Source of the DNA: Bacteroidaceae bacterium | GTDB taxonomy: Bacteria; Bacteroidota; Bacteroidia; Bacteroidales; Bacteroidaceae | Assembly: GCA_017617635.1 (NCBI GenBank) | Contig: JAFZVW010000002.1 | Span: 1 to 56,299 of the forward strand | DNA length: 56,299 nucleotides | Reading direction: 5' to 3' | Shown here: piece by piece, positions 1 through 56,299 of the stretch | Layout: every line of letters starts with the position of its first letter | How positions within the stretch are numbered: the stretch's first letter is position 1 | The notes under the pieces: model-generated | What the model was told of the DNA's origin: nothing | What the model saw: only the letters and a program-made list of their open reading frames with translations | Databases searched by the model: none | Made by a program: the position numbers and the translations under genes

Positions 1-327
1 AATAGCGGGAGCATATTAGGCTTATTGGAAAGGATTATTTGGCACAACACTCTTTTTTACGACACTTCCTATTCTTTGTATGGCTTTACTGGTTTTGACG
101 GTCGTTCGGTCATGCCAATTCTCCAACAACGATTAATTAAGAATGCCCGTCCTGCCACACAGGTGATGATTGACACCTATATGGCAGCCATTAGTTTCAC
201 AAAGACAAACCGCAAAGGTCGTTTCACTAACGGAACCTACGAAGCATGGGATTTGCTGCCCCGCAATGTGCTTGTGGATGACGAGGGGGATTTGTATGTG
301 GTTGATGCCGAGATACAGAGACTGTAG
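1..327 (+). CDS. C-terminal fragment of a polyvalent-kinase-like protein (partial, open at window start)
   Basis: The reading frame is already open at base 1 and ends at the TAG at 325-327, so only the last 108 or so residues are present. A TTG at 25 is in frame, but nothing marks it as the start. The sequence contains EAWDLLPRNVLVDDEGDLYV followed by VDAEI. The N-x-L-V-D-x-x-G-x-(I/L)-Y-V-V-D pattern is what I know from the putative polyvalent protein kinase domain of large proteins on Bacteroidota plasmids and conjugative elements; there it resembles the catalytic-loop and metal-binding parts of a kinase fold. If right, a mobile element or its remnant lies to the left of this window. The assignment rests on one motif, so an unrelated accessory protein is possible. 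Confidence 0.5.
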   Translation, partial: NSGSILGLLERIIWHNTLFYDTSYSLYGFTGFDGRSVMPILQQRLIKNARPATQVMIDTYMAAISFTKTNRKGRFTNGTYEAWDLLPRNVLVDDEGDLYVVDAEIQRL

Positions 328-517
328 CAACGCGGTGATGATGGTTTTCTTGTTCATTGATTCCTGTTTGTCTTTCTTTATAAAAACGTTATTTATTTTA
401 TTTCCTTGATTTCAGAATCTTGTCTGACTGTTCCCGTGTCATCTATTTATAATACGCACAAATAGGCAAAATGTTAACTCAAAAGGATGAAATTATTTTT
501 TATAGCAAAAAAATCGT

Positions 518-525
518 TACCTTTG
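518..525 (+). promoter_or_regulatory. Candidate promoter -7 element for purU
   Basis: TACCTTTG matches the Bacteroidota -7 consensus TAnnTTTG and lies 36 bases before the chosen purU start. A T-rich stretch at 493-500 is at about the right distance for a -33 box but lacks the terminal G. Confidence 0.5.
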
Positions 526-561
526 TGGTGTTGAAAGAATAGATTGAAGCAGGAACAACTT

Positions 562-1434
562 ATGAGTACACCATATACTACAGCAATATTACTGTTGCAC
601 TGCCCTGACCAGCAGGGTATTATCTCGGAGGTCACAAAGTTTATAACGGATAACAAGGGAAACATCGTTTACCTGGATCAGTATGTCGACAAGGTAGAGG
701 GAATGTTCTTCATGCGCATAGAATGGGAACTGGAAGGGTTCCAGATTCCTCGCGACAAAATCTACGATTATATCACTACACTGTATTCCCAGCGCTACCA
801 GATGAAGTTCAGCCTGTACTATAGCGACAAGCGTCCGCGTATGGCTATCTTCGTCAGCAAGATGAGCCACTGTCTGTACGACCTGTTGGCACGTTGGAAG
901 GCGGGGGAATTCAACTGCGACATTCCCTGCATTGTTTCTAACCATGAGAACTTGCGCTATGTGGCAGACCAGTTTGGCATTCCCTATTACGTATGGAGCA
1001 TCAAGAAGGACCACTCTAACAAAGCTGAGGTGGAAGCTGCCGAGATGGAGTTGCTGAAGAAAGAGGATATATCCTTCATCGTACTGGCACGTTACATGCA
1101 GATTATCAGCGATGAGATGATAGCATCCTATCCGCACCATATCATCAATATCCACCACTCGTTCCTGCCTGCCTTCATCGGTGCCAGGCCTTATCATCAG
1201 GCCTACGAGCGTGGGGTGAAGATTATTGGGGCCACCAGCCATTATGTAACAGCTGAACTGGATGCCGGTCCTATCATAGAGCAGGATGTGACACGCATCA
1301 CCCACAAGGATACGCCTGACAGCCTGGTGCTGAAGGGTAAGGATCTGGAGAAGATTGTCCTATCCCGTGCCGTATCAAAGCATATTCAGCGTAAGATCCT
1401 GACCTATAAGAATAAGACTGTGATTTTTGGATGA
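562..1434 (+). CDS. purU: Formyltetrahydrofolate deformylase
   Basis: PurU hydrolyses 10-formyltetrahydrofolate to tetrahydrofolate and formate, supplying formate for purine synthesis and balancing one-carbon pools in the cytoplasm. The 290-residue product has an N-terminal ACT-type regulatory domain (about residues 5-85) and a C-terminal formyltransferase fold (about 95-285). The catalytic residues are visible: N196 and H198 in INIHHSFLPAF, and D234 in AELDAGPIIEQD. Length fits the family (about 280). I chose the ATG at 562 over an in-frame TTG at 544 because it gives the normal N-terminus and has purine-rich sequence ahead of it. The 3' end abuts the next gene. It is not near other purine genes here apart from purD, 6 kb away. 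Confidence 0.95.
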   Translation: MSTPYTTAILLLHCPDQQGIISEVTKFITDNKGNIVYLDQYVDKVEGMFFMRIEWELEGFQIPRDKIYDYITTLYSQRYQMKFSLYYSDKRPRMAIFVSKMSHCLYDLLARWKAGEFNCDIPCIVSNHENLRYVADQFGIPYYVWSIKKDHSNKAEVEAAEMELLKKEDISFIVLARYMQIISDEMIASYPHHIINIHHSFLPAFIGARPYHQAYERGVKIIGATSHYVTAELDAGPIIEQDVTRITHKDTPDSLVLKGKDLEKIVLSRAVSKHIQRKILTYKNKTVIFG

Positions 1435-1450
1435 CAGCATACTTAAAGCC

Positions 1451-2089
1451 ATGACCTCTTTTCTGAACAGAGAAAATATTGTACGGAGCAAAGATGGGGT
1501 GGAGTATCATCCGCTCCGTCCTTTCCTGCCTGAGAATGCGAAGGTGCTGTTTCTGGGCAGTTTTCCTCCTCAGCGCAAGCGATGGTGCATGGACTTCTAC
1601 TATCCCAACTTCATCAATGACCACTGGCGCATTGAGGGGCAGATATTCTTTAGGGATAAGAACCATTTCGTGGATGTCAAGGCCAAGCGCTTCAAGATTG
1701 ATGAGATTGTGACCTTCTGCAAAGGAAAGGGTTTGGCGTTCTTTGATACCTCTACTGCTATCCGCCGTTTGCAGGACAATGCCTCCGACAAGTTTTTAGA
1801 GGTGGTCGAGCCGACAGATATCCGTGCCTTGTTGCAGCAGCTGCCCCATTGCCAGGTTATCATCACTACGGGTGAGAAGGCAACCGAGACCATTTGTGCC
1901 TCGTTGGAGATTCCAGAGATTCCCAAGGTCAATAGCTCTGTTGCAATCCCGGAGTTGTTTAATAATGATGGCCTGCAGGTCATGCTTTATCGTCTGCCGT
2001 CCTCCTCACGTGCCTATCCGCTGTCTTTCGACAAGAAGGTGGAGGCGTATAGAAGATGTTTAAAGGGGATAGTGAAAAGTGAAAAATGA
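1451..2089 (+). CDS. Uracil-DNA glycosylase superfamily protein
   Basis: This 212-residue protein has the two hallmark loops of the uracil-DNA glycosylase fold. VLFLGSFPPQRKRWCMDFYY lies near the N-terminus, where the GxxPG/GSFPP-type water-activating loop sits, and LPSSSRAY near the C-terminus matches the DNA-intercalating loop (HPSPL/LPS-type). Between them is a Rossmann-like core with the strand CQVIITTGEKAT. Members of this branch are usually annotated as UDG-family or DNA-deoxyinosine glycosylases; substrate cannot be read from sequence. The frame also contains a TTG at 1427 that would overlap purU by 8 bases. The ATG at 1451 gives a 16-base gap and is preferred, though neither has a strong ribosome-binding site. 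Probably cotranscribed with purU. Confidence 0.75.
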   Translation: MTSFLNRENIVRSKDGVEYHPLRPFLPENAKVLFLGSFPPQRKRWCMDFYYPNFINDHWRIEGQIFFRDKNHFVDVKAKRFKIDEIVTFCKGKGLAFFDTSTAIRRLQDNASDKFLEVVEPTDIRALLQQLPHCQVIITTGEKATETICASLEIPEIPKVNSSVAIPELFNNDGLQVMLYRLPSSSRAYPLSFDKKVEAYRRCLKGIVKSEK

Positions 2090-2113
2090 AAAATATGATA
2101 AAACAATACTGGT

Positions 2114-2701
2114 ATGGGAAAGTTTGAATTGATGGCATTGCCGTATGCGGTGGAGGCGTTGGAGCCGGTGATTAGTAAGGAGACTATTGCGTTCCATCAC
2201 GGAAAGCATTTGGCAGCTTATGTGAATAACCTGAATGGGCTGCTGCCTGGCAGCGGCTTTGAGGAATCTACGCTTGAGGAGATTGTCTTGAAAGCTGAGG
2301 GCGGTATGCTGAATAATGCTGGGCAGATATTGAATCATGAGCTGTACTTCGGGCAATTCGCTTCGCCAAAGGCAGACAATAAGCCTGTTGGGAAACTTGC
2401 TGAGGCTATTACCCGTGACTTTGGGTCGTTTGAGGCTTTCAAGGAGGAATTCCAGAAGAAGGGTGCTACACTGTTCGGTTCCGGTTGGGTGTGGCTGTCA
2501 GCTGACAAGGACGGGAAGCTGGTGATTACGCAGGAGGCGAATGCTGCCAATCCTATTCAGAAGGGCTTGAAGCCGCTGTTGACCTTCGACGTCTGGGAGC
2601 ATGCGTATTATCTGGATTATCAGAACCGTCGCCCTGACCACCTGGCTGCACTGTGGCAGATTATTGACTGGGAGATCGTGGAAAGCAGACGTTCTAAGTG
2701 A
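2114..2701 (+). CDS. sodB: Superoxide dismutase, Fe/Mn family
   Basis: The enzyme dismutates superoxide to peroxide and oxygen in the cytoplasm. All four metal ligands are present: H28 in AFHHGKH, H75 in LNHELYF, and D159 and H163 in FDVWEHAYY. Q71 in LNNAGQILNH occupies the position where iron-type enzymes supply the active-site glutamine, so an iron or cambialistic enzyme is likely, as in Bacteroides and Porphyromonas. At 195 residues it has the usual length. An internal ATG at 2132 (MALPYAV) would give the more typical N-terminus; 2114 is kept because it is first in frame. The upstream gap carries a short A/G-rich intergenic motif also found elsewhere in the window. Confidence 0.95.
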   Translation: MGKFELMALPYAVEALEPVISKETIAFHHGKHLAAYVNNLNGLLPGSGFEESTLEEIVLKAEGGMLNNAGQILNHELYFGQFASPKADNKPVGKLAEAITRDFGSFEAFKEEFQKKGATLFGSGWVWLSADKDGKLVITQEANAANPIQKGLKPLLTFDVWEHAYYLDYQNRRPDHLAALWQIIDWEIVESRRSK

Positions 2702-2819
2702 AAAGTGAACAATAAGACAAAAGCACGGGAAATCATCGCGTTCATGGAGGTACTGCGGATATAGGAAGTGTCGGTAACGTACAATTTTTATCAGCATAGT
2801 AAAAAAACTTGGCAAAAAG

Positions 2820-2851
2820 TTTGGCTGTTATGTAAAAACATCATACCTTTG
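2820..2851 (+). promoter_or_regulatory. Promoter of tRNA-Asn
   Basis: TTTG at 2820-2823 and TACCTTTG at 2844-2851 are separated by 20 bases, an exact match to the Bacteroidota -33/-7 promoter. The tRNA begins 20 bases after the -7 box. Confidence 0.8.
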
Positions 2852-2871
2852 TACCCGAATTCAAAAGGAAT

Positions 2872-2945
2872 GCTTCAGTAGCTCAGTTGGTTAGAGCACA
2901 TGACTGTTAATCATGGGGTCGTTGGTTCAAGCCCATCCTGAAGCG
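2872..2945 (+). tRNA. tRNA-Asn (GUU)
   Basis: The acceptor stem pairs 2872-2878 with 2938-2944 over seven perfect base pairs, with discriminator G at 2945. The D arm is GCTC...GAGC. The anticodon stem CATGA/TCATG encloses the loop CTGTTAA with anticodon GTT at 2906-2908. The T arm has GTTCAA-type loop sequence TTCAAGC but its stem (2921-2925 with 2933-2937) contains one U:U mismatch. The genome encodes CAA rather than CCA after the discriminator, so the CCA end must be added enzymatically. Confidence 0.93.
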
Positions 2946-2953
2946 CAAACGAG

Positions 2954-2986
2954 AGCCTGCCAATGCAAAACGGTGGGCTTTATTTG
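2954..2986 (+). terminator. Rho-independent terminator after tRNA-Asn
   Basis: AGCCTGCC (2954-2961) pairs with GGTGGGCT (2972-2979) around a 10-base loop and is followed by TTATTTG. Confidence 0.55.
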
Positions 2987-3018
2987 TAAAATATTCGCGT
3001 GCACGCATACGCAAGACA

Positions 3019-3753
3019 ATGGTAAAGAAGACCGAGAGAATAATTGACTCACTGCGTTCTGTACTTTTCCCAGAATTCTATGGAGGAGGAGTCAGCAGCG
3101 AGATGTTCTATGCCCAGTTGCTGGAATGTGTTCCAGTCAAGGAGGCGAGGGAACTGACCGACTTTGTCCCTGAGCTGAAGAAGATGCTTGATATGGACGT
3201 CGAGGCGGCATATAACGGTGACCCTGCAGCAGAGTCCCTGGACGAGATTATCTGCTGCTATCCTGTTATCAAGGCTCTGATTAATTACAGGTTTGCCCAC
3301 CGCATGCTGGAACTGGGTATAAAGATGATACCGCGTATAATAACTGAGCTGGCACATTCGGAAACCGGTATAGACATCCATCCGGCAGCCACTATCGGGC
3401 ATCATTTCACGATAGACCATGGGACCGGAGTCGTGATAGGCGCGACCTGTATTATAGGCAACTATGTCAAACTGTATCAGGGCGTAACCTTGGGAGCCAA
3501 GAGTTTCCCGCTGGATGACCACGGGCATCCTATCAAGGGCATTCCCAGACATCCGATACTGGAGGATAATGTGATAATCTATTCGAATGCCACCGTACTG
3601 GGACGTATAACGATAGGCAAGGGAACTGTTATCGGAGGTAACCTGTGGGTAACGGAAAGTACCCGCCCTGGTGAGCAGATTGTTCAGGCCCGCCAGCGAA
3701 AGACCAGCATACGGCAGACGCTGATAAGTCCTGACGACTGCGGAATGCTGTAA
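3019..3753 (+). CDS. cysE: Serine O-acetyltransferase
   Basis: CysE acetylates L-serine with acetyl-CoA, the first step of cysteine synthesis. The 244-residue protein has an N-terminal helical domain (about 1-110) and a C-terminal left-handed beta-helix of hexapeptide repeats. The helix contains the family motifs DIHPAATIGHHFTIDHGTGV and VKLYQGVTLGA, which supply the catalytic Asp and His residues, and ends with GGNLWV. This matches the long SatA/EpsC-like serine acetyltransferases usual in Bacteroides. It stands alone between the tRNA and an rRNA methyltransferase, without cysK beside it. Confidence 0.92.
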   Translation: MVKKTERIIDSLRSVLFPEFYGGGVSSEMFYAQLLECVPVKEARELTDFVPELKKMLDMDVEAAYNGDPAAESLDEIICCYPVIKALINYRFAHRMLELGIKMIPRIITELAHSETGIDIHPAATIGHHFTIDHGTGVVIGATCIIGNYVKLYQGVTLGAKSFPLDDHGHPIKGIPRHPILEDNVIIYSNATVLGRITIGKGTVIGGNLWVTESTRPGEQIVQARQRKTSIRQTLISPDDCGML

Positions 3754-3783
3754 TTTTTAATTTATAATTCATAATTAGGTTAA

Positions 3784-5097
3784 ATGGAATTTGAACTTAT
3801 TGCTAAGACTTTTCAGGGTCTTGAGCCGGTATTGGCAACAGAGTTGATAGAACTTGGTGCCAATAATATACAGATAGGACGCCGTATGGTGTCCTTTGTC
3901 GGCAATAAGGAACTGATGTACCGTGCCAATTTCCAGTTGCGAACGGCCATCAGGATTCTAAAGCCCGTCAAGCATTTCCGTGCCACCACCGCAGAGGAGG
4001 TGTACGATGCAGTAAAGCAGGTTGACTGGACGGAATATCTTTCCAACGATACGACGTTTGCCGTGGACAGTGTAGTATTCTCGAATGAATTCCGCCACTC
4101 TAAGTTTGTTGCATACAAGGTGAAGGACGCAATAGTGGACCAGTTCCGCGAAAAGACAGGTGACCGTCCCAATATCAGGCTTGTGAATCCCGACATCCAA
4201 CTGCACATTCATATAGCCGAATATGACTGCACCCTGGCACTCGACTCGTCAGGCGAAAGCCTTCATCGTCGCGGATATCGCCAGGAGTCGGTCGAGGCTC
4301 CCCTGAACGAGGTCCTGGCAGCAGGCATTATCCTTCAGACAGGCTGGCGTGGAGAGTGCGACCTGATTGACCCGATGTGCGGCAGCGGAACAATTCCAAT
4401 CGAGGCAGCGCTTATTGCCCGTGGTATTGCACCAGGTGTATTCCGCAAGGAGTACGCTTTCGAGAAATGGCCGGATTTCGACCCTGAGCTGTTCAGTGCA
4501 ATATATGACGATGACAGCCGTGAGCGTCCATTCGACCATCATATCTACGGATATGACAATAATCGCAAGGCTGTAGCCATTGCCACGAACAACGTGCGTG
4601 CAGCAGGACTGTCCAAGGAGATTACAATTGATTTCAAGGACTTCAGGGATTTTGTCCAGCCTCGTGAAAAGAGCATCATCGTTACGAACCCGCCTTATGG
4701 AGAGCGCATTTCCGCACCCGACCTGTTGGGGCTGTACAAGATGATAGGCGAACGGCTCAAGCATCAGTTCACCGGCAACGATGCGTGGATTCTGAGCTAC
4801 CGCGAGGAATGTTTCGAGGCAATAGGACTGAAGCCGTCATTGCGCACTCCCCTTTATAACGGAGCCTTGGAATGCGAGCTGCGGAAATACCGTATGTTTG
4901 ACGGCCGCTTTAACGAAATGCGGGCTGGCGGCGGAGATATCAAGAGCGCACGTGAACGCAATATGATGGCTCAGAAGCACCGCTTCCGTCAGCACCGTGA
5001 TTTTAAGACCCGTTTGGGCGAGGAACCGGTTTCGCGCGAGAACAGGAGACCAGGTCGCCCGGGGCGGAAAGAATTTGGAGTAAAAAAAGAAAGATAA
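3784..5097 (+). CDS. rlmL: THUMP-domain RNA N2-guanine methyltransferase (RlmL type)
   Basis: The protein has an N-terminal ferredoxin-like and THUMP RNA-binding region (about residues 1-160) and a Rossmann methyltransferase domain. The SAM-binding motif is LIDPMCGSGTIPIEAAL at about 195-211 and the catalytic motif is IIVTNPPYGERI at about 300. The NPPY motif marks an amino-group methyltransferase. The closest characterised relative I know is the N-terminal half of E. coli RlmL, which makes m2G2445 in 23S rRNA; here the second RlmK domain is absent. A basic tail of about 60 residues rich in Arg, Lys and Gly extends beyond the fold and may bind RNA. It ends 3 bases before the DPP IV gene. Confidence 0.88.
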   Translation: MEFELIAKTFQGLEPVLATELIELGANNIQIGRRMVSFVGNKELMYRANFQLRTAIRILKPVKHFRATTAEEVYDAVKQVDWTEYLSNDTTFAVDSVVFSNEFRHSKFVAYKVKDAIVDQFREKTGDRPNIRLVNPDIQLHIHIAEYDCTLALDSSGESLHRRGYRQESVEAPLNEVLAAGIILQTGWRGECDLIDPMCGSGTIPIEAALIARGIAPGVFRKEYAFEKWPDFDPELFSAIYDDDSRERPFDHHIYGYDNNRKAVAIATNNVRAAGLSKEITIDFKDFRDFVQPREKSIIVTNPPYGERISAPDLLGLYKMIGERLKHQFTGNDAWILSYREECFEAIGLKPSLRTPLYNGALECELRKYRMFDGRFNEMRAGGGDIKSARERNMMAQKHRFRQHRDFKTRLGEEPVSRENRRPGRPGRKEFGVKKER

Positions 5098-5100
5098 GTT

Positions 5101-7284
5101 ATGCATAACAGGATTAAGGCTTTATTGGTATCTTGTATGATTTTGTCAATGTCAGCCATGGCACAGAACAAACAATTTACTTTGGACGAATTACTTGGAG
5201 GGGGTGACAGCTACTGGAAGCTGAGACCGGAAAACATTTACACAGGATGGTGGGGAGATATCCCGTTCAAGACATCTGTCGATGGTGTTACTGAGATGAA
5301 TACCGGCAACACACTGTGTACGGTCGAGGCCATAAACCAGAAACTGGGCGAGAAAGTGGCTTTCAGCGGCCATAACCTGACATTTCCCTATGCCGACCAG
5401 GCTATAGTTGATTTCCGCAAGGGCTTACGGCATATACAGTTGAATTTTGAAAATGCCGAGAAGGTACTGGACGTCACACTGCCCGCAGGTGCAATCAATC
5501 AGGATTTCGACAAGGTATCACGCAGTACTGCATACTGCATCCAAGGCAATCTGTATGTCATGACAGCTGACGGCAGACAGATAGCAGTCAGTCAGGACGG
5601 CAGTACCGACGGCAGCGAAGACATAGTCTACGGATGGAGTGTACACCGCGATGAATTCGGTATCCACAAGGGAACCTTCTGGTCTCCCGACGGCAAGTAT
5701 CTGGCATATTACCGTATGGACCAGTCTATGGTACCAAGCTATCCTCAGGTGGATATACATCCGCAGAAGGACTATAAGGGAGAGAACGGTTCGCGCATAG
5801 CCACGACATACGCATGCCACTATCCAATGGCAGGTGAGAAGAGCCACGTTGTCAAGGTCGGGGTATTCAATGTCGAAACAGGCGAGAACGTATGGCTTGA
5901 CCTGGAGGGCGATCCCGAGGACTACCACACGAATATTTCATGGTCACCCGACTGCAGGACAATTTATGTTTTCGAACTGAACCGTGACCAGAACGACATG
6001 AGGCTTGTCTCTTACGATGTAGCAACGGGCAAGTCCGTCAAGACCATTCTGCAGGAATGTGACAGTAAGTATGTCGAGCCTATGAATCCATTGGCATTCC
6101 TGCCATGGGACGATACCAAGGCGGTAATGCAGAGCCAGCGTGACGGATACAACCATCTTTATCTGCTGGACGTCAGAAGCGGTAACGTCAGACAACTGAC
6201 ACGCGGCAACTGGGTTGTACAGAAATTTGTCGGATTCAATACAGTGTCCAAGAGCCTTATTTACCTGAGCAACGAGGCAGACCCGCGTACCTCATGCATG
6301 TATTGCGTCAGGACCAGTGGCGGCAGGCGTACATTGATAGGAAAGGCTGAGGGCGTATGTTACAATGCGTCTCTAAACGGCAGCGGAACGCAGGTTATAC
6401 AATGCTACACCGCCCCTGATGTCCCTCGCAGCATAAATCTTCTGAGTACGACGACAGGCAAGGGTAAGAATCTCCTGACGGCTGTTGATACATGGAAAGA
6501 GGCAGGATATGCCATTCCGCAGTTCAGGTGCGGCAGTTTCAAGGCTGCAGACGGCAAGACAGACCTGTATTACCGTATGGTATTGCCTGCAGACTTTGAT
6601 GAAACGAAAAAATACCCCACTGTCGTATACGTATATGGCGGTCCGCATGCACACCTTGTACAGGCCAGCTGGCATTGGGACAGCCGTGGATGGGAAACGT
6701 ACATGGCACAGAAAGGCTATATAACATTCATTCTGGACAGCCGTGGCAGCGAATGGCGCGGACGCGCTTTCGAGCAGGCTACGTTCCGTCAGCTGGGCTG
6801 TGTCGAGCGCGAAGACCAGTTCAAGGGTGTCGAGTATCTCAAGTCACTGCCGTACGTGGATGCGGACAGGATAGGCGTGCATGGATGGAGTTTCGGTGGT
6901 TTCATGACTGTCAACATGATGCTGACTTACCCAGAGACATTCAAGGTCGGTGTTGCCGGAGGCCCCGTAATCGACTGGAACTATTACGAAGTCATGTATG
7001 GCGAGCGGTATATGGACACGCCTCAGCAGAACCCCGATGGATATGAAAAATGCAATCTTAGAAACCGTGCAGGAGACCTGAAGGGACGTCTCCAACTCAT
7101 CATTGGGTACAACGATCCTACATGTGTACCGCAGCATACACTTTCATTCATCCGTGCATGTGAGGATGCAGGCACACAACCGGATTTCTTCCTATATCCA
7201 GGTGGCGAGCACAATATGTACGGACGTGATGCCGTTCACCTGCACGAGAGAATTACACGCTATTTTGAAGATTATCTGAAATAA
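5101..7284 (+). CDS. Dipeptidyl peptidase IV, S9 serine peptidase
   Basis: This exported peptidase should cleave X-Pro dipeptides from peptide N-termini in the periplasm. A signal peptide covers about residues 1-21 (ending SAMAQ). Residues about 70-470 form the DPPIV N-terminal beta-propeller and about 490-727 the alpha/beta hydrolase domain. The catalytic triad is Ser597 in GWSFGGFM, Asp at about 670 in GYNDPTCV, and His704 in GGEHNMYG. At 727 residues the length fits bacterial DPP IV. It starts 3 bases after the methyltransferase gene and ends 1 base before purD, so it is probably part of a run of cotranscribed genes. Peptide use by DPP IV is prominent in oral and gut Bacteroidales. Confidence 0.93.
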
Positions 7285-7285
7285 T

Positions 7286-8560
7286 ATGGGATACAGAGTT
7301 TTACTACTCGGCTCGGGTGGCCGGGAACATGCCCTGGCATGGAAGATAGCCCAAAGCCCCAAGGTTGATAAGCTGTTTATTGCTCCAGGCAATGCCGGAA
7401 CATCTTCGGTTGGCGAGAATGTCGCAATCAAGGCAGATGATTTTGAATCAATCAGGACACTGTGCCTGAATGAATCGGTAAATATGGTTGTCGTCGGTCC
7501 CGAGGACCCTCTGGTCAAGGGTATATATGACTATTTCAAGTCGGATTCTGAACTTGCAGACATTCCTGTTATTGGTCCTTCGAGAGCAGGTGCTGTGTTG
7601 GAAGGCAGCAAGGATTTTGCCAAGGGTTTTATGCAGCGCCACAACATCCCCACTGCAGCCTATCGTACCTTTACCTCGGAAACTATTCAGCAGGGAAAGG
7701 AGTTCCTTCGCACCCTGAATGCTCCTTATGTGCTGAAGGCAGACGGACTATGCGCAGGAAAGGGTGTGCTGATCCTGGACTCTCTTGATGAGGCTGAGAA
7801 GGAATTGGAGCAGATGCTGGGCGGAATGTTCGGAAATGCCTCCAGCCGTGTCGTAATCGAGGAGTTCATGAGCGGTATTGAGTGTTCTGTTTTCGCACTT
7901 ACAGACGGCAATGACTATGTCATACTTCCCGAGGCAAAGGACTACAAACGCATAGGCGAAGGCGATACCGGCCTGAATACCGGCGGTATGGGAAGTGTCA
8001 GTCCTGTTCCGTTTGCCGACGAGGAGTGGATGCAGAAGGTCGAAGACCGCATTGTGCGTCCGACTGTTACAGGCCTCAAGGCTGAAGGCATTGATTACAA
8101 GGGATTCATTTTCTTCGGGCTGATCAATGTAGACGGCAATCCCAAGGTTATCGAATACAACGTGCGTATGGGAGATCCTGAGACAGAGACAGTAATGCTG
8201 CGTATCAAGAGCGATATCATGGATTTGTTCGAGGGAGTCGCCACAGGCACACTTGCCGCCAGGAAAATAGAATTTGACCAGCGCAGTGCCGTCTGCGTGA
8301 TGCTTGTCAGCGGAGGCTATCCCGGCAGCTATCGCAAGGGACTTGCCATTTCAGGCATTGACGATGTGGACGGGAGCATAGTATTCCATGCAGGTACTAC
8401 CGTCAAGGACAACAATATCGTAACCAATGGAGGTCGTGTAATAGCCGTCAGTTCGTATGGACAGAACCTGAAAGAGGCTCTGGGTAAGAGTATGGGCGAA
8501 GCAGCTAAGATTTGTTTCGAGGGCAAGTATTTCCGTCGTGACATCGGTCAGGATTTATAG
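7286..8560 (+). CDS. purD: Phosphoribosylamine--glycine ligase (GAR synthetase)
   Basis: PurD joins phosphoribosylamine and glycine with ATP in the second step of purine synthesis. The 424-residue protein begins with the N-domain [17 protein letters not shown], followed by the ATP-grasp region with [13 protein letters not shown] and [17 protein letters not shown], then MGDPETE near the metal site. Length is normal (about 425-430). It starts 1 base after the DPP IV stop. Confidence 0.97.
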
Positions 8561-8585
8561 TATTATTTCTGTCAGCAGGTAAATA

Positions 8586-9551
8586 GTGAGGAACAATCGT
8601 TTACAAAACCAGATCAGCGAAAGCCCACTGACCCTACCTGTCTGCGCTGTAGCTGCAGTAGTATTGTGGCTCATCAGGTACAATCCGTTGTCTTTCGCAA
8701 CAGACAACGGAACGGTTGTATCCCTGTTGTTGGCGGCACTTACCACTTGTCTGGTAATTGAAACAAGCCGCACATGCAGTCTGTTGCGGGTACGCTCGCA
8801 CATGGTGTCGTCGGTATGGTTAACGGGCATATCCATGATGACCTTTGCCCATGATATCCCGGTGACATGGCTGGCAGTTCCGTTGATAGCCTCCAGTCAT
8901 TACCTGTTGTTCCGTACATACCAGAAGCATAATCCGGTAAACTATTCGTTTCACACATTCTTCCTGCTCGGAACATCAATCCTGCTCATACCGCAGCTGT
9001 ATGTAATGGTACCGCTGTATTTCTGGTATATGGCAGTATTCATGCGCTGCCTTTCGTGGCGGGCATTCTGGGCGGGCCTCATAGGACTTACCCTGCCTGC
9101 ATGGTTCCTGGCAGGATGGTGTGCATTTGCAGGTGATTTCGGAAATATTCAGGATGTCCTGCAGACCATAACCAATCCGCATCTTGTCAATCCGGACAAT
9201 TACACACAGTATCTGTCATTTCGCAATATTCAGACACTGACGTGGCTCTTTGTAACATTTGTCTCGTTCGTTGCCACGGTACACTATCTGCATACTTATT
9301 ACAACGACAAGATCCGCACCCGCATGTATCTCTATGTGTACGTAATGCAGATTGCTGCCGTATGGCTGTTGCTGCTATGGCAACCTGACCTGTACAACCA
9401 GCTTATGCCTCTGCTAATGTTATGCTCATGTACAATAATTGCACATTTCTTCGCATTGACAGGTTCTATTGTCAGTAATACTTTCTTTGTTCTTTCGGTA
9501 CTCGCCCTTGGCGTACTGACATCAATCAACATGGGACTATGGAAACTGTAA
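8586..9551 (+). CDS. Multi-pass inner-membrane protein, function unknown
   Basis: I do not recognise a named family. The 321-residue product is strongly hydrophobic, with about eight to ten membrane segments beginning at residue 17 (LPVCAVAAVVLWLI) and ending with FFVLSVLALGVLTSINMG. A GTG at 8586 is used because a stop lies directly upstream in frame (8580-8582) and the first internal ATG would delete the first two membrane segments. It sits 25 bases after purD and overlaps the following DedA-type gene by 13 bases, so translation of the two is probably coupled. Its placement before a TMEM260-type glycosyltransferase hints at an envelope role, but that is inference from position only. Confidence 0.75.
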   Translation: MRNNRLQNQISESPLTLPVCAVAAVVLWLIRYNPLSFATDNGTVVSLLLAALTTCLVIETSRTCSLLRVRSHMVSSVWLTGISMMTFAHDIPVTWLAVPLIASSHYLLFRTYQKHNPVNYSFHTFFLLGTSILLIPQLYVMVPLYFWYMAVFMRCLSWRAFWAGLIGLTLPAWFLAGWCAFAGDFGNIQDVLQTITNPHLVNPDNYTQYLSFRNIQTLTWLFVTFVSFVATVHYLHTYYNDKIRTRMYLYVYVMQIAAVWLLLLWQPDLYNQLMPLLMLCSCTIIAHFFALTGSIVSNTFFVLSVLALGVLTSINMGLWKL

Positions 9552-9994
9552 TGCACATTCTGGAAGGCTACGGGTACTGGGGGATGACCATTGCCGCATT
9601 CTTGGCAGGAAGCGTTTTCCCGTTCAGCAGCGAGGCTGTGATGGTAAGCCTGCAGATTGCCGGTTTGGAACCATGGCCGCTGTTCTTGTCCGCTTCTGTA
9701 GGAAATGTCGCAGGCAGCATGTTCAACTATTATGTCGGGAGGCTAGGCAGGCTTGAGTGGATAGAGAAGTACCTGCATATAAAGCGCGAAAAGGTTCTCA
9801 GGACCCAGGCATGGATGGAAAACCGTGGAGTATGGATGGGGACATTATGTTTCCTGCCCATCATAGGCAGTGCCCTAAGCGTAGCCATGGGTTATATGCG
9901 AGCAAATCCGTACAAGTCATTTGTCGCCATATCAATCGGTAAAACCGTAAGATATGGGATTCTTCTATTGGTAACATATTATATTCAGAATTAA
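9539..9994 (+). CDS. DedA/YqaA-type membrane protein (VTT domain)
   Basis: This 151-residue protein has the VTT/SNARE-associated layout. A re-entrant segment contains VFPFSSEAVMV, followed by GNVAGSMFNYYVGR and a C-terminal pair of helices after FLPIIGSALSVAMGYMR. It matches the short YqaA branch of the DedA superfamily. DedA proteins are linked to lipid carrier (undecaprenyl phosphate) or phospholipid scrambling; which applies here cannot be read from sequence. The start overlaps the preceding membrane gene by 13 bases. Confidence 0.85.
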   Translation: METVMHILEGYGYWGMTIAAFLAGSVFPFSSEAVMVSLQIAGLEPWPLFLSASVGNVAGSMFNYYVGRLGRLEWIEKYLHIKREKVLRTQAWMENRGVWMGTLCFLPIIGSALSVAMGYMRANPYKSFVAISIGKTVRYGILLLVTYYIQN

Positions 9995-10008
9995 TAAAAC
10001 AAACTCAA

Positions 10009-13000
10009 ATGAAACAGTTCAGACTGATTGACACCCTCATGGGCTGGCTGACATTCGGTATTGCAGCATTCGTCTACTGCAGTACCATCGAGCCTACAGC
10101 CAGTTTCTGGGATTGTCCCGAGTTCATAACCACAGCCTATAAGCTGGAGGTAGGACATCCGCCTGGCGCACCGTTCTTCATGCTTACTGCTAACCTTTTC
10201 ACACAGTTGGTCAGCGACCCGGCACTTGTTGCCAAGATGGTAAACATGATGAGTGCGCTGTTCTCGGCAGCATGTATCATGTTCCTATTCTGGAGCATCA
10301 GCCATCTTGCCCGCAAGTTAGTAGGTGAGGACGGACAGGTCAGGACACTGGCACAATGCGTTACTGTCGAAGCCGCAGCGCTCACCGGAGCACTGGTATA
10401 CACCTTCTCGGACACCTTCTGGTTCTCTGCCGTGGAGGGTGAGGTATATGCCTATTCCAGCCTGTTTACTGCAGTTGTCTTCTGGCTTATGCTCAAATGG
10501 GAAGATCATGCAGACGAACCGCACAGCGACCGTTGGATTATCCTGATATCATACCTTACAGGCCTCAGCATCGGTGTGCATCTGCTCAACCTGCTCTGCC
10601 TGCCTGCACTTGTACTTATATGGTATTACAGGAAGTACCAGAATCCTACGCTAAAGGGCAGTATAGTTGCCCTCGTAGGCAGTTTTGTACTGATTGCTGC
10701 AGTGTTGTACGGCATAGTACCGGGTATTGTTAAGGTTGGCGGCTGGTTCGAACTGCTGTTTGTAAATCAGTTGGGAATGTCCTTCAACTCAGGAATGTAC
10801 GTATATATAGCCTTGCTTATCGTGACCGTGCTGACTGCAATATATGCAACGGTCAGGGCCAATAGCACGACAGAGGATGTGTCTAAGGTCAGAATGCGTT
10901 CATTTGCAAACATAACATTCGTTGCCAGCATAGGAATGTTGGGCATTCCGTTCTATGGATACGGATGGTCCAGCGTCCTGATTGGCATATTGGTCATTGC
11001 CGTCATCCTGGCTATATTGTTTATCCGTCAGAACGGGCGCTATATGATATCAACACGTCTGATGAATACGTCGCTTCTGTGTATGCTGATGATAATGATA
11101 GGCTACAGTTCCTATGCTGTGATCGTCATCCGCTCGTCAGCCAACACACCGATGGATCAGAACTCGCCCGAGGATATCTTCACTCTGGGCAGCTATCTCA
11201 GCCGTGACCAGTATGGCGACCGTCCCCTGCTTTACGGCAATCCGTATTCTGCACCAGTTGCAATGAAGGTTCAGGGCGACTACTACGTACCTGTGGCAGA
11301 AGAGGGAGCTCCTGAGTATCAGCGTGTAGAAAAACGCGATTCCACCGAGCCGGACAGGTACGAACTGATCGGGCATAAGCAGAAATACGTATATACGTAC
11401 AATATGCTGTTCCCGCGTATGTATTCGGACCGTCATGCCAAGGCGTACGAAGACTGGATGGGAGGTATTAAGGGCAACATGGTTGAAATAGAGCGTGCAG
11501 GAGAGAGGCGCCAGATCAAGGTTCCTACATTCTTCGAGAATATCTATTTCTTCATGTCATACCAGGTTAATTTCATGTATTGGCGATATTTTATGTGGAA
11601 TTTCTCAGGCCGTCAGAACGATATCCAGGGCAATGGCGAACTGGAGCACGGAAACTGGCTTACAGGTATTCCGTTCATCGACAATATGCGTCTGGGAGAC
11701 CAGGATCTGTTACCGTCCGAACTGAAGAACAACAAGGGACATAATGTATTCTATGCTCTGCCTCTTATACTCGGACTTATCGGTTTCTTCTGGCAGGTAA
11801 ACAAGCGTTCCAAATACAACGGCGTTATGGTAGACGAGGGTGTAAAGCAGTTCTGGGTAGTCTTCTTCCTGTTCTTTATGACAGGCCTGGCCATTGTCAT
11901 ATATCTGAACCAGACACCTATGCAGCCGCGTGAACGTGACTATGCATATGCAGGTTCGTTCTATGCCTTTGCCATCTGGTGCGGACTTGGAGTCGCCGCA
12001 ATCAGCGACATGCTCGGCAATACCATTCTGCGCAAACGTGCCCTGGGCAGTGCCATTGTCAGCTGTGCCTGCGTACTCGTTCCTGTTCAGATGGCTTCGC
12101 AGACATGGGACGACCATGACCGCAGTGCAAGGTACACCTGCCGCGATTTTGGACAGAATTACCTTCAGTCACTGGACAAGGGCAGTTATCCTATCATCTT
12201 CACCAACGGAGACAATGACACATTCCCGCTGTGGTACAACCAGGAGACTGAAGGCTTCCGTACCGATGCCAGGGTATGTAATCTGTCGTACCTGCAGACA
12301 GACTGGTACATCGACCAAATGAAGCGTCCTGCATACGATTCACCCTCAGTGCCCATTTCGTGGAAACGCATCCAGTATGTATCAGGCACACGCGAGGGAG
12401 TTCAGGTACGCCCCGGCACCATCGAGCAGGTGATGGAATACTACAAGGGCGAGCCTGAGGTACTGCGCGAACTTCTCGGAGACAACCCGTACGAGCTGAA
12501 GAACATCATTGACAAGTGGATTCTGAATGACAATCCTGATTTCCAGATTATCCCTACCGACTCTATTGTCATGACCGTCGACAAGGAGGCTGTCAGGAAG
12601 AGCGGAATGATGATTGCTGCGGATTCCATCCCCGATGTAATGCACATCAGCCTCAAGGGCAAGCGGGCTGTATATAAGAGCGAGCTGATGATATACGAGA
12701 TGCTGTGCCGCACCAACTGGATACGACCACTGTATATTGCATGTACGGTAGGTTCGGACAACTACGGTTCCCTGGGCAACAATTTCGTACGCGAGGGCCT
12801 TGTCGACCGCATCACGCCCTTCAACACAGCCGCCAGCGGTCGTACAATCGATACGCGCAGGATGTATGACAACGTGATGACAAAGTTCAAGTTTGGCGGC
12901 ATCGACAATCCCGACATATATCTCGACGAGACGATTCTGCGCATGTGCTACACCCACAGGCGCCTGTTTGCAACCCTTGCCAAGCAGCTCTTGGCCGAGG

Positions 13001-13371
13001 GAAATGACAAGCTTGCCCTCAAGGTCGTTGAACGTGCTGCCAAGGCAATACCGTCGACAACTGTTCCGCACAGTTACATCAGCGGCAGTATGGATCTTGC
13101 CAACGCATGGCTTGTACTCGGACATAAGGCTGAGGCTGAGACCATTATTCTCGACCTTGCCCGCAATGCCAGCGAGTACCTTGCCTGGTACGCATCGCTC
13201 AGCCCAAGGATGAGGAACGTATGCCAGCAGGACATCCTGTACAGCCTGTATCAGCTGAACAACGCAACAGAGTCGTTACGTGGAGCGGATTCTTCCAAGG
13301 CTGAGGAATATGCACGCAAGCTTGATATGTACACAGGAATCTTCCAGAATCTCCTGTACGAAGGCCAATAA
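10009..13371 (+). CDS. TMEM260-like (DUF2723) membrane glycosyltransferase
   Basis: At 1,120 residues this is a full-length DUF2723 protein. The N-terminus has the hallmark segments TASFWDCPEFITTAYKLEVG and HPPGAPFFML, within about eight membrane helices (residues 10-370). An extracytoplasmic stretch follows (about 375-580), then a second membrane block (590-700) with NQTPMQPRERDYAYAGSFYA, and a large soluble C-terminal region (710-1120) with helical TPR-like repeats at the end. The family is related to human TMEM260, a protein O-mannosyltransferase, so the likely role is transfer of a sugar from a lipid carrier to exported proteins. The bacterial substrate is not known to me. A deacetylase gene starts 2 bases downstream. 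Confidence 0.85.
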   Translation: MKQFRLIDTLMGWLTFGIAAFVYCSTIEPTASFWDCPEFITTAYKLEVGHPPGAPFFMLTANLFTQLVSDPALVAKMVNMMSALFSAACIMFLFWSISHLARKLVGEDGQVRTLAQCVTVEAAALTGALVYTFSDTFWFSAVEGEVYAYSSLFTAVVFWLMLKWEDHADEPHSDRWIILISYLTGLSIGVHLLNLLCLPALVLIWYYRKYQNPTLKGSIVALVGSFVLIAAVLYGIVPGIVKVGGWFELLFVNQLGMSFNSGMYVYIALLIVTVLTAIYATVRANSTTEDVSKVRMRSFANITFVASIGMLGIPFYGYGWSSVLIGILVIAVILAILFIRQNGRYMISTRLMNTSLLCMLMIMIGYSSYAVIVIRSSANTPMDQNSPEDIFTLGSYLSRDQYGDRPLLYGNPYSAPVAMKVQGDYYVPVAEEGAPEYQRVEKRDSTEPDRYELIGHKQKYVYTYNMLFPRMYSDRHAKAYEDWMGGIKGNMVEIERAGERRQIKVPTFFENIYFFMSYQVNFMYWRYFMWNFSGRQNDIQGNGELEHGNWLTGIPFIDNMRLGDQDLLPSELKNNKGHNVFYALPLILGLIGFFWQVNKRSKYNGVMVDEGVKQFWVVFFLFFMTGLAIVIYLNQTPMQPRERDYAYAGSFYAFAIWCGLGVAAISDMLGNTILRKRALGSAIVSCACVLVPVQMASQTWDDHDRSARYTCRDFGQNYLQSLDKGSYPIIFTNGDNDTFPLWYNQETEGFRTDARVCNLSYLQTDWYIDQMKRPAYDSPSVPISWKRIQYVSGTREGVQVRPGTIEQVMEYYKGEPEVLRELLGDNPYELKNIIDKWILNDNPDFQIIPTDSIVMTVDKEAVRKSGMMIAADSIPDVMHISLKGKRAVYKSELMIYEMLCRTNWIRPLYIACTVGSDNYGSLGNNFVREGLVDRITPFNTAASGRTIDTRRMYDNVMTKFKFGGIDNPDIYLDETILRMCYTHRRLFATLAKQLLAEGNDKLALKVVERAAKAIPSTTVPHSYISGSMDLANAWLVLGHKAEAETIILDLARNASEYLAWYASLSPRMRNVCQQDILYSLYQLNNATESLRGADSSKAEEYARKLDMYTGIFQNLLYEGQ

Positions 13372-13373
13372 GC

Positions 13374-13988
13374 ATGTTCATCGAACGTCCGGCCACCCTC
13401 TTACGGCGGATTTATCCGCAGGCATTATGGAGAATGAACCATCGTCAAAGGTCAGTATATCTCACCTTTGACGATGGTCCTGTTCCACAGGCTACACCGT
13501 TCATACTAGATATTCTGGATGAATTCGGTATAAAAGCCAGCTTTTTCATGGTAGGCGAAAACGCTGTCCGCTATCCGCATCTTCTGGCCGAGGTCCGGAA
13601 ACGCGGCCATAGGGTAGGGAACCATACCTATAATCATCTTGGCGGCTTCCAGTCGTTTGACAGGCAATACATTTCCAATGCGCAAAAGGCTGAGGAAATA
13701 CTCAAAACCGGCAAGCTCTTCCGCCCCCCTCACGGATGGATGAGCCCCCTACAGTATCGCCGGATGCTTCGTGATTCGTGGAATATTGTAATGTGGGACG
13801 TCCTTACCAGGGACTACAACCATACGGTCAGCGCTGCCTGGGTATTTGCCAATGTCCGCAAGTACACCCGTCCAGGCAGCATTATAACATTCCATGACAG
13901 CCTGAAAAGCATCGGGAAACTACGCATAATACTCCCCGACACCATCACATGGCTAAAAAACCAAGGATACGAATTCAAAGTATTATGA
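13374..13988 (+). CDS. Polysaccharide deacetylase (NodB domain)
   Basis: The 204-residue protein is almost entirely a NodB-fold carbohydrate esterase 4 domain. Motif 1 is VYLTFDDGPVP (catalytic Asp plus metal Asp), motif 2 is GNHTYNHLGG with the HxxxH metal ligands, and motif 3 is RPPHGWM. Such enzymes remove acetyl groups from GlcNAc residues in peptidoglycan or other glycans. There is no clear signal peptide, although the first 20 residues are basic and could anchor it. It starts 2 bases after the TMEM260-like gene, which ties it to envelope glycan work. Confidence 0.9.
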   Translation: MFIERPATLLRRIYPQALWRMNHRQRSVYLTFDDGPVPQATPFILDILDEFGIKASFFMVGENAVRYPHLLAEVRKRGHRVGNHTYNHLGGFQSFDRQYISNAQKAEEILKTGKLFRPPHGWMSPLQYRRMLRDSWNIVMWDVLTRDYNHTVSAAWVFANVRKYTRPGSIITFHDSLKSIGKLRIILPDTITWLKNQGYEFKVL

Positions 13989-14019
13989 ATTATGCATTAT
14001 GAATTCTAAACTATAACAA

Positions 14020-14646
14020 ATGCTCTCTCCCTATCTCAAACCCGATACCATCGAAGCTGGTTGCGACGAAGCCGGACGCGGATGCCTTGCAGGCCCCGTC
14101 TTTGCAGCCGCTGTAATCCTGCCGGCGGACATCTGTGACAGCTGTCCCGACCTTGCCAACGGCCTGAACGACTCCAAGCAGTTGAGCGAGAAGCAGCGAT
14201 ACGCATTGCGCGAACTGATTGAAAGCAATGCCACAGCATGGGCAGTAGGAATGATGGACAACCACGAGATAGACAAATACAATATCCTGCGTTCCAGCAT
14301 AATGTCCATGCATCGTGCCCTGGATAAGCTTTCACTTAAACCGCAGCACATCATTGTCGACGGCAACCGCTTCCTCCCATGGGGCAAGTCTGTCCCTTAC
14401 ACCACCGTTGTCAAGGGCGACGGTAAATATATGAGCATTGCAGCAGCCAGCATTCTGGCCAAGACCTACCGTGACGACTTCATGTTGCGCATACATCAGG
14501 AATACCCTGTGTACGGGTGGAGCAGGAACAAGGGCTATCCTACCAAGGAGCATCGTCAGGCCATCCGACAATACGGCACCACGCCTTACCACCGCATGAC
14601 TTTCAATCTGCTGGGCGAAAGTCCACAGTTGGAGTTTGATTTCTGA
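14020..14646 (+). CDS. rnhB: Ribonuclease HII
   Basis: RnhB removes RNA from RNA/DNA hybrids, including single ribonucleotides in DNA. The catalytic carboxylates are in AGCDEAGRGCLAGPVFAAAV (D and E of DEAGRG), in the NDSKQLSEKQR segment and in IIVDGNRFLP. Length (208) is normal. It converges on cysS, with 15 bases between the two stops. Confidence 0.96.
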   Translation: MLSPYLKPDTIEAGCDEAGRGCLAGPVFAAAVILPADICDSCPDLANGLNDSKQLSEKQRYALRELIESNATAWAVGMMDNHEIDKYNILRSSIMSMHRALDKLSLKPQHIIVDGNRFLPWGKSVPYTTVVKGDGKYMSIAAASILAKTYRDDFMLRIHQEYPVYGWSRNKGYPTKEHRQAIRQYGTTPYHRMTFNLLGESPQLEFDF

Positions 14647-14661
14647 AACGTTTTCTGTTGA

Positions 14662-16158
14662 TTATTTGTTCAGCGTCCAGGTCGAGCCGTCCTTGGTGTC
14701 CTTGATGTCGAAACCGAGGGCAGCGAGCTGGTCGCGTATCTGGTCACTCAATGCCCAGTTTTTTTCAGTCTTGGCCTGGTTTCGCTGTTCAAGCAGCATG
14801 TCAACTACGGCACCGAACGCTTCCTCGCGTGCCTTGTTGCTGTTGCCGCTATCCTCGGTAAGACCCAGGATGTCGAATGCAAATGTGTGGAACAGTTCAG
14901 CCAGCGCGGTTGCAACCTCGGCACTTATGCTTGCCTTGCGGTCAACAACGGTATTGATGACGCGGCAGGCATCGAACAGATGACTGATTACCATCGGGCT
15001 TGCAAGATCATCATTCATTGCCTCGTAGCACTTTTCGCGCAATTCGTCCACATATTTCATTTCTACCTGTGGCTGTCCCTTGGCCTTCTGGCCCTCGCCC
15101 AGACGTTTTATCGCCTTCCAGCCTTCCATTAGGCGAGCCAGTCCCTTTTCAGCACTCTGCAAGGCTTCGTTCGAGAAGTCCACTGTGCTGCGGTAATGAG
15201 CCTGCAGGATAAAGAAGCGGATTGTCATTGGGCTATAGCCGCGTTCCAGACGCTCGTGCTCACCGGCAAAAAACTGTGGCAGGGTTATGAAGTTGTTGTA
15301 TGACTTGCCCATCTTCTTGCCGTCGATGGTTATCATGTTGTTGTGCATCCAGTAGTGAACCATCTGCTTACCCTGCGAAGCCACCGACTGTGCAATCTCG
15401 CATTCGTGGTGCGGGAAGACAAGATCCAGACCTCCTCCGTGAATGTCAAACTCCGCCCCCAGGTATTTGCGTCCCATTGCCGTACATTCGCAATGCCAGC
15501 CGGGGAAACCCTCGCTCCACGGGCTTGGCCAGTGCATGATATGTTCGGGCATAGCCTTTTTCCACAGGGCAAAGTCAGCCTGGTTATGCTTCTCACCAAC
15601 ACCTGCCAGTTCGCGGCTGGCATCCTTGATGTTTTCCAGCGAACGTCCGCTCAGTATGCCATACCTGTGGTCGTGGTTGTATTTCTCTACATCGAAATAT
15701 ATGCTGCCGTTGCTTTCATAGGCATACCCGTTGTCCAGGATCTGCCGTACAAGTGCCTGCTGCTCGATGATATGGCCCGTAGCCTGTGGCTCGATGCTTG
15801 GCGGCAGACAGTTGAGGGCCTGCATTGCTTCGTGGAAGCGGTTGGTATAGTACTGTGCCACCTCCATAGGTTCCAGCTGCTCCAGGCGTGCCTTCTTTGC
15901 AATCTTGTCCTCGCCCTCGTCGGCATCATGCTCCAGATGACCTACGTCGGTAATGTTGCGGACATAGCGTACCTTGTATCCGATATGCTGCAGATAACGG
16001 AACAGCAAGTCGAATGTAATGGCAGGGCGTGCATGACCCAAATGGGCATCGCCGTATACGGTCGGACCGCACACATACATGCCTACGCGGCCGGGTGTTA
16101 TGGGTTTGAACAGTTCTTTCTGACGTGTCAGTGTGTTATAGATGAACAACGGTTGCAT
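14662..16158 (-). CDS. cysS: Cysteinyl-tRNA synthetase
   Basis: CysS charges tRNA-Cys. The class I signatures are present: HLGHARP for HIGH and [10 protein letters not shown] for KMSKS, here with Gly in the third position. Zinc ligands are visible in [19 protein letters not shown] and [11 protein letters not shown]. At 498 residues it is slightly longer than E. coli CysS (461) and carries the usual C-terminal anticodon-binding and DALR-type helical region. A promoter lies 28 bases upstream. Confidence 0.97.
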
Positions 16159-16185
16159 TGTGTATTTAATTTATTTTACCGTGTG

Positions 16186-16193
16186 CAAAGATA
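16186..16193 (-). promoter_or_regulatory. Candidate -7 element for cysS
   Basis: On the minus strand the sequence reads TATCTTTG, matching TAnnTTTG, 28 bases before the cysS start. No well-spaced TTTG is seen, so the -33 part is weak. Confidence 0.5.
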
Positions 16194-16223
16194 GGTGTTT
16201 TTGTGACAAATTGTACAGATTTG

Positions 16224-16255
16224 TTTGGATAATTGCGCAATAGGCTATATCTTTG
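16224..16255 (+). promoter_or_regulatory. Promoter of glnN
   Basis: TTTG at 16224-16227 and TATCTTTG at 16248-16255 are separated by exactly 20 bases. The start codon is 50 bases downstream; the leader contains repeated GGTTAAA motifs. This promoter is divergent from the cysS -7 box 30 bases away. Confidence 0.75.
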
Positions 16256-16304
16256 CGCGAAAATAAGGTTAAAAGGTTAAATCTTTCAAAGTCAAAAGGG
16301 TTAA

Positions 16305-18497
16305 ATGTCTGCAACAATCAGGTTCCAGGTAGTGGGCGAGGCCTTCAGAAGGAAGGCTGTCGAAGTACCCAATCGCGAGGATCGTCCCAGCGAGTTTTTT
16401 GCCAAGTACGTCTTCAATCGCAGCAAGATGTCACAGTATCTTCCGCTTGAAGTCTATAACAAGATGTGCGACGTGATGGACAACGGCTCCAAGCTGGATA
16501 TGGATACAGCTGATGCCGTGGCCGAGGGCATGAAGAAATGGGCTATGGAACTGGGGGCAACCCATTGCACACACTGGTTCCAGCCGCTTACCGAAGGCAC
16601 TGCCGAGAAACATGACGGCTTTGTTGAGCACGACGGACACGGAGGTATGATCGAGGAATTTACAGGCAAGCAGCTGGTTCAGCAGGAACCCGATGCATCC
16701 AGCTTCCCCAATGGCGGAATCCGTTCGACCTTCGAAGCCCGCGGCTACAGCGCATGGGATCCGGCAAGCCCTGTCTTCGTAATAGGTGACACTCTGCATA
16801 TACCCACCATATTTATATCATATACGGGCGAAGCCCTGGATTACAAGACACCCCTGAAGCGGGCCCTGAAGGCAGTAGACGAGGCAGCAACATCCGTATG
16901 CCGCTATTTCTACCCCGATGTCAGGAAGGTCATAAGCAACCTTGGCTGGGAACAGGAATATTTCCTGGTCGACGAAGGTCTGTATGCCGCACGCCCCGAC
17001 CTGCTTATGACAGGACGTACGCTGATGGGACACGACAGTGCCAAGAACCAGCAGATGGACGACCATTACCTGGGATCCATACCGTCACGCGTGGCAGCCT
17101 TTATGAAGGACCTGGAGATACAAGCCCTGGAACTGGGCATTCCGTGCAAGACACGCCATAACGAAGTAGCTCCTAACCAATTCGAGTTTGCCCCCATTTT
17201 CGAGGAGACCAATATTGCCGTTGACCACAATATGCTGTTCATGGGGCTGATGAAGAGCGTTGCACGCAAGCACGGCTTCCGTTGCCTGTTGCACGAAAAG
17301 CCCTTTGCCGGCATCAACGGCTCGGGAAAGCACAACAACTGGTCGCTCATGACCAATACAGGCATTGCATTACACCAGCCGGGCAAGACACCGCAGGACA
17401 ACCTGCGCTTCATAACCTTTATCGTCGAGACGCTGATGGCCGTTTACAGGCACAATGCCCTGCTCAAGGCCAGCATCATCAGCGCATCCAATGCACACCG
17501 TCTGGGTGCCAACGAGGCTCCTCCGCTGATTGTCAGCACGTTCCTTGGTACGCAGCTTGCCCAGGTACTGGCTCAGATCGAGGAAAGCGAGGGGCATCAG
17601 GACATCCACCTCAGCCCCAAGCAGAAAGTAAGCCTGGATATACCGCAGATACCGCAGCTGATGCTGGACAATACCGACCGTAACCGCACCAGCCCGTTCG
17701 CATTTACCGGCAACAGGTTCGAGTTCCGTGCCGTAGGCTCACAGCAGAACTGCGCAGCAGCCATGATTGTGCTGAATACAGCTGTTGCCGAGGCTCTGAC
17801 TGATTTCAAGGAACGTGTTGATGCACTTATTGCCGGTGGCATGGAAACCACCAATGCCATACTCTCCGTCCTGCGTCAGGATATAAAGACATGCAAGCCA
17901 ATACACTTTGACGGCAACGGCTACAGCGCAGAGTGGAGACAGGAGGCAGAACGGCGAGGCCTGGATACACAAAGCTCGGTGCCGCACATCCTGGATTGCT
18001 ACCTGCATCAGGAAACCGTTGATATGTTTGCCAGGATGAACGTAATGACTCAGGCCGAGTTACATGCACGCACGGAAATCAAGCTTGAGACATACTACAA
18101 GAAAATCCAGATCGAGGCCCGTGTGTTTGCCGACCTGTGCCTCAACCACATCCTGCCTACGGCATACAGATACCAGAATACGCTCATCAACAACGTGTAT
18201 AAGATGAACGGGATATTCCCGGCACAGGAAGCCAAGGAACTGAATGCCCACAATCTGCAACTGATACAGACAATTACCCGTCATTGTACCATTATAACGC
18301 AGAAAGTCGAGGATATGCGTCAGGCACGCAAGGCAGCCAATACACTGGACACTCCCCGCGAGAAGGCTATCGGATACCACGATACCGTAGCCCCCCTGTT
18401 GCAGGAGATACGGTATCATGTCGACAAGCTGGAGCTGATTGTGGACGACGAGCTGTGGCCCTTACCCAAGTACCGCGAGCTGCTGTTTATACATTAA
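16305..18497 (+). CDS. glnN: Glutamine synthetase, type III
   Basis: GlnN makes glutamine from glutamate, ammonia and ATP. The length, 730 residues, is characteristic of the type III enzymes first described in Bacteroides fragilis and very different from type I (about 470). Recognisable parts include the N-terminal GSIII region with AMELGATHCTHWFQPLTEGT and EKHDGFVEHD, the catalytic core with FAGINGSGKHNNWS, and the metal and ATP region NRTSPFAFTGNRFEFRAVGS. A strong Bacteroidota promoter precedes it. It ends 7 bases from the convergent Sel1-repeat gene. Confidence 0.97.
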   Translation: MSATIRFQVVGEAFRRKAVEVPNREDRPSEFFAKYVFNRSKMSQYLPLEVYNKMCDVMDNGSKLDMDTADAVAEGMKKWAMELGATHCTHWFQPLTEGTAEKHDGFVEHDGHGGMIEEFTGKQLVQQEPDASSFPNGGIRSTFEARGYSAWDPASPVFVIGDTLHIPTIFISYTGEALDYKTPLKRALKAVDEAATSVCRYFYPDVRKVISNLGWEQEYFLVDEGLYAARPDLLMTGRTLMGHDSAKNQQMDDHYLGSIPSRVAAFMKDLEIQALELGIPCKTRHNEVAPNQFEFAPIFEETNIAVDHNMLFMGLMKSVARKHGFRCLLHEKPFAGINGSGKHNNWSLMTNTGIALHQPGKTPQDNLRFITFIVETLMAVYRHNALLKASIISASNAHRLGANEAPPLIVSTFLGTQLAQVLAQIEESEGHQDIHLSPKQKVSLDIPQIPQLMLDNTDRNRTSPFAFTGNRFEFRAVGSQQNCAAAMIVLNTAVAEALTDFKERVDALIAGGMETTNAILSVLRQDIKTCKPIHFDGNGYSAEWRQEAERRGLDTQSSVPHILDCYLHQETVDMFARMNVMTQAELHARTEIKLETYYKKIQIEARVFADLCLNHILPTAYRYQNTLINNVYKMNGIFPAQEAKELNAHNLQLIQTITRHCTIITQKVEDMRQARKAANTLDTPREKAIGYHDTVAPLLQEIRYHVDKLELIVDDELWPLPKYRELLFIH

Positions 18498-18504
18498 TTG
18501 CCCG

Positions 18505-19938
18505 CTACTTCTGCTGTAGCTCTTCCAGCTTCTTCTGCCAGTAGGCAGCCATTTTCTCGTCCTTCTTTACACCGTCGCCATTTGCGTACATGGTGGCCAG
18601 CATTTGTATGCACTCGGCATCGTTCAGCTCGGCTCCTTTCGAATACAGGTCAAAAGCCATCGCCTTGTCCTGAGCCACACCTGCACCGTTGTAGTACATT
18701 TCTGCCAATGTGTTGAAGCTGTTGGCCTCACCCTGTGCGACAGCCTTCTGTGCCCACTCGAGAGCCTGGGTCAGGTCCTGAGCGACACCCTCACCCTTGT
18801 ACAGCATCCAGGCAACACCGTTCTGCGCAGGAGCAAAGCCTGCTTCAGCAGCCTTCAGGAACCACGAATATGCCTTTTGCGTATTCTGCTCCACATATTG
18901 CCCGTTGTAGTAGCACTCTCCCAATGCGAATTGTGCAGGCACATATCCGCCCTCGGCACTCTTTATGATATAGTCAATACCCTTCTTCTCGTCCTGTGCC
19001 ACACCATTGCCCGTAATGTATGCACCACCCAGCTGGAACTGTATCACATGATTACCCGCATCTGCCTGCCTTACATGCCAGTCAAAGTCACGCGGAACAT
19101 ACCAGAAAGCAATCCTGTCCAGTACGGGTACACCGTCAGTCACGCGCTCCAGAACAATATACTTTTCCAGATTCTTGACCGACAGACACGCACAATCGTC
19201 AGATATCCACAACGCCTTGGTCGGGACAATAGACACATTGTCCGTGAACGAATCATCGTTGATATAGTTGATTGTGTTGTACTGACCAAGTATGGTCTCC
19301 TCGGTATCCAGCGTCAGCAGCCAGTGGGTAGGAGTAAACACATAGAACCTCTTATTATATAATGTACTGTTCGGATACCCCTTCCTCAGCGCCTCTATCT
19401 CAGCCTTGTCCAGCGAGTATGCGACACCTATATTGCGCCATGTACCTATAATCTTGTTCTTCTTGTCAGACTTCTGCAACTTGGTCAAGGCATCAAAGAC
19501 AGTCTTGCCGTCATCCGAGAATACCCCCGACTTATACTTTTCCGTACACCATTCGTTAGGCACATAGTATGGGAACTGCTTCTGACGGTCAGGATCCTCC
19601 CTCGTCCACCATTTCAGCGAGAATCTGTCCTTGTTGCTGTCAAAAATCAAGTCCGACTTGTCATCGGGATTGGCAGGAGTATCCCCCGTATAGTTGAATA
19701 CCATGTTCCTGCTGAATCTGAACATCTTCCTGGCATTGTCTATGTAGACATTCAGCGTAATACTGTCCGTGCACACCTTGTACTGGTCCATACAATCCGT
19801 AACCGTAGCCTTCGATGTCTGGACGGATGTCAGTTTGTATATGCCGCGTGGATTATCTTTCTGGCACATACCTGCCTGCGGCACAGCAGCCATAATAGCC
19901 ACAACAGCCGCCATTGCCATAGATTTCAGTGTTTTCAT
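18505..19938 (-). CDS. Exported Sel1-like repeat protein
   Basis: The 477-residue protein begins with a signal peptide (about 1-25, ending AGMCQ). The N-terminal half (about 30-290) is an unrecognised beta-rich region containing VYIDNARKMFRFSRNM. The C-terminal part (about 300-470) has about five Sel1 repeats of 36 residues with the GxAYxxGxGVAQDxxKAxxxxxKAAExG pattern, for example MYYNGAGVAQDKAMAFD. Sel1 repeats form helical scaffolds for protein-protein contacts. It probably lies in the periplasm or outer membrane. No partner is encoded beside it. Confidence 0.85.
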   Translation of the reverse strand: MKTLKSMAMAAVVAIMAAVPQAGMCQKDNPRGIYKLTSVQTSKATVTDCMDQYKVCTDSITLNVYIDNARKMFRFSRNMVFNYTGDTPANPDDKSDLIFDSNKDRFSLKWWTREDPDRQKQFPYYVPNEWCTEKYKSGVFSDDGKTVFDALTKLQKSDKKNKIIGTWRNIGVAYSLDKAEIEALRKGYPNSTLYNKRFYVFTPTHWLLTLDTEETILGQYNTINYINDDSFTDNVSIVPTKALWISDDCACLSVKNLEKYIVLERVTDGVPVLDRIAFWYVPRDFDWHVRQADAGNHVIQFQLGGAYITGNGVAQDEKKGIDYIIKSAEGGYVPAQFALGECYYNGQYVEQNTQKAYSWFLKAAEAGFAPAQNGVAWMLYKGEGVAQDLTQALEWAQKAVAQGEANSFNTLAEMYYNGAGVAQDKAMAFDLYSKGAELNDAECIQMLATMYANGDGVKKDEKMAAYWQKKLEELQQK

Positions 19939-19998
19939 AATCTTTCCGATTAAAAGGTTATTTAATACTATATTTTAGGTATTTTCCTTTATATTTCT

Positions 19999-20853
19999 TT
20001 AATCATCGTTGTCTTCAAGCAATTTTGCCTCTTGTACAGGCGGCAAGTAATCCGATGCCTTGGCAGACGAAATCACCGAATGCCCCACACGCTGTTCCAA
20101 CTGCTTGCGGGCATCCCCGGCGATTTTACCTCCTTCACGGGCCACATCAGCACTCTGTTTGAAGCCCTTTGGGTTGCGCGACTTGCTAATCTCCGTTGCC
20201 GATGCTTCCGCCAGCGTGTTCAGCGCCAACTCGATATTGGTCATATTATCCCGTAGGTTCTCCTTGTGCAAGCCCTTGAACTGTTTGTACTGCCGAGTAC
20301 TCTTGCCGCTCCAACTGCGTGTGATGATATCTGTCAAAGAGGCATACTGCTGTTGGTCTGTAATCCCGGCACGATCCCATTCGTCTGTCAGCTCCTTGCG
20401 CACCTCAATGCTGCGAAGTCGCTGGTTGATCCACTTGTCGCTGTAACCCAGTCGCCGGTAATCCGCATACGCCTGCTCAAAGTTGAGCTCAGGATCCTGC
20501 ATCTGTTCAATGCGCTGTGCCGCCACCTGCGCCATCCACTCCTTAAACGGCTCAGCCTTCTTCGAAGGAATAGATTGGATCAAGCGGAACAGCTGCTCAG
20601 TATCAGCCACATCCGTCATTCGCATCCTTCCATCTGCAGCAGTCATTTTCAAAGCGTTACAATTTGTAACGGTTTGATTTCCCTCTTTAATTAGCCTGTT
20701 CTTTAGAACACGCCAATAGGTTTGTGGATTAGCACTATCCGTCAACACTCCACATACGTCCACAATAGAGAAGTACCACTTTTCCTCCTGGTCATCCCAA
20801 ACCACTCGGACCTTCTTGTCCTCAAACAGCTGTATTTGTTGCTTTTTAGTCAT
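19999..20853 (-). CDS. Bro-N domain protein (phage antirepressor / DinD-like)
   Basis: The N-terminal 110 residues match the Bro-N DNA-binding domain: VRVVWDDQEEKWYFSIVDVC, a WRVLKNRL segment, and TDVADTEQLFRLIQSIPSKK. The remainder resembles the C-terminal region found in DinD-like proteins, with helical, charged sequence and SATEISKSRNPKGF. Proteins of this type are scattered in Bacteroidota chromosomes, often near mobile DNA, and are thought to be transcription regulators or damage-response proteins. The upstream region holds two palindromes that could be its operators. A -7 box (TATTTTTG on the minus strand, 20876-20883) lies 23 bases before the start. Confidence 0.82.
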   Translation of the reverse strand: MTKKQQIQLFEDKKVRVVWDDQEEKWYFSIVDVCGVLTDSANPQTYWRVLKNRLIKEGNQTVTNCNALKMTAADGRMRMTDVADTEQLFRLIQSIPSKKAEPFKEWMAQVAAQRIEQMQDPELNFEQAYADYRRLGYSDKWINQRLRSIEVRKELTDEWDRAGITDQQQYASLTDIITRSWSGKSTRQYKQFKGLHKENLRDNMTNIELALNTLAEASATEISKSRNPKGFKQSADVAREGGKIAGDARKQLEQRVGHSVISSAKASDYLPPVQEAKLLEDNDD

Positions 20854-21118
20854 AACTCAACACATCTTTCATCTGCAAAAATATCAATTTATTTTTTAAT
20901 TTCCATTACATAGCAGAAAAGTTTTATAAACGACCTCCAATAACACTAATTTGCACCAATCCTTTCTAGTTTTTTCAACCATAAATCTTTCTTTCAAAAG
21001 AAACATTTTGCCCGATTTGTTTCTTTCTAAAGAAACTTTTGACCCAATTTTCTTTCTTTGTGGATAAAAATTTATATATTTGTCTTGCAAAATGTGCAAA
21101 AACACGTAAAGAAACAAT
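20854..21118. promoter_or_regulatory. Divergent regulatory region between the Bro-N gene and the secreted-protein locus
   Basis: This AT-rich stretch holds the minus-strand -7 box of the Bro-N gene (20876-20883), two 16-base palindromes (20988-21035), a T/C-rich block, and a plus-strand -7 box TATATTTG at 21075-21082. I see no convincing gene in it on either strand; a 92-codon minus-strand frame crosses both palindromes and is not supported. Confidence 0.5.
20988..21035. promoter_or_regulatory. Two tandem palindromic operator-like sites
   Basis: TTTCTTTCAAAAGAAA (20988-21003) and TTTCTTTCTAAAGAAA (21020-21035) are near-identical 16-base palindromes, 32 bases apart start to start, which is three helical turns. 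Similarity extends past each palindrome (CATTTTGCCC versus CTTTTGACCC), so this is a duplicated unit. A third half-like TTTCTTTCTTTG begins at 21049. Confidence 0.55.
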
Positions 21119-21280
21119 ATGATGGAAATGGAAGTTCCAGAAGAAATACATTTGACTGAGGGAATTCTACACACCCAAAATACCCCCCCCCATTACGGAG
21201 CTAACGAGTTAATTACCAATATCTTACCGAAACGCACCATTCGGGACAGTGAACACTGCCCCTTGTGTCGTTGTGCCTAA
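21119..21280 (+). CDS. Possible 53-codon leader peptide with a nine-C tract
   Basis: A short frame starts with two ATG codons, 37 bases after a -7 box (TATATTTG, 21075-21082), and ends at TAA 21278-21280, 45 bases before the large secreted-protein gene. It encodes a peptide with MMEMEVPEEIHLTEG at the start and EHCPLCRCA at the end. A run of nine C residues (21183-21191) lies inside it; a change of one base either way ends the frame within about ten codons. A stem-loop (CAGTG-AA-CACTG with flanking G/C pairs, 21243-21262) lies near its end. I recognise no family. It may instead be untranslated leader. Confidence 0.3.
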   Translation: MMEMEVPEEIHLTEGILHTQNTPPHYGANELITNILPKRTIRDSEHCPLCRCA

Positions 21281-21324
21281 TCAATAAAAGTCCATAAAAA
21301 AATAATCAAAAATATAATACAAAC

Positions 21325-24300
21325 ATGAAAAAACTATTTACTTTATTAACGATGTTTGCGTTCGCTTTCATCGGAGTACTAGCGCAAGAGCATAGCACAC
21401 AGACGGGGCAGAATTTCCTCACTGCGACCTCGCTGACAGAAGGCGTAGCAGCTGCCACCAACAGTTATTTGGTTTCCCTTCAAATCCATGCAGGAAGTAC
21501 TTTCTACATCAACAATGAAGGAAAGGCTCAGAGTGATTTTTCAACGACAGGTGAAACCACCTGGATTGTCGAGAAAACTTCTGACAGCAAATATTTGCTT
21601 AGGACTTTTAGCGGCAACTACATCAAGACTTTGGGCTCAAGCAACAGTAAGGCGCTCACATTTACGACTAATAGTAGCGAAGCCTTGAAGTTCAATCCCG
21701 CACAGTCCACAAGTACAGACACAAATATGGAAAGTGGCTATGTCGCCAACAAAGCTATTTGGTGGAATGTTGATGGAGGAAATAAGAGAATCAACACGAA
21801 TGGCATTAGCGGAACTAATAATACAATTTTCCAAAACGACGGACAAGGCTGTTGGACATGCCTTTTCACTTATCGGGTGTCAATATCATCAGGATATAAT
21901 GGTTACATAGGTGCAACTAAAACTATAGGCGAGACAGAATGGAAGACGCAGAGCAACTGGGTTCATACTGACACATGGAGCACTGGTCCCGGTTATTCTG
22001 GCTCAAATATGTGGTCACCCATTTATCTAAAGGATTTGACTGCTACAGGAATCGCGTTTGAGGGATGGAATCTACGCATGAAACTTGTAAATTCATCATT
22101 GACAGCAACTACAAATAAACTGCAAGCTGGTGGAACAGTTACAATCAATGTTGATGAAAATTCAACACTTGATCTTACAATGAGTGGATCGAATGGTGAT
22201 CCTGGTTTGCATACTTTCAATATTGATGGTACATTAAAGATTAAAACAAATTCTAATCATTTTACCAACACAAACAATGGTAGTCAAATAAATCTTGGAA
22301 CAACAGGACAGTTTATATTTACCGCAGATGCCTCTGTCACGGTATCTAGAAGTTTTTCTATTAATGCCACTCTGACAGACCCAACTGAATACAATACAGT
22401 AGAATCACGCACCATTGCTACATTTACCAATGTCACTGTATCGTCGCTGTCACACAATATTTCGGGTACAGACGGATGGACTCTCGTAGATAACAAAGCT
22501 GCATTGGAAACACAATCTACTGATGGAAAATACTATTATGTAGAGAGTGGAACTTCAACAGGTGTTACGTTGCACACATATCAAAGGTTTACAACATATG
22601 ATGTAGCAGCTGAGGCTACAGAGACTCTTAGTGAGATTACAAATCCTAGTTATACAACATATAGTTGTTTCAATGTACCTTCGGGTTCAACCTTGATTAT
22701 TGACGTTGATGATTTTGACCTGACAAAAATTACAGGCGCAGGTAATGTAACTCTAGACGCAGACGCAACAATTAGTGGAAGTAAGTCAACTGCTGCAACA
22801 GGTAAATTGACGATTAACGAAGGAAAAACTCTGACGATAGGTGGTGGCGATAGTGAAACCAACTCTATAGTAAGTTTTACCAGCATTGATCTTGCAGGCA
22901 TGATTAAACACAGAAACAGCAAGGCAACCTTAAATAATGTCACAATACCTACTGGTAAGACAGGTAAGATTTTTGCCTATGACATGGGTGATGATGCAGA
23001 TGGATTTAAACTGGCAGGTACAACTACTCTGAATGGTAACCTCACCGTTTGCAGCAAATGGAACTTCCAAATGAAAGTTGATGAACTGGCGGGCTCTGGT
23101 ACATGGCTAATTTGTGGTACAACAAGTGGTGACTTTGATGATGCAGGCACCGAAAGTGATCAAGCAGCCACAGTCAATGTTGCAAGTGCATCCTCGTATA
23201 CAGGCAATGTGACGGTAAACAATAGTAATGCTACAGTTAACTTGTCAGGTAATCTCGTTGGTTCAAGTTGGACAAAGACAAATGGTACCCTTAAGTACAA
23301 AGGCAAAACGGACGCAGAGCCTACTTTGAATGGAACCACTCTTAGTGGTGTCATTTTGGATGGTTCTCAACGCTTGAAGATCATAGGCGCAGGCGTTACA
23401 ATAGAGAATTTGGTAGGAAACAATCAATCAACAGGAACAAATACATACGCTTTTTATACAGCAGGAACGGGTACCGTTACTCTGAAAGGTACATGTGATT
23501 TCACGAAGAAAAGCGATAATTCCAATGCCAGTGCTACTTATATTGGCGTAAGTAATAATGACGCTCTAGTTATTGCAGATAATGCAAATATCAAGGTAAA
23601 GTGTCTTTATAATTCTAAGACAAAGGCTAATAATGCTAATTGGACTATTGGTTCTGATGCTACGCTTGAAGTCACCAGTACATCATATACACCATCTGTT
23701 ACCAATAACGGTATCCTGACGTTGGGAGATGTGTTAACTACGGATAACGTAACTTTGGGAGAAGGAAGTCAAATAAACACAGGAAGCAATATCACCGGCA
23801 CAATCACAGTTAGCGGTGATGCAACCTTACGTCCGACATCAGCAAGTCTGAATCTCACATCAAATATCAGTGTGGCTTCAGGTAAGACGTTGACAGTCGA
23901 TGGTGATAATAACCCTGTTGCTTTGACTTTGACAGGCAGTATTACCGGTGATGTCAACCTTGAAAATACAATACTTGAAGGTGGTTCTACTCGTGACTTT
24001 TCGACATTACCTTACGCCGACTATGATAACTGTACCTTGATAGTTACAGAGACAACTGCCGAGTTCAATACAGATGATGAATTCATCAACATCACAAACA
24101 TCCCAAGCTACTTTACTACAATCAAACTTCGTCGTGCTGATCGCAGGTATGTTATCTTAGATGTAACCGATGGTTCCGCTACATTTACAGATTCCGAGGC
24201 AAAGGTTTCCGGTCCCAAATGTCTGTATGACTTTACATTCTCCCAAGAGACCCTTGCTGAGCGTAAGGCCGAGAATTCAAGCACAATCCTCAATTCTGGT

Positions 24301-26514
24301 TCACGCGGCAGTAGCAATGGTTTGACTTATGACACAGGCTACAACTCGAATAACAGCTACAATAATGAGACAGGTCTGCTTAAGGTTAAGTCAACACCTT
24401 GGCGTGACATGACGGGAAGCAATGCATGGCCAGACAATTATTCTGTAGCAGTATATGCAAATGTTCCTGATGTAGAGAACGGCTGCCTTATGGCATTTGG
24501 TTCTTCTACAAATGGAGGTAATAAATATCTTGCCCTTATTCGTGGTGCAAACCAAAATGAGATTAAATTAGTAAAGGGCGATGGAATTAATAATCACTAT
24601 GTGGAAATTGCGACGATGTCTGCAGAGAATGCTACTGTTGCAAAGCACCTTGTGGTGTTTACCAAGAGCGGCTCGACATTCAAAGTCTATTGTGACGGTG
24701 TGAATGTTGCGTCTACAACCTACAATGAAACATTGGGAACAGGCTTCCAGATTGGTTCGGTACATGGTGGTGTTAGTGATAATAGTGGTAGTACTGGCAT
24801 CATACGTATTAACGATGGCGATAACGTATCAAGCGAAGTTAGGGATGCCGTCGAGATTCAATCTATCCGAATCTTTGATGGTGTGCTGGATGACGACCAG
24901 ATGTCTGCGCTGATGGCAGAGTTCCCATATGTATCAAAAGGTGGTTCGTATATCCGAACAATCTCTGCTGATGCAAATCTGGGGGAAGACGATGCATGGA
25001 CAAAAGACGACGAAACTACACACCACATTCCTACCTCAGTAGTCGAGGAGACATCTACTTACTATCCTGATGTTACGGTAACGACAAATGCAGATGCAAC
25101 ACTTACAGTTAACGAGGATGTAACCTTTGGCAAGACATCATTTGGTGGCTCCGGCACACTGACTATCGAAGCTGATGGCTCTGGACACTCAATTAATGTA
25201 GGTGGTGCAGTTATTGTAAATTCGGACGTAGTTGTCAAGTTCGGTGCAATCGATATGAGTACGTCACCTGTTACAAAGGGTGCAGCTGCAAACCTCACGT
25301 TTGACTTCTCGGATTTCAATTTCAACAAGGTATATGCTACAACCACTTACACGTTGACAGGTGTTATTAGCCAGGACGATACACATATTACGGCAACAGG
25401 TTTGCCATCAAGCGATGGTAACCGCAGCTACGCCTTTGCTTTTGACGACAACCATTATAAGTTGACAGTTACTGTCCGTCCATCTCAAACGGTTTATTTG
25501 CCTTCCGGAATTACCGAGATCGAGGACGATATGGCCGTTAAACTGACGGCAGATGCTGGAACTAATAATGGTGTATTGATTCGAGGTGACGAACTTGTTA
25601 TTAGCGAGACAGGAACGATCACATGCAGCCAGTCTTCAGGATTCTGTTCATTAAGCATTCCTGAGGGTGTAACTCTTACCGTAAGCAATAGTGATGCACT
25701 GAAAGCATCAGCCATATCTGATGATGGAACGCTGAACATCAGTATGACAGACAGCGAAATAACGACAGCGTTAGATGGTACTGCTTCATGTACACTGATT
25801 GACGTTTCGTCAGCTGGTCAGATTGCAGTAGGAGCACTTACAATCAATGGTGGCGAGAAGTATGCGATGGGTGATTACAACTACTACATTAGTCAAGACG
25901 AAACCTCTAATGATGTTGTTCTTGTAAAGCATTATGAACGTAGTGTAACATCCGGCAGATTTGGTTCTATCTGTATTGAAAATGGCGCATTTGTATCAGA
26001 TCTAACTAATACAGGTATAGAGAAAGTCTTGAAGGTGACTGAGGTAACAAACGACCGCGTTGTAATGGACGAAGTTGAGGATGAAATGGCTGCTGGTGTT
26101 CCATACATCTTCAAGTCTAATGCAAGTACAATCAACCTGACGCTACAGGGCGAGACTGCAGAAGAACCAGATAATACTACACAAAGTTATTTGGTTGGTA
26201 ATTTCGCCGTGGCAAATGTTCCAAACAGTGATGAGGATAACACTTATTACATTCTGCAGAGCAATCAGTTCAAGAAGGTTACTACTTCGACAATCAAGAG
26301 TGGCAAGAACCGTTGTTACCTAAAGGTGACTGGCGCATCATCACGTCAGGCAACACTTGGTATCGCTGTTGACGAAGATGCTCCGACTGGTATTGATGCT
26401 ATTAACGCCCTAATGAATAATAACGCTGAGATTTACGACATCAACGGTCGCAAGTTGAGCGATTTGCGCAAGGGTATAAATATCGTGAATGGTGTTAAGG
26501 TAATTGTAAAGTAA
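21325..26514 (+). CDS. Very large secreted repetitive surface protein with LamG-like domain
   Basis: The 1,729-residue protein starts with a signal peptide (MKKLFTLLTMFAFAFIGVLA). Residues about 230-950 are Thr/Asn/Gly-rich with repeated short beta-strands (patterns such as GNVTVNNSNATVNLSGNLVG), which suggests a beta-helix. About 962-1200 looks like a LamG/concanavalin-like domain ending RIFDGVLDDDQMSALM. Another beta-rich segment leads to a C-terminal module (about 1530-1690) with SGRFGSICIENGAFVS. The last residues, DINGRKLSDLRKGINIVNG plus a short Val/Lys end, match the tail of the M60 protein at 29491-34311 and are common at the ends of exported Prevotella proteins. Codon use is AT-richer than in the core genes. 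Function is unknown; adhesion or glycan binding is inferred. Confidence 0.8.
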   Translation: MKKLFTLLTMFAFAFIGVLAQEHSTQTGQNFLTATSLTEGVAAATNSYLVSLQIHAGSTFYINNEGKAQSDFSTTGETTWIVEKTSDSKYLLRTFSGNYIKTLGSSNSKALTFTTNSSEALKFNPAQSTSTDTNMESGYVANKAIWWNVDGGNKRINTNGISGTNNTIFQNDGQGCWTCLFTYRVSISSGYNGYIGATKTIGETEWKTQSNWVHTDTWSTGPGYSGSNMWSPIYLKDLTATGIAFEGWNLRMKLVNSSLTATTNKLQAGGTVTINVDENSTLDLTMSGSNGDPGLHTFNIDGTLKIKTNSNHFTNTNNGSQINLGTTGQFIFTADASVTVSRSFSINATLTDPTEYNTVESRTIATFTNVTVSSLSHNISGTDGWTLVDNKAALETQSTDGKYYYVESGTSTGVTLHTYQRFTTYDVAAEATETLSEITNPSYTTYSCFNVPSGSTLIIDVDDFDLTKITGAGNVTLDADATISGSKSTAATGKLTINEGKTLTIGGGDSETNSIVSFTSIDLAGMIKHRNSKATLNNVTIPTGKTGKIFAYDMGDDADGFKLAGTTTLNGNLTVCSKWNFQMKVDELAGSGTWLICGTTSGDFDDAGTESDQAATVNVASASSYTGNVTVNNSNATVNLSGNLVGSSWTKTNGTLKYKGKTDAEPTLNGTTLSGVILDGSQRLKIIGAGVTIENLVGNNQSTGTNTYAFYTAGTGTVTLKGTCDFTKKSDNSNASATYIGVSNNDALVIADNANIKVKCLYNSKTKANNANWTIGSDATLEVTSTSYTPSVTNNGILTLGDVLTTDNVTLGEGSQINTGSNITGTITVSGDATLRPTSASLNLTSNISVASGKTLTVDGDNNPVALTLTGSITGDVNLENTILEGGSTRDFSTLPYADYDNCTLIVTETTAEFNTDDEFINITNIPSYFTTIKLRRADRRYVILDVTDGSATFTDSEAKVSGPKCLYDFTFSQETLAERKAENSSTILNSGSRGSSNGLTYDTGYNSNNSYNNETGLLKVKSTPWRDMTGSNAWPDNYSVAVYANVPDVENGCLMAFGSSTNGGNKYLALIRGANQNEIKLVKGDGINNHYVEIATMSAENATVAKHLVVFTKSGSTFKVYCDGVNVASTTYNETLGTGFQIGSVHGGVSDNSGSTGIIRINDGDNVSSEVRDAVEIQSIRIFDGVLDDDQMSALMAEFPYVSKGGSYIRTISADANLGEDDAWTKDDETTHHIPTSVVEETSTYYPDVTVTTNADATLTVNEDVTFGKTSFGGSGTLTIEADGSGHSINVGGAVIVNSDVVVKFGAIDMSTSPVTKGAAANLTFDFSDFNFNKVYATTTYTLTGVISQDDTHITATGLPSSDGNRSYAFAFDDNHYKLTVTVRPSQTVYLPSGITEIEDDMAVKLTADAGTNNGVLIRGDELVISETGTITCSQSSGFCSLSIPEGVTLTVSNSDALKASAISDDGTLNISMTDSEITTALDGTASCTLIDVSSAGQIAVGALTINGGEKYAMGDYNYYISQDETSNDVVLVKHYERSVTSGRFGSICIENGAFVSDLTNTGIEKVLKVTEVTNDRVVMDEVEDEMAAGVPYIFKSNASTINLTLQGETAEEPDNTTQSYLVGNFAVANVPNSDEDNTYYILQSNQFKKVTTSTIKSGKNRCYLKVTGASSRQATLGIAVDEDAPTGIDAINALMNNNAEIYDINGRKLSDLRKGINIVNGVKVIVK

Positions 26515-26536
26515 TAACAAAGAGAGAGACAAGGAT

Positions 26537-26728
26537 ATGAAAAAGCAATATATTGAACCATCAACCGCCATATTCACCTTTAATAGTATTCATATGGTAG
26601 CCCAGTCTTCAGCAGACATAAGCGGCGATGCAAGCGGAGAATATACTGGCGGCGATGGAGGTGGTAACAATGATTCCCGTGAAGACATCTTCAGCGACAA
26701 TCGCTCCATCTGGGATAACGCGTGGTAA
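26537..26728 (+). CDS. Small 63-residue peptide of a Prevotella-type family, function unknown
   Basis: The frame begins 22 bases after the large secreted-protein gene with a purine-rich ribosome-binding region (GAGAGAGACAAGGAT). The product has the form MKKQYIEPSTAIFTFN, a short hydrophobic stretch ending VAQSS, then a Gly/Asp/Ser-rich acidic part and the end SIWDNAW. Many short Prevotella proteins that I recall begin MKK(T/Q)YxxPS and have an acidic Gly-rich tail, often beside genes for exported proteins; no function is known to me. It looks cotranscribed with the secreted protein and is closed by the hairpin at 26763. Confidence 0.6.
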   Translation: MKKQYIEPSTAIFTFNSIHMVAQSSADISGDASGEYTGGDGGGNNDSREDIFSDNRSIWDNAW

Positions 26729-26762
26729 GAAACGCGGCTAGCGTTTAGCAATTAACAAAAGT

Positions 26763-26797
26763 ATAGCAGCTACAGTCATTGCGATTGTAGCTGCTAT
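26763..26797 (+). terminator. Perfect 12-bp hairpin after the peptide gene
   Basis: ATAGCAGCTACA (26763-26774) pairs perfectly with TGTAGCTGCTAT (26786-26797) around an 11-base loop and is followed by CGTTGTTTGG. The T run is poor, but the position just after the operon supports a terminator. Confidence 0.55.
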
Positions 26798-26944
26798 CGT
26801 TGTTTGGCCGGCATGGGCAAGAAAGATGCATCCGGATTTCTGTACGCCCTAAGGAAGAAACTTAGATAGACATTTTACAAAAGATGTTTTAGGCTGAAAA
26901 GTTGGCACATGTGCCACTTATTTAGCCTTATAGTGTTGCATATT

Positions 26945-27067
26945 GATGATTCTTTCAAGAAAATAGTCATTGTAAAAGATAATATCAAGCCCTGGCGCAA
27001 TGAGAAGGGTATTCTGATGATGGGACTGATGGACTTCTTGCTGAATAAGAATAGTTTGGAAATATAA
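26945..27067 (+). pseudogene. C-terminal remnant of an ATP-binding (AAA/DUF4143-type) protein
   Basis: The frame reads DDSFKKIVIVKDNIKPWRNE and continues GILMMGLMDFLLNKNSLEI to a TAA at 27065-27067. This is what I know as the C-terminal end of the widespread Bacteroides ATP-binding proteins of the DUF4143 group. No start or ATPase core is present upstream; the frame before it degenerates. The rest of the gene has been deleted. Confidence 0.6.
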
Positions 27068-27166
27068 GTGGGCAAGGCTCTGATCGAGGCGCTGCTGCGT
27101 GAGGAGCAGGAGGAACTGCAGGCGTTTGTGAAAACCCGCCGCTCGGAAACAAAGTGGGCCTTGTAG
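27068..27166 (+). pseudogene. Open-frame scrap following the ATPase remnant
   Basis: Directly after the TAA the same frame stays open for 32 codons (VGKALIEALLREEQEELQAF, then VKTRRSETKWAL) before a TAG. Its GC-rich, strongly helical, charged composition looks like real former coding sequence and differs from the AT-rich DNA after it. I do not recognise its source. The adjoining ATPase scrap suggests two deletions have been stitched together here. Confidence 0.3.
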
Positions 27167-27377
27167 AAGAAGGAGTGAATAAACCTTAACCTTACAATTA
27201 CAGTTCTTACAGTTAAAAAAATGCATTACAAACACCTCTATATATACTATATAACTAATTAATATATAGGTAGTTATATACAATGACACCGAAGTTGTAA
27301 TGTCTCAAAAAATAAACTGTAATTACTGTAATCTGTAAGGAAACGAATATGTTAATCTTCTAAAAAGCAATAAATCA
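27167..27377. other. AT-rich gene-free stretch
   Basis: This holds repeated TTACAGTT/CTGTAATTACTGTAA-like motifs near both ends (27193-27214 and 27315-27338) around the AT-rich core ATATATACTATATAACTAATT. Similar sequence occurs beside VapE-type primase genes in Bacteroides mobile regions, from memory. No gene is seen. Confidence 0.3.
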
Positions 27378-27506
27378 ATGAAATACGATATCAGTAAGAA
27401 GTCAGCACCCAAGATGCCAACCCTTGGAAAAGGGACAGAATGTATCAAAATCCAGTCAATTGTCAGGTCTTGTAGACTCCTGGAGGTAACACGTGCAGGC
27501 TCCTGA
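27378..27506 (+). pseudogene. 42-codon frame, probably a truncated gene
   Basis: An ATG at 27378 opens a frame beginning MKYDISKKSAPKMPTLGKGT and ending at TGA 27504-27506. The composition at the start looks protein-like, but the last third runs into the 22-bp repeat array, which cannot be coding because its period is not a multiple of three. It may be the N-terminal scrap of a gene cut by the array. Not recognised. Confidence 0.3.
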
Positions 27507-27615
27507 GGTAACAAATGTTACCTGTAGGGAAGGACACGAAACGGCGTACGGACAGCCTCGAAACGGCGTATCAAAGGCCACGAGACGGCGTATCGGGAAT
27601 GGCCAAACGACGTAG
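27484..27615. repeat. Degenerate array of six 22-bp units
   Basis: AGGTAACA occurs at 27484 and 27506. CGAAACGGCGTA occurs at 27537 and 27559, CGAGACGGCGTA at 27581, and CCAAACGACGTA at 27603. Every step within these runs is exactly 22 bases. The first two units share one motif and the last four another, so the sequence drifts while the period is held. There are no regular CRISPR-like spacers. Confidence 0.75.
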
Positions 27616-27676
27616 AGAAAATTAAAAGATTAAAAAATTAAAAAGTTAAACCATTAAACTATTAAACAACTATGAG

Positions 27677-27724
27677 TGAAATGAACCCCGAATGTTTCTT
27701 GTCTAACTTTCGTGGTTCATTTCA
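27677..27724. repeat. Long inverted repeat
   Basis: TGAAATGAACC (27677-27687) pairs perfectly with GGTTCATTTCA (27714-27724) around a 26-base loop. It lies between an A/T-rich TTAAA-repeat stretch (27620-27670) and the hipBST promoter. It could be a terminator-like structure or a palindromic mobile unit. Confidence 0.45.
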
Positions 27725-27801
27725 TTTGCCGGCCTTCTGTTTTTTTTGAAGGTCACCAAAAGAGTCAGGTTGTGTTGCTGTTGAAGCGAAAAATCTCATT
27801 T

Positions 27802-27862
27802 TATTGCGATTTTTGCATTGGTTCTATCAAATTTTGTTTATCTTTGCACCAAAATCGCAATA
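27802..27862 (+). promoter_or_regulatory. hipBST promoter with flanking inverted operator half-sites
   Basis: The -7 box TATCTTTG (27839-27846) lies 27 bases before the hipB start. The 12-base TATTGCGATTTT (27802-27813) and its exact reverse complement AAAATCGCAATA (27851-27862) flank the promoter on either side. A symmetric pair like this is what a dimeric HipB/HTH repressor would bind. Confidence 0.6.
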
Positions 27863-27872
27863 TATTGGTAAA

Positions 27873-28094
27873 ATGACACAGCAGGAAATTGGCAATATTA
27901 TCAAGGAAAGACGCAGGAAGCTGGGCATCAACCAGCAAACACTGGCTGACCTGGCGTGTGTGGCTGTCAATACAGTCGTCGCTATCGAGCGTGGAGAAGG
28001 TAATCCGTAACTGTCCACGCTACTTACTATCCTTGATACATTAGGGTTGCAAACCGATATTAATATCAAGCAGCTGGAGTATGAGAAAGTGTAA
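27873..28094 (+). pseudogene. hipB: hipB-like XRE antitoxin/repressor interrupted by an in-frame stop
   Basis: The frame encodes an XRE helix-turn-helix protein: MTQQEIGNIIKERRRKLGIN, followed by QQTLADLACVAVNTVVAIERGEGNP. Codon 46 is TAA (28008-28010). Reading past it in the same frame gives 27 further residues typical of HipB, beginning LSTLLTILDTLGLQTDINI, down to TAA 28092-28094. So a single codon, ordinarily a sense codon such as CGA or CAA, has become a stop. The HTH itself is complete before the stop, but the C-terminal strand used for dimerisation in HipB is lost unless the stop is read through. The full-length frame overlaps the next gene by 14 bases, as in intact operons. Confidence 0.8.
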
Positions 28095-28389
28095 AGTCTA
28101 TATTAACGATATAGAGGCGGGCATTCTTACGGAAACGGATGCACGCGAATATGTTTTTACCTACCATGACGGCTATCATGGCGAGCCTGTATGCCTTGCA
28201 ATGCCTGTAACGGATAAACCATACCACTCCAATTACCTCTTTCCATATTTCTTCAATATGCTGTCCGAGGGTTCCAACCGCCAGATACAATCCATGCTAC
28301 ATCATATCGATGAAAACGATGATTTTGGTATTATGTTGGCAACTGCACAGAATGATACTATTGGAGCTGTAACCGTCAAACCGATGTAG
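28081..28389 (+). CDS. hipS: HipS-like antitoxin (stand-alone HipA N-terminal subdomain)
   Basis: The 102-residue protein corresponds to subdomain 1 of HipA: a beta-rich start (MRKCKVYINDIEAGILTE), a YVFTYHDGY strand and the conserved FPYFFNMLSEGSNRQ helix. In two-gene hipBA loci this is fused to the kinase. In E. coli O127:H6 hipBST it is a separate protein, HipS, that neutralises the HipT kinase. The size and gene order here match hipS. It overlaps the original hipB frame by 14 bases and is followed by the kinase after 5 bases. Confidence 0.8.
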   Translation: MRKCKVYINDIEAGILTETDAREYVFTYHDGYHGEPVCLAMPVTDKPYHSNYLFPYFFNMLSEGSNRQIQSMLHHIDENDDFGIMLATAQNDTIGAVTVKPM

Positions 28390-28394
28390 AAGAT

Positions 28395-29405
28395 ATGATA
28401 AAACTCGGCGTTTGTCCATCCACCTTGCAGTCGGGCTTTGATACTTATTCACCAATGGCTCGTAAAATATTGTTCGACGGGAGGCCTGTTTCGCATATCC
28501 TTGATTTCTGCAGCCCGTCCAACGATGATGCCGACAACGAAGCCTACTTGAAAAACGTGGGACGCATATCCCTCTCTGGGGTGCAGCCCAAGGCCAGTTT
28601 GGTCGTCAGTTCAAACAATAGGTTAGTCAGGCCGTCCGACGAAGAGCGAGGAACATACATACTGAAGCCGGCTCCGACATCATACGCGCTGCTTGACCGC
28701 AAATATTGTCCTGCCAACGAACATCTGACCATGCAGCTTGCCTCGCAGGTTTATCATATAGAAACTGCAGCCAATGCCGTCTGTTTCTTCCGTGACGGGG
28801 AAGCCGCCTATATATGCCGCCGCTTTGATTTAGGACATGACGGACAAAAATACAGTCAGGAGGATTTTGCCTCGCTTGCGGGATTGACAAGTGCCAATGG
28901 CGGAAGGGATTTCAAATATAGCAATCTCAGTTACGAGGAATGTGCGGGAATAATACGCCAGTATGTAAGGGCCGCTCCTGTTGAAATACTGAAGTTCTTT
29001 CGCATAGTCGTTTTCAATTATCTTACCCTCAACGATGATGCACACCTGAAGAATTTCTCTCTCGTCAACCGAGGTGACGGGGAGTATCACCTTGCACCGG
29101 CATACGATCTTGTCAATACAAGTCTTCATCTGAGGATGCCCGGTATCTTTGCCCTTGACAAGGGATTGTTCAGGGAGGGAATGGACTTAACTGATACAAG
29201 AACAGTAGGAAGAAAAGATTTCGAGGAGTTCGGACGCCGTATAGGTATATCAGCGAGATTGGTGAAACGGGAATTGGATTTCTTCGCTACTGCGCATCCC
29301 CTTGCCAAGGAGCTGATAGACCGATCCTTCCTGTCTGACTCGCTGAAGCGAAACTATTGGTTATCATACGACTACAGACGTTCGACATTGAGCTGTAACC
29401 GTTAA
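28395..29405 (+). CDS. hipT: HipT-like serine/threonine kinase toxin
   Basis: The 336-residue kinase lacks the N-terminal HipA subdomain, as HipT does (about 335 residues). The Gly-rich loop is GRISLSGVQPKASLVV, with S59-L60-S61 where E. coli HipT has the autophosphorylated Ser-Ile-Ser. The catalytic loop is LNDDAHLKNFSL (D215), and the metal-binding Asp is D238 in APAYDLVNTS. All core catalytic residues are present, so it should be active. The E. coli HipT target is tryptophanyl-tRNA synthetase; the target here is unknown. The 5-base gap to hipS suggests coupled translation. A retained active kinase beside a damaged hipB implies HipS alone may suffice as antitoxin. Confidence 0.82.
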   Translation: MIKLGVCPSTLQSGFDTYSPMARKILFDGRPVSHILDFCSPSNDDADNEAYLKNVGRISLSGVQPKASLVVSSNNRLVRPSDEERGTYILKPAPTSYALLDRKYCPANEHLTMQLASQVYHIETAANAVCFFRDGEAAYICRRFDLGHDGQKYSQEDFASLAGLTSANGGRDFKYSNLSYEECAGIIRQYVRAAPVEILKFFRIVVFNYLTLNDDAHLKNFSLVNRGDGEYHLAPAYDLVNTSLHLRMPGIFALDKGLFREGMDLTDTRTVGRKDFEEFGRRIGISARLVKRELDFFATAHPLAKELIDRSFLSDSLKRNYWLSYDYRRSTLSCNR

Positions 29406-29457
29406 CCTCTTTGTATAGTTTCATGCGCTATTCGCGCTTTATTTCAATATAAATTTG

Positions 29458-29465
29458 TATTTTTG
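29458..29465 (+). promoter_or_regulatory. Candidate -7 element for the M60 gene
   Basis: TATTTTTG matches TAnnTTTG and lies 25 bases before the ATG. No good -33 TTTG is visible. Confidence 0.4.
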
Positions 29466-29490
29466 TAGGGTCGTAAAACGGAATAATGGT

Positions 29491-32400
29491 ATGAAAAGGT
29501 TGCTTGTCCTGATTTGTGTATTGTTGTGCTGGGTGACTGTCCGGCCGCAGTGGAACGGTTATGAGGTGAAATCGATTGCAACTGTGCCGGCAACGACATT
29601 GTCGAGTGGATATTATGCCTTGTACCAGAACGGTCACAAGGGTTTTGCGTTTCTTTCGAAGTCGATGCTGAGTGTCTGGGGGGCTGACTTTAATCTCGCC
29701 AAGAGCAGGATCAGTTCGGATGCTCCCGGTATATCGGCATTTGCTGATATGGACAGGGATATCGCCACGGGGCCTGCGCCTAACGACCGTCGCTGGTATG
29801 TGTTCAGGATAACGGACAAGGGCAACGGGATGTGTACCATACAGTGTGCCGACGGTACGTATGTGCCGGAGTTCGGCACGAGGGTGAAGCTGGTTTCGTC
29901 TGCAACGCCGGGGGTGCTGGAATATACTAATCATGGGGGGTATTTCTCGTTCAAGAGCAACGGACAGGCTTTGGACGGTGATGACTACAGTGGCTCGTAT
30001 GCCAATGTATCCACTTTGGCCACATGGGACTATAGTGTGCCTGATGCATCAAGCAATTCGGCATGGACGCTGTATCCGGTGGAGATGGAGCGGTTCGGTG
30101 AGGCTAAGCGTTACAAGCTGAAGCATGTCAGTTCGGGCAGGTATCTGTCGCTGGGCAGCGGTTACACGGAAACGAGGGTTGTAAATGCCACAACGCTGCA
30201 GGACCGCGGTACTTCGTTTTGCATAAGCCGTAGCGGCGAGGGATATGTTTTTACTAAATTCGGTACGACCGAGACGCTGGGTTGTGCAACGGGCACGTGG
30301 GCCGGCTGGAACACTACGTATAATGTTGCTACGGAATGGAACATTGTTGATACGGATGACGGCTGTGTGTACATTACTTCGTCCAAGGGTTATCTAGGGC
30401 CTAATTCAGGCGCGACGGCTGCGGGTGAGTATGTGTATACGAACCAGAAGCTGCGTGATGATGTGAAGTGGCAGATTGTCGAGAGCAATGACGAGGTGAA
30501 TGTCACGTATGTCTACATGAACGGTGATACGGAGTGGTTCCGCGAGACGAAGACGGTTGCCCCGGGGCCTTATCCCGAACTGGTTATACCTAATGCCGGT
30601 GTGAAGTACACGAATGTGCCGGTCGGAAGGGTGACGAGGGACGAGACGGTGGTAATCAATTGCGAGGTTTCATCGGCATATCCGCTGATTTATTCGCAGA
30701 ACTTGGATGATGCCCAGTGGGTGTATTTCAGTAATTTTGACAACGGTGGAACGGCGTATTTCCTGAACTATAATGCGAGTACGCCCAAAAGGCTGGTCAT
30801 AGGTCAGACGACTCCGTCTGCGGCGTCGGCATCGGCATACAAGTGGGCGTTCGTCGGTAATCCGATAACGGGATACAAGGTTTACAACAAGGCTGCGGGG
30901 AACTCCAAGATACTGTCGAGCACGAATCCTACGGGTGACGGCAATACGGGTGGGAACACATATATCCATCTGGAGGCGGAAACGGACGATATGGCGGCAA
31001 ACGGGTTCAATACGCACTGGAACATTGTGCCGAGTGCGCTGGGATTCTATTTCGTGCGGCAGGGCGAGGATGTGCGTGCCAACAAGCGCGGTAGCGTGCT
31101 GGCTTACTGGACGGACGGCTCGGATGCAGGCAGCCGTATGTTTACAGTGCCTGTCGAGAGCATGTCGCCTGTGACTTCGCTGGTGACGGCGGACGGTGTG
31201 GCTGTGGACGGTTCGAAAAAGTACAACCTGGTAAACCGCTATACGGGAAATGCTGTAGGAACTGACGGGGAACTGCTGACGTGTATGCGTGCCGGTATAA
31301 GCAGTACGCAGCAGTGGTCGGTGGTTTCATCGGGCAGTGGCTTCCAGTTTAGGAATACGCTTAATAAGTACCTGACGGGAGGTCCTACGAGTGACAGTTT
31401 TGCAAGCAAGGGCTCGGCAAGAGATGATGCTACGGTTATGTATCTGTATGCAGGCGAGAATGTGGACGGGGTGCAGTATTACTATATCAATGATATGAGC
31501 TCGGTGACCATGAACTCGGCTGCATTGCGCCATTTCCTGGGTGATGACGGTACTACGGTGCGTTCGCGCGGTGCGCGTGTGGGAACCCGTATGCAGTGGT
31601 ACTTGCAGGAGGCGGTTCCGACCGAGAGCCCTGAGACGGAGCCTACGGTGACCTATGTCGGGAGCATTGGCAGCGGCAGTTATTACCGTCTGGTGAGCTA
31701 TACGGATCAGAGTATGTCTATGTCTGAATCTGGCGGCGGTGTAATAACGACTAAGACGGACAGGGGGAACTACAGCCAGGTGTGGCAGTTGAGCTCGGGC
31801 AGTAGCGGCTATACGCTGAAGAACCTGCTTTCGGGCAAATACATAGGCAGTGCTCCTGATGCGAGTGCGCAGTGGACAACGTCAGGCAGCGGTGCGACTT
31901 TCTATACAGCATCGTCCAGTATGGGCGGCAATACGGTGTTCTATTTCACGACATCACGCAGCGGATGGTTAGGGGGCAATCCCAATCCTGACAGTTATGA
32001 CGCGCTGCATTCTGCTCCGCATCAGGGCAACAAGGTTGTTGCATGGCAGGGTAGTGCGGATGCATCGAAGTGGATGCTGGAGCGCGTGGATATATCGTCG
32101 TCTGACCTGACAAAGGTCCAGGAACTGCAGTCGGTGGTGAATGCCGACTATACAAGCAGGCTTTCCAATTTCTTCAGCGACTATGCATGCTCGCAGCTGA
32201 AGGCTGACTATGCGTTGATGGGTGACGACCAGCTGCGAAGTGCAATGAGCGACCTGCCTTATGCCTTGCGCGAGGAGGCGGTGCGTGTGAAGAACGACAG
32301 GTGGAGCAGTGATGCGACCAGGAACTATTACGAGAAGGATTTCCGCATACATGAATATGAGGCGTATTCGGATCCGTATGTGTGGAGTGACAAACTGGGA

Positions 32401-34311
32401 CTTGGATATTTCAGCCAGATTACACAGCCTACGGGTATCCGTGTGAAGTCGGGCGAGGTGGTTTATCTGCTTGTCAACGACAATGTGGCTGACAGTGACG
32501 GGCAGCTGTATGCCGAGATGGTTCCGGGGGTAAGCCTGACGGGGCCGCAGTTTTCGCTGAAGCGTGGATACAATGCCGTGGTTGCGTCGGACGACTGCGA
32601 GGTGTTTATAACGTATAACTGTACGAATACGAACAAGTACCTGTCCAGCTATCCCGACATCAGGATTCATATTGTGGGTGGTACATGCAACGGTACGTTT
32701 GACATGAACAGGGGGCATAACAACAATGACTGGCACTGGCTGTCGAACAATATGTTTGCGGACACTTACCTGCACCTGCGGTCTGATTATCATGTGATGA
32801 ACTGTTACCTGGACAGGGTGATGAACACGACGAACATGTCGGGTGCGCTGAAGATATGGGACTTCGTCTTCGAGACGGAGGAGAGGCTTATGACGTCGCA
32901 GTTCGGCAACGGCAAGTACCGTCCGATTATGCTGGTGGTGGACAATACGACCAATAATCCCAACTGGACTTCCGGACGTGTGTCAATGCCGGGTATGTAC
33001 GGAGACGGTGCGCTGAACTACAACAATCTGCTGTACAGCGGTGAGAACGGCGGAGCGCAGTGGGTTATAGAGCATGAGGAGGGTCATGGACATCAGGGTC
33101 CCATTAACCTGAGCGGAACGACCGAGGTGAGCAACAATACCCTGGCACAGATAGTAAACCACATCTGGGGTGTAAGGACCAGTCGCGGACAGGCGCAGAA
33201 TGTGGCATTCGATTACTTTAACAACGGTATTGCGTGGATTGACTATGCACGAAGCATGATGAACAGCGAGGTGACCAATCCAAGCTGGCTGTCGAACAGT
33301 ACGTGGATAAGCAACAAGTGGTGGTATCAGCTGTGGCTGTACTTCCACCTGAAGGGGGACGATACGTTCTTCCCGCGTTGGGTCGAGAAGCTGCAGTCGA
33401 TGAACGGCGGTATCAAGAAGACGGGAAGCAGCAGTATAGCACGTCAGAGTTCATCGCGTACAACCACTGACCTGCAGGGTTCGACAAGTACTGCCGGAAG
33501 CTGGACGTCTGAGTATATGCGTATAGCTCTGGCTGCCTGTGAGACGGCACAGACGGACTTGTACGAGTTTTTCAGGATGTGGGGATTCTTCCGTTATGCC
33601 GACGAGGTAAAGACGACTGTGAACGAGGATTCGAGGGGCGACGGTATATTCAGGATAGGTGACTATTCGACATATTACCTGCGTCTGCCTGTACGCGGCA
33701 ACTCGGTTGACGAGAATGCCCTGGCATGGTGTAAGGAGAAGATGCAGAGCTATCAGAAGAAGGCTCCGGGAGTGATGTTTATCAATGATACCGGCGAACT
33801 GACTCCGATAGACGATGATGCCGAATGCCTGAAGTATGATCCGTCATTGGCAGGCAAGTCCAGGCAGTATGCCGACGGCGGTGCCAGGATGAACGAGGGA
33901 GGTCTGGGTACCTATACACACTTTGGCAGGGACGAGTCGGATCATCTGGGTTTCTCGCGCAACGGAACTACCATTACGATAAGCGGCACGGGTGCCGTGG
34001 GATTCAAGATATATGACGGTTCGGGCGAGCTTGTCTATGTGAGCAATACCACGACGTTCAGTGTAGACAGTACCATAGCCAACGGTCTTGCCGGCGGTAC
34101 TTATTCGCTGGTGGCATCGCTGGGGGATGATACCGACCTGCTCTTCTGCGGTCCTCATACCAAGTACACCACGCGTGACATTACCGGCATCACCGAAACC
34201 GAGGGTGTCAAGGACGGGCGTGCTGACATATCTGACTTGCAGGGGCGTCGTCTGAACGGCCTGCACAGGGGTGTCAACATCGTGAACGGTGCCAAGATAT
34301 TTGTAAGGTAG
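29491..34311 (+). CDS. Secreted M60 (enhancin-like) metallopeptidase with lectin-like repeats
   Basis: The ATG at 29491 gives a signal peptide (MKRLLVLICVLLCWVTVRPQ); an upstream in-frame TTG at 29455 would spoil it. Residues about 20-850 hold several beta-trefoil/ricin-like segments with YYxLxN...KYL...W patterns (for example YYRLVSYTDQSMSMSESG), likely carbohydrate-binding. Residues about 960-1400 form the M60 catalytic region, with the zincin motif H1195-E-E-G-H1199 and the further ligand E1212, fitting HExxH-x(8-28)-E. M60 peptidases cut mucin-type glycoproteins. The C-terminus ends in DLQGRRLNGLHRGVNIVNG and a short basic end, as in the large protein at 21325. Total 1,606 residues. Likely a host- or diet-glycoprotein protease at the cell surface. 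Confidence 0.9.
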   Translation: MKRLLVLICVLLCWVTVRPQWNGYEVKSIATVPATTLSSGYYALYQNGHKGFAFLSKSMLSVWGADFNLAKSRISSDAPGISAFADMDRDIATGPAPNDRRWYVFRITDKGNGMCTIQCADGTYVPEFGTRVKLVSSATPGVLEYTNHGGYFSFKSNGQALDGDDYSGSYANVSTLATWDYSVPDASSNSAWTLYPVEMERFGEAKRYKLKHVSSGRYLSLGSGYTETRVVNATTLQDRGTSFCISRSGEGYVFTKFGTTETLGCATGTWAGWNTTYNVATEWNIVDTDDGCVYITSSKGYLGPNSGATAAGEYVYTNQKLRDDVKWQIVESNDEVNVTYVYMNGDTEWFRETKTVAPGPYPELVIPNAGVKYTNVPVGRVTRDETVVINCEVSSAYPLIYSQNLDDAQWVYFSNFDNGGTAYFLNYNASTPKRLVIGQTTPSAASASAYKWAFVGNPITGYKVYNKAAGNSKILSSTNPTGDGNTGGNTYIHLEAETDDMAANGFNTHWNIVPSALGFYFVRQGEDVRANKRGSVLAYWTDGSDAGSRMFTVPVESMSPVTSLVTADGVAVDGSKKYNLVNRYTGNAVGTDGELLTCMRAGISSTQQWSVVSSGSGFQFRNTLNKYLTGGPTSDSFASKGSARDDATVMYLYAGENVDGVQYYYINDMSSVTMNSAALRHFLGDDGTTVRSRGARVGTRMQWYLQEAVPTESPETEPTVTYVGSIGSGSYYRLVSYTDQSMSMSESGGGVITTKTDRGNYSQVWQLSSGSSGYTLKNLLSGKYIGSAPDASAQWTTSGSGATFYTASSSMGGNTVFYFTTSRSGWLGGNPNPDSYDALHSAPHQGNKVVAWQGSADASKWMLERVDISSSDLTKVQELQSVVNADYTSRLSNFFSDYACSQLKADYALMGDDQLRSAMSDLPYALREEAVRVKNDRWSSDATRNYYEKDFRIHEYEAYSDPYVWSDKLGLGYFSQITQPTGIRVKSGEVVYLLVNDNVADSDGQLYAEMVPGVSLTGPQFSLKRGYNAVVASDDCEVFITYNCTNTNKYLSSYPDIRIHIVGGTCNGTFDMNRGHNNNDWHWLSNNMFADTYLHLRSDYHVMNCYLDRVMNTTNMSGALKIWDFVFETEERLMTSQFGNGKYRPIMLVVDNTTNNPNWTSGRVSMPGMYGDGALNYNNLLYSGENGGAQWVIEHEEGHGHQGPINLSGTTEVSNNTLAQIVNHIWGVRTSRGQAQNVAFDYFNNGIAWIDYARSMMNSEVTNPSWLSNSTWISNKWWYQLWLYFHLKGDDTFFPRWVEKLQSMNGGIKKTGSSSIARQSSSRTTTDLQGSTSTAGSWTSEYMRIALAACETAQTDLYEFFRMWGFFRYADEVKTTVNEDSRGDGIFRIGDYSTYYLRLPVRGNSVDENALAWCKEKMQSYQKKAPGVMFINDTGELTPIDDDAECLKYDPSLAGKSRQYADGGARMNEGGLGTYTHFGRDESDHLGFSRNGTTITISGTGAVGFKIYDGSGELVYVSNTTTFSVDSTIANGLAGGTYSLVASLGDDTDLLFCGPHTKYTTRDITGITETEGVKDGRADISDLQGRRLNGLHRGVNIVNGAKIFVR

Positions 34312-34344
34312 GCTCAGTTTGCCTCAAAAAAAATAGAATATAAA

Positions 34345-36117
34345 ATGAGAAAAGTATTTTTAATGACAATTGCGTTGCTGGTTGTGATGACCATTGGTGC
34401 ATGGGCACAAGGTGCAGGACTGAGTCAAGGACAAGCTGTGAAGCAGGCAACAGCCACCCCCGCACGGGCATCTAAGACATGCCCTCATTGCGGTATTACG
34501 AAGGGCAACATTACCTATCCGTGGCAACACGAATCGTGGTGTCCCTATTATAGGGCAAGGAATTCGGGAACAACATCCGGCAGCTCCCGAGGCTCCTCCA
34601 GTGCCAGTATCGTGGCAAGCGGAATTGCTGCCGGCGTTGGCAGCAGCATATCAAATGCATTTTCAAATTGGCTGAATTCCGAACCGAAGAAGGACTACAG
34701 TGTCTATAAGAATACCAAGCCTGGGAGTTTTTTGAATATCTTATATGATTACGACCCAAATAAGGAGCAGAAATATGTTGTGCTACGTGCCGGTGGTAAG
34801 GTCGGAATATGGGAGAATGCATGGACATATCACGATCGAAGCAAAGGAGAGACCCATTCCTATCCAGGTGAATGGATAGTAATACCCAAAAAATATGACT
34901 ACATCTGGGTGTCTTATTGTGGAACTGAATTAAAAAGGGTGATGGCAGTAGTTGGTGTTAAGCAGAAGAATAGTAATGCTATGTTCTATGGGCTCAATAA
35001 TGCAAACAGAGAACTGATAAAGGCAAACAAATACACCAAATTCTGGACGGTTCGTGCGTTGGAAGATACACCACTGGTAGTTGCTTTCGGATATACCGAC
35101 GATCAGGGACGTGATAAGTGGGATTTGTGGAAAGTGGTAGTGGTAAAGGAAAAGAAAGTCTCCTACGTGAATGCCGTTCAGGTGGGTGGCCCTTACGATG
35201 ATGTCGCTATTTGGAACAAATACGTGAGAGTTACCAATGGTGGACGCAGTCACATGCTCGACCATTTCGGTAAGGACGTCTTTAATCGCGACTTCGCTCA
35301 GGTGGGAACTCCGTTTGGTCCTACGAAGATGGCATGGGCACAAGATGTGGCTGGAGGTAAATATGGTGTGATAGACTCCCTTGGGCACTCGCTCCTTCCT
35401 TGCGAGTATGATATGATAAATATCCTGAACAGAGGAGTCCTGCTTACAAAGGGGGACAGGAAAGGCTACTACTATGCCGATGGTCGCCAATTGCCCTGCG
35501 AGTACGACAAGGTTCGTGAGTACGGAGACGGACTGTTGGTAGAGAAAGACGGAAACACATGGATAGAACACGCAGGAAAGAGCATACCGCTTTATGTGTA
35601 CAATACAGAGGAGGAAATAGAAGGAATAGCCAAGAAATGGGGAAAAACTTTTGAAGATAAGTCCTTTGCGAATTGGTATGCAAGGGAAAGCGCTGAGGTA
35701 CGCGCACAGTTTATGAAGAAAGACGAATTCGAGAAAGAGAGCGACCATAAAATACGCATTGCCGACAAAACGGCTCAGGAGAAGTATGTGAGCGAGAAGA
35801 TGGGTGATGCCATGTCGCGCTTCCTTACTACAAATCTGGCAAAAGACTCCCTGTTCATGGGAAGTGCATACGACTCAGAAATGGAGTGTTTCGAATTCTT
35901 CCCCTCTCAATGCCCGTGGAATGCATTCCGCTATCCCGTAGCTATTGCCGATGCCAAACAGTTTAAGAGCGAATTTTCTGGTGCAAAAGTTGAAGACAGG
36001 ATGCTCCGTTTTGACACCCCTTCCGTGAAACAATTCACCCTGAAAATACGGAAGAAGGTAGGTAAATATGGAGGAACACGTGATATTACCTACAATGTCG
36101 TCCTGAGTGATGATTAG
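34345..36117 (+). CDS. Exported protein with WG-like repeats
   Basis: A signal peptide (MRKVFLMTIALLVVMTIGAWAQ) is followed by a C-P-H-C...W-C-P-Y pair at about 45-70 that resembles a small zinc site, then a Ser/Gly-rich linker (about 75-110). The middle has at least two WG-type beta repeats, GGKYGVIDSLGHSLLPCEYD and RKGYYYADGRQLPCEYDKV. The C-terminal 160 residues are charged and helical, then beta-rich. I do not recognise a defined function; WG repeats usually mediate binding. It begins 33 bases after the M60 gene and may be cotranscribed with it. Its stop overlaps the convergent permease stop by 4 bases. Confidence 0.7.
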   Translation: MRKVFLMTIALLVVMTIGAWAQGAGLSQGQAVKQATATPARASKTCPHCGITKGNITYPWQHESWCPYYRARNSGTTSGSSRGSSSASIVASGIAAGVGSSISNAFSNWLNSEPKKDYSVYKNTKPGSFLNILYDYDPNKEQKYVVLRAGGKVGIWENAWTYHDRSKGETHSYPGEWIVIPKKYDYIWVSYCGTELKRVMAVVGVKQKNSNAMFYGLNNANRELIKANKYTKFWTVRALEDTPLVVAFGYTDDQGRDKWDLWKVVVVKEKKVSYVNAVQVGGPYDDVAIWNKYVRVTNGGRSHMLDHFGKDVFNRDFAQVGTPFGPTKMAWAQDVAGGKYGVIDSLGHSLLPCEYDMINILNRGVLLTKGDRKGYYYADGRQLPCEYDKVREYGDGLLVEKDGNTWIEHAGKSIPLYVYNTEEEIEGIAKKWGKTFEDKSFANWYARESAEVRAQFMKKDEFEKESDHKIRIADKTAQEKYVSEKMGDAMSRFLTTNLAKDSLFMGSAYDSEMECFEFFPSQCPWNAFRYPVAIADAKQFKSEFSGAKVEDRMLRFDTPSVKQFTLKIRKKVGKYGGTRDITYNVVLSDD

Positions 36118-37373
36118 TGGACATCAGTTTCAAAACCTATTGACTTGAGGGCTTCCTGCATTGCATGTACATCCAGGTTGTGACCTGTTACCTGGGCGTT
36201 GCCGCTTTGCAGGTCGATGGTGACGTGTTCGACGCCTGTGCACGAGTATAGTGCTTTTTCTGCATTGCTGCGGCAATGGGTGCAGTTCATTCCGCTGATG
36301 GTGAAGGAAACGGTTTGGTCCTCGGCACAGCAGTCATGGGAATGGCAGTGGTCATGGTGGTGCTCGCATGAGCATGTATTGCCGTGCATCAGTTTTATGC
36401 GAAGGATATTAAGCAGCAGTATTGCGAGCAGTATGGTGCATGCCCACTGGAACGGGGTGCTGTGTGTGCAGCCTTCTGCTGTCTGGACGATCGACGGTGC
36501 AAACCATTCGCGGGGCATAAGGTAGTCGATGCCGTATCCGAAGGCAATGGCTCCGCAGATGATGCTGATGATATAGAGGAAGAGGGTCTTTCTGCCCAAT
36601 ACCTTATTTATTACAAGTATGCTGGCGGCATTGCTGGCAGGTCCTGCCATGAGCAGAACGAGGGCGGCTCCGGGAGTGAGGCCTTTGAGCATAAGGGCAA
36701 CGGCAATGGGAATGCTGCCTGTCGCGCACAGGTACATCGGTATGCTGATGCACAGTACGAGCAGCATGGACATGAGGGTGTTGTCCTTGAAGACGGCAAA
36801 CATCGACTCGGGGACAAAGACGGTAATGATGCCTGCTATGATTAGTCCCAGTACAAGCCATTTGCCTATGTCTGCCATCATCTCGACAAAGCCGTATTGC
36901 AGTGCTTCCCTGATTCTGCCGGCAAAGGTCTTGCTCTCTCGGGAAGGATGTGAAACTGCTTCCTGGGCGTCAGCAGAGGATGAACTGTCGGTGAAATTAA
37001 CCAGCGCACCGCCCATTACTGCGGTAACGAGTGCGGCAATAGGGCGTACCAGGGCAAACGGCAGGCCCATGATCGAATAGGTTGCGAAGATGCTGTCGAC
37101 GCCTGTCTGCGGGGTTGCGATGAGGAAGGATACGACGGCTCCATTGGATGATCCCTCGCGACGGAGTGACATCGCGGTGGGGATTACTCCGCATGAACAC
37201 AGGGGCAGTGGTATTCCCAGAAGCGCTGCGTAGATGACGGACTTGAACGTCTTTCGGCTGAGATAGCGTGAATAGAAACTGCCGGGAATGAAGGCGTGCA
37301 TGATGCCTGCAATCAGGAAACCGAGCAGCAGATATGGTGACATTTCGTTGATAAGCTGTATGACTTGTTCCAT
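36114..37373 (-). CDS. Permease with C-terminal heavy-metal-associated domain (SO_0444-type Cu/Zn efflux)
   Basis: The 419-residue protein starts at MEQVIQLINEMSPYLLLGF; an in-frame TTG 24 bases upstream overlaps the promoter and is rejected. Two blocks of four or so membrane helices carry the permease signatures GIPLPLCSCGVIPTAMSLR and CISIPMYLCATGSIPIAVAL. A His/Cys-rich loop (HGNTCSCEHHHDHCHSHDCC) sits on the cytoplasmic or periplasmic side, and the C-terminus is an HMA domain with the metal site GMNCTHC. The arrangement matches the predicted SO_0444-family copper/zinc exporters. A -7 box (TATCTTTG on the minus strand, 37395-37402) lies 22 bases upstream. Confidence 0.87.
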   Translation of the reverse strand: MEQVIQLINEMSPYLLLGFLIAGIMHAFIPGSFYSRYLSRKTFKSVIYAALLGIPLPLCSCGVIPTAMSLRREGSSNGAVVSFLIATPQTGVDSIFATYSIMGLPFALVRPIAALVTAVMGGALVNFTDSSSSADAQEAVSHPSRESKTFAGRIREALQYGFVEMMADIGKWLVLGLIIAGIITVFVPESMFAVFKDNTLMSMLLVLCISIPMYLCATGSIPIAVALMLKGLTPGAALVLLMAGPASNAASILVINKVLGRKTLFLYIISIICGAIAFGYGIDYLMPREWFAPSIVQTAEGCTHSTPFQWACTILLAILLLNILRIKLMHGNTCSCEHHHDHCHSHDCCAEDQTVSFTISGMNCTHCRSNAEKALYSCTGVEHVTIDLQSGNAQVTGHNLDVHAMQEALKSIGFETDVH

Positions 37374-37435
37374 GTTTATTTTTGTTTTCGGCTGCAAAGA
37401 TATTAAATTTCCATTGTATATAGGGGGTATTTTTA

Positions 37436-37443
37436 TATATTTG
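37436..37443 (+). promoter_or_regulatory. Candidate -7 element for the EFR1-type gene
   Basis: TATATTTG, 19 bases before the ATG at 37463, divergent from the permease -7 box at 37395-37402. Confidence 0.4.
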
Positions 37444-37462
37444 CGATGTTTTTACTGGTAAA

Positions 37463-38236
37463 ATGATATTCTATTATTCGGGTTGCGGCAATAGCCGCTG
37501 GATTGCTGAGCAGTTGTCTGTCCGCCTGGACGAGGAACTGGCCTTTATCCCCAAGCTGTTGCAGGGTGACAGTAAAGAGTATGCAATAAATGACGGTGAG
37601 TCCATAGGCTTTGTTTTTCCTGTCTATTCGTGGGCGGCTCCGCAGCTGGTGGAGAGGTTTGTGCTGGAAACGAAGTGGTCGGGCAAGCCCAAATATGTAT
37701 GGTTCGCCTGTACTTGTGGCGATGAAATGGGCTTTACGCGCAGGACGTTTGCCAAGACATTGAGAAGGGCAGGACTGGAGCTGGATTCATGTTTCTGTTT
37801 TGTAATGCCTGAGACCTATCTGGCTTTCCCGGGATTCCGCCTGGACACCAAGGAGAGGGAGCAGGAGAAGATAGACGATGCGCGCAACAAGCTTTCCTGG
37901 GTGTCGGGGAAGATAAGCCTGTGCCAGCAGGTGTGGGACGAGAAGATAGGGTGGCTGCCTTATACCAAGTCGTATTTGATACGCCCGCTATTCGTCCGTA
38001 TGGCTGGTGACAGCAAATATCATGTCCTGGATACATGCAATGGCTGCGGCAAGTGCCAGAAGGTCTGTCCGCTGGGGAATGTGAGGCTGGTGGACGGCCG
38101 TCCGCAGTGGAACGGGAACTGTACGCAATGCATGGCATGCTATCACTATTGTCCGCAGAATGCGGTGCAGTATGGCAGCTATACAAGGAACAAGGGGCAG
38201 TATTTCTTCAGTGAACGTGGTGTCAGGAGAAAATGA
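37463..38236 (+). CDS. EFR1-type flavodoxin-like ferredoxin
   Basis: The N-terminal part (about 1-150) is flavodoxin-like, with IFYYSGCGNSRWIAEQL as the phosphate-binding loop and GFVFPVYSWAAP. The C-terminal part has two 4Fe-4S sites, CNGCGKCQKVCP and CTQCMACYHYCP. Such proteins are electron carriers or redox enzymes of anaerobes with unassigned partners. The length (257) fits the EFR1 group. The 3' end overlaps the convergent PAP2-type gene by 14 bases. Confidence 0.88.
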   Translation: MIFYYSGCGNSRWIAEQLSVRLDEELAFIPKLLQGDSKEYAINDGESIGFVFPVYSWAAPQLVERFVLETKWSGKPKYVWFACTCGDEMGFTRRTFAKTLRRAGLELDSCFCFVMPETYLAFPGFRLDTKEREQEKIDDARNKLSWVSGKISLCQQVWDEKIGWLPYTKSYLIRPLFVRMAGDSKYHVLDTCNGCGKCQKVCPLGNVRLVDGRPQWNGNCTQCMACYHYCPQNAVQYGSYTRNKGQYFFSERGVRRK

Positions 38237-38858
38237 TCCCGATTATACCGCAACATATTCCGATGTACGTTCCGCCTAACACCTCTGACAGTGTGTGACC
38301 GCGCAGGAGCATGCGGCTGCTCATCACTGCACCTGACAGCAGTATGCTTGCGCACAGCCACCACAATGGATTGAAGTGGAATATTGTGGAGTAGGCGAAT
38401 ATGCATCCGATAATGGCACCTGTACCTGCCGAGTGTGCGCTGACGTGGTGCCAGATGTTGAAGATGACGCAGCTGCAGTTGACGAGCAGGCTGACGGATA
38501 TGATTGCTCCCATGAAACTGGGCAGGTTCATATTCCTGCAGAACATGAGGCAGCAGATATAGCAGACAATCTTGATGATATAGGCAGTGGCCCTATTGTG
38601 CTGCATGTGCATCTCGTGGTGCGTCCATCCGTAGATGCGCTGCACTGCCTTCTGACCGAACCATGGCATTGCAACGGTGAAGATGTATACCGCCGCGAGT
38701 ACCATAAGCTTGAAATCCCATGGCAGAAGGCTCATGTATGTTGCGGTAAGCAGAATGACGAATCCTACCAGCGGGTAGAATGACGGGATGAAGATGCCTG
38801 AGAGTATGCGTGCGCCTGTAATAAGAAGGCGCAGGGCACGGATTTTTTCTTTGCTCAT
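38223..38858 (-). CDS. PAP2-like membrane phosphatase family protein
   Basis: Six or so membrane helices enclose recognisable PAP2 motifs: HHVSAHSAGTGAI (SGH-type motif 2) and SRMLLRGHTLSEVLGG (SRxxxxxHxxxDVxxG motif 3, with Glu in place of Asp). The KxxxxxxRP motif 1 is not clear, so activity is uncertain. Its ATG overlaps the rpoN stop by 4 bases (38855-38858), so it is translationally coupled to rpoN. Confidence 0.75.
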   Translation of the reverse strand: MSKEKIRALRLLITGARILSGIFIPSFYPLVGFVILLTATYMSLLPWDFKLMVLAAVYIFTVAMPWFGQKAVQRIYGWTHHEMHMQHNRATAYIIKIVCYICCLMFCRNMNLPSFMGAIISVSLLVNCSCVIFNIWHHVSAHSAGTGAIIGCIFAYSTIFHFNPLWWLCASILLSGAVMSSRMLLRGHTLSEVLGGTYIGICCGIIGIIFS

Positions 38859-40249
38859 ATCTTTCTCATTCTGCTGGTTGGAATACCCATCTGTTCGCGG
38901 TATTTGGATACTGTGCGCCTTGCAACGTCGAATCCCATGCGGTTTAACTCAAGGACAATCTTGTCATCACCCAGTGGATGGTGCTTGTCCTCGTTGTCGA
39001 TTATTTCCTTCAGTGCATTGCGTACCTGACGGGTTGTGGCTTCGTCGTCGCTGTTCCTGACTGCTGTGGTGAAGAACCATTTGAGCGACTTTATACCATA
39101 GGGGGTGTCCACGTATTTGCTGTTGCAGACACGCGAGATGGTGCTTGGGTCCAGTTTGGTTATCCTGGCAATGTCCTCGAGACGCATGGGTTTGAGACGG
39201 CTTTCGTCGCCTTCGGCAAAATACTGTTTCTGTATGCGTATGATTGCCTGCATCGTCTGCATCATTGTCTGACGGCGCTGAAGCATGGCACTGATAAACA
39301 ATTTGCCCTTGTTAACATATCCGCGTACGAAGCTCTGGTCAATCATATCCTGTGCATCGTCAGAAATCTGCAGGGTTGGAATGTCGGCATCGTTAAGGGT
39401 GAGGGCGATGTGTCCGTCAGCATCCACTTCGACGGTGAAATCGGGCGTTATCGTTTGTGTGGTGTTGCTGTCCTTCTCGCTCATGGCATTGCCGGGGCGT
39501 GGGTTGAGGCGGTGCATCTCGGCTCGCAAGTTGTCTGTCTGCTGGGTGGTGAGGCTGTATTTCTTCTGTATGTGTGACCAGCGGTTGTGCGTGATGTCGT
39601 CCCAGTCCTGGATGATAATCTTCTCCAGTTGCTGCAGGTGGTGCTTGCGGCATTGCAGAATCAGGCATTCCTGCAGGTTGCGTGCTCCGACACCGGTGGG
39701 TTCGAACTGCCACAAGACCTTGAGCATGCGCTCGACGTCCTCGGTAGTGGTGTCGCACCAATGGTAGATGGTCAGCTCGTCAGCTATCTCGTGAAGCGGT
39801 TTCTGCAGGAGGCCGTCATCTCCCAGGCTGCCTATGATGTACTCCAGGACCTTGCGGTCATGGTCGTTGAGTTTGTATTCACCGGCCTGCTCTTTTAGCT
39901 GGTCATAGAAGCTCTGGCTGTCGGCGGTTTCAATGCCGTTTGTGTCTTCGGCGTCTGCTCCGTTGGGAGTGTTGCGGAGCATGTAGTCGGGTATGTCGTC
40001 CTCGTTCCTGTAGTCCTTGCGCTGGTCGTAGTTCTCGCTTTGGCTGGTATGTTGTTCTTCAATCGGCTTGTCGGGGTTGTGAAGTGTCTCAAGGTACGGA
40101 TTCTCGTCAAGCTCAGCCTTTACGCGTTCGCGGAATCCTTCCATAGGCAGCTCGGTAAGACGTGCTGCCAGGACCTGCATTGCAGATTGCATCTGAATCT
40201 GCTCCTGAGTAAGCTTCTGCTGCTGTATCTGTGAGAGTCCGGTCTTCAT
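38855..40249 (-). CDS. rpoN: RNA polymerase sigma-54 factor
   Basis: RpoN directs transcription from -24/-12 promoters with enhancer-binding proteins. The 464-residue protein has the N-terminal Gln-rich activator-interacting region (GLSQIQQQKLTQEQIQMQSA), a core-binding domain, a central HTH, and the C-terminal RpoN box near TVSKYREQMGIP (variant of ARRTVAKYRE). It begins 6 bases after rnr and is followed by the PAP2-like gene with a 4-base overlap, so the three form one operon. Confidence 0.96.
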   Translation of the reverse strand: MKTGLSQIQQQKLTQEQIQMQSAMQVLAARLTELPMEGFRERVKAELDENPYLETLHNPDKPIEEQHTSQSENYDQRKDYRNEDDIPDYMLRNTPNGADAEDTNGIETADSQSFYDQLKEQAGEYKLNDHDRKVLEYIIGSLGDDGLLQKPLHEIADELTIYHWCDTTTEDVERMLKVLWQFEPTGVGARNLQECLILQCRKHHLQQLEKIIIQDWDDITHNRWSHIQKKYSLTTQQTDNLRAEMHRLNPRPGNAMSEKDSNTTQTITPDFTVEVDADGHIALTLNDADIPTLQISDDAQDMIDQSFVRGYVNKGKLFISAMLQRRQTMMQTMQAIIRIQKQYFAEGDESRLKPMRLEDIARITKLDPSTISRVCNSKYVDTPYGIKSLKWFFTTAVRNSDDEATTRQVRNALKEIIDNEDKHHPLGDDKIVLELNRMGFDVARRTVSKYREQMGIPTSRMRKI

Positions 40250-40255
40250 CGTAGC

Positions 40256-42499
40256 TTAGCTTATTAGCTTGTAGTCCAGTTGCTTGTGGTAAAGGTCGGC
40301 GCGGGCTACCTGTATTTCGACTTCGTCACCCAGATTGTACTGGTGGTGGTATTTGCGTCCGCGCAGGCAGAAGTTCTTCTCGTCGAACTCGTAGTAGTCG
40401 TCATCCAGGTCGCGGAGGGGAACAAATCCTTCGCATTTGTTCTCGTTGACCTCGACGTAGAGACCGAACTCAGTTACTCCGCAGATGGTGCCGACAAAGG
40501 TTTCGCCCAGGTGGTCTTTCATGAACTCGACCTGCTTGTACTTGATGCTGGAGCGTTCGGCCTGTGCCGCTGTCTGCTCGGCATCGCTGCATTGTTCGCA
40601 AAGCTCCTCGTACTTGGCAGGGTTGACACTGTGTCCGCCTGCCGCATATTTGGTAAGCAGGCGGTGAACCATCAGGTCGGGATAGCGGCGGATGGGTGAG
40701 GTGAAGTGTGTGTAGTATTCGAATGCAAGGCCGTAGTGTCCTATGTTGTGTACGCTATAGCGTGCTTTCATCATGGCACGCAGCGTTATCATCTCTATGA
40801 CGTTCTGCTGTGGCTTGCCGTGAACTTCGGCAAGCATCTTGTTCAGGTTCTTGGAGATGTCGCTCATATTGCCCTTTGTCTTCAGGCTGTATCCGAACTT
40901 GCCGACAAAGTCGCTAAGGTTCATAAGCTTGTTCGGGTCGGGACTCTCGTGAATACGGTACGGGAGACATTTGGCTTTCTGGTTCTTGGGAACCTTGCCG
41001 ATGCTTTCCGCAACGGTGCGGTTGGCGAGGAGCATGAATTCCTCGACCAGCTTGTTAGCGTCCTTGGCTACCTTGAAGTACACTCCCGTGGGCTTGCCCT
41101 TGTCGTCCAGATGGAAGCGGACCTCGCAGCGGTCGAAATCGACGGAGCCGTGCAGGAAGCGCTTGCGCCGCAGTTCCTTGGCCATACGGTTCAGGACTAT
41201 CAGAAGTTTGCGTTCCTCGCTGCCGGGTTCAAAGCGTGTCGTGGGTTCGTGGTCTTCGATTGGTGCAAGGAAGTCGCCCGGTGCATCGTAATCCTGTTCG
41301 CTCGCCTCGTGTTCCTCTTCCAGTATCTGCTGTACCTCCTCGTATGTGAAGCGTCGGTTGCTGCGTGTTACGGTGTGCAGGATTTCATAGTCCTTGACCT
41401 CGGCTTTCTCGTTTATCTTGAACAGGACGGAGAAGGTGAGCTTATCTTCGTCGGGACGCAGGGAGCAGAGATTGTTGCAGAGCCTCTCGGGCAGCATGGG
41501 AATGGTGCGGTCGACGAGATATACGCTGGTGCCGCGTTTCAGTGCCTCCTTGTCTATTATCGAGTTCTCGGTTACATAATATGAAACGTCTGCAATATGT
41601 ACACCGACCTCGTATAATTTACTGCTTGAAGATTTGCCTTTGGTTATATCGCGGATGGATATGGCGTCGTCAAAGTCTTTGGCATCATGCGGGTCGATGG
41701 TCATTGTCAGGACGTCACGCATATCCCTGCGACGGGCGATTTCGTCTTCTGTTATGTCACCCTGAATCCTGTCGGCAGCTGCCTCGACGGCCTTGGGGTA
41801 TGTGTAGGGTAGTCCGTATTCCGCCAGAATGGCGTGCATCTCGGCATTGTTTTCGCCGGTTTTACCGAGTATGTCGACTACCTTGCCGATTGGATTCTTG
41901 GATTCATCGGGCCACTCGACGATGCGTACTACGACCTTGTCGCCGTTTATTGCCTTGTGCATCATGGCCTTGGGGATGAATATGTCATTGGCAAGAGTGC
42001 GGTCTTCTGTCTGCAGATATGCATATCCCTTGCGTACAATCAGGGTACCGACAAACTGCCTGTCGCTGCGCTGCAGGATTTCCGTTACCATTGCTTCGCG
42101 CATGTGGCGCTTGCGACGTGCCAGGAGTGTTACTTTTACGCGGTCGCCGTCCATTGCATGCATCGAGTTGCGTTCGGCGACGAGGATGGGTTCTGCCCCG
42201 TTGTCAGGCAGGAAGGTGTTCTTGCCGTTGGACTTGCGGTGGAACAGGCCTTCCATAATCTGTGTCGGTGTGTTGAGCTGGTATTGCTGACGTCCGACTT
42301 CCTTCAGGTAATCGTCAAGCAGGAGGTCGTCGATGCAATCCATGCACAGCAGCTTTGAGGGATGGGCGGTAAGCCCCAGTTCCCTCCAAATGCGGCGTGC
42401 ATCCATGACTTCACCGGCATGACTGTTGAACAGGTCTACAATCATATGCAGAAGTTCGACCTTGCGCAGATACCGGCCGCCATGATTTTTATTTGCCAT
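40256..42499 (-). CDS. rnr: Ribonuclease R
   Basis: RNase R is a processive 3'-5' exoribonuclease. The 747-residue protein has N-terminal cold-shock/OB domains, the RNB catalytic domain with [16 protein letters not shown] (the Asp residues that bind magnesium) and [20 protein letters not shown]-like sequence (here [20 protein letters not shown]), and a C-terminal S1 domain. Length and order are normal. First gene of the rnr-rpoN-PAP2 operon; a -7 box is 26 bases upstream. Confidence 0.96.
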   Translation of the reverse strand: [747 protein letters not shown]

Positions 42500-42524
42500 A
42501 ATATTAATGTGATTTATTTATGTG

Positions 42525-42532
42525 CAAAAGTA
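42525..42532 (-). promoter_or_regulatory. Candidate -7 element for the rnr-rpoN operon
   Basis: TACTTTTG on the minus strand, 26 bases before the rnr start. No good -33 partner is seen. Confidence 0.45.
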
Positions 42533-42575
42533 TAAAAAAGTAGCAACTCTGAATAATAAACTGTAAAGTATTTTA

Positions 42576-42583
42576 TACCTTTG
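42576..42583 (+). promoter_or_regulatory. Candidate -7 element for the epimerase gene
   Basis: TACCTTTG, 30 bases before the ATG at 42613, divergent from the rnr promoter. Confidence 0.45.
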
Positions 42584-42612
42584 TCGTGTAATTGTAATAT
42601 CTGGATTGTAAA

Positions 42613-43680
42613 ATGGCAAGAGTCTTGGTTACGGGTGCCAGTGGGTTTATTGGCAGCTATATAGTCAGTCGGGGATTGGAGTTAGGATACGAGGTGTGGG
42701 CTGCTGTACGCGGAACCAGTTCGCGGGCTTACCTGCAGGATTCTCGTATAAGGTTTATTGAGCTGAGCCTTGGCAACGAGGAGCGTCTGGTGCAGGAACT
42801 GCAGGCTTCCGGAGTTAAGTTTGACTACGTCGTGCATGCGGCAGGTGCCACCAAGTGCCTGGACGTAAATGACTTTTATAGGACCAATACACAGGGAACG
42901 TGTAATCTGGCAAATGCCCTGATAAAGGCAGATATGGTGCCAGAAAGGTTTGTCTTCGTCAGTTCGCTGAGTGTGTTCGGTGCCGTGCGCGAGACTCCCG
43001 TACGTCCACGCCCCAAGGGCTATGGCAGAGGGGATGTTATAGCTCCTGAGGAATCCATCTACGATCCCATCCTGCCTACCGATGTTCCACAGCCTAACAC
43101 CGCATACGGAAAAAGCAAGCTGGCGGCTGAGGATTTCCTTCGCACATTGGATGTAACCAGGTTCCCCTATGTCATTTTGCGACCGACCGGAGTGTACGGG
43201 CCTCGGGAAAAGGATTATTTCGTGATGGCAAGGAGTATAGCCGGGCACAGCGACTTTGCCGTGGGGTACAAGCCGCAGGAGATTACCTTTATATATATGA
43301 TGGACGTGGTGCAGGCCGTCTACAAAAGCCTGACATCACCTGCCGCCGTGGGCAAGGCTTATTTCCTGAGCGACGGCAGGGTTTATAATTCGCGTCGTTT
43401 CAGCGATCTGGTTCAGCAGGAACTGGGTAATCCGTGGGTGCTGCATATCAAGGCTCCGCTGTGGTTCCTGCGTATGCTGTGCTGGTGTGGCGACAAGTGG
43501 ATGCACCTTACCGGCAAGCTGATTGTACTGAACAACGACAAGTTCAATATCCTGTCGCAGCGTAACTGGCGATGCGACATAGAGCCTGCCCGCCGCGACC
43601 TGGGCTTTGAGCCTGAATGGTCGCTCGAGGAAGGCGTCAGGGCTGCAGTCAAGTGGTATAGGGAAAACGGTTGGCTGTAG
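42613..43680 (+). CDS. NAD(P)-dependent epimerase/dehydratase (extended SDR)
   Basis: The 355-residue protein has the Rossmann motif LVTGASGFIGSYIV at the N-terminus, a serine in VFVSSLSVFGA and the active-site Tyr-Lys pair in NTAYGKSKLAAEDF. It then has the substrate-side motif VILRPTGVYGPREKDYF. These place it in the extended SDR family acting on nucleotide sugars or related alcohols. The exact substrate cannot be assigned. A double hairpin closes the gene. Confidence 0.87.
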   Translation: MARVLVTGASGFIGSYIVSRGLELGYEVWAAVRGTSSRAYLQDSRIRFIELSLGNEERLVQELQASGVKFDYVVHAAGATKCLDVNDFYRTNTQGTCNLANALIKADMVPERFVFVSSLSVFGAVRETPVRPRPKGYGRGDVIAPEESIYDPILPTDVPQPNTAYGKSKLAAEDFLRTLDVTRFPYVILRPTGVYGPREKDYFVMARSIAGHSDFAVGYKPQEITFIYMMDVVQAVYKSLTSPAAVGKAYFLSDGRVYNSRRFSDLVQQELGNPWVLHIKAPLWFLRMLCWCGDKWMHLTGKLIVLNNDKFNILSQRNWRCDIEPARRDLGFEPEWSLEEGVRAAVKWYRENGWL

Positions 43681-43681
43681 G

Positions 43682-43711
43682 CCTGTAAGATATACAGGTG
43701 TGTTTTACACC
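43682..43711. terminator. Overlapping hairpins between convergent epimerase and ddh genes
   Basis: CCTGTA (43682-43687) pairs with TACAGG (43693-43698), and GGTGT (43697-43701) pairs with ACACC (43707-43711). They share GG, so they exclude each other. The second overlaps the last bases of ddh. Likely a bidirectional terminator. Confidence 0.45.
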
Positions 43712-44604
43712 AGATGACGTATGATGTCCTCGCGATTGCCCGGCAGGTAATCGATAACGGGAATCTCGATCATCGTATATGCTCCAGGCTGCTGTTTCAT
43801 ACTTGCGCGTGCAACATTGACCAGAACCTGTGCCGTGAGGGCAGGGTTGTTGATCTTCATGTTGAACTCGAACAGCTGGTTGTGCGTGGTACCGCTTACG
43901 CCCTTGCGTACGAGGTTTACACCGTGACCTACGTCATTGAGTGCATCTACGCTGTCAACGGCAAATACGTGCGTCTCGTCGCTGGCAAAGTATGGGTCGG
44001 CCTTGATTGCAGCAGTAACCTCGTCGAGGCTGGCTCCTTCCTCCAGTTCGACATATACCATGCGGCGGTGTATGCCTTCACCTACGGGTATTGTCATCGA
44101 GAGAGCATCCTTGACTCCTGCCTTTGACTTCACGCAAACGCTGTGGCCCATGCTGCGGCCGGGACCGAAATTAGTGTAGCTGATGCCCTTGGGTGCAAGG
44201 GATTCCATCAGAGTGCGTACGATTGAGTCAGACCCCGGATCCCAGCCGGCTGATATGATGCTGACCCTGCCTGCTTTCTTTGCTGCTGCGTCCAATGTGC
44301 GGCGCAGGTCTACGATTTGTCCGTGGATGTCGAAACTGTCGACTGTATTGATTCCAAGTTCCAGGCACTTGAGTGCATATTCTTCGACCGAACGTGTCGG
44401 GGTTGCCAAGATGGCAACGTCCACATGACCCAGTTCACGTATGTCGCTTACAACCTGATAGTCGGCCAGTTCGACCGGCTTGTTCTCGGCACCTGCACGG
44501 CGTACAATGCCTGCAATTTCCATGTCTGGTGCTGCCTGAAGGGCCTGAAGGGCATATTTGCCGATATTGCCGTATCCGACAACGGCGACTCTGATTTTGT
44601 TCAT
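43705..44604 (-). CDS. ddh: meso-Diaminopimelate D-dehydrogenase
   Basis: Ddh converts tetrahydrodipicolinate and ammonia to meso-diaminopimelate with NADPH in one step, for lysine and peptidoglycan synthesis. The 299-residue protein starts with the Rossmann motif RVAVVGYGNIGKYALQALQA and contains SAGWDPGSDSIVRTL and FGPGRSMGHSV, both characteristic of the family. Length fits the Bacteroides enzyme (about 300) rather than the 320 of Corynebacterium. It is transcribed away from pflB, with a shared regulatory region between them. Confidence 0.95.
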   Translation of the reverse strand: MNKIRVAVVGYGNIGKYALQALQAAPDMEIAGIVRRAGAENKPVELADYQVVSDIRELGHVDVAILATPTRSVEEYALKCLELGINTVDSFDIHGQIVDLRRTLDAAAKKAGRVSIISAGWDPGSDSIVRTLMESLAPKGISYTNFGPGRSMGHSVCVKSKAGVKDALSMTIPVGEGIHRRMVYVELEEGASLDEVTAAIKADPYFASDETHVFAVDSVDALNDVGHGVNLVRKGVSGTTHNQLFEFNMKINNPALTAQVLVNVARASMKQQPGAYTMIEIPVIDYLPGNREDIIRHLV

Positions 44605-44644
44605 TTTGTTTAGGTTTTAGTGTCAATTTTATTCTTGTCGAGCG

Positions 44645-44676
44645 CAAAAGTATGACATTTTGTTTGAAATCACAAA
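44645..44676 (-). promoter_or_regulatory. Promoter of ddh
   Basis: On the minus strand TTTG (44673-44676) and TACTTTTG (44645-44652) are 20 bases apart. The -7 box lies 40 bases before the ddh start. Confidence 0.7.
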
Positions 44677-44702
44677 CATTTTGCTTAAAAAATGAAAGTT
44701 TG

Positions 44703-44738
44703 CTTGACATTTGTCAATTGACTTGACATTTGTCAATT
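44703..44738. promoter_or_regulatory. Tandem palindromic operator between ddh and pflB
   Basis: A 17-base direct repeat occurs at 44703-44719 and 44722-44738 with a 19-base period. Each copy contains the palindrome TTGACATTTGTCAA (44704-44717 and 44723-44736). The sites lie about 27 bases upstream of the ddh -33 box and 36 bases upstream of the pflB -33 box, so a regulator bound here could act on either or both genes. Confidence 0.6.
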
Positions 44739-44759
44739 AATCAGCACTAATTCAAAAAA

Positions 44760-44833
44760 CATGAATTCATGTGTTTGTAATATTTACAAATAGTCGTATC
44801 TTTGCACTCGAAAAGAAAAGCGGGCTAACCGCT
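44760..44833 (+). promoter_or_regulatory. pflB promoter, adjacent palindromes and leader hairpin
   Basis: TTTG (44774-44777) and TATCTTTG (44797-44804) are 19 bases apart. TTTGTAATATTTACAAA (44774-44790) is an inverted repeat covering the -33 box and spacer, where a repressor would block polymerase. CATGAATTCATG (44760-44771) is a perfect palindrome just upstream. In the leader, AGCGG (44819-44823) pairs with CCGCT (44829-44833). Confidence 0.6.
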
Positions 44834-44875
44834 GTTCGATGAATTTATTAACCACTATTTATATTTAGCATTTTT

Positions 44876-47116
<2,241 letters not shown>

Positions 47117-47140
47117 TCAGCAACCTGTCTATATAAATAT

Positions 47141-47174
47141 AATGGTGCCAACAAACCGTTGGCGCCATTTTTTT
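47141..47174 (+). terminator. Rho-independent terminator of pflB
   Basis: AATGGTGCCAAC (47141-47152) pairs with GTTGGCGCCATT (47158-47169) around a 5-base loop, followed by a run of T to 47174. Confidence 0.9.
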
Positions 47175-47191
47175 CTTTAGCAAGTGACAGA

Positions 47192-48250
47192 ATGATACCA
47201 GTTCTTACCATAACAGGATGCGACAATACCGGCGGTTCGGGATTACAGCTGGACATCAGGGTTATAACCGGTATGGGCTGTCATGCCCTGACGGCAGCCA
47301 CCTGTATTGTAATGCAGGATGTTGTCAATTTCCCCAGCCGGATTATACGTCAGCAGATAGAGAGTGTTGTGGGTGAGTGTCATCCCAGTGCCGTTAAGGT
47401 AGGTCTGGTGCGTACCCCCGAGGCCGTCGGGGTTATAGCCGACGCAATTGCGGGTATCCGCAGGATTGTCGTCGCTCCCGGCATAATGGCCTCGAACAAC
47501 GTGCAGCTTGTCGACGACGAAACGGTCGATGCCATCAGGCGTCGTCTGGTTCCCATGGCATCGCTGCTGGTACTCAGGCAGGTCGAGGCCGAGAAAATCC
47601 TGGACGTAAAGATTGCCACGGACCAGGATATGGTTGCAGCCGCACAGGCTTTTATTGCCATGGGCGCAAGCTATGTGATGATACGCGGCGGCAGAATAAC
47701 TGAGGGCCGTGTAACCGCCTTGCTTTTGGGAAGCGACACAAAACAGTTCTTTTCATCGTATAATATCGACGGCTGGAAACAGCATGGCGTAGGCGGAGCC
47801 CTCTCAACAGCAGTTGCAACACGTCTGGGAATGGGTGACGATGTCCCCGCTGCCGTCAGCAATGCCCACGAGTTCATTCACAGCAGTATTGTCTATTCGG
47901 TCAAGGGAGACGGCAAGCTGCTCCGCCCGGCGGATATATACAATGCCTTCATGAATCAGCTCTCCAATAATTACCATAAGGCCCATGACGTGGCCTTCTA
48001 TGCCGGCAGGCTTTGCATCACGCCCCGCTACCTTTCCCAGATAACGGACAAGATTGTCGGCAAGTCGCCTAAGCAGATTATTGCCGACTACCTGATGAAC
48101 GAGGCAAGGCGTTATCTCGAAACAACCCGTTTTACCGTCCAGGAGATAGCAGACAAACTCGGCTTCTCCTCCCAGGCACTCTTCTGCAAGTTCTTCAGGA
48201 ACCAGTCAAACACCTCCCCGACCGAATACCGTAACAGGCAAGTTTCTTGA
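47192..48250 (+). CDS. ThiD-like kinase domain fused to AraC-type DNA-binding domain
   Basis: I start at the ATG 47192 (MIPVLTITGCDNTGGSGLQL); an upstream in-frame start at 47159 lies in the pflB terminator. Residues 1-240 resemble hydroxymethylpyrimidine/pyridoxal kinases of the ribokinase fold, including ALTAATCIVMQDV and VKVGLVRTPEAVG. The catalytic loop, HGTGCTLS in ThiD, reads HGVGGALS here, so the Cys (Asp in pyridoxal kinases) is Gly. Residues about 250-350 form an AraC HTH pair, with ITPRYLSQITDKIVGKSP and FTVQEIADKLGFSSQALFCK. The protein is therefore probably a transcription regulator sensing a pyrimidine or vitamin B6-like ligand rather than an enzyme. No thiamine genes are adjacent; pflB precedes it. 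Confidence 0.8.
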   Translation: MIPVLTITGCDNTGGSGLQLDIRVITGMGCHALTAATCIVMQDVVNFPSRIIRQQIESVVGECHPSAVKVGLVRTPEAVGVIADAIAGIRRIVVAPGIMASNNVQLVDDETVDAIRRRLVPMASLLVLRQVEAEKILDVKIATDQDMVAAAQAFIAMGASYVMIRGGRITEGRVTALLLGSDTKQFFSSYNIDGWKQHGVGGALSTAVATRLGMGDDVPAAVSNAHEFIHSSIVYSVKGDGKLLRPADIYNAFMNQLSNNYHKAHDVAFYAGRLCITPRYLSQITDKIVGKSPKQIIADYLMNEARRYLETTRFTVQEIADKLGFSSQALFCKFFRNQSNTSPTEYRNRQVS

Positions 48251-48274
48251 GAAAATAAGAATAATGGAAATAAC

Positions 48275-49030
48275 ATGAAGTATCTGAAAACTGTTATCAA
48301 GACATTGCTTAATGTTCTGTACAAGATTGCCTGTTACATATCGTATGTCTGGTTTCTGATTCCCCTTGTTTTCTGTTATGGAATATGGGGAACGTGGGTG
48401 AATATGAGTACCTCCCCTAAGGTGACTGATTTCTACATAGGATTCTACTTATTGTCATTGCTGCTATACTTTATAGCATTTGTATTCCTGTTATTCAGAC
48501 GCAGATACATTCAGTTCTGTCTGTCTGGTTTCGTAGGATTCATCCTCCTTCTTATATCTGGTTTCACTGGGATTGCCCTAGAATCCGCTCCGACCAGCTT
48601 TGCCGAAGATCATCCCATACCTGAAGGATTGGCTTACAATATGCCTAAAGCCATGGACGCAGACTTGGCCGAGGGTGTTGATCCGGCGGACTCCACCACC
48701 TTCCTGCAACTGCGGAATGGCGGCCAAGGCGGCATCTACGAGTATTCGTTCTACTATCCTAGCCTTCCTGCAGGAACCATTTGGCTGCAATGCTACGAGG
48801 TGACGAAAAACCTACCCCTGTCAAAATCCGAGATAAAGAAGAAATCGAAGCAGGAAATATACGGCGCAAGTCACTTCGCCTGTTATGTGAGGGCCAAGGA
48901 GTTTACTATTTTCGAGGGAGACTGGGGTGACTGCTATGCCGCAAGAATAGAGGTATGGCACAAGGACAAGAAAGGACGCAAGCGTAAACTCCTCGAGAAA
49001 ATCTATGGAGTAGAAGGATGGATGCGGTAA
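48275..49030 (+). CDS. Membrane protein of unknown function
   Basis: The 251-residue protein has three or four membrane helices in the first 110 residues (IACYISYVWFLIPLVFCYGI, then two more segments ending LLISGFTGIAL). A soluble domain of about 135 residues follows with LPAGTIWLQCYEVTKN and YVRAKEFTIFEGDWGDCY, rich in beta structure. I recognise no family. It starts 24 bases after the ThiD-like/AraC gene and may be cotranscribed. The soluble domain has a Lys/Arg-rich end, so it may lie in the cytoplasm. Confidence 0.65.
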   Translation: MKYLKTVIKTLLNVLYKIACYISYVWFLIPLVFCYGIWGTWVNMSTSPKVTDFYIGFYLLSLLLYFIAFVFLLFRRRYIQFCLSGFVGFILLLISGFTGIALESAPTSFAEDHPIPEGLAYNMPKAMDADLAEGVDPADSTTFLQLRNGGQGGIYEYSFYYPSLPAGTIWLQCYEVTKNLPLSKSEIKKKSKQEIYGASHFACYVRAKEFTIFEGDWGDCYAARIEVWHKDKKGRKRKLLEKIYGVEGWMR

Positions 49031-49088
49031 TTTCGTTGTCTTTGTTGTAATTCTCGCCTGAATTGTGCCATAATATAAATATAATGTG

Positions 49089-49096
49089 TACATTTG
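49089..49096 (+). promoter_or_regulatory. Candidate -7 element for the DUF4160-DUF2442 pair
   Basis: TACATTTG, 31 bases before the ATG at 49128. The -33 partner is weak. Confidence 0.4.
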
Positions 49097-49127
49097 CTCC
49101 CGTAAAATAATTAAAACGACAGCGATT

Positions 49128-49385
49128 ATGCCGGAAATCAGCAAATTCTTTGGAATCATTGTTAGTCTCTATTGGCGCGACCACAATCCGCCTCATATTC
49201 ACTTCACCTATGGCGATTATGAGTGCAGTATCAGTGTACTCGACCGTGTGGTGGATGGCAAGGCTCCGTCGAAGGTCATTGCCAAGGTAAACGAGTGGAT
49301 GAACCTGCACGAGGCCGAAATCCTCACTCTGTGGGAGAAGGCTCAGAGGGGTGAGAAGATAGGTCGCATAGAGCCATTAAAATAA
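49128..49385 (+). CDS. DUF4160 protein
   Basis: The 85-residue protein has the DUF4160 core: MPEISKFFGIIVSLYWRDHN, then PPHIHFTYGDYE and a helical end with AKVNEWMNLHEAEILTLWEKA. The HNPPHIH segment is the hallmark. DUF4160 genes are typically followed by a DUF2442 gene, as here; the pair is predicted to be a toxin-antitoxin-like module, but I know of no firm mechanism. The ATG at 49128 is chosen over an in-frame codon at 49086 that precedes the -7 box. Confidence 0.85.
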   Translation: MPEISKFFGIIVSLYWRDHNPPHIHFTYGDYECSISVLDRVVDGKAPSKVIAKVNEWMNLHEAEILTLWEKAQRGEKIGRIEPLK

Positions 49386-49400
49386 TAGGAGGATACAGTT

Positions 49401-49634
49401 ATGCTTAAAGTTACAGACGTTGATTATGTGAAGGACTACGAGCTGCTGCTCACCTTTAACGACGGGACGCGCAAACTAGTCGACCTTAAGCCCTATCTCA
49501 CGGGCGAGGTGTTCGGAGAGTTGCTCGACCTCGACAAATTTACTCAATATGGTCTCACGGGTTACACCATCGAGTGGGCCAATGGTGCCGACCTTGCCCC
49601 CGAGTTCTTGCATGACATAGGAAAAGCGGCGTAA
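49401..49634 (+). CDS. DUF2442 protein
   Basis: The 77-residue protein matches DUF2442: VTDVDYVKDYELLLTFNDGT, VDLKPYLTGEVF and a C-terminal YTIEWANGADLAPEFLHDIG. It begins 15 bases after DUF4160, with AGGAGG (49388-49393) as a strong ribosome-binding site. A terminator follows. Confidence 0.88.
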   Translation: MLKVTDVDYVKDYELLLTFNDGTRKLVDLKPYLTGEVFGELLDLDKFTQYGLTGYTIEWANGADLAPEFLHDIGKAA

Positions 49635-49645
49635 AATGCTATATA

Positions 49646-49690
49646 CGGCACGCTGTGACTCTGGAAACGGAGCGCGGTGTGCCGCTTTTT
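49646..49690 (+). terminator. Terminator after the DUF4160-DUF2442 pair
   Basis: CGGCACGCTGTG (49646-49657) pairs, with some G-U pairs, with CGCGGTGTGCCG (49673-49684), followed by CTTTTT. Confidence 0.75.
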
Positions 49691-49725
49691 GTGTTATAGC
49701 TTAATCATTAAACCAATATAACTGT

Positions 49726-50646
49726 ATGAAAAAACTATTTACCCTTTTGCTCATCGTTTGCGGAATGAGCACAGGAGCGTGGGCTCTTGACCAAGACAAT
49801 GAGGGCTACTACCTCCTCGGCTCTGCGCAGGACTGGCAGGACTTTGCAACAGGCATCAATAGTGGGACAATAGCTAATACGGCAAATGCGCGACTTACGG
49901 CAGACAACATCACTGCTTCGTCAATGATTGGTACCAATGGCAGAAGATATGCAGGTACGTTTGATGGTCAAGGCTATGCCATCGTTGCCAATATCACTGG
50001 AACATCCGGCTACGAGGCGCCTTTTAGCTATATCCAAAACGCAACCATTAAAAAACTGACGGTCAGCGGAACTGTCAATGGTGCCATACATTGCTCAGGT
50101 TTGGTGGGTGCAGCTTATGGCACCATCAACATCAGTAATATCAACATTACTGCAACAGTGACTACTACGGGTTCACATTGCGGTGGCATTATAGGTCACG
50201 GCTTCTCCAGCAACGGCGATGCAATCAGCGCAGCCAGCGAACAAGGCTCCTACATAGCAATGACACGCGCCCTCAGCGACGCCGCAATCCAGGCCGATGA
50301 CGTTGACTATATCAATGCCCACGCAACCAGCACACCACAGGACGACATGCTCGAGGCAATAGCCCTTGACAATCTGTTCGGCGGAAAGAAAGCCTACATC
50401 AGTAGCACAAAATCCATGACAGGACACGAATGCTGGATGGCAGGAGCCAGCGAGGCCGTCTACAGCATCATCATGATGCAGTCAGGCTTCGTAGCCCCCA
50501 ATATCAATCTCGACAACCCCGACGAATATTCAGCCCGCCTCAACATCGCCCGCCATCGTATCGACATCGATGTCAACATAGTACTCAGCAACTCCTTCGG
50601 CTTCGGCGGTACAAACAGCGCCATTGTAATGAAGAAAATAAAATAG
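49726..50646 (+). pseudogene. In-frame chimera: exported GLUG-like protein N-terminus joined to ketoacyl-synthase C-terminus
   Basis: Residues 1-157 are an exported surface-type protein: signal peptide MKKLFTLLLIVCGMSTGAWA, then beta-rich GLUG-like sequence (YAGTFDGQGYAIVANITG, HCSGLVGAAYGT, CGGIIG). From about residue 158 (GHGFSSNGDAIS) to the end, 149 residues are the C-terminal half of a FabF-type 3-oxoacyl-ACP synthase, with H199 in INAHATSTP, the STKSMTGH segment with H234, and the final NSFGFGGTNSA. The synthase part lacks the nucleophile Cys, so it cannot condense acyl groups. The join is in frame near 50194-50208 and GC content rises after it. This is either a recombination product or an assembly artefact; neither half is complete. 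Confidence 0.75.
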
Positions 50647-50735
50647 ATTTCCTACAAGCCTGCGAGTAATTCATTCTGCTAATTCGTCAAAATAGATTTG
50701 GCGAACGGTTAGCGGTTAGCGATTAGCGATTGCGG
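50647..50735. repeat. TTAGCG-type tandem repeat with flanking inverted repeat
   Basis: GGTTAGC/GATTAGC heptamers repeat about four times at 50707-50730. TGGCGAACGG (50699-50708) and CCGTTCGCCA (50743-50752) form a 10-base inverted repeat around them. AAATAGATTT occurs at 50641 and again at 50690. Confidence 0.4.
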
Positions 50736-51033
50736 TTATTCCCCGTTCGCCATTATCGTCAGTATCGTGGTTACGTCACCAATCTCTATCTCACCGTTTT
50801 CGTTGGCATCAGCAGCCTTGTTGTTGTAGCCCGTAGCCTCGGGCGTAGCCATCAGGGTCAGTACTGATGTGACATCACCGATTTCCACCTAGCCGTTGCC
50901 ATTGGCATCACCTGTGACGGAAGCTTCAGGGTCATCGCCTGTAGTGAATGACTGTTGCTTACCATAGAATGTTTCTCCTTCTGTTGTAGTGACGAAGGCA
51001 ACGTATGCGTATGTCGTGTTGGCGGCTCTCTAC
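50736..51033 (-). pseudogene. Decayed C-terminus of a dockerin-like secreted protein
   Basis: Read on the minus strand, the frame gives TTYAYVAFVTTTEGETFYGK (a fibronectin-like end), a GDDPEAS linker, then GDANGNG, a TAG stop, and VEIGDVTSVLTLMATPEATG through to a TAA at 50736-50738. The last 55 or so residues match the C-terminus of the BspA-like protein at 51580-54033 nearly position for position. The internal TAG and the missing upstream part make it a remnant. Dockerin-like repeats bind calcium through the D-x-N-x-x-G/E pattern. Confidence 0.75.
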
Positions 51034-51123
51034 GGAAGTTTGACCAGCAAACCCAGCATCATCCTGAAGCAGGGCGGTCTGGCAATCTTAGGGTTAATCT
51101 GTAGTTTTATCTGAAATAACAGT
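51034..51123 (+). other. Junction DNA with a short hydrophobic scrap
   Basis: A plus-strand frame (51022-51114) reads AALYGSLTSKPSIILKQGGL then AILGLICSFI and stops. It looks like the last membrane helix of a lost protein. It begins where the minus-strand remnant ends, so two broken genes meet here. Not assigned. Confidence 0.25.
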
Positions 51124-51354
51124 ATGATTAAGATTGATACTGGCAATATGTGCTCACATCTTCAGAAGAAACTTTTTGATGAGGACGGAGCATATCATCA
51201 TCTTTTGCAAGCCATGGAAGACGATCCCGAAATCACGGCTGTTGTCCGGTCGCGTCAGCTCCATATCTATAGGAATGGCAGAAAGGTTTTGATACTGGCA
51301 GGGAAGTCGGCACCAAAAGTCATCAGAGAAGACCGGGTTTGCGACCTTCTGTAA
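51124..51354 (+). CDS. Short protein, possibly truncated; function unknown
   Basis: The 76-residue product contains MCSHLQKKLFDEDGAYHHLL, ITAVVRSRQLHIYRNGRKVL and ILAGKSAPKVIRED. The (V)RxxxLHIYxxGxKxL pattern recalls the N-terminal part of a Bacteroidota putative nuclease family (PGN_0703-like), which would make this a truncated copy. The resemblance is limited. It ends 46 bases before a strong terminator. Neighbouring DNA is decayed, which favours a remnant. Confidence 0.4.
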   Translation: MIKIDTGNMCSHLQKKLFDEDGAYHHLLQAMEDDPEITAVVRSRQLHIYRNGRKVLILAGKSAPKVIREDRVCDLL

Positions 51355-51400
51355 TGGCAGGGTAAGATCACGGCTCACCATTCGTGCCGACGGTAATATC

Positions 51401-51436
51401 AAAAGCGTGAAACCAAACTAGGGTTCACGCTTTTTT
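51401..51436 (+). terminator. Rho-independent terminator
   Basis: AAAAGCGTGAAACC (51401-51414) pairs, with one bulged A, with GGTTCACGC (51422-51430) and the following T run. Confidence 0.85.
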
Positions 51437-51460
51437 ATGCAATATTTTTCTCTGAATACT

Positions 51461-51491
51461 TTTGTCCGATATAATTTTTTGGGTATTTTTG
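51461..51491 (+). promoter_or_regulatory. Promoter of the BspA-like gene
   Basis: TTTG (51461-51464) and TATTTTTG (51484-51491) are 19 bases apart. The start codon is 88 bases downstream. Confidence 0.7.
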
Positions 51492-51579
51492 TGCAGTCTC
51501 CACGCATTAATCAATCATTCAGGGACACTATTTGGAGACGTAGTCTAAGATAAACCACGTTAAGTCAAATTTGTGCTAT

Positions 51580-54033
51580 ATGAAACAGTATTTACTCCAG
51601 CGTTTTTTTTGCTTGCAAAGAGTCTTGCTATTTGTGCTCTTTGCGCAATTATTCTCCCTCACAATAACAGCAACAGAAGTCATTGTAGATGGTATTAAGT
51701 ATGATGCCGTTAAAAAAGCGAAACAAGCAACCGTTATTGCCAATAATTCTAATTACTCTGGCAACATCGTTATTCCCTCGTCCTTCACATATGACAATGT
51801 GGAATATAGTGTTACTGCTATCGGTGCATCTGCTTTCTATGCTTGCAAAGGTTTGACTTCAATAAACATCCCTAACAGCGTGACCAGCATTGGAGAAAGT
51901 GCTTTCGATTATTGCAACGGCCTGACATCAATAACCATCCCCAACAGCGTGACCAGCATTGGAGAATCGGCTTTCCATGGTTGTAGCGGCCTGACAAAAG
52001 CTGAATTTGCCAGCATAGAGAGTTTGTGTAAGATGTCATTTGGAGGTTATTCTGCAAATCCGTTATATTCTGCTAAGCATCTTTACATTAACGGTCAGGA
52101 AATAATTGACCTTGTTATTCCCAATAATGTGACTAGCATTGGAGCATCTGCTTTCTCTGGTTGCAGCGGCTTGTTATCAGTGACCATTCCCAACAGCGTG
52201 ACCAGCATTGGAGCCTTAGCTTTCTATGATTGCGATGCTTTAACGAAAGCAGAATTCGCCAGCATAGAGAGCTTGTGTAGAATAGCATTTTATGATGTGG
52301 TCTCAAATCCTTTATCATATGCTAGCCATCTTTACATTAATGGTCATGAAATAACTGACCTTGTTATTCCCAATAATGTGACCAGCATTGGAGCATCTGT
52401 TTTCTCTGGTTGCAGCAGTCTGACATCTGTAACCATTCCCAACAGCGTGACATGTATTGGTAAAAGTGCTTTCTGGGCTTGCCGTAGTCTGACATCGGTG
52501 AACATTCCAAGCAGTGTGACAAGTATTGGTGAACGTGCTTTTTATTATTGCAGCGGCCTGGAGTCAGTAACCATTCCCAACAGCGTGACAAGTATTGGAG
52601 GTTATGCTTTCTATTGTTGCAGCAGCCTTACGTCTGTAACCATTCCCAGCAGTGTTACAATCGTTGAAGACTGTTCTTTCTATGGTTGCAGCAGTCTGAA
52701 ATCCGTGACCATTGGCAATAGTGTGACCAGTATTGGAGATAAAGCTTTTGCAAATTGTGAAGAACTTATGGATGTATATTGTCTTGCAAAGAAAGCTCCT
52801 ACGGCTGCAACCACTGCTTTCGATGGATCCTATCCAAATTATATTACGTTGCATGTAATCGCATCCGTTATAGAGGACTATAAAGCGAAATCTCCGTGGA
52901 GCAGTTTTGGTACATTTATGGCAATATCAGGAGATGACCCAAGTCCAAAGATTCAATTTGCTGATGCTGCAGTAAAGGCTATCTGTGTTGACAATTGGGA
53001 CATAAACAGCGATGGCGAGTTGTCTGAGGCAGAGGCAGCAGAAGTGCAATATATTGGAACTAGATTTAAAGGAAATAGCAAGATAACATCATTCAATGAA
53101 CTGCAGTACTTCACAGGACTGACCAGTATTGGAGACAATACCTTCTATAATTGCAGTAGCCTAACATCAGTCACTATTCCTAACAGTGTGACAAGCATTG
53201 AGAGGCTTGCTTTCTCTGGTTGCAATAGCCTAACATCTGTCACTATTCCCAACAGTGTGACAACTATTAGCGGTAGTGCTTTCTGGAGTTGCTCTGGCTT
53301 GACATCAGTAACCATCCCCAACAGCGTGACCAGCATTGAAGCAGGGGCTTTCGCTGGTTGTGGCAATCTGACAACAATCAAGGTTGTAGATGATAATCCG
53401 CAATATGATTCTAGAGATAATAGTAACGCAATTATAGAAACATCAACAAATACTTTGATTTGTGGCTGTAAGAACACAGCTATTCCCAATAGTGTAACAA
53501 GCATTGGAAAAGCTGCTTTCGACAGTTGTAGTGGCCTGACATCTGTGATTATACCAAACAATGTGACAAGCGTTGGAAAGGGTGCATTCTATGATTGCTG
53601 TGATCTGACATCAGTTACCATTCCCAAAAGTGTAACAAGCATTGAAGGGTATGCTTTCACGTTTTGCAGTAGCCTGACATCAGTAACATGTTTAGCAGAG
53701 CAGATGCCAACTACAGAAATATCTGCTTTCAACGGTTCCAATACAGCAGGTGCTACATTGCATGTGCCAGAATCAGCAATTGAAGACTATAGAACAACTG
53801 CACCGTGGAGCAGTTTCGGTATAATTCTACCAATTGACGAACCAGAATACCTAGTAGGCGATTCCAACGGAAATGGTGAGGTGGAAATAGGTGACGTGAC
53901 ATCAGTATTGACACTGATGGCTACGCCGGACGCTACCGGTTACAACAACAAAGCTGCCGACGCAAATAAGAGCGGCGATATCGAGATTGGTGACATTACA
54001 ACCATACTGACGATAATGGCCGGGGGAGAGTAA
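51580..54033 (+). CDS. BspA-like leucine-rich-repeat surface protein with dockerin-like C-terminus
   Basis: The ATG at 51580 (MKQYLLQRFFCLQRVLLFVL) gives a signal peptide of about 34 residues; an upstream in-frame TTG is rejected. More than a dozen BspA-type repeats of about 23 residues follow, with the consensus SVTIPNSVTSIGxxAFxGCS. About midway an EF-hand-like insertion, DINSDGELSEAEA, interrupts the repeats. Two partial modules contain LHVxxxxIEDYxxxxPWSSFG. The C-terminal 60 residues are a pair of dockerin-like repeats (GDSNGNGEVEIGD, then ADANKSGDIEIGD). BspA proteins bind fibronectin, fibrinogen or other bacteria in oral Bacteroidales; the ligand here is unknown. The repeats make this gene prone to recombination. 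Confidence 0.9.
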   Translation: MKQYLLQRFFCLQRVLLFVLFAQLFSLTITATEVIVDGIKYDAVKKAKQATVIANNSNYSGNIVIPSSFTYDNVEYSVTAIGASAFYACKGLTSINIPNSVTSIGESAFDYCNGLTSITIPNSVTSIGESAFHGCSGLTKAEFASIESLCKMSFGGYSANPLYSAKHLYINGQEIIDLVIPNNVTSIGASAFSGCSGLLSVTIPNSVTSIGALAFYDCDALTKAEFASIESLCRIAFYDVVSNPLSYASHLYINGHEITDLVIPNNVTSIGASVFSGCSSLTSVTIPNSVTCIGKSAFWACRSLTSVNIPSSVTSIGERAFYYCSGLESVTIPNSVTSIGGYAFYCCSSLTSVTIPSSVTIVEDCSFYGCSSLKSVTIGNSVTSIGDKAFANCEELMDVYCLAKKAPTAATTAFDGSYPNYITLHVIASVIEDYKAKSPWSSFGTFMAISGDDPSPKIQFADAAVKAICVDNWDINSDGELSEAEAAEVQYIGTRFKGNSKITSFNELQYFTGLTSIGDNTFYNCSSLTSVTIPNSVTSIERLAFSGCNSLTSVTIPNSVTTISGSAFWSCSGLTSVTIPNSVTSIEAGAFAGCGNLTTIKVVDDNPQYDSRDNSNAIIETSTNTLICGCKNTAIPNSVTSIGKAAFDSCSGLTSVIIPNNVTSVGKGAFYDCCDLTSVTIPKSVTSIEGYAFTFCSSLTSVTCLAEQMPTTEISAFNGSNTAGATLHVPESAIEDYRTTAPWSSFGIILPIDEPEYLVGDSNGNGEVEIGDVTSVLTLMATPDATGYNNKAADANKSGDIEIGDITTILTIMAGGE

Positions 54034-54077
54034 CAGTAATGCCCGCCCCGGTCTGAATTGATAATCACACGATAACA

Positions 54078-54112
54078 GGCTCTCACTCTTGATTGAGTGG
54101 GGGCCTTTTTTT
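54078..54112 (+). terminator. Rho-independent terminator after the BspA-like gene
   Basis: GGCTCTCACTC (54078-54088) pairs with GAGTGGGGGCC (54095-54105), followed by TTTTTTT. Confidence 0.9.
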
Positions 54113-54133
54113 GTGTCCTAAAACTTAAACATC

Positions 54134-54397
54134 ATGAAGAACAAGAACAACAACGGGAAGCAGCAAGTGCGGAGGTTCCGCGAGGCTGTTGACGGGCCGG
54201 TCATCATGCGGCTGTATGCTACAATGCCGACGGCGGAACTGGCCGCTATGCTGGGACTGACGGTGAAGCAGATAGAAAACTATGCGTATCGGCATAACAC
54301 GACGCCTTGGGCGCATAAGTCGGCGGCGGTGCGGTCGGCAGAGAACAGCCAGAAGGGGAAAAAAGGAGGTGGACGACCAAGAAAAGTAAAAAAATAA
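54134..54397 (+). CDS. Small DNA-binding-type protein (HTH plus AT-hook-like tail)
   Basis: The 87-residue basic protein has a helix-turn-helix-like core, LYATMPTAELAAMLGLTVKQ followed by IENYAYRHNT, resembling homeodomain-like or resolvase-type HTHs. A Lys/Gly-rich end, GKKGGGRPRKVKK, contains the GRP core of an AT-hook. No catalytic domain is present. It lies between a terminator and the 22-bp repeat array, 212 bases upstream of the HU-family gene, so it may be part of the same unit. I know similar unassigned genes in Bacteroides and Prevotella accessory regions but not their function. Confidence 0.65.
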   Translation: MKNKNNNGKQQVRRFREAVDGPVIMRLYATMPTAELAAMLGLTVKQIENYAYRHNTTPWAHKSAAVRSAENSQKGKKGGGRPRKVKK

Positions 54398-54455
54398 AAA
54401 ACTAACACTTTTTTTATTCAGCAACTTGTTTGTTCCTTTGCAGCGTGAATCAAAA

Positions 54456-54587
54456 AGACGACCACGGTCGATTGAGTAAAAGTTGCGCGTCAGTTGATGA
54501 AAAGTTGCGCAATTTATGGGCAAAAGTTGCGCGTCGATTGAATAAAAGTTGCGCGTCAGTTCGGAAAGAATTGCGCGTCAGTTAATA
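54456..54587. repeat. Array of six 22-bp units upstream of the HU-family gene
   Basis: The unit AAAAGTTGCGCGTCAGTT plus four variable bases starts at 54478, 54500, 54522, 54544 and 54566, each step exactly 22 bases. A degenerate sixth unit at 54456 keeps the tail GTCGATTGA in register with the unit at 54522. The array ends 22 bases before the HU gene start. With a period not divisible by three it cannot be coding. Twenty-two bases is close to two helical turns, so all units face the same side of the DNA. Confidence 0.85.
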
Positions 54588-54609
54588 ATAACACCAAAAA
54601 CCAAAGAAA

Positions 54610-55194
54610 ATGAGTACATTAAAACTGAAAGTGTCAAGGGCGAGCAATGTGAACCCGAAGACGAAACAGAAGGGCTTTACTGCCCGAGTGTTAACTAATG
54701 GTACTGCCGATTTCGACGACATCGTGAAGGAGGCCGGCCACAACACCACCATGCACAAGGCAGAGTTGCGTATGGCCTTCGAGCTGTGCATGGACTCGGT
54801 GACCGAGATGCTGAAGCAGGGCTACATCGTGGACCTTGGACCTATCGGCAAGATCTATCCGAGCTGTTCGAGCGGCTGGTACGAGAAGGAGGAGGACATG
54901 AAGCTGAGCGACGTGAAGCCACAGCTGTACTACCGTGCCGGCGACGAGGTCGAGGCCGCCGTCAAGTCTGCCAAGCTCGTGTGGGCGAAAGCCAGCGACG
55001 AGGATGAAGAGGAAGGCGGAACCACGGAACCAGGGAACGGCGAAACTCCTGATCCAGAGAACCCCAACACCGGCGGCGAGACGCCCGATCCCGAGAATCC
55101 CGGCGGTGATCCTTCGACAGGAGGCTCAGGAGACGGTGATGACGACAATGGCGGTAATGGTGGCGGCGGCAACCCAGGCAGCGACATGGACTGA
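54610..55194 (+). CDS. HU-family DNA-binding protein with Gly/Asp-rich tail (HU-HIG type)
   Basis: Residues 1-125 match the divergent Bacteroidota HU/IHF-like domain: STLKLKVSRASNVNPKTKQK, a helix TMHKAELRMAFELCMDSVTE and the arm region IVDLGPIGKIYPSCSSG. Residues about 130-194 are a low-complexity tail rich in Gly, Asp, Glu, Pro and Asn (TPDPENPNTGGETPDPENPG and similar). HU domains fused to a wHTH, Ig or Gly-rich segment are the HU-HIG group. The gene follows the 22-bp array by 22 bases, so the array is a natural candidate binding site for this protein or for a regulator of its gene. Codons are GC-rich compared with the BspA-like gene. A perfect terminator follows. Confidence 0.85.
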   Translation: MSTLKLKVSRASNVNPKTKQKGFTARVLTNGTADFDDIVKEAGHNTTMHKAELRMAFELCMDSVTEMLKQGYIVDLGPIGKIYPSCSSGWYEKEEDMKLSDVKPQLYYRAGDEVEAAVKSAKLVWAKASDEDEEEGGTTEPGNGETPDPENPNTGGETPDPENPGGDPSTGGSGDGDDDNGGNGGGGNPGSDMD

Positions 55195-55232
55195 GCAGAT
55201 TTTCCAATCTGGGAGTATCTATTTACCAAATG

Positions 55233-55259
55233 GGAACGGATGGTTGTCCGTTCCTTTTT
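55233..55259 (+). terminator. Rho-independent terminator of the HU-family gene
   Basis: GGAACGGA (55233-55240) pairs perfectly with TCCGTTCC (55247-55254) around a 6-base loop, followed by TTTTT. Confidence 0.9.
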
Positions 55260-55274
55260 GTTGTCATACCTTTG
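55244..55274 (+). promoter_or_regulatory. Promoter of pdxS
   Basis: TTG (55244-55246) and TACCTTTG (55267-55274) are 20 bases apart; the ATG is 30 bases further. The -33 element lies inside the preceding terminator hairpin. Confidence 0.6.
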
Positions 55275-55304
55275 TGCTGCACAAACCCTAAACAGTAAAC
55301 AAAA

Positions 55305-56177
55305 ATGGAAGACAGGACTACGCTTAACCGCCAGTTGGCTCAGATGCTGAAGGGCGGAGTGATTATGGACGTGACGACACCCGAGCAGGCACGCATTGCC
55401 GAGGCTGCCGGTGCATGTGCAGTAATGGCATTGGAACGCATACCGGCTGACATCCGCGCTGCAGGAGGTGTGAGCCGTATGAGCGACCCGAAGATGATAA
55501 AGGGCATACAGCAGGCCGTGACTATCCCCGTGATGGCTAAGTGCCGTATCGGTCATTTTGCCGAGGCACAGATTCTGGAAGCCATCGAGATTGACTACAT
55601 CGACGAGAGCGAGGTGCTTTCGCCTGCGGATGACATCTACCACATCGACAAGCGCAAGTTCCGTGTGCCTTTCGTCTGCGGAGCAAAGGACCTGGGCGAG
55701 GCGCTGCGCCGCATCAGCGAGGGTGCCACGATGATTCGTACCAAGGGCGAACCGGGCACGGGCGACATCATACAGGCCGTCCGCCACATGCGCATGATGC
55801 AGAGCGAAATCCGCCGTCTTGTAGGCATGGCCGAAGATGAACTTTACGAGGCAGCCAAGCAGTTGCGTGTGCCGTTTGACTTGGTTCAGTTTGTTCACGA
55901 GAACGGCAAGCTGCCTGTGGTGAACTTCGCTGCCGGAGGTGTGGCTACGCCTGCCGATGCAGCCCTGATGATGCAGCTGGGTGCGGAAGGTGTGTTCGTG
56001 GGCAGCGGCATCTTCAAGAGCGGTAACCCCGAGAAGCGTGCGCAGGCCATCGTCAAGGCCGTAACGAACTACAACAACCCGGCCATACTTGCCGAACTGA
56101 GCGAGGATCTGGGCGAAGCTATGGTGGGTATCAATGAGAGCGAGATAGAGTTGCTGATGGCAGAGCGGGGGAAGTGA
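55305..56177 (+). CDS. pdxS: Pyridoxal 5'-phosphate synthase, lyase subunit
   Basis: PdxS builds pyridoxal phosphate from ribose 5-phosphate, glyceraldehyde 3-phosphate and ammonia delivered by PdxT. The 290-residue TIM barrel has the catalytic Asp D22 in [11 protein letters not shown], the Schiff-base lysine K79 in VMAKCRIGH and the second lysine K147 in [13 protein letters not shown]. The closing [20 protein letters not shown] binds phosphate. Length is normal. pdxT follows. Confidence 0.98.
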
Positions 56178-56190
56178 AGCCCCCCTCTAA

Positions 56191-56206
56191 CTCCCCCGAG
56201 GGGGAG
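56191..56206. repeat. CTCCCCC/GGGGGAG hairpin and A/G-rich intergenic motif
   Basis: CTCCCCC (56191-56197) pairs with GGGGGAG (56200-56206). It is followed at 56211-56237 by the GTGAAAAGTGAAAAATGAAA motif that also occurs at about 2073-2095. Both are familiar Bacteroidales intergenic sequences. In the pdxS-pdxT gap it may tune readthrough. Confidence 0.5.
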
Positions 56207-56238
56207 AAAAGTGAAGAGTGAAAAGTGAAAAATGAAAA

Positions 56239-56299
56239 ATGGAGAAGATAGCTATCCTAGCATTGCAGGGGGCGTTTGCTGAGCATGAGCAGATGCTGC
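56239..56299 (+). CDS. pdxT: Pyridoxal 5'-phosphate synthase, glutaminase subunit (partial, runs off window end)
   Basis: The first 20 codons read MEKIAILALQGAFAEHEQML, the N-terminal strand and loop of PdxT (class I-type glutamine amidotransferase; GVLALQGAFREH-like). PdxT hydrolyses glutamine and passes ammonia to PdxS. The gene is cut by the window edge. The ATG at 56239 is chosen; an ATG at 56232 is out of frame. Confidence 0.93.
   Translation, partial: MEKIAILALQGAFAEHEQML

Follow-up and report, generated by a model that had tools for sequence, protein, structure and literature searches.

In the window, by which we mean the whole 56,299-nucleotide stretch of Bacteroidaceae DNA analyzed here, a tandem array of six units lies between a small HTH gene and a gene for an HU-family protein, which is followed by pdxS (Table 1). 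The HU protein matches the HU-HIG family model PF18291 at 54.4 bits, above the Pfam gathering cutoff of 26.2, and scores 36.7 bits against TIGR01201 (HU_rel), below the NCBIfam cutoff of 68.6. The extension that marks an HU-HIG protein (wHTH, Ig, or Gly-rich) is present as a Gly/Asp-rich tail, as judged by eye in the orthologue alignment; models of wHTH tails matched neither this protein nor its 11 orthologues. Profile searches returned no PDB relatives at an E value of 0.01, the HU domain had no match in phages or among 72,556 plasmids at 1e-5, and an AlphaFold2 model was discarded as unusable (mean pLDDT, 42.3). The HTH protein has a weak match to sigma-70 region 4 (E value, 0.0071) that falls short of the cutoff. 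Directly upstream of the HTH gene, positions 51571 to 54033 encode a BspA-type leucine-rich-repeat protein of 820 amino acids, which also matches dockerin (PF00404) at 24.6 bits (cutoff, 22.9). A 322-amino-acid open reading frame on the minus strand (54930 to 55898), opposite the HU tail and pdxS, is probably spurious.

Table 1. Features of the array locus, with positions counted from the first base of the window
Feature	Position	Strand	Basis
Small HTH protein with AT-hook-like tail (our reading), 87 amino acids; possible accessory	54134..54397	+	Weak sigma-70 region 4 match
Promoter-like box TTCCTTTG, resembling the -7 box of Bacteroidota	54433..54440	+	Sequence; Bacteroidota consensus
Unit 0, degenerate; dyad of sister-lineage type centered at 54464.5	54456..54477	+	Sequence comparison, register
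Unit 1, dyad centered at 54486.5	54478..54499	+	
Unit 2, dyad centered at 54508.5	54500..54521	+	
Unit 3, dyad centered at 54530.5	54522..54543	+	
Unit 4, dyad centered at 54552.5	54544..54565	+	
Unit 5, dyad centered at 54574.5	54566..54587	+	
Spacer from array to start codon, 22 bases	54588..54609	+	
HU-HIG protein, 194 amino acids: HU domain and Gly/Asp-rich tail	54610..55194	+	PF18291, orthologue alignment

An earlier, sequence-only reading of this DNA had described six units at an exact 22-bp period ending 22 bases before the HU start codon. The array, its period, and its place all stand: lag-22 identity across positions 54456 to 54587 is 69/110 (0.627), whereas in 2,000 shuffles of the same segment no lag between 10 and 44 gave more than 0.477, and exactly 22 bases (54588 to 54609) separate the array from the ATG at 54610. 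Among 110-bp windows scanned at all lags from 10 to 60, the array has the top score in the 56 kb; in Tandem Repeats Finder, longer-period repeats (69 to 249 bp) of the neighboring leucine-rich-repeat gene outscore it. What that reading overlooked is that the units are dyads and that their sequences are lineage specific. Every unit is an imperfect, roughly mirror-symmetric dyad; counted from the center, position 8 is an A and position 5 a G in 9 of the 12 half-sites. The degenerate first unit, CGACCACGGTCGATT, matches the unit type of several sister lineages in exact register. Its CGACCACGGTC-type sequence, shared with several relatives, and its preserved register suggest that the unit sequence has turned over in the window lineage and that a single old unit survives on the promoter side. 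A second lag-22 stretch of the window (27524 to 27633; 53/88 identity) holds about three copies of AAGGCCACGAAACGGCGTATCA; it lies in a region without an open reading frame of 80 amino acids and is not clearly palindromic.

We take the TTCCTTTG sequence at 54433 to 54440 to be a -7-like box of Bacteroidota, which would make it part of a predicted promoter. Of 45 HU-HIG arrays, 22 have the motif TnnnTTTG immediately on their 5' side (shuffle mean, 3.5; maximum, 10), made up of 11 of the 12 clade loci (the window and 10 of its 11 orthologues) and 11 of 33 other HU-HIG arrays. It was not found in L045, where the array comes directly after the upstream gene. The window has dyads spaced at 22 bp between a promoter-like box and a start codon, an arrangement that, together with specific binding of the array by the encoded HU-HIG protein, would define a proposed HU-HIG dyad-array group.

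Our orthologue scan recovered 11 loci, all from metagenome-assembled genomes labeled Prevotella, Prevotellaceae, Bacteroidaceae, or Bacteroidales. Under the sequence-only reading, 22-bp periodicity should be overrepresented in front of homologous HU genes. We looked for such an excess, whose absence would have refuted that reading, and found it, beginning with these orthologues, all 11 of which carry an array upstream of the HU start. With the window counted, all 12 loci have their best windowed period at 22 or 44. When the best four units of each locus are compared, the majority base is A at half-site position 8 and G at position 5 (A8 and G5), and the dyad center falls between bases, in all 12. 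The unit sequences themselves vary from orthologue to orthologue. On the protein side, the first 127 residues are highly conserved and the tails are not; the HU domains of the clade are nearly identical, yet the inner half-site bases differ.

The excess also holds in the wider family. We examined 80 family regions around PF18291 matches, which were picked by hand from the best-scoring lists and are not a random sample. In 68 of these regions, 70 HU-HIG open reading frames were called, 58 with at least 90 bp of upstream sequence and 57 with at least 120 bp. At a threshold of at least 65% identity (thresholds vary among our array tests), arrays were present upstream of 17 of the 58 genes, with periods of 21 (4 genes), 22 (11 genes), and 23 (2 genes), and 41 genes had no array. 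Control genes more than 700 bp from an HU gene in the same regions had arrays at any period in 13/263 cases and at periods 21 to 23 in 6/263 (Fisher P = 1.2e-9 against 17/58). An initial control count of 28/434 was inflated because genes divergent from an HU gene share its array; the final control therefore drops genes within 700 bp of an HU gene and regions in which no HU was called.

The same spacing emerges when palindromes are followed. Upstream of the 57 HU-HIG genes, palindrome centers recur at 11, 22, 33, and 44 bp. Direct autocorrelation there has peaks at 22 and 44 and a weak one at 66. Among 375 other genes, there is no palindrome peak at 22, and the direct peaks at 21 and 22 are weaker. 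Dyads spaced by 22 exceeded the shuffle maximum in 29 of 81 HU-HIG upstream regions, the 12 of the clade included, compared with at most 8/81 for each of the other spacings between 15 and 30; the limit is the maximum over one shuffle for each of the 81 regions. For other families of the order, 40 regions were likewise hand-picked from best-scoring lists, and 35 HU open reading frames were used. A direct array was found at period 22 in 7/35 and at none of the other periods from 16 to 30, and dyads rose above all shuffles in five cases at a spacing of 22 and in one case each at 18, 19, and 29. Searching for the pattern of the window core hit 14/151 genomes, against 19/151 for the reversed control, which by itself is uninformative on the motif; we used this search only as a source of examples, and it turned up 22-bp arrays of other sequence in several genomes. 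PF18291 matches numbered up to 29 in one genome.

Arrays are not confined to the upstream regions of HU genes. Within the window's own 2.05-Mb genome, the AAAAGTTGCGC pair occurs at this locus only, at up to three mismatches. A second array, with no fewer than seven dyads of the clade type, lies between two facing genes on another contig of the same genome; it carries the sister-lineage unit, and no HU was called in the surrounding 14-kb stretch. A clear array precedes two of the six PF18291 matches of this genome: the window gene and a paralogue on contig C1, which has its own, different 22-bp array. A weak stretch precedes the match on contig C27. Many dispersed 22-bp arrays are present in G128 (L185 to L193), mostly of the TTAGGTGCGCTCCTAG type and one of the TAGATGCGCATCTA type, and no HU-HIG was called in the nine array stretches fetched from that genome. 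In seven array loci, no Rfam family reached its gathering score.

Many array-bearing HU-HIG proteins are about 200 residues long and have a tail that we call winged-helix-like, a term that reflects our reading of the sequences and the description of PF18291; in one of these proteins, P0001, Pfam names no winged-helix domain. With a tail model built from array-negative proteins only and the window clade left out, arrays accompany 23 of 38 tailed proteins and 10 of 66 untailed ones (P = 2.8e-6). When the 12 array-bearing loci of the window clade are added, the counts become 23/38 and 22/78 (P = 0.001). In the 23 arrays of tailed proteins, C is the majority base at position 3 in 16 and A at position 4 in 14. 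Some tailed HU-HIG arrays (L140, L141, L143, and L113) have a period of 21 rather than 22.

The palindrome of P0001, TCCACACGnnCGTGTGGA, forms 22-bp arrays at five further places in its genome (control, 0), with no HU called around the three whose surroundings were examined. In G180, another palindrome forms arrays at four further places, none with an HU called (control, 0). G051 has one further dyad pair 22 bp apart, with hits of 8 and 7 against 1 and 3 in the control. Across 40 genomes from the genus of G041, the P0001 palindrome has 26 to 41 hits in four genomes and at most 4 in the other 36, with both strands counted. The protein itself reaches 68% identity or more in exactly these four genomes (100, 92, 80, and 68%; next, at most 54%), and all four have some of the hits directly upstream of the protein's gene. 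For independent genomes, this coincidence would arise by chance once in 91,390; the genomes here are not independent, and the four may form one clade. Among subfamily homologues, 21 of 30 have arrays (18 at period 22 and 3 at 21), and half-site similarity tracks protein similarity (Mantel r = 0.71 to 0.74; P = 0.0002; n = 21). The HU domain and the tail perform equally well in this comparison, so shared descent may lie behind the correlation. Across 23 unrelated proteins, coevolution of half-site and tail was not significant (Mantel r = 0.09; P = 0.12).

We favor, with a probability of roughly 60%, the interpretation that the array is a tandem DNA operator for the HU-HIG protein, used for autoregulation and matched by arrays elsewhere, a proposal drawn from comparison of sequences. 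Each 22-bp dyad would hold one dimer of the HU-HIG protein whose gene follows the array, and the spacing of about two helical turns would bring neighboring dimers to the same side of the helix, so that they bind next to one another. Because the array is placed after the promoter-like box, proteins bound to it would obstruct the promoter or early elongation and so produce autorepression. Arrays of the same dyad elsewhere in the genome might give the protein further targets in trans, making it a sequence-addressed nucleoid protein. Where a winged-helix-like tail is present, it may read the outer half-site and the HU domain set the geometry; in the window clade, the reading may fall to the HU domain or to a partner. 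Binding by the HU protein and autoregulation gain indirect support from the promoter-like box beside the arrays and from the co-occurrence of P0001 with its palindrome. Weighing against the proposal are the missing tail in the window protein and its orthologues, their nearly identical HU domains alongside differing inner half-sites, and the 41 of 58 HU-HIG genes without an array at the threshold used. As the window HU has no winged-helix-like tail, the identity of its reader is the least certain part of the proposal.

Other explanations account for parts of these data. Dispersed minisatellite or MITE-like repeats, similar to BrickBuilt, could have settled by chance before HU genes without any cognate protein, and many arrays do lie away from HU genes, the nine array stretches of G128 have no HU called, and short inverted repeats end some arrays (by eye). 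Chance settling is nonetheless hard to square with the enrichment at HU-HIG genes, the position after a promoter-like box, the dyad bases common to 12/12 loci, and the co-occurrence of a protein with its palindrome, and we consider it unlikely. Slightly less probable is an element acting at the RNA level, in which tandem hairpins in the 5' leader would control translation or stability of the HU mRNA. The window array lies within the presumed leader and, taken alone, leans slightly to an RNA fold: its dyads have four GT and no AC mismatches, and its sense strand folds better than the antisense strand (-23.8 versus -14.2 kcal/mol). The group of the 29 strongest dyad arrays does not, with 55 GT and 76 AC mismatches and sense folds no stabler than antisense (P = 0.29), so that neither mismatch asymmetry nor folding supports a hairpin reading for the group; moreover, like arrays are found between facing genes as well as between co-oriented genes.

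The binder might also be the small HTH/AT-hook protein or another regulator, with HU-HIG merely the regulated gene. E. coli-type HU is classically nonspecific, and the HTH gene is adjacent to the HU locus in 9 of 12 clade loci; the protein itself was matched in 9/12 clade genomes (that of the window and 8 of 11 relatives), in G157 only in pieces. The sequence-only reading had named this protein as a possible array binder, a suggestion now weakened, since it has no match in three of the 12 clade genomes (G309, G311, and G312), all with the HU and the array, and none in the 80 family regions (L082 to L161) or the 35 further loci outside the clade. Its absence from the examined regions outside the clade leads us to reject it as a general binder and as the factor that these arrays have in common. 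Within the genus, eight more genomes, examined for the HTH protein and the array, have neither that protein nor a CGACCACGGT-type array. We rate an HTH or other non-HU binder as a shade more doubtful than RNA hairpins. Iterons of a replication origin or an integrated plasmid, which as 22-bp direct repeats with two-turn spacing would look much like plasmid iterons, are highly improbable: the HU gene is followed by pdxS, no Rep is among the four proteins scanned at the locus (LRR/dockerin, HTH, HU-HIG, and PdxS), and the plasmid search described above gave no match to the HU domain.

If the array is an operator for the HU-HIG protein, a broader but more tentative picture can be drawn, which we advance with less confidence than the operator itself. 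Each of the many HU-HIG paralogues in Bacteroidales genomes might have a private 22-bp dyad code, with one array serving feedback at its own gene and a few matching arrays elsewhere, so that the paralogues would form a mutually orthogonal, fast-diversifying nucleoid-addressing set derived from the HU fold. The standard example of a nonspecific DNA packer is E. coli-type HU, and IHF is the sequence-specific exception in the HU fold. Private dyad codes would set the paralogues apart from IHF, whose sites are all of a single type. Here, place, geometry, and, for one protein, co-occurrence tie a large HU-derived family to specific dyad arrays. The lineage-expanded HU-HIG proteins would thereby gain a testable function, with a simple bench assay for each, and the pairs are candidate orthogonal protein-operator pairs in Bacteroidales.

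Several known systems resemble parts of this arrangement. IHF shares with the proposed reader a sequence-specific HU fold; its sites are single and asymmetric, and we know of no 22-bp dyad array before its own gene. REP/BIME elements of E. coli, with IHF or gyrase, are likewise dispersed intergenic palindromes linked to HU/IHF-fold proteins, and to our knowledge no cognate array stands before the protein's own gene. Plasmid iterons and ParB/parS-type arrays are tandem phased sites for an adjacently encoded protein, but they involve other protein families, and the window has no adjacent Rep among the proteins scanned. The HU-HIG family paper is reportedly that of Burroughs et al. from 2017. In the open-licence literature, we found no account of cis arrays for this family and, in titles and the starts of abstracts, no description of 22-bp arrays before HU genes. 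The HU protein PG0121 of Porphyromonas gingivalis is another HU from the order that has been examined together with inverted-repeat DNA, in that case at an operon's 5' end; it differs in being E. coli-like and in concerning one large 77-bp inverted repeat at the capsule locus (PMC3969353).

In the portion of the literature accessible to us, the nearest described repeat to the window array is BrickBuilt of P. gingivalis, a minisatellite/MITE family of 23-nucleotide repeats with leader and tail (PMC4596501). Like the arrays described here, BrickBuilt elements are intergenic tandem arrays of short units dispersed in a Bacteroidales genome. BrickBuilt_14 adjoins a PF00216 DNA-binding gene (Table 1 of PMC4596501), and DNA/RNA-binding genes are mentioned among the neighbors of the family; the available part of that source mentions neither HU-linked nor dyad spacing. 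In contrast to BrickBuilt, whose 23-nucleotide unit recurs many times in its genome, the window array has a period of exactly 22 and its AAAAGTTGCGC pair is restricted to a single locus. BrickBuilt has a leader and tail with terminal inverted repeats; the one observation bearing on this in the window is that no inverted repeats were listed between positions 53800 and 55400. Arrays of the present kind may help to explain the dispersed 22- to 23-bp minisatellites of Bacteroidales genomes.

Dispersed arrays of about four dyads with short outer inverted repeats, identified by eye, occur several times over in L180, L270, and L278 to L282. In L010 and L011, two or three unit types adjoin one another, and in L011 they share the same register.
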